A DNA stretch of 39,049 bases, taken from contig JARYLZ010000023.1 in the NCBI GenBank assembly GCA_029907355.1, positions 1-39,049 on the forward strand, read 5' to 3'. The notes under the pieces were generated by a model. It searched no databases and was not told the DNA's origin. It saw only the letters and a list, made by a program, of their open reading frames with translations. This document shows positions 1 to 39,049 of this stretch, piece after piece; the stretch's first letter is position 1; every line of letters starts with the position of its first letter. Both the position numbers and the translations under genes were made by a program. Source of the DNA: Bacteroidota bacterium (GTDB taxonomy: Bacteria; Bacteroidota; Ignavibacteria; SZUA-365).

Positions 1-1
1 G

Positions 2-688
2 AAGCACAACGAGAGCGATGCCCAGGGTTACGGGGCGGGGCGCCGTGCAGACCATACCGACGGGCACAACATGTCCGGCGGTCTCGGTATCCTCCACGAC
101 CTTTCGGGCGACGACACCTACTCGGCGGGTGTCTTCGCCCAGGGCAGCGCGTACTGGTACGGTTACGGGGTGTTGAGCGACCGGTCGGGGAACGACCGCT
201 ACCGGGGCGTGTTTTTCAATCTGGGCGCCTCAGCCCATTTCGCCATCGGCGTCCTGTTCGACGATGCAGGCGACGATAAGAGCGATCTCGTCATGACCCT
301 GGGTTTCGCTACCGCGCACGACTGTTCCGCCGCGTTTTACATCGATGCGGGCGGGAACGACACCTACACCATGTCGGATGGGGACGAGCGTGCATGCAGT
401 CTCGGAAGTTCGCTGAACAATTCCTTCGCCCTTTTCGCCAATATTCGTGGGGATGACGTCTACGAGCCCGTCGGGAATGCCCTCGGGTATGCCACTGCAC
501 GGCGGGGAGGCGAGTGGGCGGTTTACGCGCCCAGCACCGGTTTGTTTTTCGATATCGGAGGGCGTGACACGTACAAACACAGGTTCGGCGGGGACGAGAC
601 GAGCTGGGAAACGCTCGCTCCCGTGAAGACACCTGGCGTCAACGCACTCGGCCGAGATGTCCGCGAGGGCATCCTCCGCTTCGAGTGA
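2..688 (+). CDS. Gly/Asp-rich repeat protein, 5' end cut off by the window
   Basis: The reading frame is open from base 2, so the protein begins upstream of the window; the first ATG inside it (71) is probably internal. The visible 228 residues carry repeats built around G-[DN]-D-x-Y (GDDTY, GNDRY, GDDKS, GNDTY, GDDVY, GRDTY), roughly 30-40 residues apart and separated by glycine- and aromatic-rich segments such as YWYGYGVL. The spacing suggests a beta-solenoid or repeat-barrel fold with Asp-rich turns that could bind calcium, but this is inference. No type IX sorting domain is visible at the C-terminus, which ends GILRFE. I do not recognise the family. A surface or secreted location is likely; a function cannot be given. 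Confidence 0.7.
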   Translation, partial: KHNESDAQGYGAGRRADHTDGHNMSGGLGILHDLSGDDTYSAGVFAQGSAYWYGYGVLSDRSGNDRYRGVFFNLGASAHFAIGVLFDDAGDDKSDLVMTLGFATAHDCSAAFYIDAGGNDTYTMSDGDERACSLGSSLNNSFALFANIRGDDVYEPVGNALGYATARRGGEWAVYAPSTGLFFDIGGRDTYKHRFGGDETSWETLAPVKTPGVNALGRDVREGILRFE

Positions 689-756
689 CCTTGCCGGAAA
701 TCGACGATACATTACTTGTTCTCACCTCAATATCACACAAGGAACTCGTATCGAAC

Positions 757-2481
757 ATGAAATCCTTTTTCCCCTTCCCTATGCTGGTCATCACGGCTTG
801 CGCCGTGCTTTCCGTCCACTGCGGTAAAAGCGATAAGGAAAAAACCGTGGAAGAGTTCAAACAATTCCTCACGGCTTTCGAGTCCACATATCCTCCCCTG
901 TTCAAGGAAGCCAATCTCGCCTACTTCACCGCGACGATTTCCGGGAAAGACGAGGATTACGCGCGCTCGGCTGAACTCGAGGTCAAGCGCAGCATGTACT
1001 TCGCGGATAAAGAACGCTTTTCGAAGCTGAAAGCGTGGCGCGAGTCCGGGGCGATCGACGATCCCCTCCTCAAGCGCCAGCTGGACGTGCTCTACTTCGC
1101 CTTCCTGGCGAAGCAGATCGACCCCAAGAAGCTCGAGGAGATGATTCGCCTCGAGAAACAAGTGGAAAAGAAATTCTCCACGTTCCGTGCCGTGATCGAC
1201 GGGAAACCGTGGACGGACAACGAAATCGAGGAAACGCTCAAGAAGAGCACGAACAGCGAGGAATTGCGAAAGGTGTGGGAAACGAGCAAGGAAGTTGGGG
1301 CGCTCGTGGCGCCTGATGTTCTCCGGCTCGTGAAATTGCGCAACGAGGCCGCCCGTTCCCTTGGCTTCGCCAACTACCACGCGATGCAACTCGCACTGGG
1401 GGAACAAGACCCCGCCGAAATCGAAAAATTGTTCGACGAGCTCGACGACCTGACGCGCATCGCATTCGGCGCGCTCAAGCGCGATATCGACACGTACCTG
1501 TCGAAGCGCCTGCATGTTCCTCCCGACCAGCTCATGCCGTGGCACTACCAGAATCGCTATTTCCAGGAGGCGCCACGGATATACGACGTCGATTTCGATA
1601 AGTTGTACGGTGATAAGGATATCGTGGGCATCGCGAAACGCTACTACGCCGGTATCGGCCTCCCCATCGACGACATGGTTGCGAAGAGCGACCTTTACGA
1701 GAAAGAGGGCAAGTACCAGCACGCCTATTGCACGGATATCGACCGCGAGGGGGACGTGCGGGTCGTATGCAACATCAAGCCCTCGTACGAATGGATGAAT
1801 ACAACCCTGCACGAGTACGGGCACGCGGTGTATTCGAAGTACATCGACCGTTCCTTGCCGTGGGTGCTTCGCGAGGAATCCCATACGTTCACGACAGAGG
1901 CCGTCGCGATGCTTTTCGGGCGTTTCGCCGCACACCCGGCATGGATGGTGGAAGTCGCGGGAATCCCGGTATCGAAGGTCAATCCCATCGCCGAGGAAAG
2001 CCGCCGCATGCTTCGCCTCGAACAACTCGTCTTCAGCCGTTGGGCTCAGGTGATGTACCGCTTCGAGAAAGCGATGTACGAAAACCCGGACCGCGACCTG
2101 AACTCCCTCTGGTGGGATCTCGTCGAACGGTACCAGCTCCTGAAGAGGCCCGAAGGGAGAAATGCCCCCGACTGGGCGTCGAAGATCCATGTCGCCCTGT
2201 ACCCCGCGTATTACCACAATTACCTGCTCGGCGAATTGCTCGCGTCACAGCTCTACTTCCACATTGGAAAATCCGTTCTCAAGAGCACCGACCCTCTCGT
2301 GGAATGTTTCGCGGGGCGCCCCGAAGTCGGGAAATATCTCCGTGAGGCCGTTTTCGGACCCGGCCGTTCCCTCCATTGGACCGAAATGATCGAGAAAGCG
2401 ACCGGCGAAAAGTTGACGGCGAAGTATTACGCCATGCAGTTCGTCGAAGAAAAACGGGTGATGGAACCGGAAAAACCATGA
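757..2481 (+). CDS. M2/M3-like zinc metallopeptidase, probable lipoprotein
   Basis: A 574-residue protein of the thermolysin-like gluzincin fold (families M2/M3: angiotensin-converting-enzyme-like and oligopeptidase-like). The zinc motif HEYGH lies at residues 352-356 and the third ligand is probably Glu381 in TTEAVAML. The spacing of 25 residues from the second His to this Glu is what I recall for M3 rather than M2. The frame is open back to 685, but ATG 757 is preferred: it follows AAGGA at 739-743 and starts a short basic-hydrophobic leader ending LSVHC, a poor but possible lipobox. The product is then an exported peptidase cleaving small peptides in the periplasm or at the outer membrane. 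It follows the repeat-protein gene by 68 bases on the same strand. The M2 versus M3 assignment is uncertain; zinc peptidase is secure. Confidence 0.88.
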   Translation: MKSFFPFPMLVITACAVLSVHCGKSDKEKTVEEFKQFLTAFESTYPPLFKEANLAYFTATISGKDEDYARSAELEVKRSMYFADKERFSKLKAWRESGAIDDPLLKRQLDVLYFAFLAKQIDPKKLEEMIRLEKQVEKKFSTFRAVIDGKPWTDNEIEETLKKSTNSEELRKVWETSKEVGALVAPDVLRLVKLRNEAARSLGFANYHAMQLALGEQDPAEIEKLFDELDDLTRIAFGALKRDIDTYLSKRLHVPPDQLMPWHYQNRYFQEAPRIYDVDFDKLYGDKDIVGIAKRYYAGIGLPIDDMVAKSDLYEKEGKYQHAYCTDIDREGDVRVVCNIKPSYEWMNTTLHEYGHAVYSKYIDRSLPWVLREESHTFTTEAVAMLFGRFAAHPAWMVEVAGIPVSKVNPIAEESRRMLRLEQLVFSRWAQVMYRFEKAMYENPDRDLNSLWWDLVERYQLLKRPEGRNAPDWASKIHVALYPAYYHNYLLGELLASQLYFHIGKSVLKSTDPLVECFAGRPEVGKYLREAVFGPGRSLHWTEMIEKATGEKLTAKYYAMQFVEEKRVMEPEKP

Positions 2482-2823
2482 TGCAACCTTTGCACCGTCG
2501 CGGAGAAGGAGAGAAATAGTGCCGGCGTATCGGGACGGTCGGAGCAAACAGCGGCGCATATCTCCGCCGTCGGACCGCCTTCTCGTTCTCCCTGCGGGGA
2601 TCCGTATCGCATGATAGACCAGGGGGGATCATGACGTTCGACTGTGAAGATTTTCCGCTCGTTGCCGCCGTACGCGGAGAACCTCACTTGACAAACTTGT
2701 CTTTCCCTCGATGCGGACCGGTTCGAAACGGTGAAACATTCTTTCCCCAGTTCATGGGACAGGTCCGACATACCGTTTTCTTCCTCATGATGAACGCATT
2801 TCCCACAATGACGGAGATCGAGC
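2482..2823 (+). other. Gap without a convincing gene; possible promoter for the ferritin gene
   Basis: No ORF here looks coding. A perfect TTGACA hexamer at 2688-2693 overlaps a short inverted repeat (GACAA-AC-TTGTC, 2690-2701), but no good -10 box lies 17 bases further on. It may be the promoter or operator of the ferritin-like gene. That gene has a clear GGAG Shine-Dalgarno at 2813-2816. Confidence 0.35.
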
Positions 2824-3132
2824 ATGCCCGAATTCGGATCCCCATTTTCCGGCTTGGCCCATGACAGGAAACTGACGCACGAGGAACTCGTCCGTGCAAT
2901 CCGTTTCATGGTCGCCGCCGAGTATGAAGCGATCCAGCTCTACATGCAGCTGGCGGAGTCGACGGACAATGAACTCGCCGTCGAGGTGCTCAAGGATATC
3001 GCCGACGAGGAACGCGTGCACGCCGGAGAATTCCTCAGGCTCTTGCGCGAACTGGCACCGGAGGAGGAGGAGTTCTACATGAAGGGTGCTGCGGAAGTGG
3101 AGGAAGAAATCGAAGAGATGAAAAAGAAATGA
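2824..3132 (+). CDS. Ferritin-like protein of the encapsulated-ferritin type
   Basis: A 102-residue protein made of two long helices with the half-site pattern of encapsulated ferritins (EncFtn): Glu33 in AAEYEAIQLY and Glu63/His66 in DEERVH. These positions are almost the same as the Rhodospirillum rubrum metal ligands (E32, E62, H65, as I recall). The sequence is closest in feel to the ferritin-like domain fused to the Pyrococcus encapsulin shell (…EE+xHxGEF…LL…L.PE). EncFtn proteins form decamers that oxidise Fe(II) at a shared di-iron centre and store iron inside encapsulin. Here there is no encapsulin gene in the window, and the acidic/lysine tail (EEIEEMKKK) shows no encapsulin-targeting peptide. 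GGAG at 2813-2816 supports the start. Its stop overlaps the tspO start (ATGA). A small rubrerythrin-like function is an alternative. Confidence 0.85.
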   Translation: MPEFGSPFSGLAHDRKLTHEELVRAIRFMVAAEYEAIQLYMQLAESTDNELAVEVLKDIADEERVHAGEFLRLLRELAPEEEEFYMKGAAEVEEEIEEMKKK

Positions 3133-3659
3133 CCTCCTCGAAGGGTTCTCTATCCCATTCCGTTTCCGGGTTCTCCGTAGGCAAAAAAACGGCGGGCCTT
3201 GCGGGGTGGCTCGTCCTCACATTTGCTGCGGGCGGTGTCGGGTCGCTTGCATCGGCGGATGCAGGGAATTTCTATGCGGTGCTCGTCAAACCGTCGTGGG
3301 CACCGCCTGCCTGGCTGTTCGGGCCTGCCTGGTCCGTGCTCTATGTCCTCATGGCCCTTGCAGCATGGATCGTCTGGCGCGATCGAGGGTTTCGGAATGC
3401 GCGGGTGCCGCTGGCGCTGTATATCTTCCAGCTTGTTCTCAATGCGTTCTGGACATGGTTGTTCTTCGTGTGGCGTCTCGGTGCTTTTTCGTTCGTCGAG
3501 ATCCTCGTCCTCTGGGTTCTCATCGCTGCGCTCGTTCCGGCCTTCGGCCGCGTCAACAAGCGGGCGGCAGGACTTCTCTTCCCATACCTCGGATGGGTAA
3601 CCTATGCAGCGGTCCTGACGTTCGAGGTGTGGCGGCGCAATCCATCCCTGCTCGGCTGA
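3129..3659 (+). CDS. tspO: TspO/MBR family membrane protein
   Basis: A 176-residue protein of the TspO/peripheral benzodiazepine receptor family. It has five hydrophobic segments and the family signature around KPSWAPPAWLFGPAW-VLY (about residues 55-75), followed by NAFWTWLFF and a C-terminal YAAVLTFEVW. Bacterial TspO binds and photo-degrades porphyrins and is linked to oxygen, light and stress responses. The first ~18 residues (TSSKGSLSHS…) are extra and polar, so an internal start is possible, but the ATG overlaps the ferritin stop by 4 bases (ATGA) and translational coupling favours it. Sharing a transcript with an iron-oxidising ferritin suggests a joint role in iron/haem or oxidative stress (inference). 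Confidence 0.92.
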   Translation: MTSSKGSLSHSVSGFSVGKKTAGLAGWLVLTFAAGGVGSLASADAGNFYAVLVKPSWAPPAWLFGPAWSVLYVLMALAAWIVWRDRGFRNARVPLALYIFQLVLNAFWTWLFFVWRLGAFSFVEILVLWVLIAALVPAFGRVNKRAAGLLFPYLGWVTYAAVLTFEVWRRNPSLLG

Positions 3660-4484
3660 GTTCCGAACACGGGGAATCGAACCGGTTGCTCCGCGGGAGA
3701 CTGCCTATCCATGCCGACATGAGCACCCGTTCAGGGGATGAGGGCGGTCGGCCCTCTTCCGCCCTTTCCATCACGGTGTTCATAGGTGCATTCGCCGATT
3801 GGTGGAGCCGAGGTATCCTTCCACCTCAAGTCAGATGCCGGTATCATTGTCGATTCACATCACGAGGCGGGAAGAACGACATCCATCTGGTGCCGCTCCA
3901 CACGAGACCGTCTTTTATCCTCTTCGAGAAGGACACGCGGCCCAGTGTGACGAGACAAGGGGAGCACATCTTTACCACGAGTCTCGCGGGTTCGGCCCCT
4001 TCCGTATTTGCGCGTTTCGTATCCGACCGAATGCGGGATTTCAGGAAGCAGCTTTCCGCTGGAGCTGAATGTGTCTTCAGAAGCGGGAGGGATCGCGCCT
4101 TCGATGGATACTCGAAATTCAGGCAACAATACCGGAAGTCACCCGGCTTCCGTTTCCCTTGCCGCTCTTTTGCTCTTGACTGCCGTTCCGTCCATTGCTT
4201 GATGGATTGTTTCCGCCAGCCCCCCATGCCGTAGAGAACGTACTTTTTTCGGGATTTGCTTCGGGGAAGGGCGTCGTGGTGTCGCGGTTTGGATAGCCGG
4301 TGCCGTCATTCGAACGACGGACGACGGTCTCCGCCTGCGCTTGTCTTCCGTCAGTCGAACGCCGATTCAATAGAAATGTGTTTTTTCTAAAACAAATTGT
4401 CGAGTTGACAGGATGGGGGGATCACTAGCGGGGATATGGACCGCGGATCCGCCAGGAAGACATCGAACGGCCATTTCTCGGGAA
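3660..4484. other. Gene-poor stretch between tspO and tRNA-Ile2
   Basis: The whole interval from the tspO stop to the tRNA is about 890 bases, unusually long for this compact window. Long open frames exist on both strands (for example 3206-4234 + and 3844-4227 -), but their products are Arg/Ser/Pro-rich, lack any family motif, have no ribosome site and mostly run through tspO. I see no recognisable degraded gene or RNA fold. The end near 4370-4410 is AT-richer than its surroundings. Confidence 0.5.
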
Positions 4485-4524
4485 GCGAAAAACGAAACAC
4501 TGCGTCCGGTTTCGCGGTGTTTCG
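4485..4524 (-). terminator. Rho-independent terminator of tRNA-Ile2
   Basis: On the minus strand the arms CGAAACAC (4517-4524) and GTGTTTCG (4493-4500) pair. The stem extends inward through a T-G wobble and GCG/CGC to an 8-base loop. TTTTTCGC follows directly (4485-4492). It begins about 25 bases past the tRNA 3' end. Confidence 0.85.
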
Positions 4525-4548
4525 TTCTCCTTCGGGAATAAGTACGCG

Positions 4549-4622
4549 TGGGCCCTGCAGGACTTGAACCTGCGACCAACGGATTATGAGTCCGCCGCTC
4601 TGACCAACTGAGCTAAGGGCCC
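4549..4622 (-). tRNA. tRNA-Ile2 (CAU anticodon, lysidine type)
   Basis: A complete 74-base cloverleaf: acceptor GGGCCCT pairs with AGGGCCC and the discriminator is A; the D arm is AGCTCAGTTGGTCAGAGC; the anticodon stem CGGA/TCCG has loop CTCATAA; the T arm contains GGTTCAAGTCC. The CAT anticodon alone fits Met or Ile2. The acceptor (C4-G69, C5-G68), the start GGGCCCTTAGCTCAG and the TTGGTCGC region closely resemble E. coli ileX. I therefore call it tRNA-Ile2, whose C34 would be converted to lysidine by TilS so that it reads AUA. Elongator tRNA-Met is the alternative. CCA is not encoded. Confidence 0.93.
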
Positions 4623-4636
4623 ATTCATCATGAAAT

Positions 4637-4665
4637 AAGTTAGAGGCAGGGAGGGCGAAAAACAA
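4637..4665 (-). promoter_or_regulatory. Candidate promoter for tRNA-Ile2
   Basis: On the minus strand TTGTTT (4660-4665) and TAACTT (4637-4642) are 17 bases apart. Fourteen bases separate the -10 box from the first tRNA base, which would give a leader of about 7 nt. It lies between the thermonuclease stop and the tRNA, so the tRNA can be transcribed on its own. Confidence 0.5.
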
Positions 4666-4737
4666 TAACATCGCCTGGAGCGCGAAGTGCCCTCATCTTT
4701 GCATGGAAAACCGGTCGTGGTTCGGAGGGACTTTTTC

Positions 4738-5307
4738 TCAGTGAAAGGAGCGCACATGGGCCGTCGAGTCGGTTCTCGCACGCTTTCGGAATTCCCAGGG
4801 TGGGATGGGGTTGGGTTCGGACCATAGGCCTCGTCTCTCGGCGCGCGCCTGCTGTTCGAGCCGATCGAGCAGAGGGTCCGATGAATACTGACGGTAATGC
4901 CATGCATACCCTGCCGAGACGAGTTCGCGGTTCAGGATGCGACCGTCCCCCAGCGTGACGATGCAGACTCTTCTCCCGTAATGGTCCGTGTCGCAAACCC
5001 GCGCAAGCACCGTCGAGTCGAAACACAGAGACGCGGTAAACGCTTTCGCCTGTACGCTGTAAGGTTGCGCCTTTTCAGGACAATCGATCCCTGCAAGCCG
5101 GATCCGCTCCGTTTTCCCATCCACGAGCAATTCGATCGTGTCCCCGTCCCGAATGCCGACGACCCGGCCGACGAGAATCTCTTCCCGAGGTGTTTCACAA
5201 CCGCTTGAGCAGAGGAGGGCTGCCAGGGTGATCAGGGAGATGTGTCGGCGAAACGGGTTTCCCCTTTCCCCTATTCCCCATGCTCCATGTTTTCCTTTAA
5301 CTCTCAT
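4738..5307 (-). CDS. Thermonuclease (staphylococcal nuclease-like), exported
   Basis: A 189-residue protein with an N-terminal export signal (RRHISLITLAALLCSSGC, possibly a lipoprotein signal with an imperfect lipobox) and a single SNase (OB-fold) domain from about residue 45. The catalytic elements are visible: IRDGDTIEL, RLAGIDCPE (equivalents of Arg35, Asp40 and Glu43), and DHYGRR (equivalent of Arg87). ILNRELVSAGYAW and the EQQARAERRGLW helix follow. The family uses calcium to cut DNA and RNA to 3'-phosphonucleotides. Location is probably periplasmic or membrane-anchored. The ATG overlaps the stop of the HD gene (ATGA), so the two are translationally coupled. The last ~20 residues (RKRARTDS…) are a basic tail outside the domain. 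Confidence 0.93.
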   Translation of the reverse strand: MRVKGKHGAWGIGERGNPFRRHISLITLAALLCSSGCETPREEILVGRVVGIRDGDTIELLVDGKTERIRLAGIDCPEKAQPYSVQAKAFTASLCFDSTVLARVCDTDHYGRRVCIVTLGDGRILNRELVSAGYAWHYRQYSSDPLLDRLEQQARAERRGLWSEPNPIPPWEFRKRARTDSTAHVRSFH

Positions 5308-5900
5308 GGGGGAGATAATTTCCTTTCGTCTCCCCGCCCGAATGTTCCCTTCGCTCTTTCAAGGATAGACCGGTATTCGCAGACGAGGGGGTGATCCCAT
5401 CCTTCTGCTATCGCATGGTACGCATCGGTGTAGAAATCGATCGTCCCTTCGCGTGATCCGGCGAAGACATTCCATATTTCCTCGCCTCTCTCGGCGTGCG
5501 CTTCGAGAATGGTGGAAAGATTATGGATTTTATCGGCAGCGGAGACGGCTTTCGCTTCGTATGAAGCACGAGACACGGATTCCAGGTAAGTGCGTTTCCT
5601 TTCCTTCCAGGGAAGGTCCTTCCGCTCGCTGACGGCCTTGACGATGGAAAGGATCTCCGGGCCGAATTCCGATGCGAGGCGCTCCGCCGGGTACTCGGTG
5701 TCTTCGAGCGTGTCGTGGAGAAGCGCCGCCGCGATGACATGTTCCGGGAAGCCGTGCGCACAGACGATCAAAGCCGTGTGGAATAGATGGCTCACAGCGG
5801 AGACGGAAGGATCTGTTTTACGGAATCGCCCCTCGTGGAGACGAAGGACGGTTCGAAGGGCCCGCTCGATCAGGGGAGAGTAACCCGTAAGAATGTTCAT
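5304..5900 (-). CDS. HD-domain hydrolase, SpoT/MESH1-like
   Basis: A 198-residue single-domain HD phosphohydrolase. Metal-binding residues are His38/His41 in VSHLFH, the HDTLEDT motif (His62, Asp63, Glu66, Asp67), and Asp in AADKIHNL. HD…ED followed by a late …ADKIHN resembles the hydrolase half of RelA/SpoT and small alarmone hydrolases such as MESH1, which remove pyrophosphate from (p)ppGpp. No synthetase, TGS or ACT domain is present. General HD nucleotidase activity is the alternative. It sits between the Nudix gene (80-base gap) and the thermonuclease gene (4-base overlap). All three encode enzymes that hydrolyse nucleotides or nucleic acids, so a shared transcript is likely. Confidence 0.85.
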   Translation of the reverse strand: MNILTGYSPLIERALRTVLRLHEGRFRKTDPSVSAVSHLFHTALIVCAHGFPEHVIAAALLHDTLEDTEYPAERLASEFGPEILSIVKAVSERKDLPWKERKRTYLESVSRASYEAKAVSAADKIHNLSTILEAHAERGEEIWNVFAGSREGTIDFYTDAYHAIAEGWDHPLVCEYRSILERAKGTFGRGDERKLSPP

Positions 5901-5979
5901 TTCGCAGCTTGCCGTTTCATCATGGGAAGATCACGGGCTCGAGATGGGTCTTCGGCTCTCTCAAGCACAACGTCTGCGC

Positions 5980-6588
5980 TCAGGGGGAAACCCTGTCGTT
6001 CGAATGATCGAAGGGACGTATACCCTCCGGAACCACACTCTGAATACGGACGCAACCCAGCCGCATGGCTGCGAGGAATAGGCCGGCGATGGTTTTCCCG
6101 TCCGATATATCTCCGCGGGCGGTCATTTCAAGTGCTTCGCGAAGGGGAATCCGGATGGGGACGATGCTTTCCTCGCCTTCTTCGAGATTCCGTTCGCACG
6201 GCGTGAGGCCTGTAGCCAGGTAGAGATGGAGGATTTCACTGCAGAAACCGGGTGTGGTCATCATGGAGGACAGGTGCTCCATCGATGCGGCGCGCCACCC
6301 AGCCTCTTCTTCGAGTTCCCGCCGGGCACATTCCACCGGGTCTTCTCCCCGGTCGAGTTTCCCCGCGGGGAGTTCGAGAATCTCGCGGCGGACCGGGTAG
6401 CGGAATTGCCGGATGAGAAGGACGTCGCCCCCTGGAAAGACGGGGACAGCGACGGCGCCGCCGCCATGTTCGACGACCTCCCGTATGCTGGCAACACCTT
6501 TTCGGAACTCGACTTCGTCCCGCACGGCCGTGAAAACACGACCCGCGTACATGATCTCGTGACGGGTGACGGTGAATGTTTTCGTCAT
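5980..6588 (-). CDS. Nudix hydrolase, ADP-ribose pyrophosphatase-like
   Basis: A 202-residue protein with a complete Nudix box at residues 76-98: Gly76, Glu82, Arg90-Glu91, Glu94-Glu95, Gly97-Trp98, matching GX5EX7REUXEEXGU. The N-terminal beta-rich segment, the VVEHGGGAVAVPV strand, the IRQFRYPV element and the post-box SSMMTTPGFCSE segment are typical of the ADP-ribose/sugar-nucleotide pyrophosphatase branch. The expected reaction is cleavage of ADP-ribose to AMP and ribose 5-phosphate with Mg2+, in the cytoplasm. It is the first gene of the minus-strand group Nudix-HD-thermonuclease and is divergent from the release-factor-like gene. Confidence 0.93.
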   Translation of the reverse strand: MTKTFTVTRHEIMYAGRVFTAVRDEVEFRKGVASIREVVEHGGGAVAVPVFPGGDVLLIRQFRYPVRREILELPAGKLDRGEDPVECARRELEEEAGWRAASMEHLSSMMTTPGFCSEILHLYLATGLTPCERNLEEGEESIVPIRIPLREALEMTARGDISDGKTIAGLFLAAMRLGCVRIQSVVPEGIRPFDHSNDRVSP

Positions 6589-6676
6589 AGACCCTCATTC
6601 TTCTTCGTAAAACAACCCCTCCCAGGGACCCGGATCGATGCAGGGAAACTTTTACGGTCATCGGATAGGCGTAGAC

Positions 6677-6725
6677 ATCGATATTCATGCATCCAATTTT
6701 ATCCTAAATGCCCGTATCGATATTC
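6677..6725. repeat. Ten-base direct repeat in a divergent promoter region
   Basis: ATCGATATTC occurs at 6677-6686 and again at 6716-6725, start to start 39 bases, each followed a few bases later by a TCATG or CATGC step. It lies in the 284-base region between the divergent Nudix and release-factor-like genes, so it could be a pair of regulator sites. Each copy contains the palindrome ATCGAT. Chance is not excluded. Confidence 0.35.
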
Positions 6726-6872
6726 CTTCATGAAAAAATCGAGCCCGCTTTTGAATATACGTCTTCGCAGTGAATTCGAACGCGTGAGCCGGTCGGATGG
6801 ATTCAGCTTTTCCCTGTTTGGATTCACTGTTCGATTCGGCATTTTTCTCGGGAACGTTCGCTTCCCCGTGTC

Positions 6873-7226
6873 GTGATCCCGCTCCCCGAATCGGATGAAG
6901 AACTGCTCGCCGAGTGCGACGTAGAAACGTTTCGTTCCCGCGGGAAAGGGGGTCAACATGCGAACAAGGTAGAGACAGGGGTGCGCCTGCGGCACAGGCC
7001 CAGCGGGATCACCGTTGTGTCAAGGCGGGAACGGAGCCAGAAACGCAACAAGGAGATCTGCCTGGCACGGCTCCGCGTGCTCATCGCCCGTCGGAACGCC
7101 GTGAAACCCCGCCGCATCCCCACGACCGTCCCGCCCGCTGAACGCGAGAAGAGGCGCGCCGAGAAACAGCGCCGTTCCGTGCTCAAGCGTCTCCGGAGCA
7201 CATCCATCGACACGTCGGACGGGTAG
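6873..7226 (+). CDS. Short GGQ-motif release factor-like protein (ArfB/MTRFR type)
   Basis: A 117-residue protein that is only the catalytic domain of class I release factors. GGQ is at residues 26-28 in RSRGKGGQHANKVETGVRL, followed by RHRPSGITVV, the RS-K-N segment and a strongly basic C-terminal tail rich in Arg/Lys. There is no codon-recognition domain. Such proteins (bacterial ArfB/YaeJ, mitochondrial ICT1 and C12orf65/MTRFR) hydrolyse peptidyl-tRNA on stalled ribosomes; the basic tail of ArfB enters the empty mRNA channel. The start is GTG at 6873, with no obvious Shine-Dalgarno. True RF1 (prfA) is at the end of this window, so this is not the termination factor. The exact subfamily is uncertain. 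Confidence 0.87.
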   Translation: MIPLPESDEELLAECDVETFRSRGKGGQHANKVETGVRLRHRPSGITVVSRRERSQKRNKEICLARLRVLIARRNAVKPRRIPTTVPPAEREKRRAEKQRRSVLKRLRSTSIDTSDG

Positions 7227-7298
7227 TCGATTCCTCTCCCCCATAGGGACCCCGAGCATGGAACCCTTTTCCCCTATTTCTCCTACGAGGCGAGGACG

Positions 7299-10115
7299 AT
7301 GAACATACGTTTTCGCTTTACGTCCTCCCTCATGGTCGTTTTCTTCGCCACGGCCCATGGCCAATACCTCTCACCCTATCAATCTCCGCCCGGAATCGAG
7401 TGGAAGGTGATCCGGACGGAGCACTTCGACCTCGTCTTCCCCAATGAAATCGCTAGGGACGCACAACGTGTCGCCTCCACCCTCGAGCACGTTATCGGTC
7501 CCGTTTCGAAAACGTTGAAGCGCACACCCACCCGATTCACCCTCCTCCTCTCGAATCGAACGACGGTATCGAACGGGTACGTGCGGCTCGCGCCGCGTTA
7601 TTCGGAATGGTTCTGCACGCCGCCCCCCTTTTCACTTCTCGGCACCGGCGAGTGGTTCAATCTCCTCGCGTCGCACGAGACCCGCCACCTCGTCCAATTG
7701 GACCGGCTGCGGTCCGGTTTCACGGGTATCGCCTCGCTCCTCTTCGGTGAATCCGCTTGGGCGTTCCTCGTGAATTGGTCCGTCCCCTCGTGGGTTCTCG
7801 AAGGCGATGCAACGGGCATCGAAACGGCCCTGTCATCGAGCGGTCGCGGGCGTATGCCGGATTTCGAACGTGAACTGAGAACACTCGAAATGACCGGCGA
7901 GCGCTACTCGTACGAAAAGGCTTACCTCGGCTCTTTCGCAGACGGGAACATCGACGTGTATAGTCTCGGCTATTTGCTGACGACCTACCTGAAGCGCAAG
8001 TATGGGGCGGATTCGTTCGAGCGCATACTCCGAACGTCCACCCGCTGGTCGTTCCTCCCTTGGGCGTTTTCCATAGCCGCCTATGCCGAAACCGGCGAAA
8101 CGGTGCGGGAAATCTACGAGAACACCTTGGACGAACTACATTCCTTGTGGGCTGCACAGGGGGAAAGATTGCACCCGACGGAAGGACAGCCCCTGAAGCA
8201 TGATTCGAGATCGTGCTGGACGAATTACCGTTACCCGCGTTATCTCTCCGATACATCGCTCGTCGCCCTCAAATGGGGGATGGCGGATATCTCCGGTTTC
8301 GTGCGCCTGTCGCGACGCGAGAAGGAACGACCGATCCGGCTCGCGGCGCTCTACGATGAGCCGTTCGACGCGTCCGGCTCGAAGATCGTCTGGCACGAAC
8401 GCGTGCCGGATTCCCGATGGGGGAAATCGGATGCGACCGTCATCCGCCTTCTCGATGTCGAAACCGGCAGGGAACGCACGGTCGTGTCGGGAGTGAAGTA
8501 CTTCAGCCCGGCGATATCACCCGACGGTCGCCGTATTGCCGCCGTCGAGTTTACGGCCGACCGCTCCTGTGCGCTCGTTCTCCTCGACGCGGAAACCGGT
8601 GCGGTAGTCAAACGGCTCGGATGTTGCAGGGATTTCTACCAGACACCGCGATGGACGCCGGACGGACGCGCTCTCGTCGCAGTCCGGCATGCAGCGAACC
8701 GCGGGAAAGGCGTGGCGCTGTTCGATACATCCGGTGCTCCCCTGCGCGACCTGATCCCGCCGGGCCGTGAAGATGTCTCTCTCCCCGTGATGCACGGACG
8801 CTACCTCGTCTACGGTTCCCCGTACTCGGGAATCGACAACATTTACGTCCTCGACACGATTACCGGCAGGCGCTTGCAAGCGACGTGTTCCCGCTACGGC
8901 GCATATCACCCCGCTGTTTCCCCGGACGGGAAAGCGCTCGCGTACGCCGACTACACGCCGGACGGTTTCGACGTCGTAGAAATCCCATTCGAACCCTCCT
9001 CGTGGAAGCCGCTCGAAGAAGTGGAGGAGAGGGGTGTCCGGTGGTATGATCCGTTGGTCGGCCAGGAATCCGGCGGAGATGTGTTCGTCTCGATCCCCGA
9101 GCGTGTTTACGAAGTGCGTGATTACTCCGCAATCGGCCACCTGCTGAACGTTCACAGTTGGACTCTTCTGCCGGGAGGAGACGAGCACACGTTCGGTGGA
9201 GTGGTCCTGTCCACGAATGTGATGAACACGTTCAGCGTGGATGCCGGTTTCGAGTTCAACACGAGGGAGAAGAACGGGGCCCTCTTCGCGGATGTCTGCT
9301 ACGCCGGTTTGTTCCCGATGTTCGCTGCGGGCGGCGTTTACGGGATGCGAACCTCGACGTACACCGATGAGAACGGTGCACCCCGCTCGTACACGTGGAA
9401 TGAACGGTCGGCTCGACTCGGCATCCGTCTGCCTCTGAATTTTTCTTCAGGGTTATTCGAACGGCATATGACCCTTGATATGGACATCGCACGAACCCTC
9501 GTCTCGCGCAAAACCGTTCCGCTCGCCGGGGAAATCAACGACGGAGCGTTCACACCCGTCACCCTTCGCCTGAATTACGCCGCCGGGTACGGGTGGATAC
9601 GCGACTTCCGCCCGCGCTGGGGTCAGGTCTTCACCGCTGTGTTCCGCCATACACCGCTGGCAAGCGACGATTATCATGCTACGCTCGGGGCGGTCGAGGG
9701 GCATGTGTTCATTCCCGGCCTATTCGATGCCCATAACCTGCATCTCGGGGCGGGATTCCAGCGGCATACGGTCTCGGCGTACCGTTTCCCGCTGGAGATC
9801 ATGTACCCGAGGGGATATGAGCCCCGCTTTCGTGAGACACTCTGGAGTGCGTGCATCGAGTACGCTTTCCCATTATGGTACCCGGATTTCCATCTCTGGT
9901 CCCTCCTGAATGTTCAGCGTGTCCGCGTAAACGTGTTCCACGATATCGGGGAGGGCAGAAACGGTTCGCGGGGTTCCCTGGATCGGTCGATGGGGTTCGA
10001 ACTCACCTCCGATTTCAACCTTTTCGACGTGCGGGCCCTTCTCAACGCCGGTGTGCGAGGGGTGTATCTCATCCGTGAGAAAGTCTGGAAGTGGGGGTTT
10101 GTGTTTGCCCTCTAG
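7299..10115 (+). CDS. Exported metallopeptidase-like / beta-propeller / outer-membrane barrel protein
   Basis: A 938-residue protein with a Sec signal peptide (about residues 1-22, ending ATAHGQ). An N-terminal peptidase-MA-like gluzincin domain has HETRH at residues 126-130 and a probable third ligand Glu168 in PSWVLEGDA. The middle carries TolB/PD40-type propeller blades, with SPDGRRIAAV, TPDGRALVAV and SPDGKALAYA repeats between about residues 370 and 560. The C-terminal ~350 residues alternate hydrophobic and polar residues with many aromatic and Gly positions and end KWGFVFAL, as expected for an outer-membrane beta-barrel. The start has GAGG boxes at 7287-7295. A cell-surface protease or assembly factor is possible; substrate unknown. 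It stands alone between the release-factor-like gene and the symporter. Confidence 0.85.
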   Translation: MNIRFRFTSSLMVVFFATAHGQYLSPYQSPPGIEWKVIRTEHFDLVFPNEIARDAQRVASTLEHVIGPVSKTLKRTPTRFTLLLSNRTTVSNGYVRLAPRYSEWFCTPPPFSLLGTGEWFNLLASHETRHLVQLDRLRSGFTGIASLLFGESAWAFLVNWSVPSWVLEGDATGIETALSSSGRGRMPDFERELRTLEMTGERYSYEKAYLGSFADGNIDVYSLGYLLTTYLKRKYGADSFERILRTSTRWSFLPWAFSIAAYAETGETVREIYENTLDELHSLWAAQGERLHPTEGQPLKHDSRSCWTNYRYPRYLSDTSLVALKWGMADISGFVRLSRREKERPIRLAALYDEPFDASGSKIVWHERVPDSRWGKSDATVIRLLDVETGRERTVVSGVKYFSPAISPDGRRIAAVEFTADRSCALVLLDAETGAVVKRLGCCRDFYQTPRWTPDGRALVAVRHAANRGKGVALFDTSGAPLRDLIPPGREDVSLPVMHGRYLVYGSPYSGIDNIYVLDTITGRRLQATCSRYGAYHPAVSPDGKALAYADYTPDGFDVVEIPFEPSSWKPLEEVEERGVRWYDPLVGQESGGDVFVSIPERVYEVRDYSAIGHLLNVHSWTLLPGGDEHTFGGVVLSTNVMNTFSVDAGFEFNTREKNGALFADVCYAGLFPMFAAGGVYGMRTSTYTDENGAPRSYTWNERSARLGIRLPLNFSSGLFERHMTLDMDIARTLVSRKTVPLAGEINDGAFTPVTLRLNYAAGYGWIRDFRPRWGQVFTAVFRHTPLASDDYHATLGAVEGHVFIPGLFDAHNLHLGAGFQRHTVSAYRFPLEIMYPRGYEPRFRETLWSACIEYAFPLWYPDFHLWSLLNVQRVRVNVFHDIGEGRNGSRGSLDRSMGFELTSDFNLFDVRALLNAGVRGVYLIREKVWKWGFVFAL

Positions 10116-10325
10116 GGGACGGGACATCAACGGGAAAACGGTGATGGGGATGGTTGAATAAAAAAGACATCGAAATCATGAATTATGGTTGTCCCCTGTT
10201 TCCGCGAAACGCTCTCCCTTATCCTCGTGTTGAATGTCTGTCGGTGATTCTGTATCATCCCCGGCGGCTGAGTCTACCGACGACCATTTTACCCATTATT
10301 GTCGAAATGAGATGCGGAAAATCGC

Positions 10326-11882
10326 ATGGCACTCGTGAGACGTGAACACTGGGGATCGCGCATCGGGCTCATTCTCGCTGTCGCGGGCAACGCCGTCGGC
10401 CTGGGGAATTTCCTCCGTTTCCCCGTCAAAGCGGCCCAGAACGGCGGCGGTGCGTTCATGATCCCATACTTCATCGCCTTTATCCTCCTCGGCATCCCGC
10501 TGATGTGGGCCGAGTGGGCGATAGGCCGGCACGGCGGGAAATACGGCCACGGGAGCGCGCCGGGGATGTTCGACGTGCTCTGGAAGAGCAAGCTCGCGAA
10601 ATACGTGGGCGCCCTGGGGATTTGGGTTTCCCTCGTCATCCTCATCTACTATTGCTACATCGAATCATGGACTCTCGGGTACAGCGTCTTTTCGGCTGTC
10701 GGGCTGTACTTCAACGAGACCACCTTCGACAGCATGAAGAGTTTTCTCCTCAGTTACCAGGGCTTGACTCGGGGCGACCACTTCACTTCCATTCTCCCCG
10801 CTTACTTTTTCCTTCTCGTTACGCTGGGCCTCAACTTCTGGGTTCTCGGGCGCGGACTGACGGCGGGTATCGAGAAGCTCGCGAAGATCGCCATGCCTCT
10901 CCTGTTCCTCTTCGCCGTCGTTCTCGTCGTGCGTGTCTTCACCCTGGGCACCCCGGATCCTGCTCACCCGGACTGGAACGTCTGGAACGGTCTCGCGTTC
11001 ATCTGGAACCCGAATTTTTCGAAGTTGAAAGACGCGAGTATCTGGCTGGCCGCCGCCGGGCAGATCTTTTTCACGCTCAGCCTGGGACAAGGGACCATTC
11101 ATGCGTACGCGAGTTATCTCCGGGAAAAGGACGACATCGCCCTCTCCGGTCTTGCGACGGCAGCGACGAACGAATTCGCGGAGGTCATTCTCGGCGGCAG
11201 TATCGCGATCCCCGTCGCCGTTGCCTTCTTCGGCCTTACCGCGACACAGGAAATCGCAACGGGAGGAGCGTTCAATCTCGGTTTCGTCTCCATGCCGATC
11301 ATCTTCACGAAAATCCCCGGAGGCCCGCTGTTCGGGACGCTCTGGTTTCTGCTCCTCTTCTTCGCGGGGATCACCTCTTCCGTGGCAATGGCCCAACCGG
11401 TGATTTCCTTCCTGCGGGACGAATTCGGCATGTCTCATAAAAAAGCGACGTGGACGTTGGCCTTCGGAACGTTCCTGTGCATCCAGCCGGTGGTGTTTTT
11501 CCTCGGCCGCGGCTTTCTCGACGAGATGGATTTCTGGGCGGGGACTTTCGGTCTCGCAGCTTTCGCACTCATCGAGATTCTCATCTTCGCATGGGTGTTC
11601 GGCATCGACAAGGCCTGGTCGGAGATCACGAAAGGGGCCGAGCTGAAAATTCCCATCGTGTTCAAGTACATCATCAAGTATGTCACACCGGCATACCTGC
11701 TCTTCATCTTCATCATGTGGATGATCCAAGAAGCGGTTCCCACGCTCGCAATGACACATGTCGACCCCGCTAAGGTGCCGTTCATTCACGGTTCCCGTCT
11801 CTTGATGACGCTGATACTCATCGTATTGCTCGTGCTCATCGGCGTGGCGTGGAAAAGGAACCGGTCGGCAAAGAATGGATGA
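10326..11882 (+). CDS. LeuT-like Na+-dependent amino acid symporter (NSS/SNF family)
   Basis: A 518-residue protein with about 12 membrane helices and long stretches nearly identical to Aquifex LeuT. These include the unwound first helix GNAVGLGNFLRFP, IYYCYIESWTLG, GQIFFTLSLG, NEFAEVILGGSI and FFAGITSSVA. Na+ ligands are conserved (Thr350/Ser351 correspond to LeuT Thr354/Ser355). Glu286 matches LeuT Glu290, which makes transport chloride-independent. In the substrate pocket two positions differ: Gln255 replaces LeuT Phe259 and Met355 replaces Ile359, while Phe249 and Ser351 are kept. The residue offset to LeuT in this part is 4. It imports a small amino acid or amine driven by Na+. A small single-helix ORF follows after 10 bases. 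Confidence 0.96.
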   Translation: MALVRREHWGSRIGLILAVAGNAVGLGNFLRFPVKAAQNGGGAFMIPYFIAFILLGIPLMWAEWAIGRHGGKYGHGSAPGMFDVLWKSKLAKYVGALGIWVSLVILIYYCYIESWTLGYSVFSAVGLYFNETTFDSMKSFLLSYQGLTRGDHFTSILPAYFFLLVTLGLNFWVLGRGLTAGIEKLAKIAMPLLFLFAVVLVVRVFTLGTPDPAHPDWNVWNGLAFIWNPNFSKLKDASIWLAAAGQIFFTLSLGQGTIHAYASYLREKDDIALSGLATAATNEFAEVILGGSIAIPVAVAFFGLTATQEIATGGAFNLGFVSMPIIFTKIPGGPLFGTLWFLLLFFAGITSSVAMAQPVISFLRDEFGMSHKKATWTLAFGTFLCIQPVVFFLGRGFLDEMDFWAGTFGLAAFALIEILIFAWVFGIDKAWSEITKGAELKIPIVFKYIIKYVTPAYLLFIFIMWMIQEAVPTLAMTHVDPAKVPFIHGSRLLMTLILIVLLVLIGVAWKRNRSAKNG

Positions 11883-11892
11883 GGTGACCGAT

Positions 11893-12015
11893 ATGCAGAT
11901 GACATGGCAAGGCTGGTTGTTCCTCGCCCTCGGGTGGGGCGGTGTCGGGGCGCTTCTTTGCTGTACGTTTTGGCGCATCCTCAAGATCGAATCGCGGAAG
12001 CATAAGAAATCCTGA
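11893..12015 (+). CDS. Small one-helix protein, MetS-like partner of the symporter
   Basis: A 40-codon ORF starting MQMTWQGWLF and ending SRKHKKS. It has one hydrophobic segment (about residues 8-30, rich in Leu/Gly/Trp/Cys) and a positively charged tail, giving a topology with the C-terminus inside. GAGGTGA at 11881-11887 is a good ribosome site 5 bases before the ATG. The gene begins 10 bases after the symporter stop. Small one-helix proteins next to NSS transporters are known: MetS with MetP in Corynebacterium is required for methionine uptake, and similar ORFs occur in Bacteroidota. By position and shape this is such a subunit. Sequence similarity cannot be tested here. Confidence 0.7.
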   Translation: MQMTWQGWLFLALGWGGVGALLCCTFWRILKIESRKHKKS

Positions 12016-12210
12016 ATGCATCCGACGCGCGTCGAGGTGCCTCTCGATCGGAGAGAAGACCCGGCAAAGAATGCGAGGGTAGCGCCGCCGCGGCTCAAGG
12101 TCTCGACGGAATAGCGCAGTAGGGTGCGCGATTCACGCAGGCTGGCGATTTCGTCCTTCCCTCGTTGTACCGATTCAAGCAGATGAGAGGGGAATCTTCT
12201 CAGCGAGGGG

Positions 12211-12254
12211 AAATCGAAAGAAAACGCCGGGCCGCGCTGTGAAACGGCCCGGCG
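12211..12254 (-). terminator. Rho-independent terminator of the type IX cargo gene
   Basis: A perfect 10-bp stem (12225-12234 with 12245-12254, CGCCGGGCCG/CGGCCCGGCG) has a 10-base loop. On the minus strand it is followed by TTTTCTTTCGATTT (12211-12224). It lies 49 bases past the stop of the minus-strand gene. There is no T-run on the plus side. The rest of 12016-12303 holds no gene that I can see. Confidence 0.9.
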
Positions 12255-12303
12255 TCGGTAACAGGGCTTTCCGCTTATGTTTCGACGCCGATGACGAAAC
12301 CCC

Positions 12304-13380
12304 TCAACGGACGACGTGCAACGGTGTGGCGAAGGACCCTCCCGTGTGCGTGATCCGGAGGAAATACGAACCCGGCGCCAGCATGCCGAGCGGGAAGCGG
12401 ATATCGTGCGATCCGGGCGTCAGCTCGCGTTCTATGCGCACGCCCGTCACGCGCCCGGCGGCGTCGATGACATCGAGGGAAACACGCGTCTCGCGCTCCG
12501 TCCGGAGATGGATGACCGATGCGCCCTGTGCCGGGTTCGGGCTGAGGCCGCGGAACTCGAGCCCACCGATGACCGGACCCGGTTTACCCGTCGCCGTGAC
12601 GTTCCCGTCGATGACGGCGAGAATCATGATATCGAAGTCTGCGGGGGCGCCGCTGAAGTTGAGAAGCGTCGCGAAGTTGCCTGCAACGAGCTGGTTGTTC
12701 TGGACTGTGATGTAACAGGCGCGCTGTTCGCCGCGACCGTCGCCCTGGTTGTTCGACCAGATCATGAACCCATCGTCGTTATCGGACAGGCGACGGGTCC
12801 TAACGGTGAGGACGAACGCGTTCGTGACCGTCACCTGCGGTTGTTCCATCGGGATGTATGTGAAAATCTGCCTCGACGTCGACGTGTCCACCTCGTCCAA
12901 CAGGAAACGGCCGAAGCCGAGCGTCTGTCCTGTCGGGAGACCGTTGGTTTCGTTCGCGGCCCACACGTTGACGACGGACGTGTCCGGCTCCCCAGCAACG
13001 TGCACCCACGAGACACCAAGGAGCGCACCGAGAACGTTGGCCGTCCCCTGCATCGGGAATTTCTGACCTGCGAAGAGGTACAGCGTGTTTGCGCCGACTG
13101 CCGGGTACACGTTATTGTTTGCGTCCCGATACGTGTAGTTCCGGAACTGTGTGGAACGCTTGAAATGGTCGTCGAGCGTGTCGACGGCGAGAAAGGCCCC
13201 CGGCATACTCTCGCGCACAGTGGTCCCTCCCGCGTTGGGCAGGCATGGGTCGCCGGGGAGAAGGGAAACGTTGTTGTCCGGCATGGCGATGCCGGACACG
13301 GTGAACGTTGCGGGGTCGAAAGATTGACCGTATGCACTCACGGCGACGAGGAAAACGAGAAGAGTAACGACTCGGTTCAT
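12304..13380 (-). CDS. Secreted protein with type IX secretion sorting domain
   Basis: A 358-residue exported protein. A signal peptide occupies residues 1-19 (VVTLLVFLVAVSAYGQ). The central region (about 20-265) is beta-rich with many Asn/Asp/Thr and no motif I recognise. The last ~80 residues are a type A type IX (Por) C-terminal sorting domain: GLSPNPAQG at its start, then strands such as VSLDVIDAAGRV, GSHDIRFPL and LAPGSYFLRIT. The domain sends the protein through the T9SS pore to the cell surface or medium. GGAG lies 6 bases before the ATG. The gene is single, with its own terminator, and divergent from suhB. This is the best taxonomic clue in the window (FCB group). Confidence 0.88.
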   Translation of the reverse strand: MNRVVTLLVFLVAVSAYGQSFDPATFTVSGIAMPDNNVSLLPGDPCLPNAGGTTVRESMPGAFLAVDTLDDHFKRSTQFRNYTYRDANNNVYPAVGANTLYLFAGQKFPMQGTANVLGALLGVSWVHVAGEPDTSVVNVWAANETNGLPTGQTLGFGRFLLDEVDTSTSRQIFTYIPMEQPQVTVTNAFVLTVRTRRLSDNDDGFMIWSNNQGDGRGEQRACYITVQNNQLVAGNFATLLNFSGAPADFDIMILAVIDGNVTATGKPGPVIGGLEFRGLSPNPAQGASVIHLRTERETRVSLDVIDAAGRVTGVRIERELTPGSHDIRFPLGMLAPGSYFLRITHTGGSFATPLHVVR

Positions 13381-13807
13381 GTTCCGCTCCAGTGATGGAA
13401 TAGTGATGTGTGATGAGAACGATATTCCACAGTGAAGGCAAGACGACCCGACTCTTATCGGCCGTGTCGGCGTCGCTTCGGTTCAGCGGAGAGAGCGATC
13501 AGCTCGATAATGTCGGCCTGGCCGGTCTCCTGAATCATAATCCTAATGATACGAAAGATGTCGGAATATTTCACAGCGAGGTGGGGAGAATTCCCGTCGC
13601 CTGCGGTCAGAGCAAATATTGAAAGGCAAGTTCACGAATGGGAAAAAGAACGGCGGTCTTTCCGCCGGAGTGGGTCGTCCGTCTTGGGTTACGGTTCGGT
13701 CGAGTGGCCTTTCCTTTCCGTTCCCGTATGGTAACGCTGCCCGACGGAAGCCGGTCATCGCCTTGTGACTTGGGCAAAGCGCAAAAGCTCGGTATCTTTT
13801 TTTTCGT
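13381..13807. promoter_or_regulatory. Divergent intergenic region with candidate suhB promoter
   Basis: This 427-base region separates the type IX cargo gene (-) and the suhB-like gene (+) and holds no convincing ORF. Before suhB, TTGGGC (13770-13775) and TATCTT (13793-13798) are 17 bases apart and the -10 ends only 9 bases before the ATG. No Shine-Dalgarno is present there, so the transcript could be nearly leaderless. The -35 match is weak. Confidence 0.35.
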
Positions 13808-14620
13808 ATGAAAGTGAAAACGGACGTTCTCGGAACGGCATGCGAAGCGGCACGCACAGGCGGCGATGTGCTGAGAAGTTTTTTCGGGAACCTCTACGAT
13901 ATCGAGTCGAAAGAGGGTTTAACCAACAATCTCGTCACGGAGGCCGACCGTGCATCCGAGGAGGCAATCGTTTCCGTGATCCATCGGGCATTCCCGGATC
14001 ACGACATTCTCGGCGAGGAGGGGGGACGGAGAGCGCGGTACGGTGCGTATCGATGGATCATCGACCCCCTCGACGGGACGACCAACTTCGCCCACGGCTT
14101 GCCGATATATTCCGTATCGATCGGGGTGGAAAACCAGGGGGAGATCATCGCAGGGGTGGTGTTCGACCCGTCGACGGGTGAGATGTTCATGGCGGAAAAG
14201 GGGGCGGGATCGTATTGCAATGGAAAGCGTCTCCGCGTCTCCACCGTCGATTCGCTCGAGCGTGCCATGCTCGTCACGGGTTTCCCCTACCGAGTCCGCG
14301 AGAACCCCGACCTTTGCCAGGAGAGATTCCTCGCTTTTCTCATCCGTGCGCAGGCTGTCCGGCGTCTCGGAAGCGCAGCTCTCGACTGTGCCTATGTCGC
14401 AGCCGGTCGTTTCGACGGTTTCTGGGAAACGGTGCTCAACCCCTGGGACAAGGCCGCAGGCGTGCTCCTGATCGAGGAGGCCGGGGGAATCGTGTCGGAT
14501 TTCGCCGGCGGTCCGCATGACATATACGCCCCATCCATCCTCGCCAGCAATGGTCTCATCCACAGCATGATGATCGAAGTTCTCGGGAAAGCCCGGGAAA
14601 TCAGGATCATCCACCCATGA
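13808..14620 (+). CDS. suhB: Inositol monophosphatase family phosphatase (SuhB-like)
   Basis: A 270-residue Mg2+-dependent phosphatase of the IMPase family. Metal ligands are visible: Glu70 (GEEGG) and the DPLDGTTNF motif with Asp86 and Asp89. The second family motif, NPWDKAAGVLLIEEAGG, is near residue 214. Length and domain match SuhB. The family dephosphorylates inositol 1-phosphate and related sugar phosphates; E. coli SuhB also takes part in rRNA antitermination. It is the first of a plus-strand run (pfkB-like, mtnA, recO, htrA, PAP2). The ATG has no Shine-Dalgarno and lies close to a possible promoter. Fructose bisphosphatase or histidinol phosphatase activity in this superfamily cannot be excluded. 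Confidence 0.92.
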   Translation: MKVKTDVLGTACEAARTGGDVLRSFFGNLYDIESKEGLTNNLVTEADRASEEAIVSVIHRAFPDHDILGEEGGRRARYGAYRWIIDPLDGTTNFAHGLPIYSVSIGVENQGEIIAGVVFDPSTGEMFMAEKGAGSYCNGKRLRVSTVDSLERAMLVTGFPYRVRENPDLCQERFLAFLIRAQAVRRLGSAALDCAYVAAGRFDGFWETVLNPWDKAAGVLLIEEAGGIVSDFAGGPHDIYAPSILASNGLIHSMMIEVLGKAREIRIIHP

Positions 14621-14732
14621 GCGCGCACCGCCACCGCCGTGAACCATTCGATATATCGCAGTCTCTCGACGGGATGCGTCACCGCGCGCAACCGATGAAA
14701 ACGATCCGCTCGGCCACAGCAATGCATGGAAG

Positions 14733-15635
14733 ATGAACATTCTCGTTGTCGGTTCCATCGCTCTCGATCATATCGAAACACCAGCCGGCGTGCTGGATGA
14801 AGCCGTCGGCGGGTCGGCAACGTACATCTCGATCGCGGCCTCCGCTCTCACCGATGGTGTGCGTGTCGTCGGCATCGTCGGGGACGATTTCCCGGAGGAT
14901 CATGTCGAACATTTCCGGGAACGCGGGATCGACACGGGCGGGCTCCACCGGGCGGCGGGAAAGACATTCCGCTGGGGCGGTCGCTACCACGAGGACATGA
15001 ACGAACGCGACACGCTCTACACGGAGCTCGGCGTATTCGCGGATTTCCGTCCCATCATACCCGAGCCGTGGAAAGCGAGCGATATCGTCATGCTCGGGAA
15101 TATCCACCCCTCCCTTCAACAGCACGTGCTCGAACAGGTCGCTTTGCCCCGCCTCGTCGTCTGCGACACGATGAATCTGTGGATCCAAACCGCGCGCGAG
15201 AGTCTTGTGAAAACGATCGGGAGGGTCGATGTACTGATCCTCAATGACCAGGAAGCGAAACAGCTCACGAATGAACGTGAGGTTCTCGCGGCCGGGGAAG
15301 CCTTGCTCAGCATGGGACCGTCGTTCGTGGTGATCAAGAAAGGGGAACACGGGGCGATGCTGGTCGCGAAAGAAGGTCTGTTCCTTGCACCCGCCTACCC
15401 CGTGCCGGTTGTGAAAGACCCAACGGGGGCGGGAGACAGCTTCGCCGGCGGTTTCGTCGGGTACATAGCCCGCCGTGGGAATTTCGGATTCGATGTCATG
15501 AAGCAAGCCGTCATTGCGGGGACCTCCGCTGCTTCTTATTGTGTCGAGGAATTCGGCATCGAAAGCATGAGGGATCTCGATACCGACGCGGTCATGGAGC
15601 GCTATCGAAAGTTGCAAGAATGGACGGTGTTCTAG
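14733..15635 (+). CDS. PfkB-family sugar or nucleoside kinase
   Basis: A 300-residue PfkB (ribokinase) family kinase. The N-terminal motif begins ILVVGSIALDHIETP with GGSATYIS downstream, and the C-terminal signature DPTGAGDSFAGGF carries the catalytic Asp. ATP is used to phosphorylate a sugar or nucleoside hydroxyl. The lid segment GKTFRWGGRYHEDMNERDTL is distinctive and unlike ribokinase or fructokinase, so the substrate is not evident. The gene lies 112 bases after suhB and 118 bases before mtnA on the same strand. Position beside mtnA suggests a role in salvage of methylthioribose, ribose or nucleoside products (inference). Confidence 0.9.
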   Translation: MNILVVGSIALDHIETPAGVLDEAVGGSATYISIAASALTDGVRVVGIVGDDFPEDHVEHFRERGIDTGGLHRAAGKTFRWGGRYHEDMNERDTLYTELGVFADFRPIIPEPWKASDIVMLGNIHPSLQQHVLEQVALPRLVVCDTMNLWIQTARESLVKTIGRVDVLILNDQEAKQLTNEREVLAAGEALLSMGPSFVVIKKGEHGAMLVAKEGLFLAPAYPVPVVKDPTGAGDSFAGGFVGYIARRGNFGFDVMKQAVIAGTSAASYCVEEFGIESMRDLDTDAVMERYRKLQEWTVF

Positions 15636-15753
15636 GCAATTCCAACACGGCGGGATACACCCTGCGACGGAAAGCATGGTGCGACATTTTTCTCTTCCCC
15701 ATCGGCTCGGCCTACACGGCGCAGAGAGACGGAAATCGTGACGCTGACCATCG

Positions 15754-16800
15754 ATGACTCGTTCGAATGACACCATCGAGGTTTTGAATTACTCGGCTGG
15801 TACCCTCACCTACCTGGATCAGACGTGCCTGCCGAGCGAAGTTCGTTACCGAGTCGCCCGGACGCCGGATGAGCTCGTGGATGCGTTGAGACGCCTCGCG
15901 ATCCGAGGGGCGCCTCTCATCGGTGTGGCCGCGGCATACGGAATCGCGTCGGCCGCAAGAAACGCTTCCCGCATGGACCTGCATGCCTTCCGTGTATACA
16001 TGCTCGAAGTCTGCGACCGGATCGGCGGTGCCCGCCCGACAGCGGTAAATCTCGGCTGGGCCGTCGGAATCTGCCGTGAATTGGTGCTCCGTTGCAGCGA
16101 CCCTTCTGCCTGTGCGTCCGCTCTCGAGGAAACGGCCCGGCGGATCCACGAGGATGATGCACGCCGTTGCGCTGCGATCGGCGAACAGGGGGCGGAGCTC
16201 ATCCCCCCCTCCGCCGGCATCATCACGTATTGCAATACCGGCGCACTGGCAACCGGAGGCGAGGGGACGGCGCTTGGCGTCATCCTTGCAGCCCACCGGA
16301 GGGGGAAACGCATCCACGTGTTCGTGTGTGAAACACGCCCTCATCTCCAGGGCTCACGCCTGACCATGTGGGAACTGACGAGACGCGGTATTCCCGCTAC
16401 GTTGATCACCGATGGGACGGCTGCGGTTGTGATGCGCGAAGGCCGTGCCGACCTCGTCATCACCGGCGCCGACCGGATCGCCCAAAACGGGGATACCGCG
16501 AACAAGATCGGGACGTATGCTCTTGCCGTCGCGGCACATCATCACGGCATCCCCTTTTATATCGCCGCGCCGGTGTCTTCTATCGATTTCCAGGCGACAT
16601 CGGGGGGTGAGATCCCTATCGAAATCCGCCCCGCTTCCGATATCACGGAATTCGGCGGTGTCCGGATCGCACCCGAAGGCGTGGACGCGTTTGCTCCCGC
16701 TTTCGACACGACCCCAGCCGCGCTCATCCATGCCGTCATCACGGAACGGGGGATTATCCGCCCCCCCTATGATGAAACACTCCGCGGATTGCGCTCGTAA
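15754..16800 (+). CDS. mtnA: S-methyl-5-thioribose-1-phosphate isomerase
   Basis: A 348-residue member of the eIF2B-alpha/beta/delta-like isomerases. Catalytic Cys160 lies in TYCNTGALAT and Asp240 in ITGADRIAQNGDTANKIGTY, the same numbers as in Bacillus MtnA as I recall. The N-terminal LDQTCLP and AIRGAPLIGVAAAYG motifs also fit. It converts 5-methylthioribose 1-phosphate to the ribulose form in methionine salvage, in the cytoplasm. Some homologues act on 5-deoxyribose 1-phosphate or ribose 1,5-bisphosphate. No other salvage gene (mtnB, C, D, mtnP) is in the window. The frame ends 12 bases before recO, so they are probably cotranscribed. Confidence 0.95.
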   Translation: MTRSNDTIEVLNYSAGTLTYLDQTCLPSEVRYRVARTPDELVDALRRLAIRGAPLIGVAAAYGIASAARNASRMDLHAFRVYMLEVCDRIGGARPTAVNLGWAVGICRELVLRCSDPSACASALEETARRIHEDDARRCAAIGEQGAELIPPSAGIITYCNTGALATGGEGTALGVILAAHRRGKRIHVFVCETRPHLQGSRLTMWELTRRGIPATLITDGTAAVVMREGRADLVITGADRIAQNGDTANKIGTYALAVAAHHHGIPFYIAAPVSSIDFQATSGGEIPIEIRPASDITEFGGVRIAPEGVDAFAPAFDTTPAALIHAVITERGIIRPPYDETLRGLRS

Positions 16801-16812
16801 GAGACCATCGCC

Positions 16813-17592
16813 ATGATCGTCAAGAGCGAAGGAATCGTCCTGCGTTCGATCCGTTATGGGGATACCAGTCGGATCGTCACAGCTTACACGCAAGGGCACG
16901 GCAGGACAACCCTCATCGCAAAAGCGGCAGCAGGGCCGAAACCGCGGTTCGGAGCAGCACTCGAACTCTTCGCGCACAGCCAATTCGTGTATTACCACAA
17001 AGCATCGCGGGAGATCCAGCTCCTGTCCCAGGCTGACGTCATCGAATCGTTCCGCGGTATGCAAGCGGACATGGACAAGACATTGCTCGGTTTCGCCGTT
17101 CTCGAGTTCGTTCTTTCTTCTGTCCGCGGGGAGGAACAGCACCCGGGTCTGTTCTCCCTGCTCCTCGAGACCCTCCGGGGCATCGATACGGCGAAAACCG
17201 ACCCGGCAAATATTCTCCTCCGGTTCCTCGTCCATTTCAGCGCGGCGCTCGGTTTCGGGATGGAGATGCGGACATGCCATCGGTGCGGAGCCGACATCGT
17301 GTCCGAAGGACCGACTGGTGCGCTTTTCCGTTTTACCCCCTCCGAGGGAGCTTTCGCGTGCCCTTCCTGTTCAGAGGAAGTCGCGGGGATGAATGTCCCC
17401 GCCGAGGTTGTACGGGTACTCCAGGCCGTCTCTGCAGCGGGGTGCACGGAAAGTACGGCTCACCCCCACTCCCCCGCGACGTTCTCTATCGCGCTTCGAC
17501 TCCTTCACCGGCACCTCGCCTTCCATGTCCAAGGTCTGCGCCGGGTTCACGCATTGGAAATGCTTTCCCGGAATAAACGGGAATATGGTTAA
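16813..17592 (+). CDS. recO: DNA repair protein RecO
   Basis: A 259-residue RecO. The N-terminal OB-fold begins IVKSEGIVLRSIRYGDTSRIV, then a helical domain, and a zinc finger with Cys155-x2-Cys158 and Cys183-x2-Cys186. RecO works with RecR and RecF to load RecA on SSB-coated gaps and anneals strands. It follows mtnA by 12 bases. The partner ssb and the AddAB nuclease genes are elsewhere in the same window. A small hairpin (TTCCCG/CGGGAA) overlaps the end of the gene, but no T-run follows it. Confidence 0.95.
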   Translation: MIVKSEGIVLRSIRYGDTSRIVTAYTQGHGRTTLIAKAAAGPKPRFGAALELFAHSQFVYYHKASREIQLLSQADVIESFRGMQADMDKTLLGFAVLEFVLSSVRGEEQHPGLFSLLLETLRGIDTAKTDPANILLRFLVHFSAALGFGMEMRTCHRCGADIVSEGPTGALFRFTPSEGAFACPSCSEEVAGMNVPAEVVRVLQAVSAAGCTESTAHPHSPATFSIALRLLHRHLAFHVQGLRRVHALEMLSRNKREYG

Positions 17593-17686
17593 ATTGTAAT
17601 TTTGGAAAAGCTCGAACGGGCCATGCAGGCGGAAAAACACTTGCATTTAGAAAAAACAATTACGGGAAGATTTCGGAGGTAGGATC

Positions 17687-19222
17687 ATGTCGAGACGTTC
17701 TATCCTCAGCGCGATCGTGCTCATCATCACAGGTATGGTCATCGGCACCCTCTTGGTGACGGGGTTCGGCGGGTTGAACCATTCTTTCGCCGATTCCGGT
17801 GTCGTTCTTTCAACGGCGCCGCCCTTCAATCCTCCGGACGAGGTGACGGCATTGAACCAGACATTCACCGCCGTTTCCGATCTCGTCACGCCAACCGTGG
17901 TAGCTATAACAGTGAAATCGAAGGTCGAAGGCGGTTTTCACCGCTTTTGGCCTTTCGGCGATATCTTTCCCCAACCGCCGACCGAAGAACAGCTGCAACA
18001 GGGTTCAGGATCCGGGATCATTTTAACGAAGGACGGTTATATCCTCACGAACCGCCATGTCGTGGAGGGGGCCACGGAAGACGGGATCAAAGTGCTTCTC
18101 TACGATTCCCGGGAGTTCAAGGCAAAACTCGTGGGGGACGACAGGAACACCGATATCGCGGTCATCAAAATCGATGCGGATGGTTTGACCCCTGCATCGA
18201 TCGGCAATTCGGATGATGTCCGTGTCGGCGAGTGGGTTTTGGCCGTCGGGAACCCGCTCGGTTTGACCTCCACGGTGACAGCGGGGATTGTCAGTGCCAT
18301 CAGCCGCAACATCGGTATTTTGCGCAGCAAGAACGCGGACGGGACCGGGATCGAGAATTTCATCCAGACGGATGCCGCCATCAATCCCGGTAACAGCGGC
18401 GGCGCCCTGGTCAACCTGCGCGGGCAGGTGATCGGTGTCAATACGGCCATTGCATCCAATACCGGTCTCTACATGGGATACGGTTTCGCCGTCCCGATCA
18501 ACCTCGCGAAAGTCGTCGCGAACGCCATCATCAAGGAAGGGAAATTCGTCCGGGGCTACATCGGCATCCGGATAACGGACCTCGATGCCAAGAAGGCCAA
18601 AGCCCTCGGAATGGATCGTTACAAAGGCGTACTCGTCGACGAAGTCCAGCCGGAAGGGGCCGGAAAGGAGGCAGGCGTCAAAGTTGGCGACGCGATCGTC
18701 GAGGTCGACGGGAAACCCGTCATGAGCGCGAACGAACTCCAGGCGCGGGTGGGGATGCATCACCCCGGCGAAGTCGTCCGCTTGAAGATTTTCCGTGACG
18801 GGAAGTACTTCGAAATCGACGTGAAATTGAAAGGGCGCAGTGAGTCCGGCGAGTCCGTCGATGTCGACGAGAGCGTGGATAGCGGATCCGAGGATATGGC
18901 CGATTCCCGGTCGACGCTCACGTTCGAAAAAGCGGGCTTCTCCGTGCGCGCGCTCGATGACCAGGCTCGGAAAGCGTTCAACCGCACGACCGGTGTCCTT
19001 GTCACCCATGTCAAGCAGTACAGCCCGGCGTGGGAGAATAATCTACGGCAGGGCGTCGTGATTTTCGAAGCCCGGAAAGGCGGAACGACGACGAAAATCG
19101 ACAAACCGTCGGATCTCAAGAAAGTGCTCGCCGGTTTGAAGGAAGGCGAGAGCGTCCTTCTCCGTGTCCAGACACCCAACGGGGACACGACGTTCATTCC
19201 TATCGAAGGCCCGGCGATGTAA
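17687..19222 (+). CDS. HtrA/Deg family serine protease with two PDZ domains
   Basis: A 511-residue periplasmic S1C protease. An N-terminal hydrophobic segment (AIVLIITGMVIGTLLV) is a signal or anchor. The catalytic triad is His124 (LTNRHVVEG), Asp156 (NTDIAVIKID) and Ser237 (NPGNSGGAL). PDZ1 covers about residues 285-385 (RGYIGIRI…, GAGKEAGVKVGDAIVEVDG). An acidic Ser/Glu linker then leads to a more diverged PDZ2 ending FIPIEGPAM. It degrades or refolds damaged envelope proteins. A strong GGAGG site is at 17675-17679. The region between recO and this gene is AT-rich, so it likely has its own promoter. DegP, DegQ and DegS cannot be told apart; two PDZ domains exclude DegS. Confidence 0.95.
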   Translation: MSRRSILSAIVLIITGMVIGTLLVTGFGGLNHSFADSGVVLSTAPPFNPPDEVTALNQTFTAVSDLVTPTVVAITVKSKVEGGFHRFWPFGDIFPQPPTEEQLQQGSGSGIILTKDGYILTNRHVVEGATEDGIKVLLYDSREFKAKLVGDDRNTDIAVIKIDADGLTPASIGNSDDVRVGEWVLAVGNPLGLTSTVTAGIVSAISRNIGILRSKNADGTGIENFIQTDAAINPGNSGGALVNLRGQVIGVNTAIASNTGLYMGYGFAVPINLAKVVANAIIKEGKFVRGYIGIRITDLDAKKAKALGMDRYKGVLVDEVQPEGAGKEAGVKVGDAIVEVDGKPVMSANELQARVGMHHPGEVVRLKIFRDGKYFEIDVKLKGRSESGESVDVDESVDSGSEDMADSRSTLTFEKAGFSVRALDDQARKAFNRTTGVLVTHVKQYSPAWENNLRQGVVIFEARKGGTTTKIDKPSDLKKVLAGLKEGESVLLRVQTPNGDTTFIPIEGPAM

Positions 19223-19244
19223 GGTGGGATGCCTCGCAGCAGGC

Positions 19245-19272
19245 TCCTCTTCGGAGGATTCTTCGAATTTCC
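19245..19272 (+). terminator. Possible terminator after the HtrA gene
   Basis: TCCTC (19245-19249) and GAGGA (19254-19258) pair around a TTCG tetraloop with a C-G closing pair, followed by a T-rich TTCTTCGAATTT. It starts 22 bases after the protease stop. The stem is short, so strength is uncertain. A second hairpin at 19300-19338 (outer AGGGC/GCCCT, inner CCTCAC/GTGAGG) has no T-run and lies just before the PAP2 gene. Confidence 0.4.
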
Positions 19273-19353
19273 GGTCGGATCGAAGGCCTGTCGTGAAGAA
19301 GGGCCCTCCTCGTCCTCACATGCGGTGAGGGGAGCCCTCCGTCATCGCCGCTC

Positions 19354-19962
19354 ATGAAGAACCGCCCCCTCCTTCGGTATGTTCTCGTCATGGCGGCAGT
19401 GTATGCCTGTTGGGTCGTCCTATATTTCCTCACAGCAAGAATCGGTGCGCAGAGAGGACCCGCGTTCGATGCGGCGATCGGGCTCGACTTCCGAATCCCC
19501 TTCCTCCCCGTTTTCCAATACGTCTATGCTTTGTGCTACGTGATTCCCCTCGGCGTGTTTCTCGTTTCGACCGAGCCGGCGTGGCTGAGAAGGGCATACA
19601 CCGTTTTCATCGCTATAAACGCCGCCGCGTTTCTCGTTTTCGTCATCTTCCCTGTCGAAGGTCCTCCCCGAGAGGAGACGATCCGACAGGGGGTGAATCT
19701 CCTGCAATGGATCCACCGCGTGGATACACGGTACAACGCTTTCCCGAGCCTCCATGTAGCGAACCCGACTCTCGTTGCGCTGCTCTCCCATGAGCGGCAC
19801 GGTTTCACGAGGCGGACGTTCTTCTTCACCGTCGTCGCCTTGTGCATCGCTGCGGCCACGCTGTTCACGAAACAACATTACGTGCTGGATGTCGCGGCCG
19901 GGGCGCTGCTCGCCGTCCTCGTCCACCGGATCTTCAGACGAATCTGGCCGGTTCGGAGATGA
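19354..19962 (+). CDS. PAP2-superfamily membrane phosphatase/transferase (AUR1-like)
   Basis: A 202-residue integral membrane protein with about five to six hydrophobic segments. It carries the second and third PAP2 motifs, FPSLHVANP (near residue 135) and TKQHYVLDVAAG (near 172), which supply the two catalytic His and the Asp. The first motif is weak. This form, with SLH…H…D, is closer to the AUR1/inositolphosphotransferase branch (PAP2_3) than to classic KX6RP phosphatidate phosphatases. It could dephosphorylate or transfer a lipid phosphate head group. It is the last plus-strand gene before the convergent addAB genes. Substrate unknown. Confidence 0.88.
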   Translation: MKNRPLLRYVLVMAAVYACWVVLYFLTARIGAQRGPAFDAAIGLDFRIPFLPVFQYVYALCYVIPLGVFLVSTEPAWLRRAYTVFIAINAAAFLVFVIFPVEGPPREETIRQGVNLLQWIHRVDTRYNAFPSLHVANPTLVALLSHERHGFTRRTFFFTVVALCIAAATLFTKQHYVLDVAAGALLAVLVHRIFRRIWPVRR

Positions 19963-20078
19963 CGATTCCCTAGCTCACACGTGCCTATGTCACTTCCCGC
20001 CTTTCGGAATCATACGGCATTCGATCCACCCCGACGGCAGAGGCGGAGCATCAACGTTCCGGCTCCGAAACCCATCTC

Positions 20079-22913
20079 TCAGACGATCCATGTCGTTCCG
20101 CATAGTGTCTTATACGGACAAGATCGGCAGACCTTGTCCGGTTCGTGGCCGATATCCTGCGGGGGGAGGAACGGAATCGCAGGGTCGCACATCTCCTTTA
20201 TCATCGCCGTGATGGTACGCTCCACGACGGTCAGAACGTCGGCGGGGTTTTCTCCGTGCCGGTACAGGGGTTCCTCGCACTTGGGCGAGAGCTCTCGCTC
20301 GTTCAAGCGCAGGATCGCCGGTTGAATGGACGCGGCCTCCATCCCCGACACCCGGGAGAGAAGGATGGCATACAACGGTAATTGGAAGGATGTCACCCCT
20401 TCCCGCCAACTCGCGGGAGAGTCCGGGTCGATCTGCGGGAATCGGTTCCGCTCGTCGTTTTTCGATCCGCCGGTCTTGTAATCGATCACCCTGATCGTAC
20501 CGTCGCGCCGCTCGATGCGGTCGATGACGGCTTGGAAGAGGTAGCCGTTCCATTCCGTCTTGACCGTTCGTTCCGTACCGAGAATGACAATGTCGTGTTC
20601 TTCCACCAGCGGTGCGAGGTACTTAACCACGTAATCCTCCATGCGCTGTTGCGCATGCATGTGCATGAACACAACGCCGCCGACCCTGTGTTTGGTCATG
20701 GCATCGAAGTGTTTCGTGACGAGTGCCCTGATGCGCTCCGTGTTCAAGTCGGCTTTCCTCAAGGGCCGTTGGACCCTCGCATGGGCTCGGTGGTACTCGT
20801 GCAATACCGCGTGGATGATCATCCCGAGAGTTGCAGAGTCGATCCCTTCAGCGGGACTTTCCGTTTCAGAGAGCCGAAGGAGATAGCGGAAATAGAACCG
20901 GCGGGGGCATGCGAGGTACGTATCCAGCGCCGTCGAACTAAAGCACATCCTTTCGATGGTGCCGACCATGTCCGGCGTTTTCTCTATCGGACCGGGCAAT
21001 CTGTCGACGAGGTTCATCGACGGAGTCACGTGGCGAATGAAGCGCTCTTCATTCGTGGTCCCGTTCCCTAACTGTTGTCTCCAGAGATCCTCTTCCACGT
21101 AACGGCTGCGTTCCCTTCCCTTCACATCCGAGAAGAAGTAGTGGATTTCACGGGCGCCGGCCCGGAGTTGGAACAGTGTGTAGGTCGTCTCCCTGTTTTC
21201 ATGTCTCTTCAGCGGCAACCCGATCTTCCCGCGGACGATGTCCGGCAGGAGTGAACCCGGAGGCACGCCGGGGAGGAGATCATCCGAAGCATCCAGGATG
21301 ATCACGCGATCGAAATGCAAGCACCGCGTTTCGGAATGGCTGAGAATCTGCAAGCCTTCGAGCGGTGTGCCCGGAAATGTATGGACTTGCGGGAGGAACA
21401 TCCCGCGGAACCATTGCCTGTACTCGGGGATACCGTTCAGGGACACTTTCCCGAGAGCCGAGTCCTTGAGACGGTTGAACTCGGACACGAATTTTTCCAA
21501 GTATTCCCGGAACCGTCGGTTCCTCCCGACGGGGCTGTGATCGGCAAGCCAGAGGAGCAGGTCGATCATCGCGGCCGCGAAATCCCCGAGGTCGACCATA
21601 TTCTGGAATCTGCCCAGGGTGTGTGCATGGATTCCCTTGAGGTGTATGCGGAGACTCTCCTCGGTGAATTCGCCGGGACCGTGGGGGAGGAGGGCAAGCG
21701 CTTTCTCGAACACCGAGCTGTTCCCCTCCAGTTCCTCGAGGCGGAAGCGCAGGAGACGGTTTTTCACGAAGAAATCCCGTTCGATGACCTGGAAGAGAAT
21801 GCGTGTGACATCCGATCGTCCTCCACTGATTTCCACGTTCTTGATGTAGGGGTGCAGGGAAAAGCGAAGGTAATCGCTCGGCGTGAAAAACCCGTCGACC
21901 GCCGCCTCAACCGTATCGAGGATCCGAAGGAGGAAGGTGAACAGGGGGGTTCTGCTCAGCGGGTAGCCGATCGAGATATTGTGCGGGAGACCCTCGAGCA
22001 CCGGGAGGAGGAAACGCGTCACCGGCTGGAGAAGATCCGGACCCGGCAGGAGAACGAGCGTCCTCTCATCCGGCGGTGCCCCTTCTTCTCTCCATGTTCT
22101 CAACAAACCTGCTGCAGCGAACACTTGGTCATGAATCGTCGGCGCAGCCGTGAAAGCGACGTTCTCGCACGTCGAGGCCGGATCCGCCGGTTCTCCCCGG
22201 TCAACACCCAGTTTTTCGCAAATGTCTTCGATGTACGGTCCGTTCAGCAGGAGGCACGATGAGCCTTCGTGTGCGATGAGCGTCCGGAGGAGGGAAGCCG
22301 CCGCCTGGTCGATGGAAAAGAATCCCGCGACGACGAATCGCTCCTCCGGACCGTATTCCCATGCTTGGGCGGCTTGTGCGACACGGACGGAGCGAAGGGC
22401 ACGCGTCGAGAAACCACGCCGTTCCACTTCCTTGTAGAACGGCTCGTAGAGTTCCGCCAGCTCGCGTGCACTGCCCCACGCATCGAGGGAGGCTGCTTCG
22501 CGCAGGCGTTCGATCGAGGCGCCGGCCGCAAGGATTTGCTCGAGGAGATGGAAAACCTGCAAGGCGGAATCCAGATCCGTCTTCGAGAGTTCATGGGATG
22601 AAATACGCTTGAGATCGAGCTTCTCCCAGAGAGAGACGATGATCGCCACGGCTTCATACGCGTCGATCTCGGGTTCGGAACGCCCGAGGCGCTCGGTATA
22701 CCATGCTTCGATGAGCGATTCGTGCGTGTGGATGCGGGGAGGCATATACGCGGACCCGAATCTTTCCCCCAGTTTTTTTCGGAGGAAGTGGGCGGGTCGT
22801 TTGTTGGGGAAGATCACCGTCGTCCGCGGCAGCTCGGAACCGCTGTCGACAATTATTCGAGCGACCTCTTCGATGAGGTCGGCGCCTGGAGGGAGAATTC
22901 GCCTGTCGCTCAT
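20079..22913 (-). CDS. addB: AddB-like helicase-nuclease subunit
   Basis: A 944-residue protein with an inactive UvrD-like helicase fold and a C-terminal PD-(D/E)XK nuclease. Nuclease residues are seen in AVIDRIERR and VIDYKTGGSK. The Fe-S cluster cysteines of the AddB type are present: one before the nuclease (YLACPRRFYFRY) and three at the end (KVCRSCPYKTLCG). With AddA it processes double-strand breaks to Chi-regulated 3' ends for RecA. The open frame extends to 22976, but ATG at 22911-22913 is chosen because it overlaps the AddA stop (ATGA) and starts MSDRRILPPG. No Walker A lysine is evident at the N-terminus. The assignment rests on partner, order and motifs; overall divergence from Bacillus AddB is large. 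Confidence 0.88.
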   Translation of the reverse strand: MSDRRILPPGADLIEEVARIIVDSGSELPRTTVIFPNKRPAHFLRKKLGERFGSAYMPPRIHTHESLIEAWYTERLGRSEPEIDAYEAVAIIVSLWEKLDLKRISSHELSKTDLDSALQVFHLLEQILAAGASIERLREAASLDAWGSARELAELYEPFYKEVERRGFSTRALRSVRVAQAAQAWEYGPEERFVVAGFFSIDQAAASLLRTLIAHEGSSCLLLNGPYIEDICEKLGVDRGEPADPASTCENVAFTAAPTIHDQVFAAAGLLRTWREEGAPPDERTLVLLPGPDLLQPVTRFLLPVLEGLPHNISIGYPLSRTPLFTFLLRILDTVEAAVDGFFTPSDYLRFSLHPYIKNVEISGGRSDVTRILFQVIERDFFVKNRLLRFRLEELEGNSSVFEKALALLPHGPGEFTEESLRIHLKGIHAHTLGRFQNMVDLGDFAAAMIDLLLWLADHSPVGRNRRFREYLEKFVSEFNRLKDSALGKVSLNGIPEYRQWFRGMFLPQVHTFPGTPLEGLQILSHSETRCLHFDRVIILDASDDLLPGVPPGSLLPDIVRGKIGLPLKRHENRETTYTLFQLRAGAREIHYFFSDVKGRERSRYVEEDLWRQQLGNGTTNEERFIRHVTPSMNLVDRLPGPIEKTPDMVGTIERMCFSSTALDTYLACPRRFYFRYLLRLSETESPAEGIDSATLGMIIHAVLHEYHRAHARVQRPLRKADLNTERIRALVTKHFDAMTKHRVGGVVFMHMHAQQRMEDYVVKYLAPLVEEHDIVILGTERTVKTEWNGYLFQAVIDRIERRDGTIRVIDYKTGGSKNDERNRFPQIDPDSPASWREGVTSFQLPLYAILLSRVSGMEAASIQPAILRLNERELSPKCEEPLYRHGENPADVLTVVERTITAMIKEMCDPAIPFLPPQDIGHEPDKVCRSCPYKTLCGTTWIV

Positions 22914-25900
22914 GGCACTCTCCGGACGATCCTGACGAGCCCTCTGTCCACATATGCGATGCGCCCCTCGACGCATCGGCCGGGGAAGACTTCATCGGCG
23001 AGATCCATGTACATTCGTACCTGTTCTTCGTACTCCTCGTGGTCTTCCTCTCCGCCTGATTTGAAGTCGACGACGAGTAAGCGGTCGGCATCGACCACGA
23101 GGCGGTCCAGCCGGTGAAGAGCCCCATCCTTGCCGGCGAGTTCCAGTTCGCAGTAGACCTTCGTCCCGGCACTTTTCGCAAACAGCTCGCGAGCTTCCGG
23201 TTTCTCCAGGAACATTCGGACCGTGTCCGCGAGGTCGGGGAAACGCTCTAGCTCGCTCTTCGAAACGGGGCAATGCGTCACTGCCCGCTGGACTGCCTCT
23301 TGCGGCGTTTCGTCGCTCGCGATCGACTCGATCCGTTCGAAGAGCGCGTGCATCAATACACCCCGTTTCTTTTCGAGGTAACCGAGCTTTTTCGAGTCCT
23401 CCTCAATCGCAACAGGCACACATGTCCGTGCGCAATGTATCCCTCGCCCAATGGGAGGTGTCTCGTCTCCGCGGCATTTTTTTTCTTCCCATGCCGGTGC
23501 CGGAGGACGATTTTGCGTTGCCGGGAAAAGATGCGCGGGGAGGAAACAGAGAGGTGGGGCGTTTTCGGGCCCCTCCTCTGTTCGCGGGACGGCCACCACG
23601 TGCATTTCGTGTTTCGCCCTTGTCAGTGCGACGTAAAGCAGGTTCAACTCGTCGGTGCGCAGTTTCCGTTCTTCCTCTTCGTAACGTGTCTTGAGATCGG
23701 ACAAATGTTTGAGAAACGTCTTGTTGGTATCGAGAAGCAGTATGCCGCTGTCCGTCTGTTCGAACAGCCGTTTCGGCGTGAAACTGCCGAAGGGATATTG
23801 GAGGAGGATCGTGACGGGGAAATCGAGTCCTTTCGCCTTGTGGATCGTCATCAGCGTCACGGCGTCCACACCTGTCGAAGGCTGAACGGCCCACGTTTCC
23901 TCGTCCCCAGCGTCCTCGACGGAATCGAGGAAATCGGCGAGATCGTTTCGCCCGTCCCGTTCCAGGATAATCGGCGTCTCGAGAAGCCGGGTCAATGCGG
24001 CTTCTTCGTACGGAAAACGCTCATATACGCGGAAGACCGCGAATGCATCGCAGAGGAGGTCGTAAACAGGTGCGTAACCGGCCTGGGCAAAGAGCCTCTG
24101 AAACGAGGCGTCCCAGATCCCGGGGTATGCCTCTCGGAACCAGGTGTAGAGGGGTCGATACGATCCGCTGTTCCGTACGGATAGGATCTCTGCCGCGAGG
24201 GTGTGGGTCTCGAGACCGTATTCATCCCGCATGGTTGAACCGAATACATTCCCGAGAAGGAAAGCGGCAAACGCCAGGTCGTCTGCGGGCGAGTGAAGGA
24301 AACGGAGGAGCGAGATCATTTCCGCCGTGACGGTTCGGTAGCGGGCGTCGAGGCTGCTGTGCGAGAGAAATGGGATACCGGTGACGGAAAGCCGACCGCT
24401 GAACGAGACGACGTCGGCGTTCGTCCGCATGAGGACGGCAAGGTCTTTCCAGCGGTACCCGCGCTTCCTGCAGTCTCGAATGATACCGATGATCGTATCA
24501 TACTCAGCGATCTCATCGGAAGGGGGAACGAAATGGATTTCTACATGGCCTTTACCCCGGTTTTCATCGGTCGGCGATTGACCGCATTCCGTCAAACCGG
24601 ACGCTTTCGCGGCGGCAATCCACTCTTCGTCTGCCGTCCGCATGGAGAACGTTTCTCGAACGCATTCGAGGATTCGTTCACCGCTTCGGTGATTCTTCGG
24701 GAGGACGTGCAGGGTGAATTTCGCCGAGGGGAACACATTCGACGTCTCGAGCGATTTCATGATCCGCCAGTCGGCGTCGCGGAACGCATAGATCGACTGC
24801 TTCTTATCGCCGACGACAAAGACGCTGCCGTCGCGGGACAACGCTTCTTCGAGAAGCGGTTGCAGGGCGGCCCACTGGACCGGTGAGGTGTCCTGGAATT
24901 CGTCGATGAAGTAATGCGATACCACCTCGCCGAGACGCAGGTAGATTTCAGGAATCGTCCCCTTGTGCAGGAAACCTTGGAGAATCGAATAGACATCATT
25001 GAGAGACAGAATCCCCTCGAGGCGTCGCATGTTCACGATTTCATCGTTCAATCGCTTCCAAGCGGCTACGTATGGGTATTTGTTCGTTCGAGCGAGGACG
25101 GCGAAGTAATGGATCACTGCCCGGCGGAGTTCCGAAGTGGGCTCGGCGAGGGCATCGATCACGAGGGAATATCGGTCATTCGGCGTCTTTCCCTTTTTCA
25201 CGACAGCATTTGCCTCGGGGATTACCCTATTCAGGAAGACTGATGGACCGTTCTTTCTTACATCCTCGCGGAGTTTCTGAAAATTGAGGTTGAGTTCCAG
25301 ACCGCTTTTTTCGGCCGATTCGGCAAGACGTTCCACGGCTTCGCGCACACGACGTTCCGCTTTTTTTCTTTCCGGGACCCTATCCGTCGTGTCCAAGGGA
25401 TAGGGCAGAGTCGTGAGGTATGCATAGAGTTCCGATACGTTTTTACGGATGGTATCGAACGGTCTCCAATCGAAGGTGCGGCGTTCCATGGCTTCAAAGA
25501 GGTGCATGAAGAGGTCCGCATCTGCGCTGCCTTCGGTGATGTTCCTCTCGAGCCGGTCGAACGCCGCGTCGGTGAGCAGGGCGGACCGGAGTACGATGCG
25601 GGGCGAAGGGGAGAGACCGAATTCGCGGGCCGAAGCCTGAAAGAGGCTGACGGCGAAGGAATCGATGGTCGTGAGTCGGAAATCGGAGTATCCCTGCAGG
25701 ATTTCCCCGATCAGGTCGTGTGCGCGAGCCGATGCGCGAACCGCATCAATGTCCACCCACTGCGCCAGTTCCGCCTGCGTGTCGGCGTCGCCCAAAGCGA
25801 TCTTTTTCAGGATGCCCAGCACGCGTTGCTTCATCTCCCCCGCAGCGTTTCTCGTGAACGTAATGGCGAGAATTTCGCGGAAGGTATTGTGAGGGACATC

Positions 25901-26020
25901 CTCGGCGAGCAGGAGCCGAACGATCCGCCAAGCGAGTTGATGGGTTTTTCCCGATCCCGCCGAAGCCGAGACGATGGTAAAAGATGGGAACGTCAGCCGG
26001 GATGCGCGTTCTTCGCTCAT
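22910..26020 (-). CDS. addA: AddA-like UvrD-family helicase-nuclease
   Basis: A 1036-residue SF1 helicase with a C-terminal nuclease. Motif I is SASAGSGKT (Lys25), motif II IDEFQDTSPVQW, motif III VGDKKQSIYAFRDAD, motif V TIHKAKGLDFPV and motif VI LLYVALTRAKHEM. The final ~130 residues hold a RecB-type PD-(D/E)XK domain with LDRLVVDADRLLVVDFKSGG. It provides 3'-5' translocation and one of the two nuclease sites of AddAB. The ATG at 26018-26020 has no clear Shine-Dalgarno. A 17-base dyad lies 112 bases upstream. It is the first gene of the two-gene operon. RecB is the alternative name, but no RecC or RecD is nearby. Confidence 0.94.
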   Translation of the reverse strand: MSEERASRLTFPSFTIVSASAGSGKTHQLAWRIVRLLLAEDVPHNTFREILAITFTRNAAGEMKQRVLGILKKIALGDADTQAELAQWVDIDAVRASARAHDLIGEILQGYSDFRLTTIDSFAVSLFQASAREFGLSPSPRIVLRSALLTDAAFDRLERNITEGSADADLFMHLFEAMERRTFDWRPFDTIRKNVSELYAYLTTLPYPLDTTDRVPERKKAERRVREAVERLAESAEKSGLELNLNFQKLREDVRKNGPSVFLNRVIPEANAVVKKGKTPNDRYSLVIDALAEPTSELRRAVIHYFAVLARTNKYPYVAAWKRLNDEIVNMRRLEGILSLNDVYSILQGFLHKGTIPEIYLRLGEVVSHYFIDEFQDTSPVQWAALQPLLEEALSRDGSVFVVGDKKQSIYAFRDADWRIMKSLETSNVFPSAKFTLHVLPKNHRSGERILECVRETFSMRTADEEWIAAAKASGLTECGQSPTDENRGKGHVEIHFVPPSDEIAEYDTIIGIIRDCRKRGYRWKDLAVLMRTNADVVSFSGRLSVTGIPFLSHSSLDARYRTVTAEMISLLRFLHSPADDLAFAAFLLGNVFGSTMRDEYGLETHTLAAEILSVRNSGSYRPLYTWFREAYPGIWDASFQRLFAQAGYAPVYDLLCDAFAVFRVYERFPYEEAALTRLLETPIILERDGRNDLADFLDSVEDAGDEETWAVQPSTGVDAVTLMTIHKAKGLDFPVTILLQYPFGSFTPKRLFEQTDSGILLLDTNKTFLKHLSDLKTRYEEEERKLRTDELNLLYVALTRAKHEMHVVAVPRTEEGPENAPPLCFLPAHLFPATQNRPPAPAWEEKKCRGDETPPIGRGIHCARTCVPVAIEEDSKKLGYLEKKRGVLMHALFERIESIASDETPQEAVQRAVTHCPVSKSELERFPDLADTVRMFLEKPEARELFAKSAGTKVYCELELAGKDGALHRLDRLVVDADRLLVVDFKSGGEEDHEEYEEQVRMYMDLADEVFPGRCVEGRIAYVDRGLVRIVRRVP

Positions 26021-26131
26021 GGGGTGTGGGCGAGTGTTTTCGTGGATTTCGGAAGAAAATAACGCGGCCGAAGGAATTGCGGCTTTCCGTGTGCATGCGG
26101 AATAAATTACGGGTGGCGCCGATGATATCCG

Positions 26132-26148
26132 GTATCATGGCATGATAC
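26132..26148. promoter_or_regulatory. Perfect dyad upstream of addA
   Basis: GTATCATG-G-CATGATAC is an inverted repeat with 8-base arms and one central base. On the minus strand it is preceded by TTGAAAAA, which could be a -35 element, so a repressor site over the addA promoter is possible. It is followed by T5 on the plus strand, but no plus-strand gene precedes it. The rest of 26021-26331 holds no convincing gene. Confidence 0.4.
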
Positions 26149-26331
26149 TTTTTCAACAGTCGCCTTTGAGGAATCACAGGAAGGGAGAGGCATGAAGGGA
26201 GGCCCCCTCTTGGGGCGGCAGGCCGGAGCGGACGATGGGTGGGGCGGGCCCGCTGTTTCGAAAGTTCCTATTCTCGATGGGCGATACGCCGGGGGATTCC
26301 TTGTTTCGCAGGTGGCAGACGCACCGGAATG

Positions 26332-26358
26332 AAAAACCCCGCCGATGGCGGGGTTTTT
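26332..26358 (-). terminator. Terminator after korB
   Basis: AAAAACCCCGCC (26332-26343), a 3-base loop GAT, and GGCGGGGTTTTT (26347-26358) form a perfect 12-bp stem with A/T ends. On the minus strand the stem is followed by TTTTT from the A-run. It lies 21 bases past the korB stop and ends the long minus-strand cluster. The symmetric A and T runs make it usable on both strands. Confidence 0.92.
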
Positions 26359-26379
26359 CGAGGGGAAATGACACCAGAT

Positions 26380-27411
26380 TCAATTCTCTTTGATCTCCCA
26401 CGTGTTCCCTTCCCGCAACAACTTCATGAGGTCGCCCTTCCCTTCCTTTTCGATGACAGCCTGGATTTGTCGCGCCATCTCATCCTCATATGTGGGGCGC
26501 TCGATGCTGAGGAAAACGCCGAATGGCATGGGGAAACCGGGAGTGTCGTTCATGTGAGCGAGAATGAAAGCAAGTTCTTTCGATGTCTCGTCGAATACGA
26601 GGAGGTCGTTCACACTGTGCTCGGAAAGGTCGACCACCTGGGGACGGAAACCGTCCAATCTGATGCCTTTATTGTTCTCCTTGCCGAAAACGAGGGGTTT
26701 CCCATGCTCGAGGAACACGGTATGATCGGGTTTGGTTTCCTTGTCCGTGTAGAGATCGAATGCCCCGTCGTTAAAGATGTTGCAGTTCTGGAAGATCTCG
26801 ACGAAGGACATGCCGTGGTGGTTCGCCGCGCGTGCGATCGTCTCTTGGAGGTGCTTGGGGTCGCGGTCCATACTGCGCGCGACGAATGTACATTCCGCGC
26901 CGATGGCGAGGAGAACCGGGTTGAAGGGGTGGTCGATCGCGCCGTACGGTGTTGAACGGGTTTTCTGGCCGTAGACGGATGTCGGCGAATACTGCCCTTT
27001 CGTGAGGGCGTAGATCCTATTGTTGAACATCAGGACGTTGATGTCGAAGTTCTTTCTGCAGGCATGGATGAAGTGGTTCCCGCCGATGGAGAGACAGTCG
27101 CCGTCTCCTGTCACGACCCACACCAAGAGGTTGGGATGGGCGGATTTGAGTCCCGACGCTATGGCGATCGCCCTTCCGTGGATGCCATGGAAGCCGTAAG
27201 TGTTCATGTAATAGGGGAAGCGGCTCGAGCACCCGATCCCCGAAACGAAAACGAAATCCTCTTTCTTCAGGCCCAGCGTCGGGAGCGTGCGCTGAATCTG
27301 GGCGAGAATGGAATAGTCGCCGCAACCGGGGCACCAGCGAATGTCCTGGTCGGAAGCGAGATCCTTCGCGGTGAACCCTGGCTGTTCGGTCTCGGTAGGA
27401 TGAGTCGTCAT
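26380..27411 (-). CDS. korB: 2-oxoglutarate:ferredoxin oxidoreductase subunit beta
   Basis: A 343-residue thiamine-diphosphate-binding beta subunit. It has IRWCPGCGDYS (Cys27, Cys30) and GIGCSS for Fe-S/TPP contact. The TPP motif runs from VTGDGDCLSIGG through VLMFNN, and GQYSPTS follows. With KorA it interconverts 2-oxoglutarate plus CoA with succinyl-CoA, CO2 and reduced ferredoxin, in the oxidative or reductive TCA direction. AGGAG directly follows the korA stop and precedes the ATG. A 13-base gap to korA shows cotranscription. Other 2-oxoacid specificities share this fold; the beta sequence pattern fits KOR best. Confidence 0.95.
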   Translation of the reverse strand: MTTHPTETEQPGFTAKDLASDQDIRWCPGCGDYSILAQIQRTLPTLGLKKEDFVFVSGIGCSSRFPYYMNTYGFHGIHGRAIAIASGLKSAHPNLLVWVVTGDGDCLSIGGNHFIHACRKNFDINVLMFNNRIYALTKGQYSPTSVYGQKTRSTPYGAIDHPFNPVLLAIGAECTFVARSMDRDPKHLQETIARAANHHGMSFVEIFQNCNIFNDGAFDLYTDKETKPDHTVFLEHGKPLVFGKENNKGIRLDGFRPQVVDLSEHSVNDLLVFDETSKELAFILAHMNDTPGFPMPFGVFLSIERPTYEDEMARQIQAVIEKEGKGDLMKLLREGNTWEIKEN

Positions 27412-27424
27412 GACAGGTGCTCCT

Positions 27425-29296
27425 TTACATCGATTCGAGGATTTTCGCAGCGGCTTCTTCGATCTCGCTCGGCCGGAACGGAAGTCCCTGTACTTTCGAG
27501 AGTTTTTCGCTCTCGATGAAGAAATGGGCCCGGAGGAGGAACGATAACTGCCCGAGATTCATCTCGGGGACGAGGAGTTTCTTGTACCCGCGCAGGACGC
27601 TTTCCAGGTTTTTCGGGAACGGGTGGAGATACTTGATGTGAACGTGGGCGACGGATTTCCCTTTTTCCATGAGCCGTTCCGTTGCCGCGCGTATTGCGCC
27701 ATAACTGCCGCCCCACCCGACGATGGCAAGGTCGGCTGTCTCGGGTCCGAAAACAGTCTGATCCGGTATGGCATCCTGGACCTTGATTACCTTGGCGCGC
27801 CGCATCTCGCACATGAACTGGTGGTTCAAGGGGTCGTAACTGACGGTCCCCGCGAGGTGTTTCTTTTCGAGCCCGCCGATGCGGTGTTCGAGTCCCGGCG
27901 TCCCAGGCACGGCCCAGGGCCGGGAGAGGTCTTCGTTGCGTGCGTACGGTTGGAATGTGGAGGGATCCGTCGCGAAGGGGATGGAGATGTCCGGCAGGTC
28001 TTCCATGTCCGGCAGGAGCCATGGCTCGGAACCGTTCGCGAGGTAGCCGTCGGTGAGAAGGATGACCGGCGTCATGAAGCGGAGAGCGATGCGGGCCGCC
28101 TCGATCGTCATCCAGAAACAGTTCGCCGGGGAGGCGGCTGCGAGGACCGGGAGAGGGGCTTCGCCGTTTCGCCCGAAGACGGCTTGAAAGAGATCCGCCT
28201 GTTCGGGTTTTGTGGGAAGTCCTGTGCTCGGCCCTCCGCGTTGGACATTGATGATCACCAACGGGAGTTCCGTCATGATGGCGAGGCCGATCGCCTCCTG
28301 CTTGAGGGCCATGCCGGGTCCGCTGGTGGTCGTGAAAGCGAGGGAACCGCCGTATGCGGCGCCGATCGCCGTACAGATCCCTGCGATTTCATCCTCCGCT
28401 TGGAACGTGCGGAAGTTGAACCTCTTGTAATGGGAAAGTTCGTGGAGGATTTCGCTTGCGGGTGTGATGGGGTAGGATCCGAGAAAGCCGGGAAGACGCG
28501 CGCATTCGCATGCGGCGATGATACCGAGAGCGGTCGCCTCGTTTCCGGTCACGTTGCGGTACCATCCAGCAGGCAGCTTGGCCGGTTTCACGTTGAAGCG
28601 ACATGTGAAAACCTCGGTCATCTCGCCGAAGTTGTATCCCGCCATCAGTGCTCGTCGGTTGCCCTCGGCGATGAGCGGCTTATTCGCGAATTTCTCCGCG
28701 ATCCACTGCAGGGTCGGCTCGAGAGAACGGTTGTACAACCAATAGCAGAGACCCAGCGCGAAAAAATTCTTCGATCGGGTGATTTCCTTCATCGAGAGAC
28801 CGATCCCCTCGAGCGCCGCGGTCGTCAGCTTCGTGATCGGGACCTCGAACACCTGGTAACCTTTGAGCGAACCGTCCTCCAGCGGGTTCGTCGCGTACTG
28901 CGCCAGCCGGAGATTCTTCGCATCGAAGGCGTCGGAATTGACGATGATGTACCCACCGGGGCGGAGATCTTTCAGGTTGACCTTCAATGCGGCGGGGTTC
29001 ATCGCGATGAGCAGGTCAGGCCGGTCTCCCGGTGTGTGGATGTCCCGGTCGCTGAAATGGAGCTGGAACCCCGACACGCCGTACAGTGTGCCGGACGGAG
29101 CGCGGATTTCGGCGGGGTAATCCGGCAGGGTGCTCAAGTCGTTTCCCGCCTGCGCCGTGGTCGCGGTGAACTGCGACCCGGTGAGCTGCATTCCATCTCC
29201 CGAGTCACCCGCGAAGCGGATGGTCGCTTCGTGAAGCTCGATGATCTCGACGACTTTCTTCTTTCGCCCATCCGCAGTTTCGATAGTAGTAGGCAT
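27425..29296 (-). CDS. korA: 2-oxoglutarate:ferredoxin oxidoreductase subunit alpha (gamma-alpha fusion)
   Basis: A 623-residue fusion in which the gamma domain (about residues 22-200, IRFAGDSGDGMQLTG…) precedes the alpha pyrimidine-binding domain (from GNEATALGIIAACECAR to the transketolase-C-like end). Typical elements are SYPITPASEILHELS, FQAEDEIAGI and TTSGPGMALKQEAIGLA. It forms the enzyme with KorB. AGGAAAGG just before the ATG is a good ribosome site. It follows rplI by 90 bases in the same direction with no terminator seen between them. No ferredoxin-like delta subunit gene is adjacent, as in other two-gene KOR systems. Confidence 0.95.
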   Translation of the reverse strand: MPTTIETADGRKKKVVEIIELHEATIRFAGDSGDGMQLTGSQFTATTAQAGNDLSTLPDYPAEIRAPSGTLYGVSGFQLHFSDRDIHTPGDRPDLLIAMNPAALKVNLKDLRPGGYIIVNSDAFDAKNLRLAQYATNPLEDGSLKGYQVFEVPITKLTTAALEGIGLSMKEITRSKNFFALGLCYWLYNRSLEPTLQWIAEKFANKPLIAEGNRRALMAGYNFGEMTEVFTCRFNVKPAKLPAGWYRNVTGNEATALGIIAACECARLPGFLGSYPITPASEILHELSHYKRFNFRTFQAEDEIAGICTAIGAAYGGSLAFTTTSGPGMALKQEAIGLAIMTELPLVIINVQRGGPSTGLPTKPEQADLFQAVFGRNGEAPLPVLAAASPANCFWMTIEAARIALRFMTPVILLTDGYLANGSEPWLLPDMEDLPDISIPFATDPSTFQPYARNEDLSRPWAVPGTPGLEHRIGGLEKKHLAGTVSYDPLNHQFMCEMRRAKVIKVQDAIPDQTVFGPETADLAIVGWGGSYGAIRAATERLMEKGKSVAHVHIKYLHPFPKNLESVLRGYKKLLVPEMNLGQLSFLLRAHFFIESEKLSKVQGLPFRPSEIEEAAAKILESM

Positions 29297-29386
29297 GTTC
29301 TGACCTTTCCTGGGTGCGTGTGTTTATGGTACGGCGTTCAGAGGCGTCGGAGCCGGGCGTAGAAGAGTCCGAGACTCGGCTCTCGA

Positions 29387-29839
29387 TCACTGCTGGCGGA
29401 CGACCCACACCTTGACCTTGGCCGTCACGGACTGGTGAAGCTTGACGTTGACCGTGTAGATGCCGAGCACCTTGATCGGTTCTTCGATCTCGATTTTCCT
29501 CTTGTCGATCGAAAAGCCTTTTTCTTCGAGCTTTTCCGCGATCATCTCCTTGGTGACCGTGCCGAAGAGCTTGTCCTCCTCTCCGACCGGCATGTGGATG
29601 GTGATCGCATTCTCATGCTTCTCCAGTTCCTGGGCGATTTTCTCCGCATCCCTCAGCTCGCGGTTCAGGCGAATCTGCTGCCGTTTCCTTTCTTCCTGGA
29701 GCACGTGCATGCTGCTTTCGGAAGCGGTGTACGCGAGCCCCTTCGGGATGAGGTAGTTCCGTGCGTATCCGTCCTTGACCGTGACGATATCGCCGATGTT
29801 GCCCAGTGGGGGAACCGCGGTGCGGAGAATGACTTTCAT
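29387..29839 (-). CDS. rplI: 50S ribosomal protein L9
   Basis: A 150-residue L9. The N-terminal domain (ILRTAVPPLGNIGDIVTVKDGYARNYLIPKGLA) is followed by the long connecting helix and the C-terminal RNA-binding domain. Length is normal. It lies 75 bases after ssb on the minus strand. In most relatives rpsR (S18) stands between ssb or rpsF and rplI, but here there is no room for it. Confidence 0.97.
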   Translation of the reverse strand: MKVILRTAVPPLGNIGDIVTVKDGYARNYLIPKGLAYTASESSMHVLQEERKRQQIRLNRELRDAEKIAQELEKHENAITIHMPVGEEDKLFGTVTKEMIAEKLEEKGFSIDKRKIEIEEPIKVLGIYTVNVKLHQSVTAKVKVWVVRQQ

Positions 29840-29914
29840 GGGTTGCTGTGCCTTCGCTGTAAGCGTTTCTGGAATGGGACGGCGTGTAGCACGTCACCGT
29901 GAATCAGGTGTCAC

Positions 29915-30394
29915 TCAGGTCTCGCTGTTGTCGGTTGATTTCAGAAAGGTATCCTCGCGGTCCTCGAAGAAATCGAAAAGCTCGTCGTCCTCGGAGATCG
30001 TCCCGTTGAAATCCTCTTCGAGGGTCGAGGGGGCGCCGTTGTTGCGTGGAAACTTGTTAAGGAACTGAATGCGACGGGCTTTCACTTCGAGAATCGTCCG
30101 GTGCGAGCCGTCCTCTCCTTTCCAGTTCCGTGTCTGCAGTTCACCCTCGACGAGCACCGCGCTGCCTTTTTTCAGCCGTTGGCGGCAGCTCTCCGCGAGT
30201 CTGTTCCAGGCCACGACACCGACGTAACAGACGTCTTCTTGCCAGGAATTCGTTCTATCGCGGTATCGTCTGTTCGAGGCGATGGAGAAATTGACGACGG
30301 GAGTGTTGTTTGCCGTCACGCGGAACGAGGGATCTTTCGTCAGGTTTCCGACGATCATGACGTAGTTCAGTTCCGGCATTTTCAAGTCGGCCAT
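29915..30394 (-). CDS. ssb: Single-stranded DNA-binding protein
   Basis: A 159-residue SSB with an OB-fold (YVMIVGNLTKDP, VNFSIASNRRY, VEGELQTRNW). ATG at 30392-30394 is chosen: it starts MADLKMPELN, follows GAGAGGGTG, and gives a usual N-terminus; the frame is open to 30505 but that part is atypical. The C-terminus is odd. The acidic tip DDIPF/DDLPF that binds repair partners is missing from the end, which reads STDNSET, although an acidic-aromatic run DDELFDFFED sits about 20 residues before it. It lies between rpsF and rplI, a gene order known in this group. Confidence 0.95.
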   Translation of the reverse strand: MADLKMPELNYVMIVGNLTKDPSFRVTANNTPVVNFSIASNRRYRDRTNSWQEDVCYVGVVAWNRLAESCRQRLKKGSAVLVEGELQTRNWKGEDGSHRTILEVKARRIQFLNKFPRNNGAPSTLEEDFNGTISEDDELFDFFEDREDTFLKSTDNSET

Positions 30395-30532
30395 GCGTTC
30401 ACCCTCTCGAGTTGTTGTCGTGAGCGGATGTCGGAATGCGTGAGTATACGAATAGCAGAATCGCGCGCGATGTATCGGTTTCGTGTCGCATGCGTGGTTC
30501 TTCATTCGGCGCCGATGGGGAAGGCGCCTGAC

Positions 30533-30889
30533 TCATTCGGCTTTCTGCCCGGCGATAACCGTGCCGCCAGCTGCGCGAGACGTCTTGGCGGCGAGCTGGC
30601 GCTTGTCCAGCTTGATCGTCAGATAACGCATCACGTTTTCCTCGAGGGTCAGGTAGCGCTCGATACGCTCGATGGCGGATCCTTCCGCCTCGAAGTCGGT
30701 GCACACGTAGAATCCGTTGTGTTTCTTCGCGATGGGGTAAGCCAGCCTGCGCCGCCCGATTCGGTCGGTCGCCACGATTACCCCGCCGTTCTTCGCGATC
30801 ATCTCCTCGATGGATTTGATCGTGTTCTCGATCTGAGTGTCGTCCAGGACGGGGTTGATGATGAACGTACACTCGTAGTGATTCTTCAT
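30533..30889 (-). CDS. rpsF: 30S ribosomal protein S6
   Basis: A 118-residue S6. It begins NHYECTFIINPVLDD and contains GRRRLAYPIAKKHNGFYV and ERYLTLEENVMRYLTIK. The C-terminal ~20 residues (AKTSRAAGGTVIAGQKAE) form a flexible tail. In the ribosome S6 binds S18, yet rpsR is not in this cluster. GAAGGA lies about 14 bases before the ATG. It is followed by ssb after 138 bases. Confidence 0.96.
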   Translation of the reverse strand: MKNHYECTFIINPVLDDTQIENTIKSIEEMIAKNGGVIVATDRIGRRRLAYPIAKKHNGFYVCTDFEAEGSAIERIERYLTLEENVMRYLTIKLDKRQLAAKTSRAAGGTVIAGQKAE

Positions 30890-31027
30890 GGTTTCACGTG
30901 TCCTTCGGTCTGGTGGAACATGCGGCCCGGCGTATCGACGCCGAGCAGGACGATATGTCGAACCCGCGGTGCAGGTTGTCTCCTTGCGGAGAATCGATAC
31001 ACGAACTTACTATGACGGGGATAGATC

Positions 31028-31723
31028 TCAAAACGCATCCGAAATATCACCGGCGTCCGTTCTGCCGGTATCCTCGCCTTGGACCGACGCGGGTTGCACC
31101 GTGTCGGTCGGGGCGATCGAGTTCCATCGACTCATCGCGCGTTCCCACCCCTCACGGAGAATGGACTCGACGGCCGAGGCCGCGCGATCGATCATGTCGT
31201 GCACGGCGGCGAGCTCGTGCGGTTCGAACGGTGCGAGGACAAATTCCGCGGCTTCGATCCCGATCGCGAGAGGACCGATGCCGCAACGGAGACGCGGGAT
31301 GTCCTCCGTCCCGATGGCGCCGATGATCGAAGCGAGGCCGCGATGACCGCCGCTCGAACCTGCACGGCGTATGCGAAGGGAACCGAGCGGGAGGGCGATA
31401 TCGTCGAGAACGATGAGGGTTCGGGATGGATCGATCCGGCCTTCACGGACGAGACGCGCGACCGCTTCCCCGCTCCGGTTCATGTATGTCCAAGGCCGGC
31501 AGAGAAGGAGAGCGGTCTCCGCATAAGAGACCGCGGTGATTCTGCAATCGCCTTCGTCGCGCTCCGGTTCCGCGTGAAATCGCATAGCGAGTTCGGCGAT
31601 GACGGCGAACCCGACATTGTGACGCGTCGCGGCATACCGCGCGCCGGGGTTCCCTAACCCCACCACGCAGAATATGTTGCCGTGGCCGTCACACCCCGCT
31701 TCGGTAAGATCTCCCGAAGACAC
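31028..31723 (-). CDS. pth: Peptidyl-tRNA hydrolase
   Basis: A 231-residue Pth. Family motifs are FCVVGLGNPGARYAATRHNVGF (catalytic His), CRPWTYMNRSGEAV, LIVLDDIALPLG and GSSGGHRGLASI. It releases tRNA from peptidyl-tRNAs that drop off ribosomes. The start used is GTG at 31721-31723, 6 bases after the rplY stop, giving about 16 residues before the usual N-terminus. No better start is in frame close to the conserved region. The C-terminal tail (about 25 residues) is longer than in E. coli. The pair rplY-pth is common in bacteria. Confidence 0.95.
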   Translation of the reverse strand: MSSGDLTEAGCDGHGNIFCVVGLGNPGARYAATRHNVGFAVIAELAMRFHAEPERDEGDCRITAVSYAETALLLCRPWTYMNRSGEAVARLVREGRIDPSRTLIVLDDIALPLGSLRIRRAGSSGGHRGLASIIGAIGTEDIPRLRCGIGPLAIGIEAAEFVLAPFEPHELAAVHDMIDRAASAVESILREGWERAMSRWNSIAPTDTVQPASVQGEDTGRTDAGDISDAF

Positions 31724-31729
31724 GGCCGG

Positions 31730-32371
31730 TCAATCCTTCTTTTCCTCCTCGGCCTTCCCGTGACCGATCACTTCCGGTTCGGCTTGGGTTTCCGCGGGCT
31801 GAGGCGGAGCCTCTTCGTGGACGTGGCGGCCGTGCCCGATCGTCACGACCGGGACTTCGGGATCGGCGTGAATGTGGATATTCGGTACGTGAATGTCGCC
31901 GATAGTGATTACACCCCCCATCGGGAGTTTCGAAATGTCGATTTCGATATGCTCGGGGAGCTCGTCGGCACGGCAATCCACTTCGATCTTGTGGAGGAGA
32001 TGATTGAGGACGCCGCCTTCACGCACGCCGATCGCCGTCCCCTTCAGGACGATGGGTACTTCCACCCGGATCTTTTCCGTCAACTCGATCCCCATCAGAT
32101 CGAAATGCGTGATGACATCCGTGACGGGATCGAACTGCACGTCTTTGATCACACAGGAGTGGGATGTACCGTCATCCAGGACGAGGTTCACGATATGGGT
32201 GTCCGCCGTGTAGACGAGAGGCCTCAAGTCCAACGCATCCACTTCGATGAGGGTGCTTGGGGGTTTGTGGAAATAGAATATTCCCGGTACACGGCCGTTT
32301 TTCCTCAGGTTCTGCGCAGCCGAGTGCCCGACTTTTTTCCGAACCTTCGCATGCAAAGTAGTCTGCTTCAC
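31730..32371 (-). CDS. rplY: 50S ribosomal protein L25 (Ctc form)
   Basis: A 213-residue L25/Ctc with the N-terminal 5S rRNA-binding domain (KVRKKVGHSAAQNLRKNGRVPGIFY) and the C-terminal TL5-like beta domain (FDLMGIELTEKIRVEVPIV, LPEHIEIDISKL). The tail is rich in Glu/Pro/Ala. The start is GTG at 32369-32371, with AGGAG 8 bases upstream. It lies 33 bases after prs and 6 bases before pth. Confidence 0.95.
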   Translation of the reverse strand: MKQTTLHAKVRKKVGHSAAQNLRKNGRVPGIFYFHKPPSTLIEVDALDLRPLVYTADTHIVNLVLDDGTSHSCVIKDVQFDPVTDVITHFDLMGIELTEKIRVEVPIVLKGTAIGVREGGVLNHLLHKIEVDCRADELPEHIEIDISKLPMGGVITIGDIHVPNIHIHADPEVPVVTIGHGRHVHEEAPPQPAETQAEPEVIGHGKAEEEKKD

Positions 32372-32404
32372 GATGACACTCCTGATTCCTCGAATGAGTA
32401 GTGG

Positions 32405-33373
32405 TCAGATCTTGTTTTTATCGATATCGAAAAGGCTGCTGATGGACTGGTGGAGGTGCGTCCGGAGAATGGCTTCGCCGAACAAGCCTGCAACGGAAAG
32501 CGTCTGGATGGGAATGTCCGGTTCTATTCGACCCTGGGTCGGAATCGTGTCGGTAATGAAAAGCTTTTCGACGCGGCATCGACGAAGGCGCTCCATCGCC
32601 GGGCCTGAGAGAACGGCGTGAGTGCATGCTCCGAACACGCGCAGTGCGCCCGCGGTCCGAAGAGCTTCCACGGCGTTGACGAAGGTCCCGCCGGTGTCGA
32701 TGATGTCATCCACAATGAGAACGTTTTTCCCCTCGACGTTCCCGATAATGTTGAGGACTTCGGATTTGTTGTGTTCATCCCTCCGCTTGTCGAGCACGAC
32801 GAGTTCGGCATCGAGCCGCTTGGCGTATGCGCGCGCCATCTTGATCCCGCCGACGTCGGGGGAGACGACGACGAGAGAGGGGAGGTTCATCGATTTGAAA
32901 TGGGGGATGAACACCGCCGATGAATAGAGATGGTCCAGCGGGATATCGAAGAAACCCTGGATTTGAGGGGCATGGAGATCCATCGAGATGACCCGCTCGG
33001 CGCCTGCGGTCGTGATCAGGTTGGCCACCAGTTTCGCCGTTACCGCTACGCGCGGTTGATCCTTCCTGTCCTGCCGGGCGTACCCGAAGTACGGGATGAC
33101 CGCCGTGATGCGGCGGGCGGATGCACGGCGCGCCGCGTCGAGCATGATGAGGAGCTCGACGAGATTCTCGGCAGGAGTATATGTGCTCTGTATGATAAAG
33201 ACATCCCGCCCGCGTATGTTTTCCCCGAATTTCACCCAGATTTCCCCGTCACTGAAATTTTTTATCTCGCATTTCCCGAGGGGTTTCCCGACATGAGCGG
33301 CGATCGCCGCTGCGAGGAGCGGGTTGGAGCGGCCGCTGAAAAGGACGAGGTCGGATGGATTGAAATCGTTCAT
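32405..33373 (-). CDS. prs: Ribose-phosphate pyrophosphokinase (PRPP synthase)
   Basis: A 322-residue class I PRPP synthase. It contains FSDGEIWVKFGENIRGRDVFI, IPYFGYARQDRK, the Mg/ATP region MDLHAPQIQGFFDIPLDHL, the flexible-loop region SPDVGGIKMA, and the PRPP-binding VLIVDDIIDTGGT. It makes PRPP from ribose 5-phosphate and ATP for nucleotide, His and Trp synthesis. The ATG is 18 bases after the end of tRNA-Gln on the same strand and has no Shine-Dalgarno, so its mRNA start probably depends on tRNA processing or on a tRNA-internal promoter. Confidence 0.97.
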   Translation of the reverse strand: MNDFNPSDLVLFSGRSNPLLAAAIAAHVGKPLGKCEIKNFSDGEIWVKFGENIRGRDVFIIQSTYTPAENLVELLIMLDAARRASARRITAVIPYFGYARQDRKDQPRVAVTAKLVANLITTAGAERVISMDLHAPQIQGFFDIPLDHLYSSAVFIPHFKSMNLPSLVVVSPDVGGIKMARAYAKRLDAELVVLDKRRDEHNKSEVLNIIGNVEGKNVLIVDDIIDTGGTFVNAVEALRTAGALRVFGACTHAVLSGPAMERLRRCRVEKLFITDTIPTQGRIEPDIPIQTLSVAGLFGEAILRTHLHQSISSLFDIDKNKI

Positions 33374-33391
33374 GGGTGTTGCTGTTGGGCG

Positions 33392-33463
33392 CTGGGGCGG
33401 GAGGATTCGAACCTCCGCATGTCGGCTCCAAAGGCCGATGCCTTACCACTTGGCTACGCCCCA
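33392..33463 (-). tRNA. tRNA-Gln (UUG anticodon)
   Basis: A 72-base cloverleaf: acceptor TGGGGCG pairs with CGCCCCA and the discriminator is G, including the weak U1-A72 pair typical of tRNA-Gln. The D arm is AGCCAAGTGGTAAGGC, the anticodon loop CTTTGGA (anticodon TTG at 33429-33431), and the T arm GGAGGTTCGAATCCTCC. CCA is not encoded. The minus-strand upstream region holds TATACG (33484-33489) as a possible -10 box, but no good -35 hexamer. Confidence 0.96.
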
Positions 33464-33649
33464 AATACTGGATTCCTAAACAGCGTATACAAATGGTGCC
33501 AAAACACAAAATATAATGACTCGGGAGAGATTATCAAATGCCGGATCATCCCGAAAGAATTGCCTTCATTCCCTCGAAAGGGTTTTTTCACAGTGGCCGA
33601 GAAAGGAGCGAGGTTCCATGGCCGATTTTCTCCTTTCACGGTCACCTGT

Positions 33650-34351
33650 TCAATGACCCATGGACAGGCGGTCCGCGAGAAACGGCGGCAGGCCTGCGGA
33701 GCGGATTTTTCTCGCCGTGATGTGTATCGGGTACGAAACGCGCCTGTTTTCGTATGTTCCGGCTACCGTGTCAAGGATCCCGTAACTCGCGCGGGGGTCA
33801 CCGTCCCGTGGTTGGCCGACGCTGCCGGGGTTGATGAGGAATCGGTTCTCCGTGTTGTATTTCCTCACGTTCGGCTCGAGGGGGAACAATCCGGCGATGT
33901 GCGAGTGCCCGATGAAGCACAAGCGTTCGGAAAACGCTTCCGCCTGCGTCAGGGCTTCGAATCGACCCATCACGTAATCCCACCTTTCCGGATGTTTCGG
34001 AGCGGCATGGACGAATCGGCTTCCCTCGAAGCTCGTCGTGTATGGCAGTTGCCGTATCCATGCCCGTTCTTCTTCCGAGAGGTGCCGGATCGTCCATTCT
34101 ATCGCGTGGCGGGCAATGGCCGAAAACCATTCCCGCGTTGCGGGGTTGAACGTCGCCTCCTCATGGTTCCCCATCAGCACGAGCGGTACTCTCCGACGGA
34201 TGAGAGAAAGACATGCGGAAGGGTCTGCGCCGTATCCGATGATGTCCCCGAGGCAGACGATGCGGTCGATACCTAGGGCATCCATGTCTTCGAAGACGCG
34301 CATCAGCGCTTCGAGGTTCCCGTGTATATCGGAGATGATGGCGATGAGCAT
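33650..34351 (-). CDS. Calcineurin-like metallophosphoesterase (YfcE/MJ0936-like)
   Basis: A 233-residue phosphoesterase. Metal-binding motifs are ISDIHGN (residues 7-13), LGDIIGYG, LMGNHEE, VHAAP and IGHSHIAG, followed by LINPGSVGQPRDGDPRASYGIL, typical of the YfcE/MJ0936-type branch. It probably hydrolyses phosphodiesters in the cytoplasm. The frame is open to 34705, but ATG 34351 starts the conserved MLIAIISDIHGN directly; the upstream part is atypical. No good ribosome site is seen. It is divergent from the OstA-like gene and lies upstream of tRNA-Gln on the same strand. Confidence 0.92.
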   Translation of the reverse strand: MLIAIISDIHGNLEALMRVFEDMDALGIDRIVCLGDIIGYGADPSACLSLIRRRVPLVLMGNHEEATFNPATREWFSAIARHAIEWTIRHLSEEERAWIRQLPYTTSFEGSRFVHAAPKHPERWDYVMGRFEALTQAEAFSERLCFIGHSHIAGLFPLEPNVRKYNTENRFLINPGSVGQPRDGDPRASYGILDTVAGTYENRRVSYPIHITARKIRSAGLPPFLADRLSMGH

Positions 34352-34703
34352 GGGGAGCGTGGGTCTTGTTCGAACCCTTCCGTACGCTGTTGTCCGCCGG
34401 AACATACGAAACCGCAGGTCGAAAGGGAACGGCCCTGGTTCGAGTACAATTAACGGGCAATGCGATTCTGTGGAGATCACGTGCAAACCGTTCGATAGAC
34501 GTCCCGTTTTTTCGTTCTTCAAGTTCCTTTCGACGAGGGCATCGTCGATGGACAAAGGGTGCACGAACCATGATACTCCCAAGGCACGAACACACATGTC
34601 GGTTTCTCGAACGGGCGATGTCGTGGTAACGGAAACCGGTGGTTTCCCGCGATTGTCGCATCGCGATCGTCTTTCGTATGTTGGCCTCGTCCGATCGGAG
34701 ATC
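34352..34703. other. Divergent intergenic region
   Basis: These 352 bases separate the phosphoesterase gene (-) from the OstA-like gene (+). Open frames on both strands here are extensions of the flanking genes or shadows without motifs. I see no RNA gene, terminator or clear promoter in it. Confidence 0.4.
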
Positions 34704-36071
34704 ATGGTACTTTACCCCATTCCCGACCTATATCCCTCTTCCGAGATCGTGAGCCGTTTTCGAGCGCTTCTCGTTAGAATCGCCCTGTTTTCGGTCACCC
34801 CATTGTTTCTCGCCCATGGGCAGGGGAGCGCTCTCGTGACGGTCGAGCATGCCGACAGTCTCGTCGCCAGGCAGGTTGAGGGCGTTTCGTATCGGGAATT
34901 GATGGGGAACGTCCGCATTCGGCAGGGGAACGTGCGCATCACCTGCGATCGCGCCGTGCAGAACATCACGGGAAACGACGTGGAGTTGATCGGGAACGTG
35001 ACGATTATCCAGGATACGCTGACGTTCCGGACTCCCGGCGGGATGTATGATGGTGACAACCGCACGGCGTGGTCGACGCGGGGGGTCTACCTCCACGACG
35101 GTCACACCACCTTGAGGGCCGATGCAGGCCGCTACGACACGCGCTCGAGAACGGCCCATTTCCGTTCCAACGTGGTGGTCGAGGAACCGCAGGCTGTGAT
35201 TCGTTCTGAGACTCTCGTGTACGAGAGGAACGGTTCTTGCGCGACCGCTATGGGAAACGTCCAATTGGATTTCACCGGCGAGAATGCGGTCGTGAAAGCC
35301 GACACGGTCGTTCATTGGATCGATCGGCGCATCTCCGTTTTCACTGGGGCGCCGGTCCTCTGGCAAATCGATACGGTGACGGTCCGGCGCGATACGACGG
35401 CAGGCGACACCACGAGGATCGATACGACGAGTATCCGCGCGAGGCGACTCGAGGCTCGGCGCGATTCCTCGAATGTCTACACGGCGCTCGACAGTGTCGA
35501 AATCGTGCGCGGCGACATGGCGGGGAGATGTGGAGAAGCGGTTTTCCTCCGCAACGACAGCCTGATCATTCTCCGCCATGAACCGGTCCTCTGGTACGGG
35601 CGGACACAAGGGACGGGGGATTCGGTCACCATTACCCTCGAGGGCGGCGAGGTGCGTCTCTTGGAGTTGCAGGGGCATGCTTTCGCGCACTCCGAGAGCG
35701 TGCCGGGAGAAGAGGAAAGTCGGGGCCCGCCGGACCGTTACGATCAGGCGAAAGGCAAAATCATTCGGATGTACTTTTCCGGCGGAGAACTCGTACGGAT
35801 TGTGGTCGAAGGCACGGCGGAGAGCGTGTACTATCTCTATGAAGGCCGCGATCTCAACGGCGTCCGCCGGGAGACCGCCGAGCGCATCGTGCTCGAGTTT
35901 TCCGGCGGGACCGCCGAGACGGTCAGATCCACCGGTGGCGTCGAGGGTATCTATTACCCGGAAAAATACGTCACAGGCAGGGAGAACGCGTACAACCTCG
36001 AGGGATTCGCGATCCGTACCGACCGGCCGGTCCAGCCGCGATACCCGAAAGGGGTCGAGAACAGCCATTGA
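34704..36071 (+). CDS. OstA/LptA-like exported protein
   Basis: A 455-residue protein with an N-terminal export signal (LLVRIALFSVTPLFLAHGQG) and tandem OstA/LptA-type beta repeats. One example starts YRELMGNVRIRQGNVRITCDRAV and another GNVTIIQDTLTFRTPGGMYD; later copies include MGNVQLDFTGENAVVKAD. LptA bridges the periplasm for LPS transport, and long OstA-like proteins are usual in this phylum. ATG 34704 has GGAG at 34697-34700; GTG 34749 would give a more classic signal peptide and is an alternative. The ~120-residue C-terminal part (ELVRIVVEGTAESVYYLYEG…) continues the same repeat. The class V aminotransferase gene follows after 49 bases, and kdsA, an LPS gene, is close by. Confidence 0.85.
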   Translation: MVLYPIPDLYPSSEIVSRFRALLVRIALFSVTPLFLAHGQGSALVTVEHADSLVARQVEGVSYRELMGNVRIRQGNVRITCDRAVQNITGNDVELIGNVTIIQDTLTFRTPGGMYDGDNRTAWSTRGVYLHDGHTTLRADAGRYDTRSRTAHFRSNVVVEEPQAVIRSETLVYERNGSCATAMGNVQLDFTGENAVVKADTVVHWIDRRISVFTGAPVLWQIDTVTVRRDTTAGDTTRIDTTSIRARRLEARRDSSNVYTALDSVEIVRGDMAGRCGEAVFLRNDSLIILRHEPVLWYGRTQGTGDSVTITLEGGEVRLLELQGHAFAHSESVPGEEESRGPPDRYDQAKGKIIRMYFSGGELVRIVVEGTAESVYYLYEGRDLNGVRRETAERIVLEFSGGTAETVRSTGGVEGIYYPEKYVTGRENAYNLEGFAIRTDRPVQPRYPKGVENSH

Positions 36072-36120
36072 CGGGGAAAACGGCGGGGGCGATGACGGGA
36101 AGGGGTTAAAAGGAGTCGTC

Positions 36121-37275
36121 ATGAACATTGAGGAAATACGGACCGAGTTCCCGTATCTCGCTACGGGACGGATCTACCTGAACCATGCGGCGACGGGGCC
36201 TTGGCCGCTTTCCGCCGAGAAGAAGGTGCGGGAAATCCAGGACGAGTTCGTACGCGGTGAAGTGGAGGTGTACCCGCGGGTTCGCCGTACCATCGAAGAA
36301 ACGAGGAGCATGGCGGCGGAGATGATCGGGTGCGACCCGGCGAACATCGCGTTCGTCCAGAACACGACCGAAGGGTTGAACGTTCTCGCAGCCGGCCTGC
36401 CGTGGCGACCGGGCGACCGGATCGTCATCCCGGAGAGGGAATTCCCCGCGAACGTCTACCCCTTTCTCAACCTCGTGCGGCGTGGGGTCGAGATCGATTT
36501 CGTACCGCTTCGGAACGGTGTCGTCGGGGCGGGAGATATCATGCGGGCCGTTCGCCCGCGCACGCGTCTCGTTGCCGTGAGCTGGGTGCAGTTCCTCTCG
36601 GGTTACACCATCGACCTCGGCGCACTGTCGGACTTCTGCTCCTCGAGGGGTATCCTTCTCTCCGTCGATGCCATCCAAGGGATCGGAGCGTTACGCCTCG
36701 ATCTCCGTTCGACACCGGTGGATTTTCTTTCCGCCGGGGTCCAGAAATGGCAGCTTGGGCCGCAAGGACTCGCGATCATCTCGGTGAGCGAGCGTGCACG
36801 GGCGATGATCCGGCAGGCGCATGTCGGGTGGCTCAGCGTCCCGCATGCATGGGATTTCTTCGCGTATCGACTAGAACTTTACGAGGATGCACGTCGGTAC
36901 GAGAACGGGACGTACAACACGATCGGCATTTACGGCTATCACGGCGCCCTCTCGTTGTTCCGTTCCGTCGGGTACGGCGAGGTCGAGCGATCGGTGCGCG
37001 CAAATGCGGATTACGCATGGGAGCGTGCTGTCGAGGCAGGCTTCGATGTCATCACCCCGGCCGAACCGCCGCACCGGGCAGGGATCGTCACGTTTCGCAA
37101 CGAGCACGCGGAACGGGTTGCGGATCGCCTTCAGCAGCGGGGCATCGTTGTTTCGGCGCGAAGCGGCCACCTCCGCATTTCCCCGCATTACTACAACACG
37201 CGCGAGGAAATCGACGCGGCCTTCGATGCATTGATGGAGGAAATCGGAGGGACACGTTCACGCGGGCGTGTCTGA
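36121..37275 (+). CDS. Class V aminotransferase (SufS/epimerase-like)
   Basis: A 384-residue PLP enzyme of the class V family. It starts at ATG 36121 behind AAAGGAG. It has YLNHAATGPWP at the N-terminus, FVQNTTEGLN, Asp183 in SVDAIQGIG for the pyridine nitrogen, and Lys209 in SAGVQKWQLGPQG for the Schiff base. The C-terminus contains LRISPHYYNTREEID. The usual catalytic-Cys loop of SufS/IscS is not evident (SARSGHLRIS instead), so a desulfurase is unlikely. Isopenicillin-N-epimerase-like or another aminotransferase is favoured; substrate unknown. It lies 49 bases after the OstA-like gene. Confidence 0.9.
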   Translation: MNIEEIRTEFPYLATGRIYLNHAATGPWPLSAEKKVREIQDEFVRGEVEVYPRVRRTIEETRSMAAEMIGCDPANIAFVQNTTEGLNVLAAGLPWRPGDRIVIPEREFPANVYPFLNLVRRGVEIDFVPLRNGVVGAGDIMRAVRPRTRLVAVSWVQFLSGYTIDLGALSDFCSSRGILLSVDAIQGIGALRLDLRSTPVDFLSAGVQKWQLGPQGLAIISVSERARAMIRQAHVGWLSVPHAWDFFAYRLELYEDARRYENGTYNTIGIYGYHGALSLFRSVGYGEVERSVRANADYAWERAVEAGFDVITPAEPPHRAGIVTFRNEHAERVADRLQQRGIVVSARSGHLRISPHYYNTREEIDAAFDALMEEIGGTRSRGRV

Positions 37276-37395
37276 GAAGCCGGCTGACGCTCGACCCGGC
37301 CGTGAACCCCGCATGCATTTCACCGCGGTCGAAACTGCGCCCGGTGCGGAGTGGCGGATTCCTCTGCGCGGCGGATGAACGGGAAGGGCCCGGTG

Positions 37396-38250
37396 TCAAC
37401 CGAGCGTTTCGCCCGACGCCGATGGGAACGGAGGCATCGAGCGCACGGCACGGTCCACCGCAAGAACCTCTTCGAGGAGAAGCGGGAATTGCCCGAGGGG
37501 GAGCTGGCTTGCCGCGTCGCTGAGGGCGCTCGGCGGATCGGGGTGCGTTTCGATGAACAACGCATCGATACCGATGGCGGCTGCAGCGCGGGCGATCGGA
37601 AAGATGAATTCCGGTCTTCCCCCGCTGACACTCCCAGCGGCGGGGATCTGGACGGCGTGCGTTGCGTCCATCACGACGGGGTACCCGATGGAACGAAGGA
37701 TGACGAGGCTGCGCATGTCCACCACGAGATCGTGGTAACCGAAGCACGTTCCTCGCTCGCAGAGGAGGATGGAAACGTTCCCTGTCGATGCGATTTTTTC
37801 CGCGGCATGACGCATGTCTGCCGGGGCCATGAATTGCCCTTTCTTGATGTTCACCGGTCTGCCGGTCATGCCTGCCGCGATGAGCAATTCCGTTTGCCTG
37901 CAAAGGAACGCGGGGATTTGCAGCATGTCCACCGCTTGGGCAGCGGCCGATGCCTCTCCGACCTCGTGGATGTCCGTCACGACGGGGATGCCGAACGCGG
38001 AGCGGATGTCGGACAGGATGGTCAACGCTTCGTCTCTGCCGATACCGGTAAAGCTGGTTATGCTCGTCCGGTTCGCTTTCTTGTATGACGATTTGAAGAC
38101 GAGGGGTACACCGAGACGGCGCGTGGATTCCGCGAGGGTTTCGGCAGTGCGGAACACGAGATCGCGGCTCTCGACGACGCACGGACCGGCGATCACGGCC
38201 AATGGGGCGCCCCCCCCGATATCGATCGTCCCGACACGGACGCGCTTCAC
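37396..38250 (-). CDS. kdsA: 3-deoxy-D-manno-octulosonate 8-phosphate synthase
   Basis: A 284-residue KdsA. Motifs are [74 protein letters not shown] and [13 protein letters not shown]. It condenses PEP with arabinose 5-phosphate to make KDO 8-phosphate for LPS. Cys24 in AGPC is the metal ligand of the metal-dependent class (Aquifex type), where E. coli has Asn. The start is GTG at 38248-38250 and overlaps the prfA stop (GTGA), so the two are coupled. Confidence 0.96.
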
Positions 38251-39049
38251 GGCAAAACCTCCCCGGCGCTCTCGTTCAGGAGTGCCGCGCGGTCGGCGGT
38301 TTTCAGTCTCTCGATGAGTTCATCGAGGTCGCCGTCGATGATATCGGAGAGGTTGTACATCGTGAGTCCGATGCGGTGGTCGGTGAGCCTGTTCTGGGGG
38401 AAGTTGTACGTTCGGATCTTCTCCGAACGATCGCCGCTCCGCACCATGAGACGCCGCACCTCGGAAAGATGCGTCTGCTGTTCCCTGAGCGTTTTCTCGT
38501 AGAGGCGCGCCCGTAAAACTTTGAACGCCTTCTGCCGGTTTTTCAGCTGGGAACGTTCCTCCTGGCAGGTCACGACGATACCGGTCGGTAGGTGAGTGAG
38601 GCGGACTGCCGTCTCTACTTTGTTGACATTCTGGCCACCTTTGCCGCCGGAGCGGAAAATATCCACCCGCACGTCCTCCTCGTTGATGCGGACATCGATG
38701 TCCTCGACTTCAGGGAGAACGGCGACGGTTGCGGCGGAAGTGTGGATACGGCCGCTTGCCTCGGTCAGCGGGACGCGCTGGACGCGGTGGACGCCGCTCT
38801 CGTATTTCATGGTCCCATACACGTCATCCCCCGAGAGACCGAAAACGACTTCTTTCATCCCTCCCGCTTCGGCTTCGCTGATCGAGATGAGCTCCTGTTT
38901 CCATTTGCGGCGTTCCGCGTACCGTATGTACATCCGGTACAGGTCGGCCGCGAACAGGGCGGCCTCCTCGCCGCCCGTTCCCGCGCGTATTTCGACGATG
39001 GCATCGCGATTGTCGTTGGGGTCACGGGGGACAAGGAGGAGTTTCAGTT
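38247..39049 (-). CDS. prfA: Peptide chain release factor 1, N-terminal part outside the window
   Basis: The visible 267 residues form the C-terminal three quarters of RF1. The frame is open to base 39047 with canonical sequence ([20 protein letters not shown]…), so the true start lies beyond the window end and the ATG at 38933 is internal. GGQ sits in [19 protein letters not shown]. The codon-recognition tripeptide is PLT (PxT, RF1) in [13 protein letters not shown], not SPF (RF2). It recognises UAA/UAG and releases peptides. The stop overlaps the kdsA start by 4 bases. A prmC gene, which often follows prfA, is not there. Confidence 0.97.

Follow-up and report, generated by a model that had tools for sequence, protein, structure and literature searches.

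A distinct branch, poorly covered by annotation, of a previously catalogued propeller-barrel architecture with an invariant peptidase-like site in Bacteroidota

Results

Domain layout of the encoded protein

The window, i.e. the whole stretch of 39,049 nucleotides from a Bacteroidota bacterium that was analysed here, encodes at positions 7299-10115 of the plus strand a protein of 938 residues, labelled P0001 in the following. A Shine-Dalgarno-like GAGG is located upstream of its start, at 7287-7290. Relatives were sorted into P0001's own branch (group A), mostly longer relatives (group B) and a third group (group C), and the features assigned by eye, by profile and by comparison to these groups are the following.

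7299..10115, plus strand: whole gene, 938 residues and stop; single open frame with ATG start
7299..7361, plus strand: signal peptide spanning residues 1 to about 21, with two Arg, a hydrophobic core and ...AHG/Q, lipobox Cys absent; read by eye
7362..8198, plus strand: domain of gluzincin-like (Peptidase MA) type, spanning roughly residues 22-300; identified by comparing its profile to those of the N domains in group B
7674..7688, plus strand: HETRH, residues 126-130, two predicted zinc His and the predicted catalytic Glu127; from conservation in group A
7800..7811, plus strand: EGDA, residues 168-171, with E168 as predicted third zinc ligand; in 34/34 group A sequences, E168 being aligned to the Glu of EG in group B
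7821..7853, plus strand: E175-T176 and G182-R-G-R185, a group A signature adjoining the site; from conservation in group A
8220..8993, plus strand: TolB-like beta-propeller with some six blades, roughly residues 308-565; from Pfam, NCBIfam, solved TolB chains, AlphaFold and Foldseek
9216..10112, plus strand: C-terminal outer-membrane barrel, Omp85-like, about residues 640-938; from profile homology in steps and beta periodicity
9810..9818, plus strand: RGY at residues 838-840, which may be equivalent to the loop-6 motif in Omp85; R in 27, G in 33 and Y in 24 of 34 group A sequences

A preliminary description of this DNA had proposed that a single 938-residue chain combines a signal peptide, an HETRH...E site, TolB-like blades and a C-terminal beta-barrel. 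The frame agrees exactly, the signal peptide is visible by eye, with similar leaders at the N-termini of full-length homologues, and the three-domain reading (peptidase-like, propeller, barrel) is upheld, i.e. the fusion is real and not an artefact. As HETRH occupies residues 126-130, the earlier numbering of E127 is correct, and the accompanying Glu is found at 168, within EGDA. The domain search that had been suggested was borne out in part, as Pfam recovers PD40 in P0001 and detects neither Peptidase_MA nor a barrel family. Since PD40 alone among the expected domains is detected, the propeller is certain, and the peptidase-like and barrel regions required other evidence. Pfam matches to TruB_C and THOC3 were rejected, as they fall inside the propeller and below their cut-offs.

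A TolB-like propeller

The propeller of P0001 is TolB-like. PD40 matches at 5e-08 (Pfam), TIGR02800 (TolB) at 5.7e-13 over residues 377-565 (NCBIfam), and solved TolB chains at best at 1.6e-07. The propeller is homologous to TolB, the equivalog cut-off not being reached (48.6 bits vs 343.15), and TolB is not known to have a peptidase domain or a barrel. The full-length AlphaFold model, computed from a three-sequence alignment, has a mean pLDDT of 46.6 and is usable only for the propeller, being confident only at about residues 308-565 (ten-residue means mostly 60-88, one block 43). There, 23 strands at 310-563 fit six blades, and Foldseek retrieves TolB (1c5k) as the best solved match at 1.2e-12, among many other propellers. 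Within group A, TIGR02800 is matched by 29 of the 34 members and PD40 by 15.

Distribution and branch

Some match to P0001 is present in 58 of the 61 genomes near the window (own included). Besides P0001's own genome, near-full-length homologues were found in these 61 only at L004 (46%) and L005 (39%), the many other matches in nearby genomes covering about residues 10-560, the propeller or the N domain. Homology over nearly the full length also extends to a Flammeovirgaceae MAG (L001, 32% identical to P0001) and a Bacteroidales MAG (L002, 31% in the best segment). Using the barrel profile (A4), group A was detected in 41 of the 395 genomes of a phylum-wide sample and in 3 of 391 genomes of the window's class, own included in both counts. 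From the 41 phylum genomes, 29 contributed loci besides the window's own, and the other 11 were not used. The resulting group comprises 34 members, 29 of which are cut at the N-terminus and start at P0001 residue 29 to 133. In a midpoint-rooted tree of these 34, P0001 groups with L004 and L005 with a support of 0.999. Two scans of viral contigs returned no relative.

For group B, 27 loci yielded 25 usable frames, of which 18 were aligned; three of the 18 are only 938-942 residues long. For group C, 15 of 18 loci were kept by a filter requiring HExxH, so that their site counts prove nothing.

The peptidase-like domain and its invariant site

H126, E127 and H130 are present in 33 of the 34 group A sequences, the remaining one (L088) starting downstream of the motif, and EGDA (E168-G-D-A171) is retained in all 34. 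The same holds for E175, T176, G182, R183 and G184, with R185 in 33/34, at identities to P0001 as low as 23%. The conservation of this site goes beyond chance, since 29 of the 34 members were found via the barrel profile and not via the motif, and since the homology of the N domain survives masking of the motif. Specifically, comparison of the N-domain profiles of groups A and B gives 6.5e-29 (7.1e-29 with a deeper alignment), and still 5.8e-22 with the eleven motif columns masked, vs 0.097 for a reversed profile. The corresponding values for groups A and C are 6.6e-11, 1.5e-07 (masked) and 0.011 (reversed). All 18 aligned group B proteins match Peptidase_MA_2 (PF13485) at E up to 0.1, with the H, E, H and E of the site invariant across them. 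According to these sequence comparisons, the N domain of P0001 is homologous, over its whole length, to Peptidase_MA_2 proteins.

In group A itself, PF13485 is matched by 0/5 full-length members at E up to 1 and by 0/34 members, mostly cut, at E up to 0.1. Weak matches were obtained to DUF6782, a putative metallopeptidase (1/34, 0.079), and to a flagellinolysin model (4/34, best 0.0069). A profile search of solved structures with the group B N domain gave no match. The AlphaFold model of the N domain is of low confidence (mean pLDDT 44.9) and places HETRH and E168 each in a predicted helix. The invariance of the site suggests that the chemistry is probably retained.

The site also bears on another possible role, in which barrel and propeller would assist insertion or folding of outer-membrane proteins in the manner of a BamA-BamB fusion, the metal site being structural or minor. 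Such a role was proposed for propeller-plus-Omp85 proteins by Heinz and Lithgow (PMC4104836), and the resemblance of the P0001 propeller to TolB is compatible with it. However, of the 21 invariant columns in group A, 14 are located in the N domain, the propeller having 2 and the barrel 5, a distribution that a minor role explains poorly. Moreover, POTRA families are detected in none of the 34 members of group A (E up to 0.1), nor in the 5 full-length ones at E up to 1. We consider an assembly factor unlikely.

The barrel and its link to Omp85

The C-terminal 300 residues display amphipathic beta periodicity, with a beta-moment of z 3.1 vs column shuffles, as compared to -0.3 for the propeller and -1.1 for the N domain. 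The AlphaFold model contains 13 low-confidence strands in this region, and counting of amphipathic-strand peaks reveals only 7 clear ones, so that no strand number is claimed. The barrel of the preliminary description is supported indirectly, through this periodicity and profile homology and without a Pfam match.

Comparison of the barrels of groups A and B gives 1.3e-07 with five sequences and 5.9e-11 with 34, over 310 of 349 columns, vs 0.36 and 0.53 for the reversed controls. The barrels of groups B and C match each other (3.5e-10), and reach Omp85 proteins of the sampled genomes at 2.2e-12 and 8.3e-16, respectively, whereas the TonB-dependent receptor controls remain at 0.074 or higher. 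The values for Omp85 and the TonB receptors refer to comparison sets cleaned of wrong frames, with 29 Omp85 proteins (L048 removed, judged by eye) and 13 TonB receptors (L075 and L076 removed); cleaning strengthened the links of groups B and C to Omp85, and group A stayed within noise. Directly compared to Omp85, the group A barrel gives 0.0017-0.016, and 0.0051-0.066 with the cleaned sets, which is within noise since one of the reversed controls, A5 compared to its own reversal, gave a value of 0.0032. The comparison of group A to group C (0.013) is not significant.

Pfam Omp85 is matched by 3 of the 18 group B members, and PF01103 (Omp85) by 0/34 in group A at E up to 0.1. No other Pfam barrel family is matched by the 34 group A members, OEP appearing in 1/5 full-length members at 0.23. 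A profile search of solved chains with the group A barrel returned no match. With the group B barrel, the best solved structures were steroid/androgen receptors from 0.23, TamA being among them at 0.25; these matches are chance-like and were discarded.

As the direct and curated comparisons give no link of their own, the barrel is called Omp85-like via the chain of homology: judged from the profiles, group A appears linked to the longer relatives strongly through its N domain and moderately through its barrel, and those in turn to Omp85. The absence of a Pfam barrel family and the noise level of the direct comparison would also be compatible with a beta-rich domain or outer-membrane barrel of another kind, unrelated to Omp85. 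We regard this as improbable, since it conflicts with the A-B comparison, which covers most of the columns and vanishes on reversal, and with the fact that groups B and C reach Omp85 and not the TonB receptors.

Within the Omp85-like barrel, RGY at 838-840 may correspond to the loop-6 motif, (V)RG(F/Y), and is followed by five strands in the weak full-chain AlphaFold model. Many outer-membrane proteins end in Phe; a C-terminal Phe is found in only 21 of the 34 group A members.

Longer relatives in the same genome

The genome of P0001 encodes three longer relatives (L120, L121 and L122). Like P0001, each has HExxH and the Glu of WxxEG, followed by a propeller and then a barrel. Unlike P0001, they comprise 991-1137 residues (with a mechanical choice of start), have HEYTH or HELVH instead of HExRH, lack the EGDAxxxET...GRGR signature and differ in barrel sequence. 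L122 scores above the Pfam curated cut-offs for Peptidase_MA_2 (59.6; cut-off 32.4), PD40 (74; 20.9) and Omp85 (42; 24). L121 exceeds those for PD40 and Omp85, with Peptidase_MA_2 just below at 31. L120 exceeds that for PD40 only of the three (Peptidase_MA_2 27.3, Omp85 unmatched) and shares 62% identity across 1021 residues with a protein of group B. Counting P0001, the genome hence encodes at least four proteins of this kind, so that P0001 is not a one-off fusion and its layout is ordinary for this genome. The frames at L121:1122-4097 and L122:1848-5195 are peptidase-like, propeller and Omp85 proteins with HELVH sites.

Gene surroundings

P0001 is neighbored by genes for an SNase, an HD-domain protein, a NUDIX protein, an RF-1-domain protein and a sodium:neurotransmitter-type symporter, none pointing to quality control. 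A conserved operon was sought at 13 group A loci, using mechanically picked frames, and no neighbor family occurs at more than 3 of the 13, suggesting that P0001 probably works alone. G001 and the window have HD-domain and RF-1-type genes in common, and L115 and L118 share a neighbor block.

Further features of the window were noted. At 20079-26020, minus strand, a 965-residue frame with a PDDEXK_1 nuclease domain adjoins, with slight overlap, a 1036-residue UvrD-type helicase that carries a C-terminal nuclease match, a pair that from its layout we presume to be AddAB-like. A secreted-looking protein of 358 residues (12304-13380, minus strand) matches Por_Secre_tail with 24.5 bits, below the cut-off of 27, which hints at a type IX secretion system of the organism. 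The 94-residue open frame at 4387-4671 (minus strand) overlaps the tRNA-Met gene at 4548-4622 and is for this reason probably not a gene. At 34097-34351, minus strand, Metallophos (PF00149), a phosphoesterase family, is matched with 52.4 bits within a 353-residue frame.

Discussion

Based on the profile comparisons and the distribution of relatives, P0001 is a separate, poorly annotated branch of an architecture that is catalogued but uncharacterised. Propeller-plus-Omp85 proteins were catalogued as WD40-Omp85 by Heinz and Lithgow in 2014, and a BamA-BamB-like role was suggested for them (PMC4104836). The earlier statement that the combination matches no characterised protein is in agreement with our literature searches, but the architecture as such was already on record. 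WD40-Omp85 proteins resemble P0001 in the N-terminal TolB-like propeller and the absence of POTRA domains, and have a C-terminal Omp85-type barrel where P0001 has an Omp85-like one. In contrast, the Pfam Omp85 model does not capture the group A barrel, which has diverged too far, and P0001 has a peptidase-like domain; in the main text of PMC4104836, the word 'peptidase' occurs 0 times and WD40-Omp85 appears with no described peptidase domain. A full-text literature search for the domain combination, with most subscription papers and all preprints outside its scope, identified nothing closer than WD40-Omp85. The novelty lies in the branch, which is separate and recognised only in part by the domain databases used. 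In a 2024 paper, the metalloprotease, WD40 and patatin Omp85 subfamilies are described as not well characterised (PMC11116518). The 'metalloprotease' Omp85 group of PMC4104836 rests on PF00149, the Pfam name of which is Metallophos, and this 'Metallo' group may represent a phosphoesterase rather than a protease fusion.

For catalysis, zinc binding, topology and substrate of P0001 we infer the following mechanism, to which we attach about even confidence. P0001 would be an outer-membrane-anchored metalloprotease that faces the periplasm and cleaves envelope proteins roughly like BepA. The protein would be exported via its signal peptide, the C-terminal Omp85-like barrel would insert into the outer membrane, and the N-terminal part, by analogy with Omp85 proteins, would face the periplasm. 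On that side, a zinc peptidase of the gluzincin type (H126, E127, H130 and E168) would precede the TolB-like propeller, which probably binds or gates substrates. Its substrates would most likely be outer-membrane or periplasmic proteins, cleaved close to the membrane in the course of their quality control or maturation. The process would be comparable to that of E. coli BepA at the BAM machine, except that P0001 would have its protease covalently joined to a barrel of its own. The precedent is BepA, an HExxH zinc protease of the periplasm that works on outer-membrane proteins (PMC7950410), a likeness that on the side of P0001 concerns a predicted function. Unlike P0001, BepA (M48) combines its M48 domain with TPR and has no barrel of its own (PMC7950410), and P0001 has no M48 match in Pfam.

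The location of the N-terminal part deserves separate consideration, as the preliminary description had left open whether the protein is surface-anchored or periplasm-facing. Omp85 proteins generally keep their N-terminal domains in the periplasm, and the Omp85-like barrel argues for a periplasmic N-terminal part; the periplasm-facing option fits, while surface anchoring found no support in the present analysis. If peptidase and propeller were nonetheless outside, having passed through the barrel or with the barrel inverted, P0001 would cleave extracellular proteins. A parallel is offered by PlpD (patatin-Omp85), in which an enzyme domain lies ahead of an Omp85 barrel, much as the peptidase-like domain precedes the Omp85-like barrel in P0001. 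PlpD has patatin and POTRA domains where P0001 has the gluzincin-like domain and the propeller (PMC11116518), and in the 2014 view it delivers its enzyme domain to the surface (PMC4104836). The later structural paper argues against exit of the N-terminal domain through a PlpD-type barrel and deems such later translocation energetically and structurally highly unfavourable (PMC11116518). Furthermore, no secretion-tail domain is matched in P0001 by Pfam. Altogether, we consider a surface protease unlikely, and maintain the periplasm-facing metalloprotease as the preferred reading.

In conclusion, a conserved predicted zinc-peptidase site precedes the propeller in at least some propeller-barrel proteins, a feature that the 2014 main text leaves unmentioned (PMC4104836). 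H126, E127, H130 and E168 represent exact mutation targets that would separate a protease from an assembly role. Omp85 proteins in which other domains replace POTRA belong to the less thoroughly characterised proteins of the outer membrane (PMC11116518). We suggest, as a tentative and rather doubtful extension, that group A may constitute a family of outer-membrane metalloproteases that has so far escaped annotation and is scattered over one phylum. Each member would be self-contained, uniting substrate receptor (the propeller), protease and membrane pore or gate in one chain. If so, cleavage of envelope proteins at the membrane would not require a separate protease bound to BAM.
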